From positions 1 through 50,510 of IMG/VR virus record IMGVR_UViG_3300036909_000085: a DNA stretch of 50,510 nucleotides; one strand, given 5' to 3'. Source of the DNA: a virus. A model generated the notes under the pieces. The model was not told the DNA's origin. It ran no database searches and saw nothing but the letters and a program-made list of their open reading frames with translations. How positions within the stretch are numbered: the stretch's first letter is position 1; every line of letters begins with the position of its first letter. A program made the position numbers and the translations under genes. Of this stretch, positions 1-50,510 are shown piece by piece.

Positions 1-31
1 ACTCTACCGGCTTACTTGTACTCCTACTCAT
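1..31 (-). CDS. 5' end of an unidentified gene, cut by the window edge
   Basis: Only the first ten codons are in the window (MSRSTSKPVE...). An AGGAG Shine-Dalgarno site lies 7 nt before the ATG at 29-31, and the gene follows the tRNA-like minihelix at 50-86. Nothing can be said about function; the Ser/Lys-rich start recalls the small basic proteins elsewhere in this genome. Confidence 0.5.
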   Translation of the reverse strand, partial: MSRSTSKPVE

Positions 32-49
32 GTAAATCTCCTAGAATGA

Positions 50-86
50 TGGTGGACCTAGAGGGGCTTGAGTCCTCGTTAGGTCG
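50..86 (-). ncRNA. tRNA-like minihelix (acceptor stem + T arm only) with encoded CCA
   Basis: On the minus strand a 7-nt strand CGACCTA pairs (6 of 7) with TAGGTCC followed by ACCA. Between them, after a 2-nt linker, is a 5+7+5 T-arm (GAGGA, loop CTCAAGC, CCCTC; 4 of 5 pairs). D and anticodon arms are absent. It starts one base from the CCA of tRNA-Ala at 87-162, so it would be released by the same processing. It may be a deletion remnant of a tRNA or a functional minihelix or decoy. No promoter of its own is seen. Confidence 0.5.
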
Positions 87-708
87 TGGTGGAGCCGGTA
101 AGAATCGAACTTACATCGCCGCCGTGCAAGGGCAGAAGGTTCCCGTTACCGAATACGGCCCCAAACTTTTTCTTCCTTCCTCCGCTATACCCACCATCTC
201 TGTAGAAGAAATGGTCGAGATCGTGACAATTCGGACATAGAATCTCTAAGTTTTCGAGATCGTTATTATGCCTATTTCGATCCCGATGATGAACTTTCAA
301 GATTCCCACATATTCGCAATAACCGCATCTGTTGCACCTATGAGGGTTGTTCCTGAATGCAATGTCCCTATAACTGTAGGCTCCATCACTCGTACCGTAC
401 TGGGGAGGATGAATCTCCGGATGGTTGCTTTCGATCCTCTGTGCGGTATCCTTACATTTCCGTGAACAAAACACCATCCCGCTTTTGGAGTTCTGATAAG
501 ATGACGGACGTTTATCGAAACCCTTTCCACATTGATCGCATATCTCTCGTACCCGTGTGCGGCTCCCAATTCTAGAACAAGGAATACTGCAATATTTCCC
601 TTCCCTGTGTATAGGAGCGTAGAAACTATCTCCGCATGTCTTACACTCCCGACGTGTTAGAGTCCTCATCTTACCATCGTAAGATGTTGATACGATTACA
701 TCTTCCAT
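79..708 (-). CDS. HNH endonuclease whose ORF runs through tRNA-Ala
   Basis: A 209-aa protein with two N-terminal zinc-binding modules (CKTC...YCSIPC near residues 22-44; CDQC...FCSRKC near 57-85) followed by an HNH core near residues 125-165: CNRCGYC, then HHRD and ILCPNCH. This is typical of free-standing phage HNH homing endonucleases, which nick DNA to spread their own gene. The reading frame does not stop before tRNA-Ala (87-162); the last ~27 residues are translated tRNA sequence. Start ATG 706-708 has AGGA 6 nt upstream, placed in the loop of a small hairpin (710-725). No catalytic residue looks missing. Function is confident from the motif; target site is unknown. Confidence 0.85.
   Translation of the reverse strand: MEDVIVSTSYDGKMRTLTRRECKTCGDSFYAPIHREGKYCSIPCSRIGSRTRVREICDQCGKGFDKRPSSYQNSKSGMVFCSRKCKDTAQRIESNHPEIHPPQYGTSDGAYSYRDIAFRNNPHRCNRCGYCEYVGILKVHHRDRNRHNNDLENLEILCPNCHDLDHFFYRDGGYSGGRKKKFGAVFGNGNLLPLHGGDVSSILTGSTTT
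87..162 (-). tRNA. tRNA-Ala(TGC)
   Basis: The 7-bp acceptor GGGGCCG/CGGCTCC carries the G3:U70 pair that alanyl-tRNA synthetase reads. The anticodon loop is CTTGCAC on a CTGCC/GGCGG stem, the T loop is TTCGATT, and A73-CCA is encoded. The D arm is irregular. The whole gene lies inside the last third of the HNH ORF at 79-708. Confidence 0.88.
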
Positions 709-709
709 T

Positions 710-725
710 CCCAGTCCTATCTGGG
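710..725 (-). promoter_or_regulatory. Hairpin holding the Shine-Dalgarno site of the HNH gene
   Basis: CCCAG-ATAGGA-CTGGG forms a 5-bp hairpin one base before the ATG, with AGGA in the loop. It could limit ribosome access, as RBS hairpins do for T4 homing endonucleases. A longer 7-bp inverted repeat (CCTGTAG/CTACAGG, about 760-783) lies further upstream. The rest of 726-839 shows no gene. Confidence 0.4.
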
Positions 726-839
726 TTTAGAAGCTCAAACGGATAAGAATCCACCACCTGTAGAACATCTACGCTACAGGACGTTTACCACGCCGAGTTT
801 AGCGTCCTCGACACTTACTACTTACATCTTAACACTTTC

Positions 840-918
840 TGGTGGAGCGTATCGGCATCGAACCGATCTGTCGTCTGCATTGCGAAAGCAGTGAGCACCC
901 CAAGCACTCCCACGCCCC
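840..918 (-). tRNA. tRNA-Ala(CGC)
   Basis: Acceptor GGGGCGT/ACGCTCC again has G3:U70. D stem GAGT/GCTC; anticodon loop TTCGCAA (U33, CGC); T arm ATCGG/CCGAT with loop TTCGATG; A73-CCA encoded. One of two alanine tRNAs at the end of the operon that starts at 2763. Confidence 0.88.
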
Positions 919-928
919 ACTATTAAAC

Positions 929-1156
929 CTACCAAACATCATACGCCACGTTGTGCAGTTCCTTGACAGGAAAATCTTTACCCATCGCAAGCGCTACCGT
1001 GGCAGCACGTCGATACTTCCTGTTCCTTATCCTTGCCCATTCCTTACGCCCAGGCCAAGAACCCCCGTAAGCGCCAGGATAACCACACTCGTTACGCCAC
1101 GGTTCGCGCTTCTCTTTCTGAATAGGATACGGCATCGTGTTCAATGTTCTGCTCAT
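929..1156 (-). CDS. Small basic protein of unknown function (75 aa)
   Basis: Not recognised. The protein is rich in Arg/Lys and aromatics, with an RKEWARIRNRKYRRA stretch near residues 37-51 that could bind nucleic acid. ATG at 1154-1156 has a G-rich GGGGG ribosome site 5 nt upstream. The gene fills the space between tRNA-His and tRNA-Ala(CGC) and ends 10 nt before the latter, so it is probably co-transcribed with the tRNAs. It could be a spurious frame, but the start signal and exact fit favour a gene. Confidence 0.5.
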   Translation of the reverse strand: MSRTLNTMPYPIQKEKREPWRNECGYPGAYGGSWPGRKEWARIRNRKYRRAATVALAMGKDFPVKELHNVAYDVW

Positions 1157-1171
1157 ATTACCCCCTAAAGT

Positions 1172-1246
1172 TGGGGTGAGGGGAGAGGGTCGAACTCTCT
1201 AAAGCAAGTTCCACAGACTTGCCCCGCGCCGTTTGGGTTCCCCCAC
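1172..1246 (-). tRNA. tRNA-His(GTG)
   Basis: Acceptor GTGGGGG/CCCTCAC, anticodon loop CTGTGGA on CAAGT/ACTTG, T arm GAGAG/CTCTC with TTCGACC, C73-CCA encoded. Histidyl synthetase normally needs G-1 opposite C73, but base -1 here is C. G-1 would have to be added or be dispensable. Confidence 0.87.
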
Positions 1247-1254
1247 GTAAACTA

Positions 1255-1330
1255 TGGAGCCGAATAACGGGCTTGAACCGTTCACCTTCCGATTACAGAT
1301 CGGATGCTCTACCACATAAGCTAATTCGGC
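1255..1330 (-). tRNA. tRNA-Thr(TGT), with C33
   Basis: Acceptor GCCGAAT/ATTCGGC has G1:C72 and C2:G71, the threonine identity pairs. D stem GCTT/GAGC with a normal GG, anticodon stem TCCGA/TCGGA, loop TCTGTAA (anticodon TGT but C at 33 where U is near-universal). T loop TTCAAGC; T73-CCA encoded. The HNH stop codon ends 2 nt upstream. Confidence 0.85.
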
Positions 1331-1331
1331 C

Positions 1332-1877
1332 TTAATCTCTTGTTACAAACCTCTGTTCACCTTCCGAGTCAGCGTACAAATACTTTCTCCATGCCGTTGT
1401 TTCGAGTGCAATGGATCGAAGTATGTTCCTACCCGTATGTACTGTAGCAGGTAATGGTCTGTGTATCAATGGCATACCTGCCTCTTCTGGTGTTCTATCG
1501 TCCTTACGCCGATTACATTCTTGACAACAAGAAACCATATTATCCCACGAATTTCTGCCTCCACGCGACTTAGGAATAATGTGATCCAACGTCAATTCGT
1601 TACCACTTAACTTCCTACCGCAGTATTGACAGGTATTACCATCGCGAAGGTAGATGTTCTTGCGTGTGACAACTTGAAGGCGAATAGGAATATGTTTGTA
1701 AACTCGTAGCCTAATTACCGAAGGTAAATAGATACCAGGATACACTTTAATGTTAGTGGGCAGTTCAACTGTTGCCTTACCCTTGGTAAGCAAGGTTAAA
1801 GCCCTCTTCCCACTAATGAGTCTGCACGGCTCATAGCTGGCATTGAGCAACAATGTTACGTGCCTACTTAGGTTCAT
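1332..1877 (-). CDS. HNH endonuclease (181 aa)
   Basis: The HNH/zinc-ribbon core covers residues ~80-140: CQYCGRKL, then LTLDHIIPKSRGG, then CCQECNRRKDDRTPEEAG. This is the large bacterial HNH subfamily that ends in a 'TPEEAGM' motif. The frame stays open upstream to 1994, but that extension reads through tRNA-Thr(CGT) and has no ribosome site. The ATG at 1875-1877 lies just after the stop (1882-1884) of a 57-codon ORF and has a TAGGA site. The stop codon ends 2 nt before the tRNA-Thr(TGT) 5' end. It probably acts as a free-standing homing endonuclease within the tRNA region. Confidence 0.85.
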   Translation of the reverse strand: MNLSRHVTLLLNASYEPCRLISGKRALTLLTKGKATVELPTNIKVYPGIYLPSVIRLRVYKHIPIRLQVVTRKNIYLRDGNTCQYCGRKLSGNELTLDHIIPKSRGGRNSWDNMVSCCQECNRRKDDRTPEEAGMPLIHRPLPATVHTGRNILRSIALETTAWRKYLYADSEGEQRFVTRD

Positions 1878-1881
1878 CGTC

Positions 1882-2055
1882 CTACTCGCTTTCGTTAGAA
1901 CTGGGGCTGGTATCCTGAGTCGAACAGGAATAGTCCGCTTTACGAGGGCGGTGCATAGCCTCTTCTGCCATACCAGCGTTTTTACGTCTTGCAACCACGA
2001 CCTTGAATACCCTACTCAAGTCGGCGGTGGCTAGGATCATTCTGTGTTCGTGCAT
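1882..2055 (-). CDS. 57-codon ORF reading through tRNA-Thr(CGT)
   Basis: Starts MHEHRMILATADLSRV at ATG 2053-2055 with a strong AGGAAGGA site 8 nt upstream. The last ~30 codons are the tRNA-Thr(CGT) gene read as protein; the TAG stop is 4 nt before the HNH ATG. This position could couple translation of the HNH gene to it. Function unknown; it may be no more than a translational lead-in. Confidence 0.4.
   Translation of the reverse strand: MHEHRMILATADLSRVFKVVVARRKNAGMAEEAMHRPRKADYSCSTQDTSPSSNESE
1902..1977 (-). tRNA. tRNA-Thr(CGT)
   Basis: Acceptor GCTGGTA/TACCAGC (perfect; G1:C72, C2:G71), anticodon loop CTCGTAA with normal U33, T arm TCCTG/CAGGA with TTCGACT, C73-CCA encoded. Embedded in the 57-codon ORF at 1882-2055. 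Confidence 0.87.
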
Positions 2056-2072
2056 CGTCGGCTTCCTTCCTG

Positions 2073-2213
2073 TTAATCGTTATGGCCGAAGTTTATTCGT
2101 ATCCTCCAGCGTTTTATGTCAATCACCCAATCCCCATTGTCGCACCTTCCACCCCAATCAAACCACCTACATAAGCAGGATGGCAACGCTACTCTATGCG
2201 CTTCAATTTGCAT
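2073..2213 (-). CDS. Small Trp/Arg-rich protein (46 aa)
   Basis: Starts MQIEAHRVALPSCLCRW at ATG 2211-2213 with GAGG 6-8 nt upstream, ends TAA, and fills the space after tRNA-Gly. It is Cys/Trp/Arg-rich (two CxC/RC clusters). No family recognised. It is followed 17 nt later by the 57-codon ORF. Confidence 0.4.
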   Translation of the reverse strand: MQIEAHRVALPSCLCRWFDWGGRCDNGDWVIDIKRWRIRINFGHND

Positions 2214-2227
2214 CTTACACCTCACTT

Positions 2228-2303
2228 TGGAGCGGGTAACCGGCAACGATCCGGTAACATCTAGAGTGGCACTCTAGCATTCTGCCAATTGAATTATACC
2301 CGC
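2228..2303 (-). tRNA. tRNA-Gly(GCC)
   Basis: Acceptor GCGGGTA/TACCCGC, anticodon loop GTGCCAC on CTAGA/TCTAG, T73-CCA encoded (U73 fits glycine). The T loop is ATCGTTG, with A54 and T58 where T54 and A58 are normal: the reverse-Hoogsteen pair seems swapped. Confidence 0.86.
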
Positions 2304-2311
2304 TTATCTCG

Positions 2312-2385
2312 TGGTTCGGTCGCTCCGGATCGAACGGAGATTAACGCCTTCAAAGGGCATTGTCCTGCCATTGAACGACAACCGA
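2312..2385 (-). tRNA. tRNA-Gln(TTG)
   Basis: Acceptor TCGGTTG/CGACCGA, D stem GTTC/GGAC, anticodon stem ATGCC/GGCGT with loop CTTTGAA, T loop TTCGATC, A73-CCA encoded. First of two Gln tRNAs side by side. Confidence 0.88.
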
Positions 2386-2395
2386 TCAAAATCTT

Positions 2396-2471
2396 TGGCA
2401 CCCCGGCGTGGATTTGAACCACGATACTCTGCTCCAGAGGCAGAAGTCCTAAGCCGTTGAACGACCGGGAT
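2396..2471 (-). tRNA. tRNA-Gln(CTG)
   Basis: Acceptor ATCCCGG/CCGGGGT, anticodon stem TCTGC/GCAGA with loop CTCTGGA, T arm CGTGG/CCACG with TTCAAAT, G73-CCA encoded (G73 fits glutamine). Confidence 0.87.
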
Positions 2472-2481
2472 ACTTAATTTT

Positions 2482-2558
2482 TGGCTCCACAGGAGGGACT
2501 GCAACCCCCATCTCGCTGGTTAACGGCCAGCCGCTCTAGCGTATTGAGCTACCGTGGA
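2482..2558 (-). tRNA. tRNA-Asn(GTT), with C33 and swapped C19-G56
   Basis: Acceptor TCCACGG/CTGTGGA, D stem GCTC/GAGC, anticodon stem GCTGG/CCAGC with loop CCGTTAA (C33), G73-CCA encoded. The D loop ends ..CGCTA (G18, C19) and the T loop is TTGCAGT (G56): the tertiary G19-C56 pair is inverted to C19-G56. First tRNA after the attenuator at 2574-2763. Confidence 0.86.
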
Positions 2559-2573
2559 ACATCCTAACAATCG

Positions 2574-2610
2574 AAAGGCCCTAAGACTTTGTTTCGTCTC
2601 AGGGCCTTTT
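2574..2610 (-). terminator. Attenuator terminator before the Asn-Gln-Gly-Thr-His-Ala tRNA operon
   Basis: On the minus strand AAGGCCCTGAGAC, an 8-nt loop and GTCTTAGGGCCTT form a long GC-rich stem, followed by a weak T tract (TTTCGATTG). It lies between the 28-codon leader ORF and tRNA-Asn. Its 5' arm CTGAGAC is exactly complementary to GTCTCAG in the last leader codons (2644-2650), giving a competing antiterminator helix. The plus strand would carry a better T run, so some bidirectional function is possible. Confidence 0.65.
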
Positions 2611-2640
2611 CAGTTTTACCATTTGTGTTAGGTAGAAATC

Positions 2641-2727
2641 CTACTGAGACCCCGTTTTTCTTGCACGATTACCCTGTGGCGTTGTTGCCGCTGTCGGGTT
2701 GGCGTGTTGGAATCGCGTGGTCATCAT
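2641..2727 (-). CDS. Leader peptide (28 aa) rich in Thr/Ala/Gln/Asn/Gly/His
   Basis: Starts ATG 2725-2727, about 8 nt after the -10 box, so probably leaderless; a second in-frame ATG follows. Codon content: Thr 6 (ACC, ACG x3, ACA x2), Ala 4 (GCC, GCG, GCA x2), Gln 3 (CAA, CAG x2), Asn 2 (AAC, AAT), Gly 2, His 1 = 18 of 28. The tRNAs downstream in the same transcript are Asn, Gln, Gln, Gly, Thr, Thr, His, Ala, Ala. The final codons (GGG TCT CAG) are complementary to the terminator 5' arm. I infer a ribosome-stalling leader of a transcription attenuator; the peptide itself need have no function. Confidence 0.7.
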   Translation of the reverse strand: MMTTRFQHANPTAATTPQGNRARKTGSQ

Positions 2728-2734
2728 GTTTTTC

Positions 2735-2763
2735 ATTATCCCAAATCTGTTCAGCGTTGTCAA
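2735..2763 (-). promoter_or_regulatory. Strong sigma70-like promoter for the second tRNA operon
   Basis: TTGACA (2758-2763), 17-bp spacer, GATAAT (2735-2740): the best consensus match in the window. Predicted start near 2728, at the leader ATG. It drives the leader, attenuator and tRNA-Asn onward. Confidence 0.8.
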
Positions 2764-2771
2764 GAACTATT

Positions 2772-2879
2772 TTACAAACTTTGCACCCACAACAAGAATA
2801 TCAGAATCGCCAGCCAGAACATTTTCGTAAAAACATTTATTATGATTCCTAGCGCGATCTCGGTTCTTGTTATAGGCAT
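2772..2879 (-). CDS. Possible single-span membrane peptide (35 aa)
   Basis: The ORF starts MPITRTEIALGIIINVF at ATG 2877-2879, 3 nt after the tRNA-Asp CCA. It has a hydrophobic C-terminal half (FWLAILIFLLWV) that could cross a membrane. The only AGGA upstream is inside the tRNA-Asp acceptor stem, so translation from an unprocessed transcript only is possible. It ends just before the 2763 promoter. Unrecognised and weakly supported. Confidence 0.3.
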   Translation of the reverse strand: MPITRTEIALGIIINVFTKMFWLAILIFLLWVQSL

Positions 2880-2882
2880 AAA

Positions 2883-2957
2883 TGGCGGTCCTACGCAGAG
2901 TCGAACTGCGACATCAAATTAGACAGATTTGCATCATAGCCGTTAGATCATAGGACC
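2883..2957 (-). tRNA. tRNA-Asp(GTC)
   Basis: Perfect acceptor GGTCCTA/TAGGACC, anticodon stem CAAAT/ATTTG with loop CTGTCTA, T loop TTCGACT, G73-CCA encoded (G73 is the aspartate identity base). It directly follows the structured RNA at 2958-3580, so it may be processed from its 3' end. Confidence 0.88.
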
Positions 2958-3580
2958 AAACTAATTACGGGTGGCATTGCGACATCCTCGCTGTATTGGG
3001 TAGTTTCTCTCTACCACGAACTAGGTATGCATCCCTTGCAAACTTGCGAGTGAAAAGTATCCACCGTCTAGCCACGACTCCATTTCTGGACGTAAACTCA
3101 AACTTGTTGCTGTGACTTTTTATATGAGTGCCACAGCGCCCATCTCATAGGACCAAAACTTGTGCTCCGTGCGGTATAAGCTATACGAACACCCGAAACC
3201 AGATTATTCGGGATGCTCAGCTTCTCCCGTTTGACCAGAGGTTATCTGGTGCACCTCTGCGAGAGCTTCCCATGCAAACGGAGCACATCTAAAACTGTGA
3301 CCGTCTTTCCGGTCTGTCAGCCCTACTCTCTGGACCAAGTTAGTGACCAAAATTCCGGTCGGATACAACCTCATTGCATAGGGTCAAGCAGGTTTCCACT
3401 TGACTTCCGAGAGTCTTCCGTATGCACTCATCTTTCGATGGCCACGATCCAGTCAACCTCTACTTTAACTCGGCGGTAGTTGTTGTCCCTGTGTGTCTAT
3501 CCACACCGCCTATGCAAACCATTCGGGGATGGACCACTCCCAACCCCGCTGCACCGATTCTTTATGGTCGGTGGTTAATC
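2958..3580 (-). ncRNA. Large ornate structured RNA (candidate ROOL/GOLLD-like) between tRNA-fMet and tRNA-Asp
   Basis: About 620 nt without a minus-strand ORF, exactly filling the space between two tRNAs. Complementary segments visible by eye: TTGCATAGG/CCTATGCAA (3509-3517 with 3374-3382, 9 bp); TGTGCTCCGT/ACGGAGCACA (3278-3287 with 3161-3170, 10 bp); CCGTTTG/CAAACGG; GGCGGT/ACCGCC; CAGAGGT/ACCTCTG; CCCGAA/TTCGGG. Two hairpins have GAAA tetraloops (3429-3440 and 3079-3090). An H-type pseudoknot is possible from TATGAG-GCTGTG-CTCATA-CACAGC (3149-3109). ROOL and GOLLD RNAs are known giant phage RNAs of this size class that sit beside tRNA genes; assignment to either is inference. The promoter at 3671-3699 would transcribe it with tRNA-fMet. 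Function unknown. Confidence 0.65.
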
Positions 3581-3658
3581 TGGAAGCGGGTGCTGGATTT
3601 GAACCAGCGGCCTGAACGTTATGGGCGTTCCGAGATAACCAGACTTCTCCAACCCGCA
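3581..3658 (-). tRNA. Initiator-like tRNA-Met(CAT), with C33
   Basis: Base 1 (T) and base 72 (T) do not pair, as in bacterial initiators; D stem GAGA/TCTC has the initiator A11:U24 pair; acceptor GCGGGT/ACCCGC; T arm GCTGG/CCAGC with TTCAAAT; T73-CCA encoded. Anticodon stem GAACG/CGTTC lacks the three initiator G-C pairs, and the loop is CCCATAA with C33. Formyl-Met initiator is most likely; an elongator or Ile-lysidine type is less so. It starts ~6 nt after its promoter's expected start point. Confidence 0.78.
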
Positions 3659-3670
3659 TCAACAATTCAA

Positions 3671-3699
3671 AGAGTACATCTGTCCTATCCGCTTGTCAA
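3671..3699 (-). promoter_or_regulatory. Promoter for tRNA-fMet, structured RNA and tRNA-Asp
   Basis: TTGACA (3694-3699), 17-bp spacer, TACTCT (3671-3676). The -35 is perfect and the -10 matches at three positions. The expected start (~3664) is a few bases from the tRNA-fMet 5' end, so this unit has no leader peptide or attenuator, unlike the other two tRNA units. Confidence 0.6.
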
Positions 3700-3720
3700 G
3701 AGTAATCTGCGCTTATTCTA

Positions 3721-3813
3721 TGGTGCGCGTGCCAGGACTCGAACCTAGGGTGTTTACCGCTATGGGTCGCAGCTTTACAGGCTGCTTCTGTCGCCACTGA
3801 GACACACACGCAC
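3721..3813 (-). tRNA. tRNA-Tyr(GTA)
   Basis: Acceptor GTGCGTG/CACGCGC, anticodon stem GCAGC/GCTGC with loop CTGTAAA, long variable arm (type II, as expected for bacterial Tyr), T loop TTCGAGT, A73-CCA encoded. Last tRNA of the operon starting at 5266. Confidence 0.88.
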
Positions 3814-3817
3814 ATCA

Positions 3818-3904
3818 TGGAGGATCGTAGCTGAGTTCAACAGCCTTCCCTTACGGGAGCCACCGGGTTCAGGCCGGTTTGCCTTAGCGAAAGCGGTACG
3901 ATCC
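3818..3904 (-). tRNA. tRNA-Ser(TGA), with C33 and swapped C19-G56
   Basis: Perfect acceptor GGATCGT/ACGATCC, anticodon stem ACCGG/CCGGT with loop CCTGAAC (C33), long variable arm with CCC/GGG stem, T73-CCA encoded. The D loop contains CGCTA (C19) and the T loop is TTGAACT (G56). T73 is unusual for serine (normally G73). Confidence 0.83.
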
Positions 3905-3909
3905 AAACT

Positions 3910-3996
3910 TGGCGGTATCGGCGTGATTCCAACACGCAAAGGCTTTCACCTTGTTCCTTTTCGAGAGGAGTGGGCCTAGCAATGCCCAACGATACC
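3910..3996 (-). tRNA. tRNA-Ser(CGA), with swapped C19-G56
   Basis: Perfect acceptor GGTATCG/CGATACC, anticodon loop CTCGAAA, long variable arm, T arm GCGTG/CACGC with loop TTGGAAT (G56), D loop ATTGCTA (G18, C19), G73-CCA encoded. Confidence 0.87.
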
Positions 3997-4001
3997 AACA
4001 C

Positions 4002-4089
4002 TGGCGGGAAGCAGGAGAACCCGAGTCCCATTCCTTACGGAACCACACGATTTCCAGTCGTGGCCTATCACCTGATAGGTTTACTTCCC
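4002..4089 (-). tRNA. tRNA-Ser(GGA)
   Basis: Acceptor GGGAAGT/GCTTCCC, anticodon stem CACGA/TCGTG with loop CTGGAAA, long variable arm, G73-CCA encoded. The T arm is irregular (loop probably CTCGGGT, weak stem), resembling the minihelix T loop at 50-86. Confidence 0.82.
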
Positions 4090-4096
4090 AAAACTA

Positions 4097-4188
4097 TGGC
4101 GGGGTAGACAGGTCTCGATCCTGCACGTCTCTTTTCAGAGGACAACGGTTTAGCAAACCGCCCGAATTGCCAATTCTCGCACTACCCC
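4097..4188 (-). tRNA. tRNA-Ser(GCT)
   Basis: Perfect acceptor GGGGTAG/CTACCCC, anticodon stem GCGGT/ACCGT with loop TTGCTAA, long variable arm, T arm GCAGG/CCTGT with ATCGAGA (A54), G73-CCA encoded. Reads AGC/AGU. Confidence 0.87.
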
Positions 4189-4195
4189 GTAAATC

Positions 4196-4285
4196 TGGTG
4201 CTGACGAGGGGCATCGAACCCCTATGCTACTTAATTTCGCACGGCTTTTTGAGAACCGCGTGTATACCAATTCCACCACGTCAGC
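4196..4285 (-). tRNA. tRNA-Leu(CAA)
   Basis: Perfect acceptor GCTGACG/CGTCAGC, typical leucine D arm (TGGTGGAATTGGTA), anticodon loop CTCAAAA on CGGTT/AGCCG, long variable arm, T loop TTCGATG, A73-CCA encoded. Confidence 0.9.
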
Positions 4286-4292
4286 AAAACTA

Positions 4293-4376
4293 TGGTGCCC
4301 GAAGGGGGACTTGAACCCCCAAACCTTTCGGCGAACGCTCCTAAGGCGTTTGTGTTTTCGATTTCACCATTCGGGC
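4293..4376 (-). tRNA. tRNA-Leu(TAG)
   Basis: Perfect acceptor GCCCGAA/TTCGGGC, anticodon stem AACGC/GCGTT with loop CTTAGGA, long variable arm, T arm GGGGG/CCCCC with TTCAAGT, A73-CCA encoded. The D loop has CGAAAA where TTGGTA is usual (G19 changed to A). Confidence 0.88.
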
Positions 4377-4387
4377 ACATCTAAACT

Positions 4388-4464
4388 TGGACAGTCGGGT
4401 GGGATTTCAACCCACGATTAGCAAGGTTGCAGCTTGCCGCGTTTGAGCACTTCGCCACCGACTG
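4388..4464 (-). tRNA. tRNA-Cys(GCA), with swapped C19-G56
   Basis: Perfect acceptor CAGTCGG/CCGACTG, anticodon stem GCAAG/CTTGC with loop CTGCAAC, T arm GTGGG/CCCAC with TTGAAAT (G56), D loop with GTGCT (G18, C19), T73-CCA encoded (U73 is the cysteine identity base). Its 5' 47 nt lie inside the HNH ORF at 4418-4996. Confidence 0.87.
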
Positions 4465-4996
4465 ATGGTAGGGGATGAGACAGTTTTTTCGACCTTCCAA
4501 AACCATCCCATTTCCCAAATAAACCTTTTTCTTTTGCTTCCTTTACTGCGCTCGATATATGCATCCACGCTTCGTATGGCATGTCGCGGCGCATATAATT
4601 GCATCGAGAACAGCATGGTACTACATTACTTTTCATGTGTCCCTTTAAGTTGTCAATCCTATCAAGAGAAACACGCAATTGATTTTCTCCGCAATATGTA
4701 CATGAACTTGCAATAGCACTCTTCACAAAATCCACATCGAGATCATTACTAAAACCTCGTTTCTTGTCGGATTTGTTAATATCTCTAAGTAAAACTACGG
4801 CGAGATTAGCTGGTTTTGTGCGATAGCGTTGATTACGTTCACGCTGTTTTTCCGGGTTCTTAGTGTGCGCTTTCACAATTCTCCGGTTATCACATATTGA
4901 ACAGTCGTATTTTCTATATACGGCTCTTGGTGTGCGTTTCCTAATAGGAAATTGCTCAATATCTTTTTCTTCCCCACACGTTTTACACGTTCTCAT
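4418..4996 (-). CDS. HNH endonuclease with N-terminal zinc module; ORF ends inside tRNA-Cys
   Basis: A 192-aa protein. Residues 4-35 form a C-x2-C...C-x2-C zinc module (CKTC...CSIC). The HNH core near 98-140 has CTYCGENQ, SLDRIDN and CCSRCNYMRR. It belongs to the phage HNH group with the 'SLDRIDN' signature. The last ~15 codons are tRNA-Cys sequence; the stop lies 47 nt into that tRNA. The start ATG 4994-4996 has GAGG 10 nt upstream, next to the tRNA-Leu(TAA) 3' end. Co-transcribed with the first tRNA operon. It is likely a homing endonuclease that spreads this tRNA interval. Confidence 0.85.
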   Translation of the reverse strand: MRTCKTCGEEKDIEQFPIRKRTPRAVYRKYDCSICDNRRIVKAHTKNPEKQRERNQRYRTKPANLAVVLLRDINKSDKKRGFSNDLDVDFVKSAIASSCTYCGENQLRVSLDRIDNLKGHMKSNVVPCCSRCNYMRRDMPYEAWMHISSAVKEAKEKGLFGKWDGFGRSKKLSHPLPSVGGEVLKRGKLQPC

Positions 4997-5017
4997 CTGC
5001 GTATTTCCTCATTAGTT

Positions 5018-5095
5018 TGGTGGGGGTGAACGGTGTCGAACCGATCCTGAACCGGGTTTAGGCCGATTTCCTCTGCCAACGTGGGATACACCCCC
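5018..5095 (-). tRNA. tRNA with anticodon TAA (Leu by code), C33, short variable loop
   Basis: Perfect acceptor GGGGGTG/CACCCCC, anticodon stem ATCGG/CCGGT with loop CCTAAAC (C33), T arm with TTCGACA, A73-CCA encoded. A leucine tRNA should have a long variable arm, but only five bases (TCAGG) separate the anticodon and T stems, so the charged amino acid is uncertain. First tRNA of the first operon; its 5' end touches the T tract of the attenuator terminator. Confidence 0.75.
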
Positions 5096-5129
5096 AAAAC
5101 AAAACCCTCAGATTTGTGGTCTGAGGGCG
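5096..5129 (-). terminator. Attenuator terminator before the Leu-Cys-Ser-Tyr tRNA operon
   Basis: On the minus strand CCCTCAGA, a 7-nt loop, TCTGAGGG, then TTTTGTTTT: a strong intrinsic terminator. It lies immediately upstream of a tRNA and downstream of a 24-codon leader ORF. The arm CGCCCTC (5123-5129) can instead pair with GAG(A)GGCG in the last leader codons (5161-5168), 7 bp with one bulge, giving an antiterminator. Confidence 0.8.
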
Positions 5130-5153
5130 GTTGAACCTGATTTAAACTTTGGC

Positions 5154-5228
5154 TCACACACGCCTCTCCACGCACAGCAAATAGCTGAGTGAGGATAAAG
5201 AGCGCGAACTGAGAACGAAGTTTTCCAT
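5154..5228 (-). CDS. Leader peptide (24 aa) using all six serine codons, plus Leu/Tyr/Cys
   Basis: ATG 5226-5228, TGA 5154-5156. Serine codons AGT, TCG, TCT, TCC, TCA and AGC occur once each; leucine uses CTC x2, TTA, TTG, CTG; then TAT (Tyr) and TGC (Cys): 13 of 24 residues. The tRNAs downstream are Leu(TAA), Cys, Leu(TAG), Leu(CAA), Ser(GCT), Ser(GGA), Ser(CGA), Ser(TGA) and Tyr. The codons GTG GAG AGG CGT near the end overlap the antiterminator arm. With the promoter start near 5231 it would be almost leaderless. I infer an attenuator leader that stalls ribosomes when these charged tRNAs are scarce. Confidence 0.72.
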   Translation of the reverse strand: MENFVLSSRSLSSLSYLLCVERRV

Positions 5229-5237
5229 AGCAAGATC

Positions 5238-5266
5238 AGTCTTTCACGGATTTAATAGGTTGTCAA
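5238..5266 (-). promoter_or_regulatory. Promoter for the first tRNA operon
   Basis: TTGACA (5261-5266), 17-bp spacer, AAGACT (5238-5243; three matches). Perfect -35, weak -10, with the leader ATG ~10 nt after the -10. The bases upstream (ACTAAATAAATA) are AT-rich, as in UP elements. Confidence 0.55.
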
Positions 5267-5274
5267 GTATTTAT

Positions 5275-5514
5275 TTAGTGTTCCCACACTTTCTGCGTCC
5301 ACTTCGGTCGATTCTCCACTGTGCGCTGTGGGGCAGTGTGCGGCGTACTCCCTACAGGATACGGCTTGGCATACGACGTTACTGCATGGGCGTTGTGAGC
5401 GTCAAAGCGTTGTCCTTTGGCATGTGTGCATACTTGGTTCTCCTTAGCTCCACATACGGGGCACCAAAGGGATAGACGACTCGTGCAATAGTGCGTTTGA
5501 ATTTCAATTTCCAC
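5275..5514 (-). CDS. Zinc-knuckle small protein (79 aa)
   Basis: I place the start at GTG 5512-5514: AGGAGG lies 6 nt upstream and the frame before it overlaps the previous gene. The N-terminal half has C-x-VCGAKENQVC-x-H followed by KGQRFDAHNAHA, the pattern of small phage zinc-finger proteins (CPxCGA...C...H..H). The rest is basic and Pro-rich. It overlaps the 5504-5701 gene by 11 nt, so translation is probably coupled. Last gene of the 8134-5275 operon. Function unknown; nucleic-acid binding is likely. Confidence 0.65.
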   Translation of the reverse strand: MEIEIQTHYCTSRLSLWCPVCGAKENQVCTHAKGQRFDAHNAHAVTSYAKPYPVGSTPHTAPQRTVENRPKWTQKVWEH

Positions 5515-5701
5515 TGTTTTCCTCCTCAGTACGGCGAGGTGCAAGAACATCATCGGTTACTATCTCGCCCTCCAACTCCTCGATTGCCTCTTGAATCTGT
5601 GCCTTGACTATCTGTGCAAAGACCGCTCCACCCTTTACTACGTTGTCGCAATTGACCTCAGCACATCGAAGAATTTCTACTACTTTTTCCGTGTCAATCA
5701 T
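5504..5701 (-). CDS. Hypothetical acidic protein (65 aa)
   Basis: Starts MIDTEKVVEILRCAEVN with AAGGAGAG 3-4 nt before ATG. Predicted mostly helical with an acidic C-terminus; no family recognised. Member of a tightly packed operon of small genes. Confidence 0.65.
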   Translation of the reverse strand: MIDTEKVVEILRCAEVNCDNVVKGGAVFAQIVKAQIQEAIEELEGEIVTDDVLAPRRTEEENSGN

Positions 5702-5710
5702 TCTCTCTCC

Positions 5711-5983
5711 TTAGTCTGGAAACTTCACTAAATCTGGATTCTCCTGTTGCCAATCGATAAATTTCTCTGCAAACTTCAGAATTTCATCCGATTGCTCGTA
5801 CAGAGAATCAGCCAAATCAAATTCCTTGCGAATCAAAGCCTTATTGGCTTCCTTCTTCAATAGATGACTATAACCTGCAACAGCAGCAGGACTTAGTTTG
5901 TCCTGAGCGCGAATGAAAAACCATGGTTCGCCAGGATTCAGTTTTGACAATGGGTTAACATCTGCGTACTTTGGAGTCTTCAT
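5711..5983 (-). CDS. Hypothetical helical protein (90 aa)
   Basis: Starts MKTPKYADVNPLSKLNPGE; the rest looks alpha-helical (KKEANKALIRKEFDLADSLY). Its ATG overlaps the TGA of the gene at 5980-6408 (ATGA), with GAGG upstream. Not recognised. Confidence 0.65.
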   Translation of the reverse strand: MKTPKYADVNPLSKLNPGEPWFFIRAQDKLSPAAVAGYSHLLKKEANKALIRKEFDLADSLYEQSDEILKFAEKFIDWQQENPDLVKFPD

Positions 5984-6408
5984 TTCGTCCTCGCCTCAAG
6001 CATTGAATCTGCCCACTCGTAAGCGTGTTTGCACGTACCGCTCATTGACTCTGGTTTCTGCACCCAGAACTCATCGAACGAGTTCGAGAATAGACCCTGC
6101 ATCGCCGCCATAGCGAACTGGTCGCGCAGTGTAGTGCGTGTCTCCATTGGCGTAAAGGTAAGGGGTTGAGGCAAATCATCAAAGAACCCCATCCGCTCGT
6201 TAGGCCCAATATTTGAGGTGTCGTACATGAGTGGAGGATTGAGAATGATTTTCAGCTTTTCATTCACATCGGCAAGTTGAGCGGCAACCTCAGTTATCAT
6301 CGAAACGTTCAACGAATCAATGCCGAATCGGTGCTCCTTATCTGATTTTGTTTCGTTGATTTCCTTTTGGCAATCATGATTCAGCGATCTAATTTCTTCA
6401 GCGGTCAT
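5980..6408 (-). CDS. Conserved phage protein with RDQFAMAAMQG...ADSMLEAR domain (142 aa)
   Basis: The C-terminal ~45 residues (RDQFAMAAMQGLF ... HAYEWADSMLEAR) match a small domain seen in many phage and prophage hypotheticals ('LRDYFAAKAMQ...AYxxADAML'). The start is placed at the eighth Met of the frame (MTAEEIRSLN), which has GGGGAG upstream; the frame is open for seven more codons. Role unknown. Confidence 0.68.
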   Translation of the reverse strand: MTAEEIRSLNHDCQKEINETKSDKEHRFGIDSLNVSMITEVAAQLADVNEKLKIILNPPLMYDTSNIGPNERMGFFDDLPQPLTFTPMETRTTLRDQFAMAAMQGLFSNSFDEFWVQKPESMSGTCKHAYEWADSMLEARTK

Positions 6409-6425
6409 TTCTTCTCCCCTTCCCA

Positions 6426-6791
6426 TCAAAAAGGTATTCCATCTGGAAACTTCTCAAGTTCAAATCGTTTTACTTCCTGAGCGTAGTCAAAATCTGTCCA
6501 CTTCTCTTCATCCCACATATCTTTGTCCACAGCCATCTTAGCAGCCAACATGCAGAGTGGGCAACCTTTCGCTAGTCTTCGGAGCGTATCAATGTCTCCA
6601 TACCAGCTTTCCGTATCTTCGTCTAGGTAGTAGCTAAGAGGATGCTGTGTCAAACCACGATCCTTGCACTTTCCGCAAACTCGGTTAGGATTCATTAAGC
6701 ACATTGATTCATGCCGAAGACACTTGTTTTTCTCCCAGAATCCTTTGTTACAATGATCGCAAAGATAGCGCAGTACATGTCTTGACTTCAT
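6426..6791 (-). CDS. Cysteine-rich zinc-binding protein (121 aa)
   Basis: Residues ~10-31 (CDHCNKGFWEKNKCLRHESMC) look like a C2H2-type finger; CGKC and CPLC pairs follow near residues 40 and 77. ATG 6789-6791 lies inside the end of the upstream gene and has GGGAG before it. It probably binds nucleic acid or protein; no named family. Confidence 0.65.
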   Translation of the reverse strand: MKSRHVLRYLCDHCNKGFWEKNKCLRHESMCLMNPNRVCGKCKDRGLTQHPLSYYLDEDTESWYGDIDTLRRLAKGCPLCMLAAKMAVDKDMWDEEKWTDFDYAQEVKRFELEKFPDGIPF

Positions 6792-7119
6792 CTATTTTCT
6801 CCCATGCCCAATCTCCCGTTTCGATTATTACAAATGGTGGTTTACCGTGCCAGTACGGAGAAGGTTTGTCCGGGTAAATTGTTGCGTAGTGTCCTGTCGC
6901 AACCTCCACTTTACCGTTAACGGTGTGCAGCCAACTGCCATCAGGATATTCGGCGCTAGGCTTCATATAGCGTTCTTCTACGATCACATCTTTCCCTTGT
7001 GCATAGTCGGGAGCTACAGTGTAGCTTGCCGTGTAGCCATCAACTCCACATGAGCAGCATTTTCCTCCACCATAATAACAACCGCAGTGATCGCTACCGT
7101 TGCCAGTGCATTCGCTCAT
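6748..7119 (-). CDS. Hypothetical protein with N-terminal Cys cluster (123 aa)
   Basis: Starts MSECTGNGSDHCGCYYGGGK with CGCY...KCCSCG (a compact metal-binding knot), then a beta-rich segment. AGGAGAAGG precedes the ATG, which overlaps the upstream stop (ATGA). Its 3' end overlaps the next gene by 44 nt, unusually long for this operon. Confidence 0.62.
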   Translation of the reverse strand: MSECTGNGSDHCGCYYGGGKCCSCGVDGYTASYTVAPDYAQGKDVIVEERYMKPSAEYPDGSWLHTVNGKVEVATGHYATIYPDKPSPYWHGKPPFVIIETGDWAWEKIDEVKTCTALSLRSL

Positions 7120-7418
7120 TTCACCTTCTCCTCATGCTTGAAATCAAACTTGAATCCGCACACATCGCACCGTGCAGAGTATCCTACTGAAAATTCGTTG
7201 TTTTGAATCCCCACATTATAGTCCTCACGCAATGTCTCGGTGAATTCCTCATCTGTCGTTATGGCCTTCCTGAAATGCTTTGCCTCATCGCGCAAGGAAT
7301 CGAACTTTTCAGCAGAAACATTCCCGTAGGACTCAGAAGCATGTTTATCCACTTCGTCCGCTTTTTCCCTGTTCCTTACGTAGCATTGAGGGCATTGTGT
7401 CCACCTATCAGCAGCCAT
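7116..7418 (-). CDS. Zinc-ribbon-like hypothetical protein (100 aa)
   Basis: Paired cysteines at both ends (CPQC near residue 9, CDVCG near residue 86) can form one zinc ribbon around a helical middle (KADEVDKHASES...LRDEAKHFRK). AGGAGG lies 7 nt before the ATG. Operon member with overlaps on both sides. Confidence 0.65.
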   Translation of the reverse strand: MAADRWTQCPQCYVRNREKADEVDKHASESYGNVSAEKFDSLRDEAKHFRKAITTDEEFTETLREDYNVGIQNNEFSVGYSARCDVCGFKFDFKHEEKVK

Positions 7419-7662
7419 TATTTACCTCCTGTTCCTTTATAGAACCATCTTCGTTTTCTTCTAGCACTCCTTGAATCACCAAATCCTGAGAATCCTCCAT
7501 TATTAGAGTATGACCTCTGTGATCCCATAGGAAATGTTTGAGTTTTCTCATGGTTTTCTCCTCCCCTGAATAGAAGCAGAATGGAGGATCGCTATTCTGA
7601 CTTTGCCCTACCCACACATAATCTTTACAGCGGGAGCAAGCAAGATAATATGAATCGCTCAT
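7408..7662 (-). CDS. Small zinc-ribbon-like protein (84 aa)
   Basis: I start it at ATG 7660-7662, which overlaps the upstream TGA; the longer frame (to 7755) would read far into the neighbour. It contains CSRC, a KHFLWDHRGHTL motif (residues ~40-51) and an acidic tail. FLxxHxGH segments are common in small phage proteins that bind metal. Role unknown. Confidence 0.63.
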   Translation of the reverse strand: MSDSYYLACSRCKDYVWVGQSQNSDPPFCFYSGEEKTMRKLKHFLWDHRGHTLIMEDSQDLVIQGVLEENEDGSIKEQEVNNGC

Positions 7663-7931
7663 TGTTTTACCAAATCCTCTAACTTGCCAATGTCCACCAC
7701 TCGCACAGCTTGAGCCTCTACTACTTCGCAAGGAACCGCGAAGTCCTGTTGCCAAATTCCACTATCCCTGCGTTTGCAGATGTTGTTCGCGGACTCCTCC
7801 GAGTATCTTCCAGCAAGCTCAAGCGTAGTCGAATACCCCGCCTCGTTCGCTGCCCAAAATAGGATGACTCCACGCGGCCATATAGCCTCATGTGCTTTGG
7901 TTAGTATGTAGTATTCCTTCTGGTTGCTCAT
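7659..7931 (-). CDS. Conserved phage hypothetical, 'YYILT...GYSTTLELAGRYSEE' type (90 aa)
   Basis: The sequence EYYILTKAHEAIW...ILFWAANEAGYSTTLELAGRYSEESA resembles a widespread small phage family ('WWxPxxxGYTxxlexAGxYtxeea'). GGGGGAG precedes the ATG; ATGA overlap with the gene at 7928. Function unknown. Confidence 0.68.
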   Translation of the reverse strand: MSNQKEYYILTKAHEAIWPRGVILFWAANEAGYSTTLELAGRYSEESANNICKRRDSGIWQQDFAVPCEVVEAQAVRVVDIGKLEDLVKQ

Positions 7932-8134
7932 TTTTCTCCCCCTTTTATGGCTTCGCTAGGACTACGCTCGTCTTTGATCCCATATTTAATCCAAGCGGAA
8001 GCGATTTGGTTTAGGATTGCTAACAGTTCCAAGTACGTTAGGTCGGGGTGCTTACCGATGACATCCGTTACGGCTTTGTCTATGTCGGCGTGGGCTTGTT
8101 GTACTGGCATGGAGCGAGGGTGGAGGGTAATCAT
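7928..8134 (-). CDS. Hypothetical helical protein (68 aa)
   Basis: First gene of the small-protein operon; AGGAGAATAA precedes ATG 8132-8134. Helical (HADIDKAVTDVIGKHPDLTY) with similarity in style to phage 'DLTxxELLxiL' proteins. It lies directly downstream of the omega-RNA-like end at 8170, whose 'guide' stretch would be this gene's leader. Confidence 0.62.
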   Translation of the reverse strand: MITLHPRSMPVQQAHADIDKAVTDVIGKHPDLTYLELLAILNQIASAWIKYGIKDERSPSEAIKGGEK

Positions 8135-8169
8135 TTATTCTCCTGCGTAGGCTGCGGTGGTTGTTCTTT

Positions 8170-8310
8170 TTGACATCCTCCCCACAGATAAATCCGGGGG
8201 ATTACTTTGCGCTTACACGCTTAGGTGGTTCTCACTTCTCAGGGACTTGCTCTTGACAGCCGTAGCCGTCTTGAGTCTTACGGTCCCTCCAATTTCCTTT
8301 TGTTCCCTTC
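8170..8310 (-). ncRNA. omega-RNA/right-end-like sequence of an IS200/IS605-TnpB element
   Basis: On the minus strand a hairpin CCCC-CGGAT-TT-ATCTG-T-GGGG is followed by AGGATGTCAA, the sequence that typically closes TnpB omega-RNA scaffolds and the right end of IS200/IS605 elements. The upstream stretch (GACGGCTACGGCTGTCAAG, then AGTGAGAACCACC) also resembles the 3' part of tnpB genes that doubles as omega-RNA. Here it overlaps the last codons of an HNH gene instead of tnpB. Bases after the boundary (8169 downward) would be the guide. Family knowledge plus inference; no RuvC protein is present. Confidence 0.5.
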
Positions 8311-8881
8311 CAAACCTCAATATCCGAGACCCTACAGGAACAATCTTTCCTCCTAATGGTTTCCCTTTAAATTCACCAAAACCCCGGAGCCACTGCGCTA
8401 TTTTTTCATGTTCATCAGCGGACCCCACACTTTTTATCATATTCGCCCTGTATGAAATTACAGCGATATTCCCAAGTTCGTATGGTAGGTTTGGGTCAAT
8501 CCTGTCAACAGATGGAATATTATCTCTTGACATAGTGTATGAAATTGGGATGCCAAGAACAGGGCATACAGTGGGAACTTCTAATTTCATAAAGTCTTCC
8601 TTAGAAATAAAACCATTAGCCCTTTTGGACACTTGACGCCACAATGCGGATAATGGACGAGACTGCCTCGATTTTATCTGATTTTCTATTAACAAATCTC
8701 TATTCTTGATTCGATACTCGCGCATATATTCCGTTACGCTTTCTCTGTTTTTAATCCCCCTAGCCCTTCGTTGTTCAGTTCTTCTTGCATTATGGCAGGC
8801 ATAGCACGTATTCTCCCCCTTTTTCCATTTTGGGAAAGCAATATAATCTTTTTCTTGTTTACACACTTTGCATATTTTCAT
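8213..8881 (-). CDS. HNH-type endonuclease (222 aa) fused to a TnpB-like 3' end
   Basis: N-terminal zinc module C4-x2-C7...C26-x2-C29, basic linker, then a core near residues 115-155 with PSVDRIDPNLPYELGNI and SYRANMIKS. This is the 'SVDRIDP...GN' HNH-like family common in phages. The last ~20 residues (RLKTATAVKSKSLRSENH) resemble codons of the omega-RNA-bearing end of tnpB, not HNH proteins. ATG 8879-8881; GGAGG lies 12 nt upstream inside a 9-bp inverted repeat. It stands where tnpB would stand in a mobile element; a former or hijacked IS605 end is my reading. Confidence 0.75.
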   Translation of the reverse strand: MKICKVCKQEKDYIAFPKWKKGENTCYACHNARRTEQRRARGIKNRESVTEYMREYRIKNRDLLIENQIKSRQSRPLSALWRQVSKRANGFISKEDFMKLEVPTVCPVLGIPISYTMSRDNIPSVDRIDPNLPYELGNIAVISYRANMIKSVGSADEHEKIAQWLRGFGEFKGKPLGGKIVPVGSRILRFGREQKEIGGTVRLKTATAVKSKSLRSENHLSV

Positions 8882-8885
8882 CTTC

Positions 8886-8917
8886 TAGTCTTACCTCCAT
8901 ATGTTTACGTAAGACTA
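8886..8917 (-). promoter_or_regulatory. Perfect 9-bp inverted repeat enclosing the HNH Shine-Dalgarno site
   Basis: TAGTCTTAC and GTAAGACTA flank a 14-nt loop; the GGAGG for the HNH gene starts in the loop and ends in the stem. In RNA it could hide the ribosome site; in DNA it could be an operator. Further upstream, a CCCC...GGGG hairpin at about 8945-8970 may be the element's left end. Confidence 0.45.
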
Positions 8918-8945
8918 CCATACATCCTTGTTAAATGCAAATCGC

Positions 8946-9080
8946 TCACCCCATGCCTGAAGGAAGGGGCTTTACGGCGCTTTCTCGGTAAATTTTGTCA
9001 GATGTGGCCCATGCCACATACAAAGGATCGTCTTTTACGTCTTCATATTGCTTCGTTCGGATACTACTGGCTTCGCTCAA
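8946..9080 (-). CDS. Short gene with TTG start, perhaps truncated (44 aa)
   Basis: TTG 9078-9080 overlaps the TGA of the XRE gene (TTGA), with GGGGAGG 7 nt upstream. The protein has YEDVKDDPLYVAWATSDKIY and looks like a real hydrophilic phage protein, but its last residues (KPLPSGMG) are coded by the CCCC...GGGG hairpin region. The gene may have been cut short by insertion of the HNH element. Confidence 0.5.
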   Translation of the reverse strand: MSEASSIRTKQYEDVKDDPLYVAWATSDKIYRESAVKPLPSGMG

Positions 9081-9256
9081 TTCTTAGCCTCCCCTATCAG
9101 CCACAACAAGACGGTTGCCATAGTACCAGAATCACACGGTTTTCCCTGCTCAATGCGTAGGAGGGTTGCGGCAGAAGTGCCAACCTCCTTAGCTACATCT
9201 CGAAGAGTCCGCTCCTCCATCGTTCTCCATTTGCGTAATACGGGTCCTAATCTCAT
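9077..9256 (-). CDS. XRE-family helix-turn-helix regulator (59 aa), probably leaderless
   Basis: A single Cro/CI-type HTH: MRLGPVLRKWRTMEERTLRDV, then AKEVGTSAATLLRIEQGKP (recognition helix ~residues 30-40). There is no dimerisation or cleavage domain. The ORF also allows a GTG two codons earlier (9260-9262). The ATG at 9254-9256 falls at the expected transcription start of its promoter, so the mRNA is likely leaderless, as lambda cI from PRM. It faces the promoter of the plus-strand operon and is the obvious candidate to regulate it. Confidence 0.8.
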   Translation of the reverse strand: MRLGPVLRKWRTMEERTLRDVAKEVGTSAATLLRIEQGKPCDSGTMATVLLWLIGEAKN

Positions 9257-9262
9257 GTACAC

Positions 9263-9291
9263 ATAGTCTCATAAGAGGAGATTTGTGTCAA
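9263..9291 (-). promoter_or_regulatory. Promoter of the XRE gene
   Basis: TTGACA (9286-9291), 17-bp spacer, GACTAT (9263-9268). The -35 boxes of this and the plus-strand promoter are ~25 bp apart and back to back, so one repressor could cover both. Confidence 0.55.
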
Positions 9292-9313
9292 GAGAGAATT
9301 TTTGTTTTATTTC

Positions 9314-9343
9314 TTGACACGATTGGGGATTTTGCGCTAAGAT
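9314..9343 (+). promoter_or_regulatory. Promoter of the plus-strand operon
   Basis: TTGACA (9314-9319), 18-bp spacer, TAAGAT (9338-9343). Expected start near 9350, giving a ~12-nt leader with TAGGAG before the ATG at 9362. The space 9292-9313 is an A/T-rich tract (AGAGAATTTTTGTTTTATTT). Confidence 0.65.
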
Positions 9344-9361
9344 TGCGAAATAGGAGAAACT

Positions 9362-9589
9362 ATGCAGTTGCAATCACAACCAAAAGGTAAACAGTTGTCT
9401 TGGAATGAACTTCTATCGCTTTCTACGGGTGCTCTTGTCCGTGATTTGGAAGTCGAGGTAGGAACTGTGGCTGAAACCACATTCAAAGGGCGCATCGTTC
9501 GTCGTATTGAGTGGGACGATGGGTGCATCACGCCTTTGAGCGGGAAGCCTCAACTCGAAACGGGAATCTATATTCACCAAAATATCTGA
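9362..9589 (+). CDS. Hypothetical protein (75 aa), first gene of the plus-strand operon
   Basis: AGGAG lies 6 nt before the ATG. The protein has a helical start (KQLSWNELLSLSTGALVRDLEVEV) and a beta-rich end with GRIVRRIEWDDG. No family recognised. Its place next to the divergent promoter suggests an early or regulatory role, by position only. Confidence 0.68.
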   Translation: MQLQSQPKGKQLSWNELLSLSTGALVRDLEVEVGTVAETTFKGRIVRRIEWDDGCITPLSGKPQLETGIYIHQNI

Positions 9590-9594
9590 ATTTA

Positions 9595-9636
9595 ATGCTT
9601 GCAATGATGCTTGCATTGTGCTACCGTGTACTTGCA
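9595..9636 (+). promoter_or_regulatory. Three CTTGCA repeats before the 9655 gene
   Basis: ATGCTTGCA occurs at 9595-9603 and 9607-9615 (12-bp period), with a third CTTGCA at 9631-9636. TTGCAA...17 bp...TACCGT could be an overlapping promoter. Reads like an operator for a repressor, but no protein can be assigned. Confidence 0.35.
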
Positions 9637-9654
9637 TAGGGGAGAAGAAAAACA

Positions 9655-10362
9655 ATGACAGTTGAAAGTAAAAGAGGGTCAAACGGCGGTGATGCTCGTG
9701 CCAAAAAGTTGTCAAATGAAGAGCGTAAGACAATCGCAAGCACAGCCGCAAGAGCAAGATGGGCAAAGAAAAGGGATGAGAATAATCCTATCGAAACCAA
9801 AATTTCATACGTCAACACAAAAACTGGAGAGACAACAGCATCTACTATAATTGATGCCGAATATCCCGAAGTTGACGAAGTTCCAGAGGCTTCCCCCGCA
9901 CCTGTGGCGCAAGCAATAGTACCTGTTATTCCTAATGCGCCTAAGACAGATAAGCGTACTACCAAACGCAGGGCACGTTTACCCAAGGAATTTGGAGCAG
10001 CCCACTCCTACGCGGAAAAAAGATTGGCTGATGCAATCAAAGAACGCGCTGAGGCTATGGGGAAAGTCAATATGCTGAATGCTGAGATTCCTTCCTTAGT
10101 CCAGATCATTAAGGCGCTCAAAACAACAGAGGGTCCTATCCCGTCATTTAATAATCCGCAAGCATACCAAACACTTCCTATTCCTATCGCGGTAGGAATA
10201 AACCCTAATCCGCAAGCAGGAAATGTTATTCAGCAAGCAGAGGCTATTCCTCCTGCGCCGATAGCCAACGGTGGAGCCGTAGATTTCGATTCTTCGCAAC
10301 AGGATATGCCTGAAGATGCCTTTTTGAGAGGTGCGGCTGGTGGGGATAGGGGTTGGGTTTAG
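9655..10362 (+). CDS. Basic-N-terminus protein with 'GGxARAKKLSxEERxxIAxxAAxARW' motif (235 aa)
   Basis: Residues 11-37 carry the motif GGDARAKKLSNEERKTIAS...ARARWAKK, found in many bacterial and phage small proteins and thought to bind nucleic acid. The middle is Pro/Ala-rich and disordered; a coiled-coil-like helix (SYAEKRLADAIKERAEAMGK) lies near 120-160; the tail is low-complexity. GGGGAG lies 10 nt before the ATG. It may package or silence DNA, but this is unproven. Confidence 0.65.
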   Translation: MTVESKRGSNGGDARAKKLSNEERKTIASTAARARWAKKRDENNPIETKISYVNTKTGETTASTIIDAEYPEVDEVPEASPAPVAQAIVPVIPNAPKTDKRTTKRRARLPKEFGAAHSYAEKRLADAIKERAEAMGKVNMLNAEIPSLVQIIKALKTTEGPIPSFNNPQAYQTLPIPIAVGINPNPQAGNVIQQAEAIPPAPIANGGAVDFDSSQQDMPEDAFLRGAAGGDRGWV

Positions 10363-10386
10363 TAATCAGGTTATTAAGGAGAAGAT

Positions 10387-11094
10387 ATGAATTACACGAA
10401 AAAGAAATATGATGAAGCTCGTAGGAGGTTTATTGACGGGCAACCGTGGGACAAAATCGTAGAAGTCTTCGCCACGGTTCCGCAGGTGACGCTTGAAGAG
10501 GCAAACGAGATGCACAACAGGTATCTGTCTACGAAAAACGGATTGCATAACGCGGACAGAGATTTCCTCGATGCGGTCAACTCCGTCCTTGCCAAGCAGG
10601 GTCCGGTGATTGCAGCCACGCCAGCGGAAGGCATGGTATCGCTGGAGGGTGTACGTAAGGCATGTACCGCAATGCTACTTGATGACCACGGATGGAATGT
10701 GTCAGATGCAATCTATGCGGCTCGCATTCTTTGTGAACGTGCGGTTCTTGTTCCGGTACCAACTGTAGCCGAGCCAGAGCCAACCGTAACGCTGGTGGAC
10801 GCAGCAGAGGGGCGCTCGCTCGAAGTACCGGCCAGCGCGGTGCATGAGATGGAGTACCCGGAGGCCTCATCATGGCTCGTGCCTGAAACTTTCTCACAAG
10901 AAAGAAAATTAGTGTGCAGTATATGCGGGGCTTGTGTGTCTGACAGGGGGATGCATACCGCGTGGCGTGGAAGGGAGGCTGTCATGTACGACCCGATGAA
11001 ATCCAACTATCTCACCAGCATCTGTGGCTTGTGCAGTGCGGTTGTTGTCGATCAGACGAAGCATACCGCGTGGCATGGAACGCAGCAAGGCTAA
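10387..11094 (+). CDS. Hypothetical protein with two C-terminal zinc knuckles (235 aa)
   Basis: The C-terminal ~65 residues hold a tandem repeat: CSICGACVSDRGMHTAWRG and ICGLCSAVVVDQTKHTAWHG. This C-x2-C...H-x-x-W-H pattern is common as a single copy in actinophage and other phage hypotheticals. The N-terminal part (MNYTKKKYDEARRRFIDGQP) is helical and predicted soluble. AAGGAG precedes the ATG. Likely a DNA- or RNA-binding protein. Confidence 0.67.
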   Translation: MNYTKKKYDEARRRFIDGQPWDKIVEVFATVPQVTLEEANEMHNRYLSTKNGLHNADRDFLDAVNSVLAKQGPVIAATPAEGMVSLEGVRKACTAMLLDDHGWNVSDAIYAARILCERAVLVPVPTVAEPEPTVTLVDAAEGRSLEVPASAVHEMEYPEASSWLVPETFSQERKLVCSICGACVSDRGMHTAWRGREAVMYDPMKSNYLTSICGLCSAVVVDQTKHTAWHGTQQG

Positions 11095-11112
11095 GCGCAG
11101 AAAAGAGGAGCA

Positions 11113-11277
11113 ATGAGCAATCCCACACCTTACGAATGGCTAGAGACGTTACATGTATGGGCGATTCGAGCCCTTGTCGCAGAAATAAAACTCTCCGACT
11201 TGCAAGCCGCGCTTGATGAATTTGTCCCGTTGATCACGCCAGTGAGCAGCACAACCAGTTCGACGCCGTGGGGGTGA
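11113..11277 (+). CDS. Hypothetical protein (54 aa)
   Basis: ATG 11113-11115 with AGAGGAG 2-4 nt upstream; TGA 11275-11277, 3 nt before the next gene. Sequence MSNPTPYEWLETLHVWAIRA is helical; the Thr/Ser-rich end is disordered. No family recognised. Confidence 0.55.
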   Translation: MSNPTPYEWLETLHVWAIRALVAEIKLSDLQAALDEFVPLITPVSSTTSSTPWG

Positions 11278-11280
11278 TAG

Positions 11281-11613
11281 ATGGCAAAAGTTAGACTAGC
11301 AAGTGATGGTTCGGCGCTCTTTTGGTGTCCAGGATGCGACGGTGCTCATGGCGTGCGAGTGCGCGGCGAGAACCATCCTGTTTGGGGCTGGAATGGCAGT
11401 GTTGATGCGCCCACGTTCACTCCGTCGATTCTCGTTCGTGGGGTTCAGCCTCTCACTGATGCCGAAGCTGAGAGCGTATTCAACGGGGAAAATATCGAAC
11501 CTCGCCCACTATGTTGCCACTCGTTCGTTACTGATGGACGCATTCAGTTTCTCGACGATTGCACGCATTCGCTCAAGGGCCAAACGGCCGATATACCGGA
11601 GTGGGAAGCTTGA
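11281..11613 (+). CDS. DUF6527-type phage protein (110 aa)
   Basis: Contains FWCPGCDGAHGVRV, WGWNGSVDAPTFTPSIL, CCHSFVTDGRIQFLDDCTH and LKGQTADIPEW in order, the full signature of this common phage family (Cys/His metal site plus PTFxPS). Its function is not established. Complete length for the family. It is in the plus operon, with a TTGA overlap to the next gene. Confidence 0.8.
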   Translation: MAKVRLASDGSALFWCPGCDGAHGVRVRGENHPVWGWNGSVDAPTFTPSILVRGVQPLTDAEAESVFNGENIEPRPLCCHSFVTDGRIQFLDDCTHSLKGQTADIPEWEA

Positions 11614-11798
11614 GCGCATCCGCACAAATTCGAGAAACTGAGCGTATCAGGGCGCGAGTAAAGGCTGCTGCGCATAAGAAAATTGGCTTATGCGTAAACT
11701 GCTCACGGCCAAAACAGGAAGGATCATCACCACTCACGCAGGACTCACCAGAGCACCGAGGGTCCTGCCAACCTCTTTACCGGGAGGCTACACCGTGA
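11610..11798 (+). CDS. Small Arg-rich protein with zinc-type cysteines (62 aa)
   Basis: TTG start at 11610-11612 overlaps the previous TGA, with GGAG 8 nt before it. RIRARVKAAAHKKIGLCVNC is followed by Ser/Pro-rich sequence and one more Cys; phage proteins of the form 'R..r....GlCv.Cg.p...g' are common. Possibly DNA-binding. The GTG to the next gene overlaps its stop. Confidence 0.5.
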   Translation: MSASAQIRETERIRARVKAAAHKKIGLCVNCSRPKQEGSSPLTQDSPEHRGSCQPLYREATP

Positions 11799-12157
11799 CA
11801 ATCGCTGAATCCACATCGAAGTATCCCGCCTTGATGGCCTACATCGCCGACCGCAATACCTTGCCCACCACAAGCGCATGGTGTGACCAGCTTCGCAAGG
11901 ATGAGCAGACGGCGCAGAATGGCGGCTTGGCCGATATTGCCGAGCAGTTGAAGCAGGCGCAAGCCGATTACGCAATAGAGCAACGGTCCAAAGGTTACAC
12001 CGAGTATCCCTACAATTCAGCGATGGGCGAATACCTCGGGCTACCTCTCAAGGGAAACAACGAACCGGAACACGGCTACTATATGGCGTCCTGCCTCAAG
12101 AGCCATTACGCGCTCAGGGTACAGGTCAAGGGGCTGGAGGAGGAACGTCATGGATGA
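11795..12157 (+). CDS. Hypothetical protein (120 aa)
   Basis: I start it at GTG 11795-11797 (GTGA overlap with the previous stop; GGGAGG 7 nt upstream) rather than at the upstream ATG, which lies inside the neighbour. Mostly helical (LADIAEQLKQAQADYAIEQ). No family recognised. Confidence 0.6.
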   Translation: MTIAESTSKYPALMAYIADRNTLPTTSAWCDQLRKDEQTAQNGGLADIAEQLKQAQADYAIEQRSKGYTEYPYNSAMGEYLGLPLKGNNEPEHGYYMASCLKSHYALRVQVKGLEEERHG

Positions 12158-12386
12158 GTTGAAGCCGTTACAGAGAACCGATTTTACGGCTATGGACGGA
12201 GATTTTGGGCCTACACTGATACGTCACACCCATCCTGGAGGGAAATGGACTGACGTAGAAAATGTCCAGATTCGTGAGAAGATGCTGCTGGATGCGCTGC
12301 GGAAAACTCAAGGATGGTTGACCCCAGAAGATAGGCTAGATATTGGGAGTCTGATTGAGCAGTTCGATGCGGAGGAAAACCGATGA
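12150..12386 (+). CDS. Hypothetical protein (78 aa)
   Basis: Begins MDELKPLQRTDFTAMDGDFG inside the end of the previous gene, with GGAGGA upstream. HTHPGGKW and IREKMLLDALRK are visible; no family recognised. ATGA overlap with the next gene. Confidence 0.6.
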   Translation: MDELKPLQRTDFTAMDGDFGPTLIRHTHPGGKWTDVENVQIREKMLLDALRKTQGWLTPEDRLDIGSLIEQFDAEENR

Positions 12387-12577
12387 AACGGTTTCTAGCA
12401 GTTATCGTGCTGGCCGTGGTTGCCAGCGTGTGCGGGTGCAAAAGCTACAATCCTCGCATAATAGTTGTTAAAGATGGCGTGTGGTGTTCTAATTCCGCGC
12501 CCATTCTGGCATCCAACAATGGAAGTATTCTTGGTTACTATTCCGCTGTAAGCGGCGCTTCTGGAGGTGTTAAATGA
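12383..12577 (+). CDS. Small predicted lipoprotein (64 aa)
   Basis: The N-terminus MKRFLAVIVLAVVASVCGC is a lipoprotein-like signal, with Cys19 as the likely lipidated residue (V-C-G-C, not the ideal L-A-G-C). The short mature part is Ser/Gly-rich. A phage-coded lipoprotein may act in superinfection exclusion or lysis; position in an early-type operon favours the former. Inference only. Confidence 0.6.
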   Translation: MKRFLAVIVLAVVASVCGCKSYNPRIIVVKDGVWCSNSAPILASNNGSILGYYSAVSGASGGVK

Positions 12578-13056
12578 CTCCATCAGGATCGAAGAAGGTT
12601 TTTGATGAGATTTACAAACAGTTTGAAACACTTACTCCGTGGAAGAAACAAGATGCCGATCAGTTTCTTGGGTGCTCTGGCCCATTGGATATTTACGAAG
12701 GTTCGCGCCTGTTAACTGGAAATCATGTAGAGGGAACAGTGAAACAGTTGACGCCAGCCGAGGAAGAGGCCTATGTGGTAGCACGATGGTCTGATTACCA
12801 CGTCATGACCTATGGAAGATTCGACATTTGTGATATGGATGGAGACATGGATTGGCACGCGGCCTATCTGTTCACGAAGCAGCTGGAAGCTGAGATCGCG
12901 CAGCGCAGTGAGGATGCAAAGTTTTTGCAGATGATCATAGACACAACAGCTAAGGGAAAATGTCTGCAATCTTTGCATAGCATCATCGCTCGTGAGCAAG
13001 CAGCCCTTGCGGAGCTACGTAGGGGATGGAAGTTCGTTAAGGAGGGGGGACAGTGA
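12574..13056 (+). CDS. Hypothetical protein (160 aa)
   Basis: Helical, with KQLTPAEEEAYVVARWSDYH and a long C-terminal helix (QLEAEIAQRSEDAKFLQMII ... REQAALAELRRG). ATGA overlap with the lipoprotein gene. Not recognised. Confidence 0.65.
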   Translation: MTPSGSKKVFDEIYKQFETLTPWKKQDADQFLGCSGPLDIYEGSRLLTGNHVEGTVKQLTPAEEEAYVVARWSDYHVMTYGRFDICDMDGDMDWHAAYLFTKQLEAEIAQRSEDAKFLQMIIDTTAKGKCLQSLHSIIAREQAALAELRRGWKFVKEGGQ

Positions 13057-13121
13057 TGTGGATTGAGCTAGGATCGTTTGTTGCGTTTGTTTTGTGGTGT
13101 GCAAGGATGGAGGACAGATGA
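13056..13121 (+). CDS. Membrane micropeptide (21 aa)
   Basis: MWIELGSFVAFVLWCARMED plus one Arg; a short hydrophobic span with a charged tail. ATG 13056-13058 overlaps the previous TGA, GGAGGGGGG is upstream, and its own TGA overlaps the next ATG. The chain of overlaps makes a real gene likely despite its size. Confidence 0.5.
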   Translation: MWIELGSFVAFVLWCARMEDR

Positions 13122-13210
13122 TTACATACTACATATTATATTTCTGTTTAGGTGCGTTCCTAGCTTGTGCGTATGCTATACTTTTGTTGAGGAAGAAGGA
13201 CAATAGATGA
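13118..13210 (+). CDS. Membrane micropeptide (30 aa)
   Basis: Begins MITYYILYFCLGAFLACAYA and ends in a basic RKKDNR tail, so an N-out single span is likely. GGATGGAGGAC precedes the ATG; ATGA overlaps on both sides. Role unknown (holin-like, or inner-membrane modulator). Confidence 0.55.
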   Translation: MITYYILYFCLGAFLACAYAILLLRKKDNR

Positions 13211-13701
13211 GCGAAATTAACTGGGATGATATTCCTAAGCAACCTCCTATCGAATGGAGTACGAGCGCATGGAATGGACCGATAATAACGCTAGACCCCG
13301 ATGATCCTTTTGGCGATGTGGAACGGATATTTAACCGTGGAATCCACGTCACATCCATCACTCCTCCAGAGCAAGGATGGCCGATTGCTACGTACTGCCC
13401 TATTTGCAATAAGACTACGTTTGTCCTATCGCCGTGGGCAATCAAACCAGAAGACGGAGGATACTGGCGAATGAATGATATATGTGTAGATGAAACTCTC
13501 GGATTCAAGCACAATATGCAGCTAGGAATGGAGGGTTATCACGTCCCGATTGACCTTAAGTCGGGAGGAATCAATTTCCAACTTTCTGATCCTTTGCCGC
13601 ACACATACATGCCTAGCATGGTTGAGTTCACACAGGAAATGCCCATCGATGAAGCCAAGAAACGCTGGCCGAATACGCCGATACCGGAGGAGAAGAAATG
13701 A
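13207..13701 (+). CDS. Hypothetical protein with CPIC knuckle (164 aa)
   Basis: Starts MSEINWDDIPKQPPIEW; contains TYCPICNKTTFVL and a Trp/Pro-rich body. ATGA overlap at both ends. Not recognised. Confidence 0.65.
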   Translation: MSEINWDDIPKQPPIEWSTSAWNGPIITLDPDDPFGDVERIFNRGIHVTSITPPEQGWPIATYCPICNKTTFVLSPWAIKPEDGGYWRMNDICVDETLGFKHNMQLGMEGYHVPIDLKSGGINFQLSDPLPHTYMPSMVEFTQEMPIDEAKKRWPNTPIPEEKK

Positions 13702-13889
13702 AATTCACAACTTGCGGAATAAATGTAGAGCTAGGCAGTTGTGTCACTGAAGGATGCGGCGAATGCGTGAAGCTGTATTTATTTCTTCGTAGAGATGCGA
13801 AAGATAGGGACATTAATCTCCCTGATTTGGTTCCTGGAGTTGCTAAGTTGGAACGGGTATTAGATCGTGGGTACATCAAGGAATCTTGA
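13698..13889 (+). CDS. Small Cys-rich protein (63 aa), last gene of the plus operon
   Basis: MKFTTCGINVELGSCVTEGC has four cysteines in the first 25 residues. GGAGGAG lies before the ATG. Its last 14 nt overlap the 3' end of the convergent minus-strand gene at 13876. Confidence 0.6.
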   Translation: MKFTTCGINVELGSCVTEGCGECVKLYLFLRRDAKDRDINLPDLVPGVAKLERVLDRGYIKES

Positions 13890-14799
13890 CGAATCCGTAT
13901 CGCCCTGACGGCTCATGCCCACTTTCGCAGTGAACCCTATGAGGGCAAGGAATAGGGAAATAACACGTACTCAATTGCTGTTCAGGAAGTTCCTCTGTTG
14001 AATAAATTCTCTTCAGTTTGCTCTTGGCAAGATCGATGATTCTCTGTTGATTTTCCTCGTCTAGAGAAGGAACGTCAACCCTAAAGCATAGGTCTTGCAG
14101 AACCTCGTCCTTAATCATTCCATCTAGCCACTCTTTAGTAGAAATCTGGTCGTAATCTTCTCTCCATACTTCAGACCATGATTCCTTAAAACCTCTACCT
14201 ATAAAATTCCTTCTCTTAAACCTAAGTACTTTATTTACCGGATGCCGAAATCCTTTTGTCCATGCGCTGTGATATTTTCCGTCCCGACGAGAACCTATAT
14301 TGACCACAACAATCTGCATAGGAAGGTTATACACCGCTATTTCTCCTAGCGTTCCCCACTCTCTACAAGTAGAGTAGTGCCTATCCTTGCTCCATGAACC
14401 AACTAGGGCTACACGTCTCAAGAATTTCCCGTCAGGCGATAGGAGAGCGGAACTGTTCCAAGTAACCCCATCACCTAGATCGACAGTCTCAGGAATTTCC
14501 CAAGGATCGTCTGTCGGTTTACGAATGGCGCTTGTAATTATATCTGCGAGTGACGCCAGATTGATAATGCTACCGTACTGGTCTACCGTGTCTTCCTGAA
14601 TCAATTCTATGTCACGTGAAATTCCGATAACGCACTCACCCGCCGAATCCCCAAAGTCCTTGCGGCTTGTGGTAAGTCCCGCTTGAATTCCTAGCGACAA
14701 CAAATCCTTCGCTTCAATCCTATCGCGTTCCCAATCGCGGGTCCAGATGCCTAACCGGCTGCAACGCTCATAAGAAGAAATTAAGGTTGAACTCTTCAT
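13876..14799 (-). CDS. Unknown protein with Cas4/RecB-like cysteine layout (307 aa)
   Basis: The start MKSSTLISSYERCSRLGIWT resembles the opening of Cas4/AddB-type PD-(D/E)XK nucleases, where one Cys near residue 13 joins three C-terminal Cys (here 279, 285, 291: CYFPIPCPHRVHC) to hold an Fe-S cluster. The middle has GSRRDGKYHSAWTKG, but I cannot find a convincing D...(D/E)xK triad. It overlaps the 14796 gene by 4 nt and ends the late operon. A degenerate nuclease or a structural protein are both possible. Confidence 0.4.
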   Translation of the reverse strand: MKSSTLISSYERCSRLGIWTRDWERDRIEAKDLLSLGIQAGLTTSRKDFGDSAGECVIGISRDIELIQEDTVDQYGSIINLASLADIITSAIRKPTDDPWEIPETVDLGDGVTWNSSALLSPDGKFLRRVALVGSWSKDRHYSTCREWGTLGEIAVYNLPMQIVVVNIGSRRDGKYHSAWTKGFRHPVNKVLRFKRRNFIGRGFKESWSEVWREDYDQISTKEWLDGMIKDEVLQDLCFRVDVPSLDEENQQRIIDLAKSKLKRIYSTEELPEQQLSTCYFPIPCPHRVHCESGHEPSGRYGFVKIP

Positions 14800-15842
14800 T
14801 TCTGACCCGATGTTTTTCTTGGCGTCTCGTCTGTGACCAGTTTACCATCAAACGTCATCAACTTGTTTCCTACCCACCGTGGGGCTTTAGGTGTTGCATA
14901 CATTGACTCGTTTGAAAATCCTCCGTTGTACGGAGTCTTGAACTTGTCGTTTCCGTGAATCTTTCCATCCCACTTGTTAGGAACCAGAGTCGCGGCAGGA
15001 TCACCAACCTTAGCCGCGTGAAAATGCCCTCTCACGTCATAATCAGCCATCGGCAAGGAATCATAATTAGGTGCTGGTCCTACTTCTCCCCTTACAGAAT
15101 TAGGATTACTAGCTGCCCACTTGCGAAACTCTACTTCTTCCTGTGGCGTTAATTTTGTAGCATACGGACCCGGTTTAGACCATGATTTATTGAAAGAGAA
15201 CGATACCTTGGGAGGCTGATCTTCGGGATTAGCGTAATGATTCAACGCATCCTTGGGTTGCTCAGGAAGAGTGTTTATTTTCTTCCTTGGATCGCGCTTC
15301 TTTGCTTCATCCAAAAGCTCTTTCAGTGTAGGCTTCTTTTTGTCCTGAGCATTTGCTCGTGTAGACGAAAGTCCTAACGCGCTCAGAACTTTCGATTCTG
15401 GCATCGCCACCATAAGACCCACGTTTACAGGTGTGGACATGCTCTCGCCGAAGCCCTTGATTCCTTCGGCGATACCAGCCTGTGTGGGATGATCTTTATC
15501 GTAATCTGCTAGTTTTTTAGCTTGATCCGCGTCCTGTTTTGCTTTTACCTTGCGCCCTTCCGCTGTCCAATTTAATGGGTTGGTCGCATTGTCTACTGCG
15601 GTAACAGCCCTCTCCGCATAAGGAAGAAGAGGAGTCTGAGTCCATTTGGGAAGGTGAGGGATAGCCGTGCTTAAAGGATTGGCAGGATGCAATTGACGAG
15701 CATGTTCCGATTCTTCTGTTACCACAGGGAACTTGCTACGATGCTTTTTAATAGCCGCAGAAATATCCTTGTCCTCCATCGTAGATGGGAAGGAAATTAC
15801 GTCTTTATCTACCTTGACAAGTTTTTGCTTAGGATCAGGCAT
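14796..15842 (-). CDS. Putative internal virion protein with 'YDVRGHF...TPYNGGFSNESMYAT' domain (348 aa)
   Basis: The C-terminal ~100 residues (EVEFRKWAASNP ... DYDVRGHFHAA ... KTPYNGGFSNESMYATPKAP ... FDGKLVTDE) form a domain seen at the ends of large phage virion proteins ('YDMRGxxK...HFPDTYKTPxHPTFSxES'). The N-terminal half is Lys/Pro-rich and disordered, with one weak hydrophobic stretch. Overlaps both neighbours by 1-4 nt. Structural role inferred from the domain and location. Confidence 0.6.
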   Translation of the reverse strand: MPDPKQKLVKVDKDVISFPSTMEDKDISAAIKKHRSKFPVVTEESEHARQLHPANPLSTAIPHLPKWTQTPLLPYAERAVTAVDNATNPLNWTAEGRKVKAKQDADQAKKLADYDKDHPTQAGIAEGIKGFGESMSTPVNVGLMVAMPESKVLSALGLSSTRANAQDKKKPTLKELLDEAKKRDPRKKINTLPEQPKDALNHYANPEDQPPKVSFSFNKSWSKPGPYATKLTPQEEVEFRKWAASNPNSVRGEVGPAPNYDSLPMADYDVRGHFHAAKVGDPAATLVPNKWDGKIHGNDKFKTPYNGGFSNESMYATPKAPRWVGNKLMTFDGKLVTDETPRKTSGQK

Positions 15843-18535
15843 TATATCGCCTTAATTTCGCCGCTAATTGGATCGTAGATGTGTGTCCATGCCGGTTTTA
15901 CCGACGAACTTTCAGCAGACGCCACTTGTTGCGGCCTACGCCTCTCAGCTTCTTCCCTCAAATGGCGCAGAGAAGAAACACCTTGAGGCGGTGTTGATTC
16001 TTGCTCGTTATCCTGATCTTGTGTTGGCTCCGTTTCTTCAGTATTCTTCTGTTGAGATGATGCAGTGCCAGAAACAAACGCCGTCATCGCAGGCGATACC
16101 TTAATCTTCTTTTTCCGGGCAGCTTTTACCACTTGCTCCATATCGTTAGCAAATAGAGCCTTCTGTGCTTGAGGAAGTTTATTCCATTCCGCAACATCTT
16201 TAGACGTTATCTTTGATAGCCAATTTACAACCTCTGGCTTTTCTAACAATTTAGCTACTAGATGTGATCCCCCTATAACGATGGGAACTGCTGCCAATTC
16301 GGCCAATGCGGCAGGAATTGGATGACCTAAAGCTACGGCTACCGCTGTTGCTGGTATACCACTCGCCATAGTATAAAAAGCTCTCCTAAAACCTAACCTT
16401 CTTATAGTATCTGACGTTTCTAAAGCGTGTTCTTTCTTGCGCTGTGCAATATCAGCCTTCTCTTCTGCTGGTCTATCTGGAACCTCGTCGCGTAGTGGCT
16501 TCTTGAGTCGTATTGGTTCATACTGTTTTGGCGTGAACACTTTTTGAGGTTCAGGTTTTGGAGATGGTACTTGCTCAGGACGTGTAGGCAACTGAGTAAA
16601 CTCTTTGGGCGGCTTAGGAATATTTTTCAAAGCTGTTTCAAGATTATCCACATGAGCAGCAAGTGACTTAATAGATGGATCGTATGCAGCAATCCTATCT
16701 AGCCTATCGTCTTGCGCCTTAGTTTTCATTTCTCCGGGGGTTTGCTCACGTAGAGATTGAGCAAGTGCCCTTGGCATATCATCGGGAGATTTAAAAAATG
16801 CCTCAAAATACGGCCCCGTAATAGACCTAGCTTTTGATAATTGCTTTACTGCCCCAGGAACAGTTGAGGACACTTGCGTTTCAAGGTCGCGGACAGACTG
16901 AAGAACTTTTCCAATAGCGTACCTTACTGTTCCATCCTGCGTTGAACGAACCGCTCCCTCAAGTTGAGACTTCCAAGCATGAAGTCTCTCCGCAGGAACA
17001 TCTTTCAATGCAGCCGAGGCAACATTGCCAAGGCTCAATTGCGGTGCAGCGGTTTGGGCTGTCGTCCCCAGTGGAGATTTTGGTGCAGGATCAGGTTCAG
17101 TTTCGTTCAATATTTCCCGGAAAATTCCTACCTGCTGAGGATTCATTGACTCTTCTTGTGCGCCAATTATATCAACAACAGGCTTCATATTCGCATTGGT
17201 ACCTTTTACCATATCTCGCCATTTATTCCATGTGGTGTTATAGTCCTTACGCGCTTTCTCAAAAGCTGCATTATACTTATCTCGCAAACTAGATGATGCG
17301 TTTTTGTAATTCGACTCTATTTTTTGTCTTCCCTTTTCCAGCCGAAGTTTTGTTTCATTCTCTGTTTTTGCTTTTTTAACTTCCTCATCATAGTTTTTGG
17401 TGTTAGCTCTGTTCTCTTTTAGAGTTTCGAGACGATCCTTCCCCTCCTTCTTCAACTGCTCAATATTGGCTTCGTTTATTTTATTTCGTTCCTCTTCGTT
17501 CTTTATATCTAATTCTTTCTGAGATTTTTCGTTAGCCTCACGTTCCGATACATCGTGCGCGATCTCCGCTCCTCTAGTTTTCCAAGCCGCAGGTTCCGCC
17601 TTTTCCAAATGCTTTTGTGCTGCTTCTATATTCTTTTTCTGCGTCTCTTCAGCCAAAACTCTTACTTCTCTAGGGCTAGTATCGGTCATGGCTTCTATAC
17701 CGCTTCTCGCAAAAGAAGGAGTTTTACGCACAAAGTTAACTGCCCCACTTGCAACCTTAGGCGCTGCATATATAGCTGCATTGCCAGCGATTGTTCCTGC
17801 CGCTCCAGCGTAATTCTTTTCTCCTATTTGAGTTCCAACTTGTTCTCCAACTTGGTTAGCCCATGGACCAACTCCCGGAATAACCGTTGCTAGTGCATGA
17901 GATACAGCTTTTTTCCTGTGTCCTAGTTGGTCTTGAGTAGGACGAAATGAAGACGGATTAGACTGCTTAAACTCTTCGGTAGCCCTTCTTGCTTGCTCAA
18001 GAGCAGGGGCTACAAATAATCTATATGTGGTCAACGCTCCATGCTTGTCCCATTTAGCTTCTTCTGGATTTTGTGGACCCTCTTTAACTGCATGGTATAT
18101 TCCTGAAGCGGTACTTCCTATTACATTCCCCGCTGTTGACATGATGGTTCCTAAAGAGTAATTAGGGGTTTGTTCTTCTGGTGCCAACATCGGTTGTCCA
18201 GCAGAATTCCTACCTATCACCTTAACTCCTGGTGCTGGGGATAGATTTTTAAGATTTGGATCAGCCGAGGCGTCTGTAATATATTTTCTGCGGTCGTCAG
18301 GGTGCATCTGCAACCCTGATTTTGATGCGTCCAAGACCTTACTATATGGTACATTGACTATCCCTTTAGGCCCAGCCATTCTGTACGTTCCCTCACTGTT
18401 TCCCTTGGCCGCTGAAAAGTCTTGGGACACCTGAGAAGACGTATCAGGCATGGATGCATACGGGTCTTGTTGAGCCGACGTATCGGGCAACGAGGCATAT
18501 GGATCATCCGTGGTTTTTTTCTTTGGCTGTGGCAT
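15842..18535 (-). CDS. Large putative internal/ejection protein (897 aa)
   Basis: The N-terminus has a repeat (DPYASLPDTSAQQ, DPYASMPDTSSQ). Residues ~190-290 hold two small-residue-rich helices (VIPGVGPWANQ; GAAGTIAGNAAIYAAPKVASG) like membrane-penetrating segments; ~300-430 is a strong Lys/Glu coiled coil; a Pro-rich linker near 680; a hydrophobic patch near 745-790 (AFYTMASGIPATAVAVALGH). This architecture fits podovirus ejection proteins, which line a channel through the envelope. No enzyme domain is evident. Confidence 0.6.
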   Translation of the reverse strand: MPQPKKKTTDDPYASLPDTSAQQDPYASMPDTSSQVSQDFSAAKGNSEGTYRMAGPKGIVNVPYSKVLDASKSGLQMHPDDRRKYITDASADPNLKNLSPAPGVKVIGRNSAGQPMLAPEEQTPNYSLGTIMSTAGNVIGSTASGIYHAVKEGPQNPEEAKWDKHGALTTYRLFVAPALEQARRATEEFKQSNPSSFRPTQDQLGHRKKAVSHALATVIPGVGPWANQVGEQVGTQIGEKNYAGAAGTIAGNAAIYAAPKVASGAVNFVRKTPSFARSGIEAMTDTSPREVRVLAEETQKKNIEAAQKHLEKAEPAAWKTRGAEIAHDVSEREANEKSQKELDIKNEEERNKINEANIEQLKKEGKDRLETLKENRANTKNYDEEVKKAKTENETKLRLEKGRQKIESNYKNASSSLRDKYNAAFEKARKDYNTTWNKWRDMVKGTNANMKPVVDIIGAQEESMNPQQVGIFREILNETEPDPAPKSPLGTTAQTAAPQLSLGNVASAALKDVPAERLHAWKSQLEGAVRSTQDGTVRYAIGKVLQSVRDLETQVSSTVPGAVKQLSKARSITGPYFEAFFKSPDDMPRALAQSLREQTPGEMKTKAQDDRLDRIAAYDPSIKSLAAHVDNLETALKNIPKPPKEFTQLPTRPEQVPSPKPEPQKVFTPKQYEPIRLKKPLRDEVPDRPAEEKADIAQRKKEHALETSDTIRRLGFRRAFYTMASGIPATAVAVALGHPIPAALAELAAVPIVIGGSHLVAKLLEKPEVVNWLSKITSKDVAEWNKLPQAQKALFANDMEQVVKAARKKKIKVSPAMTAFVSGTASSQQKNTEETEPTQDQDNEQESTPPQGVSSLRHLREEAERRRPQQVASAESSSVKPAWTHIYDPISGEIKAI

Positions 18536-20178
18536 TACGGCCTCGTCACTGTATACCCAAGATCGGTAAGATGCTTCTCGACTTCCTGTGCAGTCTTTCC
18601 TTTGTTAATAGGAAGAGACATGGCAGCAGAAAGGCTTCTACCCTTCGATGGTTTTGCATGGTTATTACCACCTGTTCCTAGAGCAGCCGCACCTGAACCT
18701 GGAGTAATAGGTCCCGACCCTCTACCTCCAATGACTTCTAATCCCTTATCAAGCTGTTCTAATCCAGCAGCTATAGCTAATGGATTGGTAGAAAACCTTC
18801 CTGCCATATCCATAATTGATTCCGAAGCGTATTGAGATCGTCCACCAAACACAGCCATAGCATGATCCGAAAGTACCTGTGCTCCCATTTTGAATCTCTG
18901 TGCATCGGGGTCTTGAGAGCCTATCCACTGAGTAAAATCTGTATACCGTCCACTTGCAGGACCGAACAGATCGGGACGAGATTTAAGTATATGAATCATG
19001 TCTTTCAATTGGTCGTGTGCACTTATTGCAAAATCTCCACGTTGGCGCTCAGACGCAGTAGGCATTGACAACTTGTAATCAATGCTTCCCGGAGCTCTCA
19101 TGTGCTCTCTTGCCGCAACTCCTGCTGGAACATATATTTCTTGTGTTGGATTATTAGGATCAATCGGGGTTACGATTCGATTTTGAGCGAATGATGCTCC
19201 ACGCGCATTTGCCAAAGCGAGAGCATCCTTCTGTTTCTTGTCCATCATAGCCTTAGCACCATTGAACATTTCTAATACTTCAGGTGGAGTATCCGACTTA
19301 CCTACATCGGAAAGGCTATATCTTTTTGCAGTGTCCTGATCTACAACCATTCCAGTAGATGCGTCATATTTCAATCCTTTTGCAGTCTTAGCAGTTTTTG
19401 GAACCATAGTCTGCCCGTTGAAATCTACTTCTTGCGGTTTTTCGTCAGCAGACATAGGAACGCGCCAATAGTGCTCGTTACCATCCGCGTCTTTTGTCGT
19501 TGCTAATTGCGTAAAATACTTCTCATTAGGCGGTTTTAATTGCATCACGCTCTGAACAAGTTCCATTCCCCACTTGTCCACCTGTTCCTTGGGTGCGTCA
19601 GGAAACAGAGTTCTCAGGTTCTTCATCTTACCTTGAATCGCTGTCAAATCGGAAGCAGCTTCGGTATTCGCCTTTTGTATTGCAACCTGTTCAGGAGACA
19701 GTGGTGCAGCCGCCTCAAGTTGATTTGCTTCTTTCTGCGCCTTTAATTGCGCAGGAGTCTGTGGTCCTTGTACTTTGTATGCTGGTCCTGTCGGAACCTT
19801 TTCTCCGTTCACTTCCATCGTGGGCTGTCCGTAAACCGGAGGGGCAACAGGAGATTCTTTTTTCGAGAAATGCAAGTCTCTTCCTAACATCTTACCGAAT
19901 TTCAGTACCTCGCTAGGATGATCCAAACTTTTCCAGTGTTCATCACGATCCTGTATCGCTTGAGCGTATTGATCTTTCAACTTGAGATAATCTGGAGTAT
20001 TCCTATCTGATTCGGGGACATAAGATAGCTTCGTTTGCAGATTCTCAATCATGCCCTGAATTTCATTATGCTTTTCCTGAAATTGAGCATCAGACAGAGC
20101 TTGCTTACGGGCACGGTGCTCCCGTGCCCTCTCAGAGCCAATTCGTACTCCTGCTTCCCAAGCCGCATCATTTGCCAC
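18535..20178 (-). CDS. Putative internal virion protein (547 aa)
   Basis: Starts MANDAAWEAGVRIGSERARE. Coiled-coil-rich N-terminus, then a globular part with EIYVPAGVAAREHMRAPGS and a Gly/Ser-rich C-terminus. Its first ~13 residues resemble those of the next gene upstream (MANDDAWQAGIDIA). Likely packaged with the neighbouring ejection proteins. Confidence 0.58.
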   Translation of the reverse strand: MANDAAWEAGVRIGSERAREHRARKQALSDAQFQEKHNEIQGMIENLQTKLSYVPESDRNTPDYLKLKDQYAQAIQDRDEHWKSLDHPSEVLKFGKMLGRDLHFSKKESPVAPPVYGQPTMEVNGEKVPTGPAYKVQGPQTPAQLKAQKEANQLEAAAPLSPEQVAIQKANTEAASDLTAIQGKMKNLRTLFPDAPKEQVDKWGMELVQSVMQLKPPNEKYFTQLATTKDADGNEHYWRVPMSADEKPQEVDFNGQTMVPKTAKTAKGLKYDASTGMVVDQDTAKRYSLSDVGKSDTPPEVLEMFNGAKAMMDKKQKDALALANARGASFAQNRIVTPIDPNNPTQEIYVPAGVAAREHMRAPGSIDYKLSMPTASERQRGDFAISAHDQLKDMIHILKSRPDLFGPASGRYTDFTQWIGSQDPDAQRFKMGAQVLSDHAMAVFGGRSQYASESIMDMAGRFSTNPLAIAAGLEQLDKGLEVIGGRGSGPITPGSGAAALGTGGNNHAKPSKGRSLSAAMSLPINKGKTAQEVEKHLTDLGYTVTRP

Positions 20179-20181
20179 GGT

Positions 20182-20670
20182 CTACCTCTTGCTTGAAATA
20201 CGTTTGCGTGAAACAGACTTCTTCTTTCCTTTTGCGCCCTTAATTCCAGCAGCCTTGGCCTGTGTAGCGGTCAACACGATTTCCTTCTTGCGGAGACGAT
20301 AATTTCCTGTCTTTTTCACCTTGCCTCCGCTATGCATCTGACCTAAAGTTGGAGGATTGGACATAGTGAATTTGTCAGGCTTCGGCGATGCGTTGTCAGA
20401 TTTCGACGTGCCGTCCTTCTGCGTACCCGTATCACCCTTCTTCTTATGACTCTTTCCTGTTCCGCTGGAACTCGTAGAGCCTCCACCAAATCCCATAAGA
20501 GACTTGATAGTGCTTTGAAGCCCCCCTAATGGGCCAGAAGATGAACTTCCGCTCGAACCACTTGATCCCTTACCATTTGATCCTTGGGAGTTCTTCTTCT
20601 TGTCTTCCTTCTTCTTTTTGTTCTTCGTTGCAATGTCTATTCCAGCCTGCCACGCGTCATCGTTTGCCAT
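20182..20670 (-). CDS. Ser/Gly/Lys-rich small virion-type protein (162 aa)
   Basis: Begins MANDDAWQAGIDIATKNKKK, then a low-complexity Ser/Gly/Lys stretch, then GGKVKKTGNYRLRKKEIVLT, a motif found in phage virion proteins ('GGxVxKTGxYxLxxGExVL'), and a basic tail (RKRISSKR). Leader AGGAGAAGCATCATG matches that of other basic proteins here. Structural role inferred. Confidence 0.58.
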   Translation of the reverse strand: MANDDAWQAGIDIATKNKKKKEDKKKNSQGSNGKGSSGSSGSSSSGPLGGLQSTIKSLMGFGGGSTSSSGTGKSHKKKGDTGTQKDGTSKSDNASPKPDKFTMSNPPTLGQMHSGGKVKKTGNYRLRKKEIVLTATQAKAAGIKGAKGKKKSVSRKRISSKR

Positions 20671-20716
20671 GATGCTTCTCCTTTTTCTGTCAATCTCCCT
20701 TATTTATCTCTTCCAA

Positions 20717-21241
20717 TTAACCTCCGCCGCCACCGCCGCCGAGAGCGTATGTTTCTAATGCCGACGCCGCTGTCGTTATTCCCTTCCCAAAGATAGAATC
20801 AGACCAGTTAGTTAGCTGTTCTTGCGACATATCAGCCTGTTGTTTGTATCCTTGCATTCCCTGGCTAATTAGGCTGCTTCCAGAAGAGGCTAAACTGTTT
20901 GCTGCTGTTCCTGTGAGGTTTCCTACCATGCCGGTAATGTCAGAATGCACCTTGTCATTCGTCGCTGCCGCAGAAGCCGCTGTTCCCCCTGAGCGCGTCC
21001 CGAATTCCGCATTAGTTTTGTTGGTCTGTGCCGCAGAAGTCTTGGCAGCACCAATTTCAGGAGCCAGAGCCTGAGATTGCTTACTTGAATCCCCACTCAA
21101 AATATCATTGAAAAATTTCGAGGATGATGTCAGGTTCTTTTCTCCCATTCCCGTTGAAAAGTCAGCAGACGCGCCTGTTTTGTTCATGTCTGAGGACAAA
21201 GTCCCGTTACTTCCCGAAAAGAGCGATGAAAACCATCCCAA
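20717..21241 (-). CDS. Ala/Ser/Gly-rich putative internal virion protein (174 aa)
   Basis: Starts MGWFSSLFSGSNGTLSS; helical middle with many small residues (AAKTSAAQTNKTNAEFGT; MVGNLTGTAANSLASSG) and a seven-Gly C-terminus. Such MGxFSSLF starts are typical of DNA-transfer/ejection proteins. First gene of the ejection-protein group and the gene that borders the inserted endonuclease VII gene. Confidence 0.55.
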   Translation of the reverse strand: MGWFSSLFSGSNGTLSSDMNKTGASADFSTGMGEKNLTSSSKFFNDILSGDSSKQSQALAPEIGAAKTSAAQTNKTNAEFGTRSGGTAASAAATNDKVHSDITGMVGNLTGTAANSLASSGSSLISQGMQGYKQQADMSQEQLTNWSDSIFGKGITTAASALETYALGGGGGGG

Positions 21242-21296
21242 GATACACCCCTATTCTTGGATTCCGCTCCCCGGACGAATCCATTTACCAAACATG

Positions 21297-21305
21297 TGCT
21301 ATAAT
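21297..21305 (+). promoter_or_regulatory. Extended -10 promoter of the endonuclease VII gene
   Basis: TGC-TATAAT, a perfect -10 with the TGn extension; no good -35 is visible 17 bp upstream. It lies in the gap between the divergent genes at 21241 and 21361. Confidence 0.6.
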
Positions 21306-21360
21306 GAGGGTATCAGATGTTCACGCATCGGTCAAGACCAAATCGCTGAAAGGAGCGACA

Positions 21361-22401
21361 GTGACACCCTCACCTACATCATTATATACCGAAAACAACG
21401 AAGTGCAAACAGAATATTTCAAAACATGCACTGTATGCAACATTAGGTTGCCCATCAACCGTTTTGGAAAGAGCGGTTTAACGCTAGAATCGATATGCAA
21501 AAAATGCAGACAATCTAGGCGTAAAGAGCACGCCAAAGAACAGGCGATTTCATGCCCAATTACTTCTAAACTCTGCGCTAGATGCAAGATCGAAAAGCCC
21601 GTGTCTGATTTCCCTAAATGTAGCGCTGGACATAATGGTCTGCATTCATATTGTAAAGAGTGCAAACTCGCAGATGACCGTGCTTATGCGGAAAAGATAA
21701 CAAAAGAGAAGGTGGAGGCGCGAAGACTTGAATATTTAGACATAGCCCCGGAAGATAGGCCGAAACCAAAAACATGTTTTAACCCTAATTGTCCACAAGC
21801 AGGGGTATTACAGCCTCCTGAGAATTTCCATAAGAGCAAAATACACAAGACAGGATTAATGTCAGATTGCATTGTTTGCGAATTAGAAAGGAAACTAGCT
21901 TCCAAAGATAGGCATAAAGGAAATGTAATACCAAACAACCGTGGTATATATAAAGACGACCCTGTTTCTGTTGAATACCACGAAAGATGGTATCAAGAGC
22001 GTAAAGAAGAATTAAACAAAAGGGCTAAGGAATGGCGAGTTGCAAATCCTGACGAATGCAAGAGGTTTACTATAAATCGTCGCTTCCGTCAATACGGAGT
22101 TACGGAAGAATGGTACAACCAAACGCTTGCCGAACAGTGTGGGTGCTGTGCTATGTGCGGATCAAAAGACCCTAAAAATAAATATGGAACCTTTCATATA
22201 GACCATAATCATTTATGCTGCTCTAAATCATGTCATGCTTGTGACAAATGCCGAAGAGGATTGCTGTGTAGCGTGTGTAATACCAAACTTGGAGTTTTGG
22301 AAAGCAAGAAATGGGCGCAATTAGCTAAGGAATACTTGAGGAAATATCCGCTCAAGGACGATTCCGGCAACGATCAACCGTCTCTTTTTGATGGGTTATG
22401 A
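21361..22401 (+). CDS. Endonuclease VII-family nuclease with zinc-finger N-terminus (346 aa)
   Basis: The start is GTG 21361-21363, with AAAGGAG 5 nt upstream; the frame is open further 5' but lacks a ribosome site. Two N-terminal modules (CTVC...CKKC and CARC...YCKEC) resemble those on the HNH proteins here. The C-terminal ~90 residues carry the T4 gp49 signature: CAMCGSKDP, HIDHNH, CRRGLLCSVCNTKLG. T4 endonuclease VII cuts Holliday junctions and branches, but many family members are mobile endonucleases. Alone on the plus strand inside the late operon, so probably a mobile insertion with its own promoter. 22402-22487 holds no gene. Confidence 0.85.
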   Translation: MTPSPTSLYTENNEVQTEYFKTCTVCNIRLPINRFGKSGLTLESICKKCRQSRRKEHAKEQAISCPITSKLCARCKIEKPVSDFPKCSAGHNGLHSYCKECKLADDRAYAEKITKEKVEARRLEYLDIAPEDRPKPKTCFNPNCPQAGVLQPPENFHKSKIHKTGLMSDCIVCELERKLASKDRHKGNVIPNNRGIYKDDPVSVEYHERWYQERKEELNKRAKEWRVANPDECKRFTINRRFRQYGVTEEWYNQTLAEQCGCCAMCGSKDPKNKYGTFHIDHNHLCCSKSCHACDKCRRGLLCSVCNTKLGVLESKKWAQLAKEYLRKYPLKDDSGNDQPSLFDGL

Positions 22402-22487
22402 TTTCTCCACTCCCCGGACGGGCGTTCTCAATCAAAACATTGTACTACTATTCAAGCACCTTACGCAAGCGAATTGTTGAAGTCAAA

Positions 22488-24998
22488 CTAGAGAACTCGC
22501 TTCCTGTCGAATTTGTCGATCCGCTTCTGCAATACCTCGATCTGCTTTTGCTGCGCCTTGACCGCGTTCACCAAAGCCGCATAGATCGCATCCTTATCCA
22601 ACCCCAGCAAGTCAGTCTCGCCCAACGGTTTGACGGCTTCAGGCATCACTTTTTGCACGTCCTGAGCGATGAATCCGAACTGTTTTCCTTGATGTACTTT
22701 GTCCTCTTTCCAGTCAAACTCTACAGGTTTCAGTTTCAGAATCTCTGCGAGTCCATAAGGAAGGGTTTGGATGTTTGTTTTCAGCCTTTTGTCTGAGGGA
22801 TTGGTATTGGTCAGAGTACCTGAGTTTGAGTAGACTGTGCCGGTGCCGAGCGATGCGACAGAAACGGCGCTTGGAGCAGACAATGCTTCTCCTAACCCAA
22901 TTACGTTTGTATCTGAGTGGTAAAAGATTGGCGATCTGGAATGTGTTATATCATAAAGATTAAACCCTATATCGCCGGGTACTAGAAGGCTATTCCCAGC
23001 ACCTAAATACATAGCGGGAGATAAACCGACGGAATCCAATTCTATACCATTCTGTGAACCTCCTCCGGAAATCTCAATCTGTGGTTGCGTTGCATTAGAA
23101 AATATCGTATGTTGTGTAAACGTGTTCGCCGCATTGAGCAGCGCCACATTGTTGGCCGCCACTCCACTATCGGCAATCTGCCCTGACGTGCCAGTGAAAC
23201 TAACCAAGTCGCCGCTCGTTGACGATGTTGGTCCGGTCGGGATAGCCGAACCGGAGCCTGCCAGAGACTTACTGCCGATTACTCCACCTGATGTAGTCGT
23301 GACCACGCCTGCTGTCGTGAGCGGTAATGTGACAGACCCGGTAAAAGTTGGGCTGGCTTTGGGAGCAAGCGCTGTTAGAAGAGTCCCTGAGTCCGCGACT
23401 TGCCCGCCTGTCCCGGTAAAAGTGGCCACATCTCCAGTCGTGCTTGTTGTGGGTCCAGTTGTCAAGCCCGCGCCGCTTCCGGACAAGGTGGCTGCAATGA
23501 TCTGGTTAGAAGCGTTCGATGCGAGAGCCTTGGCGCTGGTTGGAATCGACGCTCCGTTTACATCGATAGCGTTCGATGCCGTACCTGTTGTGTTCGCCGC
23601 ATTGTTGGGAATATCCCCACTCAACAGGGTGGGCAACTGAGCGTGCGGCAGAGTGCCTGTCGTGAGGTCTGAGGCCGAAACTACGACGTTGCTGCTCAGC
23701 GCGTGGCCGTTGACCGTGGTGCTGGTGGAGACACCGCCCAAGCTACTCAGCGTCACCGCCGCTGCTGCTCCTGCCACATCCGCCCCTACCGTGTGGTAAT
23801 CAATCGTGACCGCAGCAGACCCATTGAATGTTGCGCCTGGAGCCGCGCCACCAGATGCCGCTGCCGTCAGCGCGTCCGTTGTAGTACCGGCCCCCGCTGG
23901 AACCGAGTAGCCGCCAGCCTCATTCAGATATTCCGTCGCGCTGCCCGTGTTGACCGGCAAAACGTGAGTAGAATCAACATTCAGAGTCAATGACGGAGTT
24001 GCACCACCAGAAGATGTTCCCTCGAAGCCGTTGGCGGTGGCGACGGAAACTGCGGTTACTGTGCCGCTACCCCCTACCGCCGAAATTACACCACCACTTG
24101 TAACCGTAATCGTCGTTCCGTCAGGCTTAACCGCGCCCAACGCGGAAGTTGTTGCAATAGGCAGTTGAATCGGTGATGCTGTCCCTGAAATATCCGAGAA
24201 CGCTGGCTGACTTAAGTGAGGAACCCCGCCCGTATCTATTGCGTCAATCCACTCATGTGCTGTTGGTCCTGCCGCCTCCACCCCTCCGATACTTGATGCT
24301 GTTGGAGTAGGAAGTTGGCTTGGCGATGCCACGCCTGATATGTCGGTGAACGCTGGTTGTGCAATACTAAAAATTCCTGTCACCGCGTTATACGCAGTAA
24401 AAAACTCATGCGCTACGGATGACGTGTTTACAGGAACAATAGGAAGAGAAAGAGACTGCCAGTTTGTTCCGTCATAATACACAAACGCATAGTATCCTGA
24501 CAGTATCGGCATAGAACTAGCCCCAACAGTTGTTCCATACGATATTGTTCCAGATGCTGGAGTCACTGTAACTGTTCCAACTCCCTCATTCCATAATATC
24601 GTGTACCATGGAACCCCTAATGGAGTGCTTAGAGTTACAGCAATAGGGGAAGCATCATTAAAAATAACAACAGCACCACCGTCTGTAGATGCTGTGGAAT
24701 AGGAAGTCGTACCAGCCTGATTGTTTACTGACCCCATAAACGGATAGTAGCTTACATCCCCATTCTGAGAGTTAAACGATGATACTCCTGCCGAAGATGC
24801 GTTTGATGTATTTACCGTCTCTGTTACCGTCTTAAGGGTGGTGGTGTTTGCTGTATTATTCGCATGAACAATCTTAACAGCATTCTGAATGTCAACAATT
24901 GCATTCCACACGTTTCTATGGACTTGTTGTACTTCTGGAGCAAGTCCTGAAATTTGAGATTCAAATGGGTAGCGCATCGATGTTGGATTGTTTGCCAT
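22488..24998 (-). CDS. Tail fibre/spike with C-terminal S74 intramolecular chaperone (836 aa)
   Basis: The last ~105 residues are the peptidase S74 / endosialidase chaperone domain: SDKRLKTNI, ILKLKPVEFDWK, QFGFIAQDVQKVMPEAV and a coiled-coil end (VKAQQKQIEVLQKRI). This domain trimerises the fibre and then cuts itself off at the Ser of SDKRLK. The rest is a Thr/Ser/Gly-rich beta fibre with repeats of the form GPTSSTxGDxxxFTGTxGQxADSG. The gene lies at the distal end of the tail genes and probably encodes the receptor-binding fibre. Confidence 0.88.
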   Translation of the reverse strand: MANNPTSMRYPFESQISGLAPEVQQVHRNVWNAIVDIQNAVKIVHANNTANTTTLKTVTETVNTSNASSAGVSSFNSQNGDVSYYPFMGSVNNQAGTTSYSTASTDGGAVVIFNDASPIAVTLSTPLGVPWYTILWNEGVGTVTVTPASGTISYGTTVGASSMPILSGYYAFVYYDGTNWQSLSLPIVPVNTSSVAHEFFTAYNAVTGIFSIAQPAFTDISGVASPSQLPTPTASSIGGVEAAGPTAHEWIDAIDTGGVPHLSQPAFSDISGTASPIQLPIATTSALGAVKPDGTTITVTSGGVISAVGGSGTVTAVSVATANGFEGTSSGGATPSLTLNVDSTHVLPVNTGSATEYLNEAGGYSVPAGAGTTTDALTAAASGGAAPGATFNGSAAVTIDYHTVGADVAGAAAAVTLSSLGGVSTSTTVNGHALSSNVVVSASDLTTGTLPHAQLPTLLSGDIPNNAANTTGTASNAIDVNGASIPTSAKALASNASNQIIAATLSGSGAGLTTGPTTSTTGDVATFTGTGGQVADSGTLLTALAPKASPTFTGSVTLPLTTAGVVTTTSGGVIGSKSLAGSGSAIPTGPTSSTSGDLVSFTGTSGQIADSGVAANNVALLNAANTFTQHTIFSNATQPQIEISGGGSQNGIELDSVGLSPAMYLGAGNSLLVPGDIGFNLYDITHSRSPIFYHSDTNVIGLGEALSAPSAVSVASLGTGTVYSNSGTLTNTNPSDKRLKTNIQTLPYGLAEILKLKPVEFDWKEDKVHQGKQFGFIAQDVQKVMPEAVKPLGETDLLGLDKDAIYAALVNAVKAQQKQIEVLQKRIDKFDRKRVL

Positions 24999-25000
24999 AA

Positions 25001-28000
25001 CTAAACCTCCGCCCCTCCACTGGTTTTTCCGCCGAATGGACGCTCTACCCTATAATTTTCTGAGCTATTCCATGAACGACAATAAAATTCCATGCCTTCT
25101 GTCATAAGATAGAAAGATGTTGATGACGTTGCCCCCATACTAAGTAACTTCCACTTGTTAGGACTTACGGTTATTTTTAACTTCGTCTGTGTTCCTCCAG
25201 ACGACGGAACCGTTATCGTTGACGGCGCGATGCTCCCGTTTCCTGAGTCGGTTACAAACGTAAGCGTGATAGGATTGGTAGAAATGTATTCGATGTTGAT
25301 ATACCTAAGATGCTGCCATCCCACCCCACCCTGCGACGTTAGTTCTGTCTGCCATATCTTAGCTGCCTCAGAAAATGGCTGGCTTACCCACTCACTTTCT
25401 CCTTGTCCTACTACGCCCCACCAGATTCTCGCGTTCGCTTGAGGAACTAATTGTATGTCGTGCGCTAGAAATGGAGTCCACGAGAATATAAGAGTCTGCT
25501 TTCCGTTAAACGTCCCTGTGAATGTTGGTCCTGTTTGGCCACCATCGTATAATACTTGGAACGTGACAGGTAGATTTCCTGTGTCTGCTAGGAGTTTAAC
25601 TCCTTGCACAAACTTATTATCGTCTCCACCGATTTCCATAATTGGCGTATAAGCGGGGATTATCTCAGGGTAGGGATCAAAGTCGAACTTCGCCTCTTCT
25701 GACCATATACCTACTGGATTCTGAGGAACAAACCTTACTTCATGAGCAATAAATGGTGGTGTAAATGCAAACGCAACCTGAGTCTTCACTCCTGACGGAG
25801 TTGTGGTTGCAGCTAAAGGTATCGTCGCACCATCTGACGTTAGAATATTAACTACTGCTGCCGATCCATTGGTATCCATCGGCAAAACTAACGACCGGAT
25901 ATACTTCGCTCCATTCGTTCCTAGATTCATCCATGGGCTATATAATGCAGTGTATTCAGGCCACGGGTCCATATCCCACTTACTTGAGTCCAGCCAAATC
26001 CTTGCCGCCGATTGAGGAATAAGTTGTATATCGTGGGCAATAAAAGGCGTGAAAGCAAACGCTTTCGTCTGTTTCCCATTAAATGATGCTGTTACCGTTG
26101 GTCCTGTTTGTCCCCCATCATAGCTAATAACGAACGATGTAGATACATTGGCTGTGTCGCCTGTGATATTTAGTCCGCGCATCAGCTTAGCCCCAGAGCC
26201 GTTGACCTCCATGATAGGAGTATATTCAGGAATGATCTCTGGGTATGGGTCAGAATCCCACTTGCTGTCTGCTATCCATACACGAGCATTAGCCTGTGGA
26301 ACCAACTGTATGTCGTGGAATACAAATGGCGTAAACGCAAATGCCTTGGTTTGCTTTCCGTTAAACGCGGCTGTGAGAGTTGGACCGCTCTGACCGCCAT
26401 CATAAAGAATCTGGAAAGACGTAGACACGTTAGAGGTATCCGCCGTTAATGTCATTCCACGAAAATACTTAGCTCCCGCGCCACCAGCCTCAAGGATAGG
26501 TGTGTATTCGGGGATTATTTCAGGATAGGGTTCAAAGTCCCATCTTGCTTCGTTGAGCCATACTCCCGCCGTTGCTGTCTGGACCTGAATCTGCACTTCA
26601 TGGGCGACGATTGGAGGAGTAAAGGCAAAGGATATAGGTGTCTTAACCGCAGCAGATGTGGTAGCTGTGAAGGTTACGCTTTCCCCATCAGTCGTCCCCG
26701 TTGCAACAAAACCATAGGAACCGTAAGGGATCGTCGGCGAAGTCACCGCTACGTCGCTCGTGTAGCCTGTGCCTCCGGAGGTCACGGCTGTGGTGATCGA
26801 ACTGAATGAGTAAACCGTGCTTGTCGCGTAAGTTGCCGTTGCAGTTGCCTGTCCCGCATATGGGTTAGTGCCAATCGTCGCGGTCGCGGTTGCCTGTCCC
26901 GCATACGGTCCAGCGGGCGGTGCGTCTATCGTGACTGTTGGTGCGCTTGTGTAGCCTGAGCCACCATTTGTGACCGTGATACTTGCCAGATCGCCTCTGC
27001 CGCCGATGTCATATACCGCTACAGCAGTAGCGCCGCTTCCGCCACCACCTGTGATCGTTACGTTTGGTAGCGATGCGCTGCTATAGCCGCCACCATGGTC
27101 CGTCAGTGTGATTTGAGATATGCTTCCCCCCGGTGCGTCTATCGTGACTGTTGGTGCGCTTGTGTAGCCTGAGCCACCATTTGTGACCGTGATACTTGCC
27201 AGATCGCCTCTGCCGCCGATGTCATATACCGCTACAGCAGTAGCGCCGCTTCCGCCACCACCTGTGATCGTTACGTTTGGTAGCGATGCGCTGCTATAGC
27301 CGCCACCATGGTCCGTCAGTGTGATTTGAGATATACTGCCAGGTAGAACAGTGTTCGTTGCAATAGTTGCAAATCCCGCAGCGCCGCTTCCGCCACTTTC
27401 TGTAAACACCAACGGATAATTTCCCGCCCAGTTCGTGGATTGGACACCGGGAGGTATTTCGACCGTGGCGGTTACACTTCTAATCGTACCGGAATCGGAT
27501 GTTACTACATTTATTGTCGCTGCGGCCCCTTGAGTGTCCATCGGGAGAACAAGACCTCGAATGTATTTTGCCCCCGGCGTCCCAAGATTGGACCATTCAC
27601 TTCTTAGAGTCGCGTATTCTACCCATGGATCGGCAATCCATGACATTTTCCAGCCACCGTCAGGACCGTGTTGCCATGCTACTCCGTCTGTGCTAGTGAT
27701 ACGCACATTATGGGATACAAATGGAGGATTGAAGCTAAACGCCTTGAGAACCTGTTTACTTGTGGTTGCCGGTGATTCGCTAGGAGTAAAAGAATAACCA
27801 TCTTCCGCCCTTTGAACTTGGATTGCTTTCGCATTACCAAGCGTGTTCATTTCCAGAACAAACCCACGTATTAGCTTGTTTCCTGGAATACCCGCATTGT
27901 CCCAATCAGTAGCCCTGTTATAAGTATTTTCCGGGTTCTCAATTACTGTCGGTTGCCATGTATATAGAATCGTTCCTGCGGATATAGTCCAACTAAAAGC

Positions 28001-28171
28001 AGTCTCAAAGTCTCTAGACTCAACTCCATCCCCAGCATTGAAATCGAGTACCGACTCCGTGCGACCTTGAGTAGTAGAATTTGATACGACTATACTCGCA
28101 TCCGATACTTGGGATGTATATAAAGCCGAATAAACCTTAGCGCTAAGTCCTGTGCCAATCACTGCCATCAT
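25001..28171 (-). CDS. Large repetitive virion protein (1056 aa)
   Basis: Built from two kinds of repeat. First, ~85-residue units with DPYPEIIPEYTPIxEVGG, KxxRGLxLxxDT and PxxAHDIQLVPQANARIW, at least five copies across residues ~520-990. Second, two near-identical 71-residue copies with DHGGGYSSASLPNVTITGGG and GGSGYTSAPTVTIDAP. The latter belong to a GSGY module also found in the proteins at 42378, 44285 and 45959. Probably a tail or fibre-associated protein; no enzymatic motif. It overlaps nothing and starts just after the 28178 gene stop. Confidence 0.65.
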   Translation of the reverse strand: MMAVIGTGLSAKVYSALYTSQVSDASIVVSNSTTQGRTESVLDFNAGDGVESRDFETAFSWTISAGTILYTWQPTVIENPENTYNRATDWDNAGIPGNKLIRGFVLEMNTLGNAKAIQVQRAEDGYSFTPSESPATTSKQVLKAFSFNPPFVSHNVRITSTDGVAWQHGPDGGWKMSWIADPWVEYATLRSEWSNLGTPGAKYIRGLVLPMDTQGAAATINVVTSDSGTIRSVTATVEIPPGVQSTNWAGNYPLVFTESGGSGAAGFATIATNTVLPGSISQITLTDHGGGYSSASLPNVTITGGGGSGATAVAVYDIGGRGDLASITVTNGGSGYTSAPTVTIDAPGGSISQITLTDHGGGYSSASLPNVTITGGGGSGATAVAVYDIGGRGDLASITVTNGGSGYTSAPTVTIDAPPAGPYAGQATATATIGTNPYAGQATATATYATSTVYSFSSITTAVTSGGTGYTSDVAVTSPTIPYGSYGFVATGTTDGESVTFTATTSAAVKTPISFAFTPPIVAHEVQIQVQTATAGVWLNEARWDFEPYPEIIPEYTPILEAGGAGAKYFRGMTLTADTSNVSTSFQILYDGGQSGPTLTAAFNGKQTKAFAFTPFVFHDIQLVPQANARVWIADSKWDSDPYPEIIPEYTPIMEVNGSGAKLMRGLNITGDTANVSTSFVISYDGGQTGPTVTASFNGKQTKAFAFTPFIAHDIQLIPQSAARIWLDSSKWDMDPWPEYTALYSPWMNLGTNGAKYIRSLVLPMDTNGSAAVVNILTSDGATIPLAATTTPSGVKTQVAFAFTPPFIAHEVRFVPQNPVGIWSEEAKFDFDPYPEIIPAYTPIMEIGGDDNKFVQGVKLLADTGNLPVTFQVLYDGGQTGPTFTGTFNGKQTLIFSWTPFLAHDIQLVPQANARIWWGVVGQGESEWVSQPFSEAAKIWQTELTSQGGVGWQHLRYINIEYISTNPITLTFVTDSGNGSIAPSTITVPSSGGTQTKLKITVSPNKWKLLSMGATSSTSFYLMTEGMEFYCRSWNSSENYRVERPFGGKTSGGAEV
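26918..27334. repeat. Tandem 213-bp direct duplication within the 1056-aa gene
   Basis: The stretch starting CGGTGCGTCTATCGTGACTG at 26918 recurs at 27131, an offset of 213 bp (71 codons). I see ~200 bp without differences. In-frame and very recent, or kept identical by conversion. Confidence 0.85.
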
Positions 28172-28177
28172 TCACAC

Positions 28178-31100
28178 CTAAGGATTTGTACTTTCCACAT
28201 ATAGGTCTCCGAAATTAGCTGTTGACCTAGTGTCGCCCTTGTCAAACGCTGGCGTTAAGAATACCGCTGTAGCCACTTCAGTCCCGCCACCGGGTACAGC
28301 GCTTGCAACAGTAACAATGGTCGAGGCTGCGATAGTAACAGCGCCATTGTTCGCTAATGCTCTTCCGTTTAGAATTCCACCACCCAGGGTGACACTTGCA
28401 ACTGCTAGAATGTTACCATTCATTGTTGAAGTAGCAACACTAGTAAAGGAACTGCCTGCCACAAATACTACATTTGCTGCCGTTGCTCCGTTAACTAACG
28501 ATACTGTTTGTCCACTCGCTAAGTTAATGGTCGAGCCTGCTACAAATACAAATTGTGCATTCGGATTGCCTTGAGCATCTAGAATGATACCTGTCGGCAT
28601 AGTCAAGCTAGAAGCTGCTACTGAAAAGTAATTGCCAGGAGTGTACGTTGCCGCAGTAGAACCATTACCGCCTGTACTCAAATTCGCTAGACCAGATAGA
28701 GTAGGTGTAACTCCCTGATAATACGTAATTGCTGCCGCTAATGCTGTTTGGGCGGCAGAAGCATTGGCATTATCTATAATCGCTGGAGATGTAAGTACAC
28801 CCGGAGGAAATCCGGTAATTGACGCTGTAGGGAAGGACCCTATGTTTCCACCCGATATAACACTACTACCTGAATTAGTAATTCCAGAGTATGCCAACAG
28901 CGCATAATTAGCGGCACTACCTAGTTGTGTTGTAACAGGGGAAGGTGCATCACCACCAGCGGAGGCAAGTTGCCGAATCGTACCGTCACTGCATCCTGCA
29001 AGCACACCTTGTATGCTCTGTCCGTCATTTGCCGAGTGTACCGTTACCGGGGGAGTATACAGATCGTAAACCCATCCCATCGCAGCTTCATCAAAAACTA
29101 GCGTGTGAGCAATTCCATCGGTCCCGATGTAGTCATAGTATACATAGGCTCCAACTGAGTACATCCGCTGAGACTGTGGATTTGAATCATCTGGAGGATA
29201 GATAGTATATCCCGCTATCGTCACAGGCTGAGGAATAGATGTTCCCCCGTCTTGGTTTTCGTGAGGAAATAAATTGTAGATGTCATCATCCGTGATAGAT
29301 TTTGATGCCGCTCCACCAGCAGATACATGAATTCCATCTGTAACACGGAAGAAGATATTTCCTCCACCTGAAACACATAAGCAACGAGGCATATATAGAC
29401 CTCTAGTTATTGATGTTTCTTGTAGGGTCCATGTTGATCCTGTAGTACCCGTTACCGTAGCCGTTAGGTCAAAGAAGTTAGGCATAATAACCCAAAATCT
29501 CTTTATAGACGCCAACACTCCTCGACCTCCGCTCATTGCTCCGTTTACCAAAGGCTCCGAGGGATCGGTTACTTCCAATTGGTTCGTGTCAGGAGCAGAG
29601 TCTAGGTTACTTCCCTTGCACCAGTACAAAGTACCCGGCCTCAATGGATCACCTACTCCATACGTAAAATTGATATTGTCAGTAGGACCAAATAAGTATG
29701 GCAATGGTTGTGCTGCAAGTATTGGCTCTTCAATCTCATAGGACAGATTAGTTCCATCTGGTACGTCAGGAATCGTCATGCTGCTGGTAGATGTTGGACG
29801 CGCAACAAGAATATAAGGCAGAGAAGTTGGAGAACCGATAAGAATAATCGTTCCAGCTAACCATCTGGTATTGAATCCGTAAGCGGTTGGAGTTTGTCCT
29901 ATTGCACCTCCAGAAATGCATGTAATTACCCCTCCAGATATATTGCACGTTCCCCTCTGAGGAAGGTCGATAGATGGAAATGGCTCAAAATTATCGTAGT
30001 CGAGCAACTGCGTACCAAGTTCCATATCAGTCAATTGATCAACAATAGGAGTATTAGTACCTCCTACCCCTCGATTGTCATTTGGTCCTGTTCCTACATA
30101 GGTAAAGCTCGTGGTTGTTTGGTCTATTCGGTAGTAGTCAACCACGTCTACCTGCGGGTCATTAGACCAATACGAAGTTACTCCGTTTGCGATTACAGGA
30201 AGTGATTGAGATTCAGATTCAGGAGATGGGTTAGATAAAGCTCCCGTAGCGCTGCTGCGATAAACATAACGATACTGAACCTGTTCTTTCACATTAGCCT
30301 GAATAGGAGGAATGACATTTCCACCGCTCGTAAGAATTAACGTAGCTCCTCCGTGATACCAATAATCCCAATCAATCTCTAGTTGAACTATTCCCGAACT
30401 TGTGAACGACATTGTGAAGGTTGATGTCTGAGGAGATGTAGATTCTCTTGCTGTGTTGCTCGTAGGAGTGACAAACCCAGAAATTCCACTACCAGTTACA
30501 AATGGTAGAGCATCAGCAACCGTCATTGTTTGTCCACAATATCCTATTGTGGTAGCACTACCCCCTCCGGGTCCTGTCGTGGTTACACCGGCAATGCCGC
30601 CGACTATCGATCCGCTGCCAAAGGCAATCATTAACTGATCTTTATATGTTACTGAAAATGTATATTCTCCTGCTGCTGGTATGAATATGTTTCCCACCAC
30701 GCACGCATTGAAGTTGTTATAATACCCTCCAGCAGCGGGGACCGGAGTAGAAAATAAAGGTATAGACCCTGAAACACTTCCGTCTGCATTAAGCGTGTTC
30801 CATAATGGCGAAGTAGTCTGATCTCCGCTCGTTGAATAGAACCACCATGAATTATTTGTTGGTTGGCTTTGAGATGAACCAACATCAAGAGATATTCCTG
30901 TGCCACCGTCTTTTGGATTTTTCCATCCGTAACTTCCACCTTCACTTGCTGGAACTTGCCAGAAATAGGCAGTGACATCACCAATTGTGGATAATGCTTC
31001 CGCAACAGGATGTATCGTCACTGTCCAGTCAAGCGTGAAAGACCCACTGTTTGAAGAAAAAGTATTTGCCGATGAATCTACACCTATATGAAGCTGCACG

Positions 31101-32050
31101 GCATTGGCAGGTACTGTAACGGAAGTTCCTGATCCAATCGAGAATACAGCAGGTAAAGCACCTCCTGATGGTATTACGTTTCCGCTGGCATCTGTAAATG
31201 CGCCAATAATAATCGAACTTGCTCCACTTACGTACTGTGCGGGATATGAGCCTCCATTATATCCGGGTGTTCCAGGTCCAACATTTCCATAGGGTACGAC
31301 ATTCGCCGGTCCTGTTACCGTTAAAAGTATGGTAGAACCGGGGACTAACTCCGGTCCTCCACCTGTGATAGTTACCGCTGGCGTACCATCTGTTGCTAAC
31401 GTCTGTCCATAACTATAACTTAGATTATTTCCTCCAGCATTGCTCCACGGAACAGAGGTAGCAGGGAGAAGGTCTGTCCTGCTGGTTACAATGTCTCCTG
31501 TTGATACAATCGGAGCTATTTGAGGTTCTTTGATCCCCATTTTATAAATCAATCCGTCTGATCTTACCTTCGCCATCCCGTTCGATGGAAAATATACTGT
31601 ATATCCTGCGTTTGGTCCGGTACTTACTAGGTATTTAGTGTTGAGAGTTACAGCCCCTTGAGCAGCAGAGTCGGCTACATACATCCATGGCTGTACTGAG
31701 GTATTAGGGCGAAAAGGAACCATCGATAGAGGATTACCACTCCATCCAGTAGCAATTGAGTTTGAACCGTTATAAAGCACTGTACCAGCACCATTGATGA
31801 CTGTATAACCGCTGGGCAAAGTGATAAGGTTTGTCGTGTCGTTAAGCCTGCGAATTGTGTGTACTGATGCCGGTAATGTATATATTGCCTCTGTAAGTAG
31901 GTTGCGTCCTATGATTCCACCTTTTTTATATCTTCTTATGTTGATCGCCATAGGCACACGCCCGTTGGGTATTTGATCCACAGGGCTAACCGTGTCGATA
32001 CCCCTGAAGTCAAGCCTTGCTCCCGGTTTGTTGCGTTCGAAAGTTGACAT
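28178..32050 (-). CDS. Giant virion protein with C-terminal ice-binding-like DUF3494 domain (1290 aa)
   Basis: N-terminal ~1050 residues look like a phage tail/needle scaffold: a short Arg-rich start (RGIDTVSPVDQIPNGRVPMA), beta-rich domains, and WYHGGATLILTSGG (PA14-like sugar-binding style) near 560-600. Residues ~1060-1260 are a DUF3494 ice-binding-protein fold: GSAANYALLAYSGITNSGSS, then AQTALAAAITYYQG, NAQFVFVAGSTINLASGQTV and NVVFVAGSSFTSVATSTMNG. This beta-solenoid domain binds ice in cold-adapted microbes and is also used as an adhesin module. The same domain, with close DNA similarity, is in the protein at 44900. Confidence 0.72.
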   Translation of the reverse strand: MSTFERNKPGARLDFRGIDTVSPVDQIPNGRVPMAINIRRYKKGGIIGRNLLTEAIYTLPASVHTIRRLNDTTNLITLPSGYTVINGAGTVLYNGSNSIATGWSGNPLSMVPFRPNTSVQPWMYVADSAAQGAVTLNTKYLVSTGPNAGYTVYFPSNGMAKVRSDGLIYKMGIKEPQIAPIVSTGDIVTSRTDLLPATSVPWSNAGGNNLSYSYGQTLATDGTPAVTITGGGPELVPGSTILLTVTGPANVVPYGNVGPGTPGYNGGSYPAQYVSGASSIIIGAFTDASGNVIPSGGALPAVFSIGSGTSVTVPANAVQLHIGVDSSANTFSSNSGSFTLDWTVTIHPVAEALSTIGDVTAYFWQVPASEGGSYGWKNPKDGGTGISLDVGSSQSQPTNNSWWFYSTSGDQTTSPLWNTLNADGSVSGSIPLFSTPVPAAGGYYNNFNACVVGNIFIPAAGEYTFSVTYKDQLMIAFGSGSIVGGIAGVTTTGPGGGSATTIGYCGQTMTVADALPFVTGSGISGFVTPTSNTARESTSPQTSTFTMSFTSSGIVQLEIDWDYWYHGGATLILTSGGNVIPPIQANVKEQVQYRYVYRSSATGALSNPSPESESQSLPVIANGVTSYWSNDPQVDVVDYYRIDQTTTSFTYVGTGPNDNRGVGGTNTPIVDQLTDMELGTQLLDYDNFEPFPSIDLPQRGTCNISGGVITCISGGAIGQTPTAYGFNTRWLAGTIILIGSPTSLPYILVARPTSTSSMTIPDVPDGTNLSYEIEEPILAAQPLPYLFGPTDNINFTYGVGDPLRPGTLYWCKGSNLDSAPDTNQLEVTDPSEPLVNGAMSGGRGVLASIKRFWVIMPNFFDLTATVTGTTGSTWTLQETSITRGLYMPRCLCVSGGGNIFFRVTDGIHVSAGGAASKSITDDDIYNLFPHENQDGGTSIPQPVTIAGYTIYPPDDSNPQSQRMYSVGAYVYYDYIGTDGIAHTLVFDEAAMGWVYDLYTPPVTVHSANDGQSIQGVLAGCSDGTIRQLASAGGDAPSPVTTQLGSAANYALLAYSGITNSGSSVISGGNIGSFPTASITGFPPGVLTSPAIIDNANASAAQTALAAAITYYQGVTPTLSGLANLSTGGNGSTAATYTPGNYFSVAASSLTMPTGIILDAQGNPNAQFVFVAGSTINLASGQTVSLVNGATAANVVFVAGSSFTSVATSTMNGNILAVASVTLGGGILNGRALANNGAVTIAASTIVTVASAVPGGGTEVATAVFLTPAFDKGDTRSTANFGDLYVESTNP

Positions 32051-32059
32051 TTTACCCTG

Positions 32060-32197
32060 CTATTTCTTTTTGATGATCGGTTTCCCTGTCGCCTCTTGCT
32101 TCCATTTCTGAGAGCAGTTAGGACACAAGTCTGTCGATTTTAACTGTGGAACTCCGCAACGGTTGCATCTGCGATCTGTGATTGTTATCTTAGGCAT
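32060..32197 (-). CDS. Zinc-ribbon micro-protein (45 aa)
   Basis: Sequence MPKITITDRRCNRCGVPQLK continues with a CPNC pair and a basic KPIIKKK tail: a minimal C4 zinc ribbon. GAGGG lies upstream of ATG 32195-32197. It sits between two structural genes with no room to spare. Similar mini-ribbons occur in phage late operons; role unknown. Confidence 0.6.
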   Translation of the reverse strand: MPKITITDRRCNRCGVPQLKSTDLCPNCSQKWKQEATGKPIIKKK

Positions 32198-32202
32198 TAT
32201 CA

Positions 32203-33588
32203 TCACCCTCGATACATCTTTTTGGCATAACCTGCTTCTTGCTTTTCGATGTTATTCGCATCATTGTACCGATTCTGGTCCCTCTCCTGTGCCTGTCCAC
32301 GCTGGTCCAAAACGTCAGAGTACGACCCAAGCGACCTAAGCCTGCTGTTCTCCGCACTGCAAGCCATTATAGCTCTCTTCTCAAGTTCGAGTGCTGATTT
32401 CCATTCTGCTCCTCCGAGCTTAAAAGAGGCTCTGGCCTGACTGAGGTCCATTATTATGTCAAGGTCCGAGGGTGGTATTTGTAGGTAATCGTCATCGGCC
32501 ACGGGAATTGGCATGTTTCCTAAAACGGTCACCCCGGTAGACTGTCCAGTGGGAGCGGCGATCATGTCAATTCCACCCGCCACAATGAACGGACCAAATC
32601 CGCTAGGATTAGAATCCCATTCAGGACTGTAATTATCTGAGCTTGCAATTGAATCTATACTTACAGCCTGTCTGTTAACCTTTCCTAGCATAATCCACGG
32701 GGCCTTCTGTATCAGGTTTAGACCGTCCTGATACCTCGTCATGCAATAAGAAGCTCTCTCTCTGTCAGTTGCTTCCGATTCTCTTCCTAGCAAATCCGCC
32801 AACGCTCCCCATTCAGCTACGTAGGCAAAGTCATCAGGTATCCCCAAAAGTGTACTCGTAGGCGGATTAAACGGAGTTCCTTGCTGTAGCACAATCGCTT
32901 CATACGTTCCCGGTTGGTCAGGGGGAATGTCTACATCAAACGCTAGAGGAGGCTCTGAGGAAAGACTAAACGTGTTTGGTGTTCCTGACGGCTGCTGGTA
33001 AAGTGGAGATTCATAGAACTCTTGAGCTACTGTATCATCTCGGTAAAGCGTAACTGGTGGAGGTGGTTGTGTTGCTGGAGAAACTACGGAAGGAATATAG
33101 CGTACACGCGCAATATCTATTACATTCGATGGAACGTATGTCCTGCGCGTGTTTGGAGTAATAGCAATTCCCGTGAGCAAAGCCTGATTGCAATTACTGA
33201 CTTGAATCATCTCATCCCTACGCCGTTGCAAGGCTTGGGATATATCGCTAATCGAGAATTGACTCGTCCCTGTCCATGGTCCACCAGCGCAGTTTGGCTC
33301 TAATAGCATGTATTCCATCTCAGAATAGCAATAACTATCAGTTACGCTTCTGATTCTTGGTGAACCCGTTATCGTAGCAAGAGATGACCATACATTCGTA
33401 GAGCTTGAATTATTGAATGTGAAATCTGTCTTCCACCACCATACCAAGGAATTGTACTGCCTAAGAGAAGTCTGAATATAAAATTTCAGTTCGCTGTCTG
33501 GCCAGAATTGCATCGACGGGTCTGCTAGACGTGCAGCAAGCTGTTGCCGCGCCGTCAAGAACGTCGTCTGGTTGAATGAAGTTGGCAT
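32203..33588 (-). CDS. Structural protein of unknown role (461 aa)
   Basis: Begins MPTSFNQTTFLTARQQLAAR with LADPSMQFWPDSELKFYIQT, a pattern ('fW..aEl..yi.eaLr.w..l..yw') seen in phage head/tail proteins. C-terminal helices (AEWKSALELEKRAIMACSAE). Compare the 42378 gene, which begins with a similar adaptor-type fold. Placement between tail and neck genes suggests an adaptor or tail protein. Confidence 0.55.
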   Translation of the reverse strand: MPTSFNQTTFLTARQQLAARLADPSMQFWPDSELKFYIQTSLRQYNSLVWWWKTDFTFNNSSSTNVWSSLATITGSPRIRSVTDSYCYSEMEYMLLEPNCAGGPWTGTSQFSISDISQALQRRRDEMIQVSNCNQALLTGIAITPNTRRTYVPSNVIDIARVRYIPSVVSPATQPPPPVTLYRDDTVAQEFYESPLYQQPSGTPNTFSLSSEPPLAFDVDIPPDQPGTYEAIVLQQGTPFNPPTSTLLGIPDDFAYVAEWGALADLLGRESEATDRERASYCMTRYQDGLNLIQKAPWIMLGKVNRQAVSIDSIASSDNYSPEWDSNPSGFGPFIVAGGIDMIAAPTGQSTGVTVLGNMPIPVADDDYLQIPPSDLDIIMDLSQARASFKLGGAEWKSALELEKRAIMACSAENSRLRSLGSYSDVLDQRGQAQERDQNRYNDANNIEKQEAGYAKKMYRG

Positions 33589-33597
33589 TATTCCCGA

Positions 33598-33882
33598 TTA
33601 AACTTTCTTGGTAGAGATAGCCTTGCGTTTGCCGCCTTTTTTCTTGTTTCCCTTCGACTTTGAGGAGATTCCTGCCATGCTCTCAGTCGCAATCCTGATT
33701 GCCGAAGCATAGTCTGGAGCGACGTATTTCTTGCATTTGTATTCTCCGCCTTCTCCGTTACTGGAAACTCTAACAACGTATCCGTTCTCTGCTTCTTCGA
33801 CGCCCATATCTACGTTTTTCTTGTTGGATGATGGCGACACTGAAGATGCACCTTGCGATTTCTTGCTATTTCTCTTTGCCAT
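33598..33882 (-). CDS. Small basic-tailed protein (94 aa)
   Basis: Ser/Asn/Lys-rich ends flank a compact middle (NGYVVRVSSNGEGGEYKCKK, then ASAIRIATESMAG). C-terminal KSKGNKKKGGKRK is highly basic. One of about ten small Lys-rich proteins in the late region; possibly a capsid-internal DNA-binding protein. Confidence 0.6.
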   Translation of the reverse strand: MAKRNSKKSQGASSVSPSSNKKNVDMGVEEAENGYVVRVSSNGEGGEYKCKKYVAPDYASAIRIATESMAGISSKSKGNKKKGGKRKAISTKKV

Positions 33883-33891
33883 TTCCGCTCC

Positions 33892-34062
33892 TCACATTTT
33901 GATGATTGATTTCTTGAGTCCAGAAGTCTTTGGTTTTGTCGGGCCTTTTCTCTTTCCAATTTTCACGTAATTGGACGAATTGATTTTGCGCGGCTTCTTC
34001 CCGTGACGCTTTTTTCCTGTGTCATAGGATTCGTTGTTTGTTGAGTCGATTTCTGAGAACAT
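33892..34062 (-). CDS. Small Lys-rich protein (56 aa)
   Basis: ATG 34060-34062 (TGATG overlap with the previous stop), GAGGG upstream, TGA 33892-33894. Sequence includes TGKKRHGKKPRKINSSNY and KIGKRKGPTKPKTSGLKK; about a third Lys/Arg. Histone-like in composition only. Confidence 0.55.
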   Translation of the reverse strand: MFSEIDSTNNESYDTGKKRHGKKPRKINSSNYVKIGKRKGPTKPKTSGLKKSIIKM

Positions 34063-34358
34063 CACTTGCCCTCGATTCTCTTACGCGTAGGACTCTTCTT
34101 CGCGCTCGTAGTGTTCTTTGCTGCCGTTCCGCTTTTTGATGGAGTAGAGATTACCTTGCGACTTTGTGCGGCTTTCTTCTCTGCCGCTGCTTTATCATCT
34201 TCAGACCCCTTACGGAAACTCTCGTTGGCTTTCCTGACATCCGCATCGTCCGCAGACGTGTCTCTCTTTTTGTGCGGAGTGGCAACCTTATTCAGCCATT
34301 CCTCTGCCGTGTCAGCTAATTTTCTCGCCCCGCTAGTTAGTCCACTTGACTGTGCCAT
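34062..34358 (-). CDS. Small Lys/Ala-rich protein (98 aa)
   Basis: N-terminal helix (SGARKLADTAEEWLNKV), then Ala/Lys-rich disordered sequence ending KSPTRKRIEGK. Composition recalls H1-like tails. Between two similar genes. Confidence 0.58.
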   Translation of the reverse strand: MAQSSGLTSGARKLADTAEEWLNKVATPHKKRDTSADDADVRKANESFRKGSEDDKAAAEKKAAQSRKVISTPSKSGTAAKNTTSAKKSPTRKRIEGK

Positions 34359-34367
34359 GAAATCTCC

Positions 34368-34577
34368 TTATTTACTTACAGATATTTTCTTCCGTGATAC
34401 CTTCTTAACGATCTTATCCTTGCGTGGCCCTATACGGTTTTCCTTGCGAAGATAACTCAAAAGTATAGCCTTGGCTTGCTTAGGGTTCTTGACAATCTTG
34501 CGCTTCTTTCCCTTAACTTTCTTGCCACTGTGTAGCGTTCCGCGTTTGAAGTCCGTCATTATTTCCGAACTGGGCAT
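34368..34577 (-). CDS. DUF6496-like basic protein (69 aa)
   Basis: The stretch MTDFKRGTLHSGKKVKG...KNPKQAKAILLSYLRKE matches the layout of DUF6496 ('FKxGtLhSGsGxkVxsrkQAxAIALSEA'), a small basic phage/bacterial family of unknown role. The KKVSRKKISVSK tail is very basic. First gene after the terminator at 34590. Confidence 0.65.
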   Translation of the reverse strand: MPSSEIMTDFKRGTLHSGKKVKGKKRKIVKNPKQAKAILLSYLRKENRIGPRKDKIVKKVSRKKISVSK

Positions 34578-34589
34578 TTTGTTCTCCTA

Positions 34590-34627
34590 AACAGAAACAG
34601 CCCCAAGCCAGTAACGGCTAAGGGCTG
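34590..34627 (-). terminator. Intrinsic terminator after the promoter at 34671
   Basis: CAGCCCTTAGCC, 6-nt loop, GGCTTGGGGCTG, then TTTCTGTTT on the minus strand. It would end a transcript of only ~75 nt from the promoter at 34671-34699, or stop read-through from the lysis genes. Confidence 0.72.
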
Positions 34628-34670
34628 CTGCTTGACCCAAATATGGGTGGCGCATTGCCTAATCTCCCTA

Positions 34671-34699
34671 TTTATACATCATTTTAGGGAGTTTGTCAC
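34671..34699 (-). promoter_or_regulatory. Promoter for a ~75-nt RNA or attenuated late operon
   Basis: GTGACA (34694-34699), 17-bp spacer, TATAAA (34671-34676). Between it and the terminator are an ACCCA/TGGGT hairpin and a 22-codon ORF (MRHPYLGQAAALSRYWLGAV...) with GGGAG upstream that runs through the terminator. Confidence 0.5.
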
Positions 34700-35152
34700 C
34701 TAAATTTCTTTGAAAAATATCTGTTCAGCAATTGTAGTCGCGTATTTTACCACATTTGCGTTCCACGTCTGCGGGAATGGTACGATTTCTCCCGTGGGAA
34801 GCGTGATTGTTTTGTTCGTTTTGATTCCCTTCGGTGCGTAATAGAGAGTCGAGCCTAGGGTAATATCCTGCAATGAACCATTCGATGCCTGTTGAGCTAA
34901 GTCTTGTGCCTCAGTCCACGCGGAAAGGTCAGCACCGTGAGATTTAGATGGATCAACACTAAATTCGGGATCACTTTTTACGCTCATAGACGTAAATTGC
35001 CATGGGGCCATAACTATCTCTTCGATGGTCTTACCGTGCTTCTCTACCCTATTCTGCACGACGTTGATTATCGAGGTCATTCCTGGTATCTGGCCACGAC
35101 GATTCTCTTTCCAGCAAACAGTTGCTAAAAGCGTAAGTTCTGCGTCTGTCAT
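34700..35152 (-). CDS. Endolysin, SleB/Hydrolase_2 family (150 aa)
   Basis: Contains LLATVCWKENRRGQIPGMTS (Glu16 in the position of the SleB catalytic Glu), VVQNRVEKHG, a WQFTSMS segment and DITLGSTLYYAP. This is the cell-wall hydrolase family of spore-cortex enzymes and many phage endolysins that cleave peptidoglycan glycan strands. No signal peptide, so release needs a holin. Full length for the domain. Last gene of the lysis group. Confidence 0.82.
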   Translation of the reverse strand: MTDAELTLLATVCWKENRRGQIPGMTSIINVVQNRVEKHGKTIEEIVMAPWQFTSMSVKSDPEFSVDPSKSHGADLSAWTEAQDLAQQASNGSLQDITLGSTLYYAPKGIKTNKTITLPTGEIVPFPQTWNANVVKYATTIAEQIFFKEI

Positions 35153-35194
35153 TTTTCAATCCTCACCTTAAAAGATACCCACCTAACTGCGCTT

Positions 35195-35905
35195 TTAGCG
35201 GAGCAAATACCCCGATACCTGTGCACCAAAGAGAATATCGCTCTTTAGCACACAAGGTAGCGTTGGATGCAGAGTGCATTGAGCCAACTTCTGTTCAAGC
35301 TGAACTGCCGTGGTCGTAAACTGAGCACCGTTAGCAAGCATGATCGTGACATTGTTGCTTGCCATGATGCCGTTGGCTGTTTTGATGGTGGTGTCAAGAT
35401 CGTTGCCGGTGGCCGTGTAGCTGGATATAAGGGGCTTCAATTGCGCCAGTAGGTCATTTGCCGTCTGAGCATCTATCGTGACTGTCTGTATTGCCCGCGT
35501 GGCCGCTGTGAGGGTTCCCGTCGCTGCCTGAGCCGAATCTCTTCCAGCATCAGCGGCACCACGAAGAGACGTTGAAACTCCATGTATATCGGTTGATATT
35601 TGAGACGCATAGCCGTCAATCGTTCCAAGTTGAGTCTGTTCATGGATAAGCACCTTATTCGTTGCGTCGATGGTCAGCCGACCTTGCAGAATTGTATCGT
35701 CCAGCATGGAAAGCGTTCCCGACTTGGGCGTGTTGATAGTGTCAAGAGATTTATTGATCCGATCTAGAGTGTCCGTAGGCGCTACGTTGCCCCACTTGTC
35801 AAGAGCCACAATGGCGGCATGGTTGAGTCCGAAGCTCCCCCAAACAGTAAGCGCCGCGAGAGTGATGACTCCCACGGCGATTGCGATTTTGATGTGTTTG
35901 TCCAT
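35195..35905 (-). CDS. Membrane-anchored coiled-coil protein (236 aa)
   Basis: Start placed at ATG 35903-35905 (MDKHIKIAIAVGVITLAALT), just after the upstream stop; one N-terminal membrane span (residues ~5-25). The rest is a long Thr/Ser-rich helix of the t-SNARE/MlaD style (TLDRINKSLDTINT ... GAADAGRDSAQAATGTL), ending with two Cys. In a lysis cassette this could be spanin-like, but it is long for that. Confidence 0.55.
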   Translation of the reverse strand: MDKHIKIAIAVGVITLAALTVWGSFGLNHAAIVALDKWGNVAPTDTLDRINKSLDTINTPKSGTLSMLDDTILQGRLTIDATNKVLIHEQTQLGTIDGYASQISTDIHGVSTSLRGAADAGRDSAQAATGTLTAATRAIQTVTIDAQTANDLLAQLKPLISSYTATGNDLDTTIKTANGIMASNNVTIMLANGAQFTTTAVQLEQKLAQCTLHPTLPCVLKSDILFGAQVSGYLLR

Positions 35906-35906
35906 G

Positions 35907-36437
35907 TTAAGAACCAAATCCAAACATCACGCCGCCGATAAGCTGGTAGTTTGATCCATTCGACACGCTTGACTTGAGGAAGCGGACGTTGGGCATGATG
36001 TGATACTTAGTTGCCACTCCATCCTTCTTAAAGTTGTAATCGGCTAGAATGCCGCTAGTCCACGACCATCCAGTGTTCGTACCTGTGATCGAAACCCCAG
36101 CGCTGGTCGGCATGAAAAAATTGACACTGTTAAAAGTCATCACTTTCTGAGAAATCCCGGCACCGATGTTGGTTGATACCGTAAACGGCTTCTCACTGAT
36201 CGGCAAAATGTCAATGACGGTAAACAGCCAAGTACCAGTGTTGCTCACAACTTTCGTCGCGGCATCCGTGGAAGTGATAGGCCGAGCATAGAGGGCCGTT
36301 CCTGCGATGGAAGGGGTAGCAGCGTTGTTGTAGGACGCTCCAGCGGCGTAAAGGTTCGTAACAGGGGTTTGTGCGCCACCGATAGTTGCCGAAATAACAA
36401 GCATGGATGCAGAGGCAAAGACAATAAATCTTTTCAA
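35907..36437 (-). CDS. Secreted beta-rich protein with signal peptide (176 aa)
   Basis: Clear Sec signal peptide (MKRFIVFASASMLVISATIGGAQT, cleavage after GGA). The mature part is beta-rich with alternating strands and ends YQLIGGVMFGFGS, an aromatic-terminated strand as in outer-membrane beta barrels. A phage-coded envelope protein, perhaps for exclusion of other phages. Family not recognised. Confidence 0.6.
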   Translation of the reverse strand: MKRFIVFASASMLVISATIGGAQTPVTNLYAAGASYNNAATPSIAGTALYARPITSTDAATKVVSNTGTWLFTVIDILPISEKPFTVSTNIGAGISQKVMTFNSVNFFMPTSAGVSITGTNTGWSWTSGILADYNFKKDGVATKYHIMPNVRFLKSSVSNGSNYQLIGGVMFGFGS

Positions 36438-36499
36438 TATTCCTCCTTCCTAGGATGCGGGACGGAAACCGAGATTCCTGACCGTCCCGCACGAACCTA

Positions 36500-37057
36500 T
36501 TAGAGCGTAATGTTGAGTGCTTCAAAGTCGGCTACAACAGTCTTCTCGCCAGCGATGAAGTCCTTGACCACCGTCTGCACGAGTCCGACAGTAGTCTGGC
36601 TCAGAGTAATGGCTACCGGAACGTCTCCCGTGCTGGCAGCAGTTGCAGCTTTCTGCGCGGCGGCTTCGGCCTTCACCACATCGTAGAAAACAGCCATCGA
36701 TGCGGCGATGACCGGGCCAGATAGAGCACCGTAAATCTTCTGAATGGACTTGGCACCGTTCACGATGTCGTTGAGAAAGGTTCCAATCTTGGTTCCTGCG
36801 GTTTCAATTGTGCTTAGAAAAGACATTGATTGCGCCTCCTTTGGCGCTGTACTAATTGGGTTAATGGTTAATTCTTCCCCGGAAAACCACTCATTAGGGG
36901 TTGGTATTTTGTTCCCAACCGAATCGAATAAAGGAATTCCGCGTGTTGTGGTGCTATTCATCAAACTAGGTTGAAAATAGATGAGACCAGCAACGCTATT
37001 TGTTCCAGAAGTGACTAGCGCTGGACTCGCAGGCGTCTTGCTCTTGAAAAACCACAC
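36500..37057 (-). CDS. Two-start protein in the lysis cassette (185 or 108 aa)
   Basis: GTG 37055-37057 has AGGAGG 7 nt upstream. In the same frame ATG 36824-36826 (MSFLSTIETAGTKIGTFL) has another strong GGAGG, so long and short products are both likely. The shared C-terminal part has an amphipathic helix, a small-residue hydrophobic span (ALSGPVIAASMAVFYDVV) and Ala-rich helices. Holins with antiholin forms use dual starts, but membrane character is weak. Unrecognised. Confidence 0.55.
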   Translation of the reverse strand: MWFFKSKTPASPALVTSGTNSVAGLIYFQPSLMNSTTTRGIPLFDSVGNKIPTPNEWFSGEELTINPISTAPKEAQSMSFLSTIETAGTKIGTFLNDIVNGAKSIQKIYGALSGPVIAASMAVFYDVVKAEAAAQKAATAASTGDVPVAITLSQTTVGLVQTVVKDFIAGEKTVVADFEALNITL

Positions 37058-37068
37058 CTTTTATCCTC

Positions 37069-37392
37069 CTATTTTGTTGGTGGTGCCGGTGACACTGTGG
37101 TACTTGTCTCCAGCACAGAGGTTTTCGTGGTAGGGGATACTGTCGTTTCCAGCGTGGCCATCTGTACTGTTGTGGTCGTAAACTTCAACGCTCCAGATTT
37201 ATAGAGAGCGCCGATGAAGAATCCGGTCATCACTAGTGTTTGCACATCCGCAGGAAGCATCCCAAAGTATTTCATCACTAGAAGGTGAAATGGTGTGTAG
37301 AGGGTATAGGCAGCGGCCAAAGCAGCAGTAATCGCGGCCAATGTATGCGTCGATTGGTTGTGATCGATGAACCAGTTCCACAGCTTATTCAC
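37069..37392 (-). CDS. Holin-like two-span membrane protein (107 aa)
   Basis: Spans at residues ~17-37 (LAAITAALAAAYTLYTPFHL) and ~52-72 (VQTLVMTGFFIGALYKSGAL), then a Thr/Ser/Pro-rich soluble tail. GTG start 37390-37392 overlaps the previous stop with AGGAAAAA upstream. Size, topology and location next to the endolysin fit a holin. Confidence 0.62.
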   Translation of the reverse strand: MNKLWNWFIDHNQSTHTLAAITAALAAAYTLYTPFHLLVMKYFGMLPADVQTLVMTGFFIGALYKSGALKFTTTTVQMATLETTVSPTTKTSVLETSTTVSPAPPTK

Positions 37393-37469
37393 TTTTTCCT
37401 TTCATTCTCAGCCCACACCAGCACTATCGCCAGAATCATTGCGCCAACAATAAAAACTGCACCGTCCAC
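37389..37469 (-). CDS. Membrane micropeptide (26 aa)
   Basis: GTG 37467-37469 with GAGGAA upstream; protein reads VDGAVFIVGAMILAIVLVWA then ENERKK. One span with a basic tail. The TGA overlaps the holin-like start. May assist the holin. Confidence 0.5.
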   Translation of the reverse strand: MDGAVFIVGAMILAIVLVWAENERKK

Positions 37470-37478
37470 TGGTCTTCC

Positions 37479-37622
37479 TCAAAGATCGTCGGGTTGAGGT
37501 CCATACTGGTTAGCGGGCGCGTCTTCCGACTCTACGGGTTCAGCCGGGATGTCGCACGGGATAATGGGTTCAGGTGGAAACGGATTAGGGTCGTTTGGGT
37601 CTCGTGGGCGTATCAATGACAT
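37479..37622 (-). CDS. Pro/Asp-rich small protein (47 aa)
   Basis: ATG 37620-37622 with AGGAGG 5 nt upstream; MSLIRPRDPNDPNPFPPEPI, then acidic and Pro-rich, no hydrophobic span. Unrecognised. Confidence 0.5.
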   Translation of the reverse strand: MSLIRPRDPNDPNPFPPEPIIPCDIPAEPVESEDAPANQYGPQPDDL

Positions 37623-37623
37623 A

Positions 37624-38166
37624 TTACCTCCTGCCTATCGTTGAGGAAAAATTACCGGCCTCATGCCAAGTATCTACTCTCGCATTATACGTCGTTTCTG
37701 CCTGTGCGTGAAATAATTTTATCGGGTCAACACCCGTACCCTGAACCTGCTTATATGACATGATGCCGAAAAAAATCATAACCGCAATGGCCGCTCCAGC
37801 TAAGGCAAGTTGCCAGACAGAAGCCATAAGTGTTTTCTGGCCAATCTTGAGGCTGAGTTCGGATGTCACTTGAGATGCCTTGGATGTCTCCATAGCTATA
37901 TCTTGGTAATGCTTAGCGAGGGCGTCTTTGATTTCCTGCGCTCGGAGATTATCATGCCTTATGCGTTCCTCGTCGCGGGTCGTGGATTCGGTGATGAACT
38001 TCTCCACCACGCGCTGAAAATTTACGTAGTTGGAGACGCCTTTTTCTACCTGTTGGAGACGCAAGTCAAGAAGACCAGACTTACCCTCTACCTGTCCTCT
38101 CAATGTTGTCAGCGCTGTGCATACTGCTTCGCACGTCGCCTTTTGTCCTTGCCGTCTCTCTGTCAT
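37624..38166 (-). CDS. Coiled-coil membrane protein of the lysis region (180 aa)
   Basis: N-terminal ~110 residues are helical coiled coil (VEKFITESTTRDEERIRHDN), followed by a span at ~118-140 (LALAGAAIAVMIFFGIMSY) and a short C-terminal domain. Resembles phage proteins placed before holins (spanin- or DUF-type). Function not assigned. Confidence 0.58.
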   Translation of the reverse strand: MTERRQGQKATCEAVCTALTTLRGQVEGKSGLLDLRLQQVEKGVSNYVNFQRVVEKFITESTTRDEERIRHDNLRAQEIKDALAKHYQDIAMETSKASQVTSELSLKIGQKTLMASVWQLALAGAAIAVMIFFGIMSYKQVQGTGVDPIKLFHAQAETTYNARVDTWHEAGNFSSTIGRR

Positions 38167-38227
38167 TCGTCTTTCCTTTCGTGCGCTTCGGTAAGCCGGC
38201 TTGCGTCCGTGATCCGTTTACAGTTCC

Positions 38228-41200
38228 TTAATTTCCGTCGCAGTGGTAGAAGAGGTTGCCGGTCAGTGCCGGAAAAGTGAATGTCACCGCTGTCTTGCTT
38301 TGGATGCTGTTATAGACGTTGGTTGCCAGCGTTGTACTGGAATTGGCCGTGCAGAACGCTGCGTTGGTCCAGCCGGAGTTGGCAAAGGTTATGGTGACAG
38401 ATGTTGCCGCGCTCAGGCCGGTGATCTCGCCACCTGCATTGGTGGAGTAGGCTGCGATAGTTCCCGATGAGGTTATGGGCGCTGTTGCTGTGATGTGCTG
38501 AGTGCCATTCAGCCATGTTCCCAGCGTTGTTGTGTTGCCCAGCGTTGTTGTGTTGCTGCCGTTGCCGATTGCGGTGTTTCCGATTACATTTTCGTTCGTA
38601 TCGCCGCTGGCATGCGGATAGGCTTGAAAGCCCTCATACACTGAGTTGCTGCTGGTTCGATTGGCGGTTACTCCATCCGCGATGTATTGTCCCGCATAAT
38701 ACCCATTCGCGGTGTTGTTGGAGCCGGTGGTGTTGTACTGGAGCGCCTCAAACCCATTCGCGGTGTTGTTGGAGCCGGTGGTGTTGTACTGGAGCGCCTC
38801 AAACCCATTCGCGGTGTTGTTGGAGCCGGTGGTGTTGGCGTAGAGCGCCTGATCCCCATTCGCGGTGTTGTTGTAGCCGGTGGTGTTGTAGTAGAGCGCC
38901 TGATACCCATTCGCGGTGTTGTTGTAGCCGGTGGTGTTGTAGTTGAGCGCCTGATACCCATTCGCGGTGTTGGAGGAGCCGGTGGTGTTGGAGAAGAGCG
39001 CCTCAAGCCCATTCGCGGTGTTGCTGGAGCCGGTGGTGTTGGAGAAGAGCGCATTCTCCCCATTCGCGGTGTTGCTGAAGCCGGTGGTGTTGGACTGGAG
39101 CGCCTCAAGCCCATTCGCGGTGTTGTAGTTGCCGGTGGTGTTGGACTGGAGCGCCTGATACCCATTCGCGGTGTTGTTGTAGCCGGTGGTGTTGTAGTTG
39201 AGCGCCTGATACCCATTCGCGGTGTTGTAGTTGCCGGTGGTGTTGGAGTGGAGCGCCTGAAACCCATTCGCGGTGTTGGAGAAGCCGGTGCCAGTCAGAT
39301 TGCCCGCTCCACCGGAGTAGTAGTTGTTGAGCAATGTCTGCGACTGTAGAGCGGGAACCCCATTTAACAAAACACCGCTTGAACCGATAGTTGTAGGTGT
39401 TGTCGTGCCAGCCGAGACGGCGCCTGAGAATGATGCGCTGGTGCCGTTGAGTGCGCCGGTCAGCGTACCGCCAGTGAGGGGAAGTTTCGTCGGGTCTGTG
39501 GCAGTGCCAGCGCAAGAGCCAGCAGTCCAAGCGCCGCCCGCTCCTACCACGCAGGCACCATTGACGGGGGCCAGCGATGACAACCATGATCCGCTACCGC
39601 TGTAAACAGGAATACCTGCCTGAAAAGGCCATGTTAATGGAGGCTGCAAACTGATTACTGAAACCGTGTTGCCCGTATAATTCGTGACCCATATGTTATG
39701 AGATGGGTCGATAGCTACTCCGTACGGTCCTGCACCGACCGAGAAAGTGTTTAGGTGAATCCCAGATGACGATAGTTCAGTAACGGTATTGTCGTTTTGG
39801 TTTGCGACGAACACATTGCCTGTCGATGAATCGATAGCTATACCAATTGGTCCTCCCCCAACCGGGTATGTCCCTACTAGTGCTCCTGAACTGGACAGTT
39901 TGGTGACGCTTGCTCCTCCGCTGTTTGTAAACCAGACATTGCCCGAAGAGTCGGCAGCGATACCGGCATCATTGTTTGCATTTGGCCCTATGGCAAATGG
40001 TCCGAGGACGGTACCGGATGTAGTCACCTCGTATGCAGTGACACCGTTGCGGCAACGTGTCCATGCGTTTCCGGTTGCATCAATAGCCACCGCTTCATTT
40101 TGGCACGGAATAGAAAAATCTCCAAGGTCAGCCCAGGCGGGCGATCTTTTGATAATCGTCTGTGCATAGGCATTTGCAACAAAGATGTTTCCCGAAGAGT
40201 CGAGCGCTATACCGGACGTGCTATCTCCCGTCCCATACGTACTGGAAACGGAGCCTGTGCTTGATATTTTACTAACAGAGTTGGAATAGCTGCTATTGAC
40301 CACCCACACATTACCGGATGAATCGGGAGCCAGACTGTTCGGCTCCTCAACACTCACATCTCGAATAAATGCTCCACCACCTGTAAATTCTCTGACGGTA
40401 CTACTTGCATTGTTGGCGACCCATATATTTCCTGAGCTATCCACTGTGATTCCCATAGGGGACGTTCCGGTTGCAAATGTGGCAACCGTTGAGCTGGTAT
40501 ACTGCGGGATATTTAGAGTTCCAGATTGATATGTTGCCACGCCGCTCGTGCCAGTCGTGGTAAGGGCGAAAGCTACAGGGGAGCTAGGCAGCGGGTACCA
40601 GTTAGAGCCGTCGCTCTTGCACTGAACGTAGTTGAATCCTCCACCTATGGCGCACGATGTCGAGGTTAAGGCATCCGTAACCGGCACAACCCATCCGTTT
40701 GAGGCCGCAGCCCACGGAAGATTTGCAACCGTGGTAGGGACCAAAGCCGATCCAGGAAACTCAGATAGCGGACTTATACTTAGAGAATTGTCCACAGAAT
40801 TATAGTAAAGAGGCAGTTCAACTTGGATGTCAGTGTCCGCCGGGGGCGCGGAACCCGTGTAATAAACAATCCATCCCAAAGATACGACGCCACTAGATCC
40901 CGTACGAATAGGGCTAGACGCCCCATAACTTGCACTGAAAGTTTGTGAAGCAAAGTTTTCTCCAGTTACACTGGGTAATAGAACCGCATACTGAACTGGT
41001 GCCCATATTGGAGTATAGGTAGGTGTCAAAACAGAAGATGTTCCACTAGCGCCCACTGAAAAAGACGCGGCCTGCGGGGTAGTGGGTTGCCCAAAACAGT
41101 TTCCATATGAAGGGTTTACGTATTCACGCGTTAATGCAAACGCATACACAGCAGTTACGTTCGAAGGTAGAACATAACTCGGAAGAACTGGATTTCCCCA

Positions 41201-41959
41201 TGATTCCGTTCCCATGCTAGCTCCAACACATGTCGGAGGATCAATCCAACCGCCACCTACTGCGCTTTGACCGGCCCAATTACCTGTGTAAGTCGTCGGA
41301 TAGACAATCACATACTGCCCGGAAACTGGCGGAACCACCTGCATTTCTATCTGACTTGCTGCGCTCGGAATTTCTACCGCGGCGCTGACGCTGCTTCCGC
41401 TTTGCTGCCACTTGATGCTGGTGTACCCACTAGCCGGCGCGGGCGTGCTGTCGTTGAAGTTTGGCGGATCGTCAACTTGTACCCCGTTGACCTCAATTTC
41501 CGTCGCACCACCCGTCGCGCTGATGGTGACGTTTCCGGTCCCTCCTGGTGGGGAAAGCGTTATATTCGTTCCCGCGATGAGTCTGGAGATGCCACTAAAG
41601 CTAAATCCTGGGAACATGTCTATCAGCGGTACCGGAGATGAATAAGTATTAGGCGAAATTCCTCCGCTCAACACCACATCGTATCCCTGGTTTACTGCCG
41701 CATAAATCGGGGGAATAGAGCCATCCTTATTCGCCCTAAACGGACTCTGTGGAGTAGTAGTGGCAATAGTGGTCGTGCCTGTCAAGTAGACGCTCACAGA
41801 GCAATAGGGAACTACGCCAAGTTGGTAGTTGCTTGACTTCAGACCGCTGGTGACGGCTTGTGTTCCGTTCTGGACACAAGCATACACCGGCAATGCCGCC
41901 GTCTGAGCGAACGCCTTAACCGAAAATAGAAGCATCAAAATAATGATTGTCTTTTTCAA
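38228..41959 (-). CDS. Secreted adhesin-like protein: signal peptide, NHL propeller, 17-aa repeats (1243 aa)
   Basis: Starts MKKTIIILMLLFSVKAFAQT, a textbook Sec signal with AFA/Q cleavage, very unusual for a phage fibre. Residues ~490-790 are NHL-type beta-propeller repeats (MGITVDSSGNIWVANNASST; GIAIDSSTGNVFVANQNDNT). Residues ~890-1095 are twelve tandem 17-residue repeats of the type NTANGYQALxYNTTGxx. The C-terminal ~110 residues are a beta-rich cap with two late Cys. It may be a host-surface protein expressed from the prophage, or a tail spike whose signal is incidental. Neighbours are lysis genes. Confidence 0.65.
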   Translation of the reverse strand: MKKTIIILMLLFSVKAFAQTAALPVYACVQNGTQAVTSGLKSSNYQLGVVPYCSVSVYLTGTTTIATTTPQSPFRANKDGSIPPIYAAVNQGYDVVLSGGISPNTYSSPVPLIDMFPGFSFSGISRLIAGTNITLSPPGGTGNVTISATGGATEIEVNGVQVDDPPNFNDSTPAPASGYTSIKWQQSGSSVSAAVEIPSAASQIEMQVVPPVSGQYVIVYPTTYTGNWAGQSAVGGGWIDPPTCVGASMGTESWGNPVLPSYVLPSNVTAVYAFALTREYVNPSYGNCFGQPTTPQAASFSVGASGTSSVLTPTYTPIWAPVQYAVLLPSVTGENFASQTFSASYGASSPIRTGSSGVVSLGWIVYYTGSAPPADTDIQVELPLYYNSVDNSLSISPLSEFPGSALVPTTVANLPWAAASNGWVVPVTDALTSTSCAIGGGFNYVQCKSDGSNWYPLPSSPVAFALTTTGTSGVATYQSGTLNIPQYTSSTVATFATGTSPMGITVDSSGNIWVANNASSTVREFTGGGAFIRDVSVEEPNSLAPDSSGNVWVVNSSYSNSVSKISSTGSVSSTYGTGDSTSGIALDSSGNIFVANAYAQTIIKRSPAWADLGDFSIPCQNEAVAIDATGNAWTRCRNGVTAYEVTTSGTVLGPFAIGPNANNDAGIAADSSGNVWFTNSGGASVTKLSSSGALVGTYPVGGGPIGIAIDSSTGNVFVANQNDNTVTELSSSGIHLNTFSVGAGPYGVAIDPSHNIWVTNYTGNTVSVISLQPPLTWPFQAGIPVYSGSGSWLSSLAPVNGACVVGAGGAWTAGSCAGTATDPTKLPLTGGTLTGALNGTSASFSGAVSAGTTTPTTIGSSGVLLNGVPALQSQTLLNNYYSGGAGNLTGTGFSNTANGFQALHSNTTGNYNTANGYQALNYNTTGYNNTANGYQALQSNTTGNYNTANGLEALQSNTTGFSNTANGENALFSNTTGSSNTANGLEALFSNTTGSSNTANGYQALNYNTTGYNNTANGYQALYYNTTGYNNTANGDQALYANTTGSNNTANGFEALQYNTTGSNNTANGFEALQYNTTGSNNTANGYYAGQYIADGVTANRTSSNSVYEGFQAYPHASGDTNENVIGNTAIGNGSNTTTLGNTTTLGTWLNGTQHITATAPITSSGTIAAYSTNAGGEITGLSAATSVTITFANSGWTNAAFCTANSSTTLATNVYNSIQSKTAVTFTFPALTGNLFYHCDGN
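38696..39281. repeat. Coding minisatellite: about twelve 51-bp units
   Basis: Each unit carries the core CCATTCGCGGTGTTG plus GCCGGTGGTGTTG and encodes 17 residues. Unit sequences vary at a few codons. Two antisense frames stay open across the array, a by-product of the repeats. Confidence 0.88.
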
Positions 41960-41970
41960 GGCATTCCTCC

Positions 41971-42348
41971 CTACTTCGTTACAATGAGCGTAGTGTTTAC
42001 TGCGTTTGTCAACGTCTTGATATATCCAGCAACATACTTAGGCCATATGTTGCTTGGCATATCCCAACGTCCTACGTTAGAACTGTTTACCGTTGTGATA
42101 GTTCCTATCTGTATATAACTACCTGCCGTATCTGTGTTAGCGGCCATCAAGTCTATCTCGAACGTTCCCGGTGCGCCTGAGAACGATACCTCAAACGACA
42201 ATCCCCACGGATAGAACGAACGGTTAATACGCTCAAGAAGGAAGCCAATACTCAATGTTGACGCAGGAACACTCTCTCCTGCCCATAGAATCCCTTGCGT
42301 GTTGTCCCTAAGCAGTTTTGCCTGTCCAGGGGTCGTATACGATGGCAT
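41971..42348 (-). CDS. Small beta-rich virion protein (125 aa)
   Basis: MPSYTTPGQAKLLRDNTQGI, then FLLERINRSFYPWGLSFEVSF and beta strands. This style of protein appears beside neck/tail genes of large soil phages. No named family; structural role inferred. Confidence 0.52.
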   Translation of the reverse strand: MPSYTTPGQAKLLRDNTQGILWAGESVPASTLSIGFLLERINRSFYPWGLSFEVSFSGAPGTFEIDLMAANTDTAGSYIQIGTITTVNSSNVGRWDMPSNIWPKYVAGYIKTLTNAVNTTLIVTK

Positions 42349-42377
42349 ACTCTGCCTCCTTCAATTCCTACTGCTAC

Positions 42378-43613
42378 TTAAAACAAACCTATATTTGTGT
42401 TTCCGTTAGGACTTGAGAAAGGTTCTCCTCCAAACGGCGGTAACTGACGAGACTTGGTGAAATACAAACTGACAAGGTTGCTATCCATAATCCTTGCCTG
42501 TTTCAATAATTCCTTGTATTCCTCGTGTGCTGCCTTACTTAAGAACTGCCAGTTAGCGCCTGAACCGCGCTCCAAATTATCACCCTTCATTCCTTCTTTC
42601 CATTGGCAAAGTATTTCCCTTGCTCTCCACTTAACGATTTCATCGTTTAATGGATAAGGAATTGTGTCTGTGTTATTAACCAGTGGAGGATAATTACACA
42701 AGCAACCAAACGAGTAGGTCAAAACAGAAATTGGCGAGGGCCAGAGTTCGTACATCATTTGACCTGCAGTTGCGCTTCCCGGCCTATTGTCTGGACCCCA
42801 AGCACATACGTAGTAAGGTTGGTCAAAGATCGTTCTTTCAGGATCATCATTCGCCAAGTCCGATTCTGTCTTAGTCCACCAATCCATTCCGCAGTTATTC
42901 TGCACATCGCTTATATAAAACCACTTCTTAAAACCAGCGGGAGCGGGATACAGGCTCTGGTAAATCATGTAGTTTGAAGACTGTGCTGGGGGGGCGGTCC
43001 AAGGTCTATCAATCGTCAGCGTCGCAATTAAAGTAACCGAGAACGTGGCAGGATTTCCACCCGCTGAGAACGTAATGTACGGAGTCGTGTAGTTGCTTCC
43101 TGCATTCAACAATACCGGGGTTTTTGTCACTGTTCCGTTAGCATCTACAGTAATAGAAACAGTTCCACCAGCGCCCGTCGCGGAATCGAGAATGGGGACA
43201 GTATAGACGCCGGGAGTTTGTGAAGCGCCTGCGGTAGAGACTGTAGCGGAAGCCACAGTTCCGTTATTTCCTAACGCAATGATGTTGTATATATCAAAAT
43301 ATGGTACTCTGATTTGCTGCTGAGTCAACAATGGAGGGTAAGGGACGTTAGTCGTCCATGCAGCCGTTGCAACCGCATCGCCAGTGATTGTGGTTGTAAA
43401 TGGTACTACTGTGATTGTTCCGGGGCTTAGAAATGAAGTGTTGGGGCCACCTAACAAACTTGGAGTTAACCAACCTCCAGTCTTTAGTTGGAAAGACCAC
43501 ATATTTTCATCTTGTATTTTTCTGAAGGCATCGTTTATACTTGTTTTGACAAGACCGTAGTTACTCCCTGGTATCGTTCCGAGAAGTGACTGAATCATTG
43601 TCCCCAAGCTCAT
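42378..43613 (-). CDS. Neck/adaptor-type structural protein with inserted GSNY module (411 aa)
   Basis: N-terminal helices (LLGTIPGSNYGLVKTSINDA, FRKIQDENMWSFQ) and C-terminal ones (DEIVKWRAREILCQWKEGMK) fit a head-tail adaptor or tail-tube-end fold. Between residues ~115-200 an Ig-like insert (GTVASATVSTAGASQTPGVY ... LLNAGSNYTTPYITFSAGG) is related to modules at 25001, 44285 and 45959. Confidence 0.58.
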   Translation of the reverse strand: MSLGTMIQSLLGTIPGSNYGLVKTSINDAFRKIQDENMWSFQLKTGGWLTPSLLGGPNTSFLSPGTITVVPFTTTITGDAVATAAWTTNVPYPPLLTQQQIRVPYFDIYNIIALGNNGTVASATVSTAGASQTPGVYTVPILDSATGAGGTVSITVDANGTVTKTPVLLNAGSNYTTPYITFSAGGNPATFSVTLIATLTIDRPWTAPPAQSSNYMIYQSLYPAPAGFKKWFYISDVQNNCGMDWWTKTESDLANDDPERTIFDQPYYVCAWGPDNRPGSATAGQMMYELWPSPISVLTYSFGCLCNYPPLVNNTDTIPYPLNDEIVKWRAREILCQWKEGMKGDNLERGSGANWQFLSKAAHEEYKELLKQARIMDSNLVSLYFTKSRQLPPFGGEPFSSPNGNTNIGLF

Positions 43614-43665
43614 AATTTCTGCTCCTGTTCCTACCGCTACCGCGTAACCAGAAGTCCCGCTATCG

Positions 43666-43794
43666 TCAGCAGGACTTTTTGGCCATTGCCTTTACGCTGC
43701 GTCCCTTGCGCTTGCTCTGCTTGTGCAAAATTCCTACTGGCTTCGCAGATGGCGCGATTGTCTTAACGCTTAATTTGCTCGTTTTCTTTGACAT
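43666..43794 (-). CDS. Lys/Ser-rich micro-protein (42 aa)
   Basis: MSKKTSKLSVKTIAPSAKPV then HKQSKRKGRSVKAMAKK; AGGAGA 6 nt before ATG 43792-43794, TGA 43666-43668. Basic, disordered; one of the histone-like set. Confidence 0.55.
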   Translation of the reverse strand: MSKKTSKLSVKTIAPSAKPVGILHKQSKRKGRSVKAMAKKSC

Positions 43795-43804
43795 CGATTC
43801 TCTC

Positions 43805-43984
43805 CTACTTCTTGACCGCAACCTTTTTGCCCACATTAGATTTCTTGGTCTTGTGCTTCAATCCCGCCTTTAGGTTATGTGTCGTCGTCTTGTTCAACAC
43901 AATTTCCTTCTTGGCTGAGGAATGCTTGTGGATGTTGTGCTTCGCTTTTAAAGCCTTGTGAAGTCCAGTAGATTTTGGCTGCAT
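43805..43984 (-). CDS. His/Lys-rich micro-protein (59 aa)
   Basis: MQPKSTGLHKALKAKHNIHK, ending NVGKKVAVKK. The leader AAGGAGAAACATCATG is shared with the genes at 50245 and (with one change) 20182. Basic; unknown role. Confidence 0.58.
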   Translation of the reverse strand: MQPKSTGLHKALKAKHNIHKHSSAKKEIVLNKTTTHNLKAGLKHKTKKSNVGKKVAVKK

Positions 43985-43995
43985 GATGTTTCTCC

Positions 43996-44196
43996 TTATT
44001 TTTTCACCGCATACTTCTTTACAGAACCCTTTTTCTTTGCCTTTGCCGAAGGATGGCCCTTAACCGATGAGACTACGAGATTCTTTTCTTCCGCCCGCCA
44101 CTTCTTTCGCGTCTTCTTGTCAACGGCAGGATTATCGGAGAAGTGTGCATCGTCTCCGTCTTCCATCCAGTTCGATTTTTGCTTCTTCGTTGCCAT
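43996..44196 (-). CDS. Basic-tailed small protein (66 aa)
   Basis: MATKKQKSNWMEDGDDAHFS, then DKKTRKKWRAEEKN and a KAKKKGSVKKYAVKK tail. AGGAGAG precedes the ATG. Same class as its neighbours. Confidence 0.58.
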   Translation of the reverse strand: MATKKQKSNWMEDGDDAHFSDNPAVDKKTRKKWRAEEKNLVVSSVKGHPSAKAKKKGSVKKYAVKK

Positions 44197-44203
44197 TATC
44201 TCT

Positions 44204-44250
44204 CCTAAATTAAAGGCGGCTTAGCAGATCACTCCACTTAAACCGCCTTT
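44204..44250 (-). terminator. Possible terminator between display-protein and basic-protein genes
   Basis: AAAGGCGGTTTA and TAAGCCGCCTTT pair around a 15-nt loop, then AATTT. Moderate T tract; read-through is likely. Confidence 0.45.
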
Positions 44251-44284
44251 GTGTCTCCGGGGAGAAGACTTCGTGAAAACTCGT

Positions 44285-44842
44285 TTAGCTCTGAACACCA
44301 TACCCTGCGATTTGAATACTCTCTGCCGACAAGTTAGCTCCTGCCGGTACAGCGCCATTGATCGTAGAAAGCGTAGCCGTCAGTGTAGCTGGAGTTCCGC
44401 CTGTTCCGGTCAGCGTAAATGTTGGCGCTGTTGTATATCCAGAACCCGGATTGATAACCGTAATTGCGCCTAATGTAGTAGCAGTTGCCACAACAACAGT
44501 AATCTGTGCCGTTCCCGTAGTCGCTGTTACGGTATACGTTCCTGCTGTCATGCCAGTACCAGCTACGTTCTGTGCGACACTCGCCACACTGCCAGCCGTA
44601 GCGTAGTTCCATATCAGTTTCCACGCTGGGCGAGTCACTATTTGTGAAATCGAAGGAGTTACATAGTACGTACCACTTACTGTAATAGTTCCCCCAAAGA
44701 TCGCGTCAATATACGTATACGGAAGAGGAAGAGACACGGGATCGCCAGTAGTTACATAGGACGTAGGACCGTTTCCGTATCCTACCCATGCAAATTTGCG
44801 TCCGATTAAATCTGGATAACCATGAAGCAGCGTTAAAAGCAT
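44285..44842 (-). CDS. Display/decoration-type virion protein, Ig-like insert (185 aa)
   Basis: Frame residues LLHGYPDLIGRKFAWVGYGN and GDPVSLPLPYTYIDAIFGG at the start, and VPAGANLSAESIQIAGYGV at the end, are shared with the protein at 44900. Between them (residues ~85-160) is an Ig-like/GSGY module (PGSGYTTAPTFTLTGTGG). The shared ends probably anchor to the capsid and the middle is displayed. Confidence 0.62.
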   Translation of the reverse strand: MLLTLLHGYPDLIGRKFAWVGYGNGPTSYVTTGDPVSLPLPYTYIDAIFGGTITVSGTYYVTPSISQIVTRPAWKLIWNYATAGSVASVAQNVAGTGMTAGTYTVTATTGTAQITVVVATATTLGAITVINPGSGYTTAPTFTLTGTGGTPATLTATLSTINGAVPAGANLSAESIQIAGYGVQS

Positions 44843-44899
44843 TGTCTCTCCTTATTTCTTAACCACCAAAACTTGATTGAATCACAAATCAAAAACTCG

Positions 44900-45898
44900 T
44901 TAGTAATCTCCACAATATCCGCTAATTTGCATTACTTCAGCGGATAAATTGGTTCCTGCTGGTACCTCTCCTGTAGATGTGTTAATCGAGGATACGACAG
45001 TCACAGTAGTTGCCGCCGCAATAGTTACCGCTCCAGTATTTGCTAGCGCACGACCATTCTGTATTCCTCCACCCAAGGTGACACTTGCTACTGCTAGGAT
45101 GTTACCATTCATTGTTGAAGTAGCAACGCTAGTAAAGGAACTTCCAGCTACAAACACTACGTTAGCTGCCGTAGCTCCATTAACTAATGATACTGTTTGT
45201 CCACTCGCTAAGTTAATGGTCGAGCCTGCAACGAATACAAACTGTGCATTCGGATTGCCCTGCGCGTCTAGAATAATACCCGTTGGCATCGTCAAACTAG
45301 AAGCGGCTACTGAAAAGTAATTTCCAGGAGTGTACGTCGCCGCTGTGCTGCCATTTCCACCCGTACTCAAATTCGATAGACCAGATAGGGTAGGAGTCAG
45401 TCCTTGATAGTACGTAATTGCCGCCGCTAATGCTGTCTGGGCTGCTTGCGCATCCGCATTATCAATGGCCGCAGGGGCTGAGAAGTTTGTTGCCGTTAAT
45501 CCCGTAATGGTAGCGGTAGGATATGAACCAGCGTTACCACCCGTAATTAACGTAGCTCCTGTATTCGTAATTCCTGAGTACGCTAACAGCGCGTAGCTCG
45601 CGGCACTACCAAGTTTAGCCGTAACAGCAGACGAACCACCCGAAGAAGAAGTGGATGATGCTGCCCACTTTAATTTCCACGTATTCCTTGGACCAACTCC
45701 CGAAGGAATAGGTGTAGCTAAATAGTTTCCGCTCATACTGTAGACAGGACCAAAAACATCGTCAATGTGAATCCCATACAAAGGAAGGATTACAGGATCA
45801 CCCCCGGCAACATAGGACGCAGGACCGTTTACATATTCAGTCCACGCCTGCCGTCTTCCAATCAAGTCCGGGTAGCCCTTCAACAGTGTAGGTTGCAT
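44900..45898 (-). CDS. Display/decoration-type virion protein with DUF3494 ice-binding-like insert (332 aa)
   Basis: Same end segments as the 44285 protein (LLKGYPDLIGRRQAWTEYVN ... GDPVILPLYGIHIDDVFG; VPAGTNLSAEVMQISGY). The insert (residues ~90-300) is a complete DUF3494 beta-solenoid nearly identical in long stretches to that of the 1290-aa protein: AQTALAAAITYYQGLTPTLS, NAQFVFVAGSTINLASGQTV. Probably an abundant capsid- or neck-associated protein showing an adhesin or ice-binding domain. Confidence 0.72.
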   Translation of the reverse strand: MQPTLLKGYPDLIGRRQAWTEYVNGPASYVAGGDPVILPLYGIHIDDVFGPVYSMSGNYLATPIPSGVGPRNTWKLKWAASSTSSSGGSSAVTAKLGSAASYALLAYSGITNTGATLITGGNAGSYPTATITGLTATNFSAPAAIDNADAQAAQTALAAAITYYQGLTPTLSGLSNLSTGGNGSTAATYTPGNYFSVAASSLTMPTGIILDAQGNPNAQFVFVAGSTINLASGQTVSLVNGATAANVVFVAGSSFTSVATSTMNGNILAVASVTLGGGIQNGRALANTGAVTIAAATTVTVVSSINTSTGEVPAGTNLSAEVMQISGYCGDY

Positions 45899-45924
45899 CG
45901 GTTCTCCTTATTACAAGAGCGTTC

Positions 45925-45951
45925 GGGGCGGCTGTTAAACCGCCCCTTTTT
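45925..45951. terminator. GC-rich hairpin between 44900 and 45959 genes
   Basis: GGGGCGG, 8-nt loop, CCGCCCC then TTTTT on the plus strand; on the minus strand, where the genes lie, the T run is at the wrong side. It may act as an mRNA-processing or stability hairpin rather than a terminator. Confidence 0.4.
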
Positions 45952-45958
45952 CTAACCC

Positions 45959-46798
45959 TTAGTCTTGGACTATTGGATTATCAAGCAAGCACTTGAACAA
46001 GACTGATACATAAGGCATATCAATGGCCTGTCCAATTGTGCTTCCGATAGGAGAACCACTAGCTCCACTAGCTGCGGTGGTGTCTACGGTTCCCGCTCCG
46101 TTAGTTTTTGCGTTTACCCATGCGCCAGCGGTAGCCGAAGTTAGAGCAGCATTTGCAAGGACTGTTGCAATTCCATTTTCTTGAATAAAACCATAGTTTC
46201 CTGGGGTGATGGAGTTCAGGAAAACTACTGGACGAACGACGGCGTTTGCTGTCACACCTACATCAAAACTGGTTACCACGTTTGGAGTCGAGTCCAACTG
46301 AGCAGCAACCGTTCCAGGTGTTCCACCTGTTGCAAGAGTGAATGTCGGAAGCGAGGTATATCCATAACCACCGCTTACAACTGTGGCTGTGATGGCAGTA
46401 GCGCTGGATACAACAACCTGAACTACGGCCCCTGTCCCACCGCCACCCGTCGATCCTATCAGGTAGGTTCCGGGTGTCTGTCCCGATCCCTGTGTGAGAA
46501 CCACAACCGTCTTAACGGTTGATCCTGCCCTCATATAACCGACAGTTCCCACCTTCACGTTCGCTGCTGTAGCGCCAGAGTCAACCTGCACAAAACGATA
46601 ACGGCCTGAATACAGAATTCCGTTAGTCGTATAGGATGCAGTCTTAGCCTGATCGCTTGTGTAGTCGCTGTAGTCGCCTACATTCAGACCACCACCGTAC
46701 TCTGGCTGGCCTGTTGCGGCGTCAGTCATCCCGGTAGGAGACGTAAAGTTGGCATTGTTCAACGCAAGCCATGTTGGTAGTGCATTTACAAAAGGCAT
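45959..46798 (-). CDS. Capsid-associated (decoration-like) protein with GSGQ/GYGY module (279 aa)
   Basis: Directly follows the capsid gene. N-terminal MPFVNALPTWLALNNANFTS and a C-terminal part with IGQAIDMPYVSVLFKCLLDN. Residues ~95-175 are the Ig-like module (VLTQGSGQTPGTYLIGSTGG ... GGYGYTSLPTFTLATGGTPG). Position after the capsid gene suggests a decoration or head-stabilising protein. Confidence 0.6.
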   Translation of the reverse strand: MPFVNALPTWLALNNANFTSPTGMTDAATGQPEYGGGLNVGDYSDYTSDQAKTASYTTNGILYSGRYRFVQVDSGATAANVKVGTVGYMRAGSTVKTVVVLTQGSGQTPGTYLIGSTGGGGTGAVVQVVVSSATAITATVVSGGYGYTSLPTFTLATGGTPGTVAAQLDSTPNVVTSFDVGVTANAVVRPVVFLNSITPGNYGFIQENGIATVLANAALTSATAGAWVNAKTNGAGTVDTTAASGASGSPIGSTIGQAIDMPYVSVLFKCLLDNPIVQD

Positions 46799-46851
46799 TG
46801 TAGATTCTCCTTAACTTCAACTGCTACAAAATCGTTGACTTAATACTCCGC

Positions 46852-48126
46852 TTAGGCGCTAAAACCAAACGCATAGTTAGAGTGCCGTGGCTGGCAGTTG
46901 TACAAGTTAGTAGCCAAACGCATAAAGATAGCGTCGATGCTAACATTGTAAGGCAACTGAGTCCTGCGAATGCCAAAGTTCCATCCAGGCTTGTCCGTGG
47001 TACGCAGCTTGAAGCTATCAGGCTCTAGGAAGTAAATAGCTTCCGAAGGCTGAATCAAAGCATTCGACGGCAAACCAGAGTTGGTAGGCGAGAAGTTAAT
47101 TGAACCGCCCGCTGCATTCGTGAACTGAGGTGTCTGGTACTGAATCGTGGTCGTGTTCGATCCAACACCGTCAACCAAGTTCGTGTTGCCCGATGCCCCA
47201 GCATTCGGTCCAAGAGCAATGAAGTTCTGCGCCTGTGCGGATGGGGCCAGAGGATCGGCAAAAATATCAACTCCGTTGAACGAAAGCGCATCCCAACGAA
47301 TATCATGCTTGATATTCGATACATCTCTGCGATACGTGTCCAAAGCGGTAGCAATTGCGGCAAATCCAAAAGCGCCCGTGATTCCTAGCGTAGGCTGACC
47401 ACCCGTTTCCTTGCAACGGGTCCAAAGGTTCATCAACGCACCAAAATCAATCTGTCCAGGGTTGCTGGTTACAGGAGCAGCGGTCGTTCCACCCGTTACC
47501 TGCTGTCCTAGATACAGAGGCGTGACGTTCAAGGCAACGCCGATATTGCCGTTCCTTTGCAGCGCTCCGTAGCTGGTATAGCGGTTGCCATACAGGGAAG
47601 TGTCAATACCGTTATTCAGGGCTTCATCCAAACCATTCGATGACAGAATACGGTTGTCACCAATCGTGCTGGACGATGCCTGACCATGCCTGAAAGAGTC
47701 CATCTCCAGCATGGTATTGATCTGCATCGTAAGCCCCTCTAAATATAGGGTGTAGATGTCGCAGATTTTGGATGGACCAGAGTTTATCACTCCACCCTGA
47801 CCAGAGCCATCGTCCATTTCCCAGTCGTCCATCGGGAACCATGCAGCGTAGCCCTTCGGCCAGAACTTCAGCTTGGTATCGATCTGCTGGCGAGTTACTG
47901 TAATGTCCTGACCGGGCCTTACAGCGGAACCCTGCGGACGCCCGTAAAGAACGCCCTCAGTCATGCCAGCGCCGCCAAGATAGGGGTCAGCTACACCAGC
48001 AACACGTAACTTCTCAAGAAATGGGGTCCCAACGAAGAAGTTATTAAATACCGTTTCACGTCTTACGGACTCTAGGTTTGAACTATCGATTTCTCCGTAG
48101 GTCGGGTCTTGTGGTGTAAATGGCAT
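46852..48126 (-). CDS. Major capsid protein, HK97-like (424 aa)
   Basis: Begins MPFTPQDPTYGEIDSSNLES and contains the E-loop-like region (VTRQQIDTKLKFWPKGYAAW), a long spine helix around LEGLTMQINTMLEMDSFRHG, and P-domain/beta-strand sequence with a late FGIRRTQLPYNVSIDAIF. Length and location between scaffold and decoration genes fit. No protease domain is fused. This shell protein assembles the head around the scaffold. Confidence 0.82.
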   Translation of the reverse strand: MPFTPQDPTYGEIDSSNLESVRRETVFNNFFVGTPFLEKLRVAGVADPYLGGAGMTEGVLYGRPQGSAVRPGQDITVTRQQIDTKLKFWPKGYAAWFPMDDWEMDDGSGQGGVINSGPSKICDIYTLYLEGLTMQINTMLEMDSFRHGQASSSTIGDNRILSSNGLDEALNNGIDTSLYGNRYTSYGALQRNGNIGVALNVTPLYLGQQVTGGTTAAPVTSNPGQIDFGALMNLWTRCKETGGQPTLGITGAFGFAAIATALDTYRRDVSNIKHDIRWDALSFNGVDIFADPLAPSAQAQNFIALGPNAGASGNTNLVDGVGSNTTTIQYQTPQFTNAAGGSINFSPTNSGLPSNALIQPSEAIYFLEPDSFKLRTTDKPGWNFGIRRTQLPYNVSIDAIFMRLATNLYNCQPRHSNYAFGFSA

Positions 48127-48142
48127 GTTATTATCCTTTCAG

Positions 48143-48790
48143 TTAGGCAATAGCTACTAACTTATTAGCTTCGGCCTGTGACTGCTCCTTTTGATTTTTC
48201 CTGCGTTGTTGACGGACAAGACGTTTGTGGTCCTTAAATTCTGGCTCTTGCCCTTTGGTTGAACGCCATTCTTTTTCTCTTTGGCGCTTGTGCTCTAAAG
48301 CCTTTTGTCGTTGCTGTGCGTCGTATTCGTAAATCCTATTCCATAAGCTCTCATACACCTGCGATGGACCAAGATTTACATCAAACCCTATTAAATCATC
48401 AACCAACAAAAGAAACTCTCCTGCTGGAGTAGTTTCTACTTGTAATTTCCTGCGTGCAGTTAAAAATGGATAGATCAACGCAATAAAAGATCTTGCTCTA
48501 TCCCCGCAAATTTTCCAATGATGAATTGGGCAAATATTTCCGTTAAAAGTTCTGTTGTAGAGGCTTATTCTTCCGCCGAACAAATCCCGCAATCGATAAA
48601 GCAACTCTGGGTCTTTTTGTGGAACACAGACCGCAAAAGAGGTACTAGTTTTGGTATTTCTTGTTGTTACGCAGCTTCCTTCGCCTTCGTATATACCAGC
48701 CGCCCAAGCAACTTCGATAGCGGTTGGACGCCTTACAGCATCCAACCCCTCACGGTCTTTCTTGACGATTTTGTAGTCGCGTTCCATCAT
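48143..48790 (-). CDS. LAGLIDADG homing endonuclease (215 aa)
   Basis: Single LAGLIDADG motif near residues 28-40 (AWAAGIYEGEGSC), followed by beta-alpha sequence (DPELLYRLRDLFGGRISLYN, WKICGDRARSFIALIYPFLT) of the family; one-motif proteins act as homodimers. C-terminal Lys/Glu/Gln-rich tail. Inserted between scaffold and capsid genes, so it separates two genes that must be co-expressed. AGGAGG 6 nt before the ATG overlaps a 7-bp inverted repeat. Confidence 0.82.
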   Translation of the reverse strand: MMERDYKIVKKDREGLDAVRRPTAIEVAWAAGIYEGEGSCVTTRNTKTSTSFAVCVPQKDPELLYRLRDLFGGRISLYNRTFNGNICPIHHWKICGDRARSFIALIYPFLTARRKLQVETTPAGEFLLLVDDLIGFDVNLGPSQVYESLWNRIYEYDAQQRQKALEHKRQREKEWRSTKGQEPEFKDHKRLVRQQRRKNQKEQSQAEANKLVAIA

Positions 48791-48796
48791 TTGTTT

Positions 48797-48828
48797 CCTC
48801 CTAAGTCATGTTATACTAGCAACTTAGG
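48797..48828 (-). promoter_or_regulatory. Hairpin partly covering the Shine-Dalgarno of the LAGLIDADG gene
   Basis: CCTAAGT...ACTTAGG (7 bp, 15-nt loop); the AGGAGG (48797-48802) starts inside the 3' arm. The loop contains TAGTATAAC, a possible -10 box without a clear -35. Confidence 0.45.
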
Positions 48829-48830
48829 TT

Positions 48831-49865
48831 TTACGCTACTGCTTGTTCCCGTTCTGCAAGATCGTTATGGATTGCTGTTCTCGTTGCTTGTCTGCGTGCG
48901 GAATCCGTCATCTTCAACGGATCGGGACGATCTCCCGCCTTGACTGCACGGGCAATCTCTGGCATCTTGGAAGATACGGCTACCCTAACTTCAGGGTTGT
49001 TTCCGGTCATTCCTTCTGCCAACTTCTTACGACTTGCTTCAGCTTCAGAACGAACCTTATCTAGTTCTGCCTTCCACTTGGTTTCCTGTTCGGTGCGTTC
49101 TGCTGCACGAATCTGTTCGTCATGCTCTCTCTTCGCCGCTTCCGCCATCTCCTGCTTCTTCGCCGTAAAGTTAAACGTCCGTTCCGCATAAGCGGCAGGA
49201 CTCAACTTCAACGCGTCTGCTTGTGCAATCAATTGGCTTGGGGCGATAGGAAGGGGCTTACCGAAAAGAACTTGATGTTCGTACATAATGTCGTTAATTG
49301 TGTTGTACGCGTCCCCAACTTTGCTGACCACTGTATTAGGGTCGAAAACTGGACTTCCGTTTGTACCTGCCACAAATCTTCCTTGCCCGTCACGGCTTCC
49401 TGCGTTGTTTGCTGGTAGAGCGTTCGGTACTACAAAAGCAGGAGCATCAGCAGGAAGGAATCCAGCATCCTTCAATCCCTTTATCTGAGTCTCATAGAAT
49501 GTTGCTCTCGACTCTGCGTTAATCCTTGCCGTCTCCAGATTTTTCTTCTCTTCCTCAAACCCTAGAAGTCCCGGCATAACCTTTGTTTCGTAAAACTCTA
49601 CATTGGAACGCTTTTCAAGTTCTGTCGCGTCTTGTGCAGCTTTTGCGGATTCTCTTGCTGCTTCAGCCTGCCTCGCCGATTCCTCTGCGGCCTTACGGTC
49701 TGCTTCAGCCTTCGCCGCTGCGGCTACAGCTTCCTTTTCCTTTTGCTCGGCGGCAGACGTAATACCTGTCCATACATTAGCCAAGCGCGGATCAAGCGCG
49801 TCGATCTGCTCTTGCGTGAAACCCGTCTGTTTCAATAGCTCGATTTGTCCTGCTGTGATTGGCAT
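48831..49865 (-). CDS. Scaffold protein (344 aa)
   Basis: MPITAGQIELLKQTGFTQEQ, then a long Ala/Glu/Lys coiled coil (residues ~35-130), a Pro/Gly-rich middle and a second coiled coil (~225-275) with a basic end (MTDSARRQATRTAIHNDL). This composition and location directly before the capsid gene fit a capsid assembly scaffold. Confidence 0.75.
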   Translation of the reverse strand: MPITAGQIELLKQTGFTQEQIDALDPRLANVWTGITSAAEQKEKEAVAAAAKAEADRKAAEESARQAEAARESAKAAQDATELEKRSNVEFYETKVMPGLLGFEEEKKNLETARINAESRATFYETQIKGLKDAGFLPADAPAFVVPNALPANNAGSRDGQGRFVAGTNGSPVFDPNTVVSKVGDAYNTINDIMYEHQVLFGKPLPIAPSQLIAQADALKLSPAAYAERTFNFTAKKQEMAEAAKREHDEQIRAAERTEQETKWKAELDKVRSEAEASRKKLAEGMTGNNPEVRVAVSSKMPEIARAVKAGDRPDPLKMTDSARRQATRTAIHNDLAEREQAVA

Positions 49866-49890
49866 AGTTTCATCTTCTCCCGGAAGTTTG

Positions 49891-50184
49891 TTATGATGTC
49901 ATCGGTTGTTGAGATTGAGGTGTTGGTTGCTGAGGTGTAATCAGCGCAGCTTGCATTTCTTGACATCCCTGTGCTACCTTGTTTGCCCCTGCTGCCAAAC
50001 GAGGATCGGACTGACTCATCTGCTTAGCCGCCTGATACCACTTAGCCAGAAGCTGTTGCAAACCTGTAGCTGTATCTTGTCCACCCTGTTGAGGTGGCTG
50101 TGAACCGGCGTCTGGTGCTCCACCCTGCGGTGGCGCTCCCTGACCCTGCTGATCTTGCGGCATTGGTGTACCTGCTGTAGCCAT
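49891..50184 (-). CDS. Gln/Pro-rich small head-region protein (97 aa)
   Basis: Disordered Gln/Gly/Pro N-terminus, then a helix pair (LQQLLAKWYQAAKQMSQSDP, AANKVAQGCQEMQ). Such proteins often lie between portal and scaffold genes. Function unknown. Confidence 0.58.
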   Translation of the reverse strand: MATAGTPMPQDQQGQGAPPQGGAPDAGSQPPQQGGQDTATGLQQLLAKWYQAAKQMSQSDPRLAAGANKVAQGCQEMQAALITPQQPTPQSQQPMTS

Positions 50185-50201
50185 TGCGTCTCCATTATTT
50201 G

Positions 50202-50236
50202 TTTCCCCACCGGCAGTCTAGCCACTGGTGGGGAAA
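50202..50236. repeat. Perfect 10-bp inverted repeat (TTTCCCCACC/GGTGGGGAAA)
   Basis: Lies between the 50245 and 49891 genes with no T run on the minus strand. Could stabilise or process mRNA. Reported as a structure, not a proven terminator. Confidence 0.5.
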
Positions 50237-50244
50237 CGGTTCAA

Positions 50245-50358
50245 TTACGCCTTGACTACGGTCTTCTTGGATGCACCCTTGCGGCTACGCTTGCGGGAAG
50301 CCTTCCGAAGGTGCTTAACGCCAACGGCGCTGATTTTCTTTGTACGCTTGTTTGCCAT
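50245..50358 (-). CDS. Arg/Lys-rich micro-protein (37 aa)
   Basis: MANKRTKKISAVGVKHLRKA then SRKRSRKGASKKTVVKA: ~40% Lys/Arg. Leader AGGAGAAACATC before the ATG is shared with the 43805 gene. DNA-condensing role possible by composition only. Confidence 0.6.
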   Translation of the reverse strand: MANKRTKKISAVGVKHLRKASRKRSRKGASKKTVVKA

Positions 50359-50391
50359 GATGTTTCTCCTTTTTAGGTTGATAGCTAACGA

Positions 50392-50510
50392 TTAGCCCTT
50401 GATGGCCAGCTTGTGAGCGGTGCGCTTTGCGCGACCCTTAACGCCGCGAGCTTTCTTCGCAGCTACCTTCTTGACGAGACCTGCTTCAACCTTCTTCGAA
50501 TGACGCTTTG
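50392..50510 (-). CDS. Lys/Ala-rich histone-like protein, 5' end outside the window
   Basis: The visible C-terminal part reads KRHSKKVEAGLVKKVAAKKA, then RGVKGRAKRTAHKLAIKG and TAA 50392-50394. Repeated KK-A motifs as in H1/HupB-type tails. Start and length not visible. Confidence 0.55.
   Translation of the reverse strand, partial: KRHSKKVEAGLVKKVAAKKARGVKGRAKRTAHKLAIKG

Follow-up and report, generated by a model that had tools for sequence, protein, structure and literature searches.

Candidate multi-amino-acid transcription attenuators upstream of phage tRNA operons

In the trp, his, leu and thr attenuators, a leader open reading frame (ORF) with codons for the sensed amino acid and a stop codon near arm 2 is followed by competing antiterminator and terminator structures located before the first gene of the operon. 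The ilvGMEDA and ilvB leaders each contain codons for several amino acids (two or three) and act as OR gates. T-box riboswitches also tie gene expression to tRNA status, binding tRNA directly and without translation. To our knowledge, tRNA genes have not been described before as targets of ribosome-mediated attenuation.

The reasons for which phages carry tRNAs, and the timing of their synthesis, have long been in question. Phage tRNAs that evade tRNA-targeting defences have been reported to replace tRNAs lost to host nucleases (PMC10264068, PMC11555353). These studies deal with the sequence and presence of the tRNAs, and attenuation, leaders and promoter control are unmentioned in the former. 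Attenuation and leader peptides for tRNA genes are also absent from other work on phage tRNAs (PMC13015707, PMC12482277) and from papers on the phages considered here or similar ones (PMC3556154, PMC5648845, PMC11924767, PMC11242549). The initial annotation of the locus knew of no described phage tRNA operon run this way, and no description of leader-peptide attenuation of such operons was found in the open-access literature, which is not proof of absence.

Here we describe short leaders upstream of phage tRNA units, each of which, judging from sequence, very probably functions as a ribosome-mediated transcription attenuator of the trp/his type, coupling each operon to the availability of its own tRNAs. 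The proposed mechanism is of a known kind; its target and the degree of multiplexing are new. Unlike the trp, his, leu and thr attenuators, the phage leaders precede tRNA genes rather than biosynthetic genes, so that the feedback would act on the decoding tRNA itself; each would sense up to nine amino acids, and the mRNA is probably leaderless. Compared with ilvGMEDA and ilvB, they contain codons for four to nine amino acids, with a codon diversity above random. The leaders of the window, unlike T-boxes, have no match in Rfam.

The window, that is, the whole stretch of DNA analysed, is the 50,510 nt contig IMGVR_UViG_3300036909_000085, which carries tRNA unit A on the minus strand (Table 1). 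The elements originally proposed for this unit, namely TTGACA, a 24-codon leader ORF, a terminator with a T run and tRNA-Leu(TAA), were all located on that strand in this order, and the reported downstream set of three Leu, one Cys, four Ser and one Tyr tRNAs was confirmed, with Ser(GGA) assigned by eye. The codon count agrees as well: leader A contains one each of the Ser codons AGT, TCG, TCT, TCC, TCA and AGC, five Leu codons (CTC twice, TTA, TTG and CTG), one Tyr codon (TAT) and one Cys codon (TGC). These four amino acids account for 13 of the 23 residues (P = 1e-4 against the phage proteome), and the chance that all six Ser codons differ is 0.014 under the phage's own usage. The use of every Ser codon exactly once holds for the window copy but not for the relatives, which keep the amino-acid set and a codon diversity above random.

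Table 1. Features of tRNA units A, B and C in the window
Feature	Position	Strand	Remarks
Unit A -35, TTGACA	5261-5266	(-)	Predicted promoter; putative weak -10 AAGACT at 5238-5243
Leader ORF A, MENFVLSSRSLSSLSYLLCVERRV and stop	5154-5228	(-)	ATG 5228, stop 5154; 24 codons; Leu/Ser/Tyr/Cys
Antiterminator arm 2 of unit A (predicted), GGAGAGGCGTGTG	5157-5169	(-)	End of leader A
Intrinsic terminator A and T run	5096-5128 (terminator 5104-5128)	(-)	5' arm predicted to pair with arm 2
tRNA-Leu(TAA)	5018-5095	(-)	First gene after terminator A
tRNA unit A	3721-5095	(-)	Leu(TAA), Cys, Leu(TAG), Leu(CAA), Ser(GCT), Ser(GGA), Ser(CGA), Ser(TGA), Tyr
Unit B promoter (predicted)	3671-3699	(-)	TTGACA 3694-3699, TACTCT 3671-3676; directly 5' of tRNA-Met; leader absent
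Unit B	2883-3658	(-)	tRNA-Met (initiator-like in relatives) and tRNA-Asp
Unit C promoter (predicted)	2735-2763	(-)	TTGACA-17-GATAAT, 11/12 match; better than that of unit A
Leader ORF C, MMTTRFQHANPTAATTPQGNRARKTGSQ and stop	2641-2727	(-)	Thr/Ala/Gln/Asn/Pro/Gly/His/Phe/Arg
Antiterminator arm 2 of unit C (predicted), GTCTCAG	2644-2650	(-)	Last codons of leader C
Intrinsic terminator C	2575-2608	(-)	CTGAGAC (2596-2602) in 5' arm, complementary to GTCTCAG
Unit C tRNAs in the window	87-2558	(-)	Asn, Gln, Gln, Gly, Thr, Thr, His, Ala, Ala

The promoter proposed for unit A stands in part: TTGACA, or a variant with one change, is present in all 13 unit A leaders of the set described below, 29-33 nt 5' of the leader start in 12 of them, whereas the -10 of the window matches at only 3/6 positions. 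The spacing between the -35 and the start codon is 29-34 nt in 30/36 leaders, which places the start codon on or beside the predicted transcription start, so that a leaderless mRNA is the probable template for leader translation. When both helices were folded, as had been suggested, terminator A gave a computed dG of -13.8 kcal/mol, and the helix formed by the end of leader A, GGAGAGGCGTG, with AACCGCCCTC gave -12.7 kcal/mol. A ribosome at the stop codon of leader A would cover arm 2; a stall at the nearby Tyr or Cys codon (codons 16 and 19 of 24) would also mask part of it. This pairing is genome-specific among the relatives, but in the window alone it is no better than in dinucleotide shuffles, 37/100 of which were equally good, so the case rests on the relatives.

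A single attenuator had been annotated; its anatomy is confirmed at unit A, but the window has two such candidates, the second preceding unit C, and full-length relatives have three. The tRNA order in relatives suggests that the Phe, Pro and Arg tRNAs of unit C lie past the contig end. Unit B begins with a tRNA-Met that, by our reading, has the initiator-type C1-A72 mismatch in 9/12 cases, a mismatch absent from the Met tRNA of unit D. The location of this tRNA outside leader control would make sense, since the translation of any leader would require the initiator tRNA.

A search with the major head protein identified a family of soil phage contigs, one of them in an Acidobacteriaceae bin. In relatives with large tRNA arrays, the tRNA order is mostly kept, in four units: A (Leu, Cys, Ser, Tyr), B (Met, Asp, Glu), C (Asn, Gln, Gly, Thr, His, Ala, Phe, Pro, Arg) and D (Trp, Met, Ile, Lys, Arg, Val, Thr, Ile, Gly), of which A, C and D have a leader and a terminator and B lacks a leader. 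The nearest contig carries both leaders of the window with different sequences and similar kinds of amino acids; the indels in its leader A are of 3 nt, and the terminators show compensating changes. The leader layout was found in 14 genomes, which provided a set of 36 leaders (13 A, 12 C and 11 D). One genome, G020 (L101), was omitted because its unit D leader is doubtful, and G040 and G054 were not counted, being repeats of G007 and G052. The start codons of some leaders, at first automatic, were shifted by eye. The automatic finder misplaced some terminators, and for 11 of them the site used in the final swap test was chosen manually. Because the relatives have a common ancestry, tests within the family are not fully independent. 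Searches of phage records with the leader-region DNA, or by tblastn with the unit D leader, yielded no matches. A further locus, L118, was rejected as a chance pattern match and not an attenuator.

The amino acids of a leader's own tRNA unit show the top enrichment in 36/36 leaders. The mean own-set fraction is 0.59 in unit A leaders (background 0.20), 0.87 in unit C leaders (background 0.53) and 0.78 in unit D leaders (background 0.42); all four unit amino acids are present in 12/13 A leaders, and all nine in 11/12 C leaders. Synonymous codon diversity exceeds the sampling expectation in units A, C and D (P 0.005, 0.0005 and 0.002, respectively). When ten representative leaders, including those of unrelated phages described below, were compared with ten tRNA sets, none of 200,000 permutations surpassed the true pairing, which was matched only where equal sets tied. 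Jointly, the leaders of the window's family cover all amino acids except for Asp and Glu, which are scarce (24/831) in leaders of units without Asp and Glu tRNAs and more frequent in leaders of units that include them, 8/48 in unit D of phage Tunturi 5 and 4/33 in phage Lacusarx (Fisher P 2e-5). Cognate residues peak in the middle of the leader; their share drops to 10% over the final four codons of A leaders, the site of arm 2. As in known cases of ribosome-mediated attenuation, a short ORF located 3' of a predicted promoter is enriched in codons of the downstream unit, and the lack of such a bias in homologous tRNA operons, which had been named as a refutation, was not observed in any of the three units or in the unrelated phages.

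An intrinsic terminator is located between the leader and the first tRNA gene, except for one Lacusarx unit without a T run, and the pairing, swap and shuffle analyses indicate a mutually exclusive antiterminator that shares the 5' arm of the terminator. The leader end pairs better with the terminator 5' arm of its own genome than with those of swapped genomes (P 0.0002 for A, 0.001 for C and 0.016 for D). In a folding model in which RNA is masked by a ribosome either stalled mid-leader or located at the stop codon, the terminator 5' arm, before the 3' arm was made, was paired upstream (at least 6 nt) in 32/36 leaders with the stall as opposed to 7/36 with the ribosome at the stop; across the group, this switch signal was 0.81 compared with 0.655 +/- 0.035 for dinucleotide shuffles. 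In most leaders of the window's family, the placement of arm 2 is such that a ribosome on the stop codon would mask it and one stalled further 5' would leave it free. The terminator is present in 35/36 minimum-energy folds without ribosomes, and it is wholly lost in only 11/36 folds of the full-length RNA with a mid-leader stall. As equilibrium mostly favours the terminator even under stalling, switching would have to be kinetic, given that the antiterminator can form first.

The same layout is found in phages outside this family. Tunturi 5, a cultivated jumbo myophage of Acidobacteriota, has 43 tRNAs in a similar order (PMC11924767). It carries three leaders (MKTLCLSSYCLSSSLSLSDGWDLRTGRDADMI, MQHVSTFRFAVPATAGNPAGQQGTNACDTGGGKVVKW and MKQILKQLGHDFDIRGKRGVVVDTWDITIRGERKWSDVRDMRVLRERPV); its unit D includes Asp and Glu tRNAs, and the respective leader contains Asp and Glu codons. 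The Tunturi 5 leaders (L134, PP885688.1 229500-257000) lack an obvious TTGACA, unlike those of the remaining phages, which suggests a different promoter type. Its tRNA nucleotidyltransferase has no relatives in IMG/VR. Among other tRNA-rich phages, a generic scan picked out Caulobacter phage CcrColossus and its relatives, Caulobacter and Brevundimonas phages that include the laboratory phage phiCbK. In this group, the leader MSKTYRQFVRQIQVVRNIRAGRSRMADEGFRD, with 14-15 consecutive cognate residues, precedes Tyr/Phe/Val/Ile/Gln/Arg tRNAs, and MFALSHNSLSTKAASPASLSLAPLATATKPSTKPTTSASHSTDHL, listed in the annotation as hypothetical protein phiCbK_235, precedes Pro/Thr/Lys/Leu/His/Ala/Ser tRNAs and is cognate at 41/44 residues. 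No matching leader seems to precede the CcrColossus Trp/Gly/Gly/Glu/Asp unit (L142:1741-2724); here, too, Asp and Glu tRNAs appear to be outside leader control. In Sphingobium phage Lacusarx, the leader MFTQTTLLTQCHYWQLLSSSSL is located 5' of Ser/Leu/Thr/His/Gln/Cys/Trp tRNAs, and a second one with FGKRDRREGERGF is located 5' of Lys/Gly/Asp/Glu/Arg/Phe tRNAs. The geometry of the attenuators varies: one leader of the phiCbK group has arm 2 about 24-45 nt 5' of its stop and the other seemingly 3' of its stop, and the hairpin behind the Lacusarx Ser/Leu leader lacks a T run, both of which differ from the simple model. No convincing leader was found by the scan in T5, KVP40 and Myrna. In Phosso, a leader-like ORF is accompanied by a terminator able to pair, but its composition match is weak (P 0.1), and an attenuator is only possible there.

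The attenuation first suggested for unit A is therefore supported by the match between composition and tRNAs in three units and in unrelated phages, and by the genome-specific pairing. In the proposed mechanism, transcription would start at or beside the leader start codon. When all cognate charged tRNAs are ample, the lead ribosome would reach the stop and mask arm 2, and the terminator would form before the first tRNA. Scarcity of any single cognate tRNA would stall the ribosome within the cognate stretch and leave arm 2 free, making the leader an OR gate; arm 2 would then pair with the terminator 5' arm, and RNA polymerase would read through into the replacement tRNAs. An RNA that is not translated would terminate by default. 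Unit B, with an initiator-type tRNA-Met that any leader would need, would be transcribed from a plain, leader-free promoter. We infer that the shortage could be caused by tRNA-cleaving defences, by lost synthesis of host tRNAs or by heavy demand of the phage itself.

Attenuation cannot distinguish a missing tRNA from missing charging, and classical attenuators read amino-acid supply; the phage leaders could accordingly sense amino-acid starvation through uncharged tRNA and boost tRNA in starved hosts. This reading appears unlikely: the controlled genes are tRNAs, which are no cure for starvation, and the leaders span up to 18 of the 20 amino acids and sample many of the synonymous codons, as though isoacceptors were being probed. 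T-boxes respond to uncharged tRNA upstream of related genes, but a riboswitch of this or another tRNA-binding kind is extremely improbable here. The ORF nearly fills leaders of about 130 nt, and an Rfam search of window positions 2400-5400 with E up to 1 found no riboswitch or leader family, only tRNAs and two sub-threshold chance matches; T-boxes and known Rfam leaders were accordingly rejected.

A role of the leader products as sequence-specific arrest peptides, or as small proteins with a function of their own, is also very unlikely. The leaders do appear to be translated, and hypothetical-protein annotations exist for some of them, such as phiCbK_235, but their composition is conserved while order and sequence are not, and this composition tracks the tRNA content of the unit, Asp and Glu included. 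Insulating terminators next to tRNA operons are plausible, and the result for the window A antiterminator taken alone would fit terminators that only shield the operons from upstream transcription, with the short ORFs arising by chance. We consider this highly improbable, as the promoter is located 5' of both ORF and terminator, so that each terminator would block the operon it belongs to; moreover, the composition matches the downstream tRNAs in all 36 leaders and in unrelated phages, and leader indels come in multiples of three.

A broader reading, which is somewhat more likely than not, is a general tRNA-shortage sensor carried by several unrelated groups of tRNA-rich phages, in which two or three OR-gated leaders would test up to 18 amino acids and activate the matching block of replacement tRNAs upon any depletion, for example, by tRNA-cleaving host defences. 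If true, such a built-in sensor would reveal the purpose of phage tRNAs and make it testable in phiCbK and Tunturi 5, and a leader would serve as a natural reporter for tRNA-targeting immunity. Leader codons also allow prediction of the tRNAs that an operon encodes.

Several further features of the arrays were observed. An HNH/endonuclease VII-like gene (phrog_1035; 4418-4996, minus strand) is inserted between the Leu(TAA) and Cys tRNAs of unit A and is missing from the corresponding place in the nearest contig, and a second HNH gene is located within the tRNA array of the window (1332-1994), as if homing endonucleases targeted tRNA arrays. Divergent phage tRNAs, such as Ser(CGA), Ser(TGA) and His, escape the default settings of ARAGORN and are found with a lower threshold; they were seen in the window (1-4100, minus strand), in L010 and in other array loci. 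Finally, the stretch between tRNA-Met and tRNA-Asp of unit B is non-coding and, in its window part, has no Rfam match. The window (2960-3580, minus strand) and L010 (1240-2080, minus strand) share blocks in this stretch, for example, GACCGGAAAGACGGTCACAGTTTT and GCACGGAGCAC, and it possibly represents a novel structured RNA or unusual tRNA-like genes.
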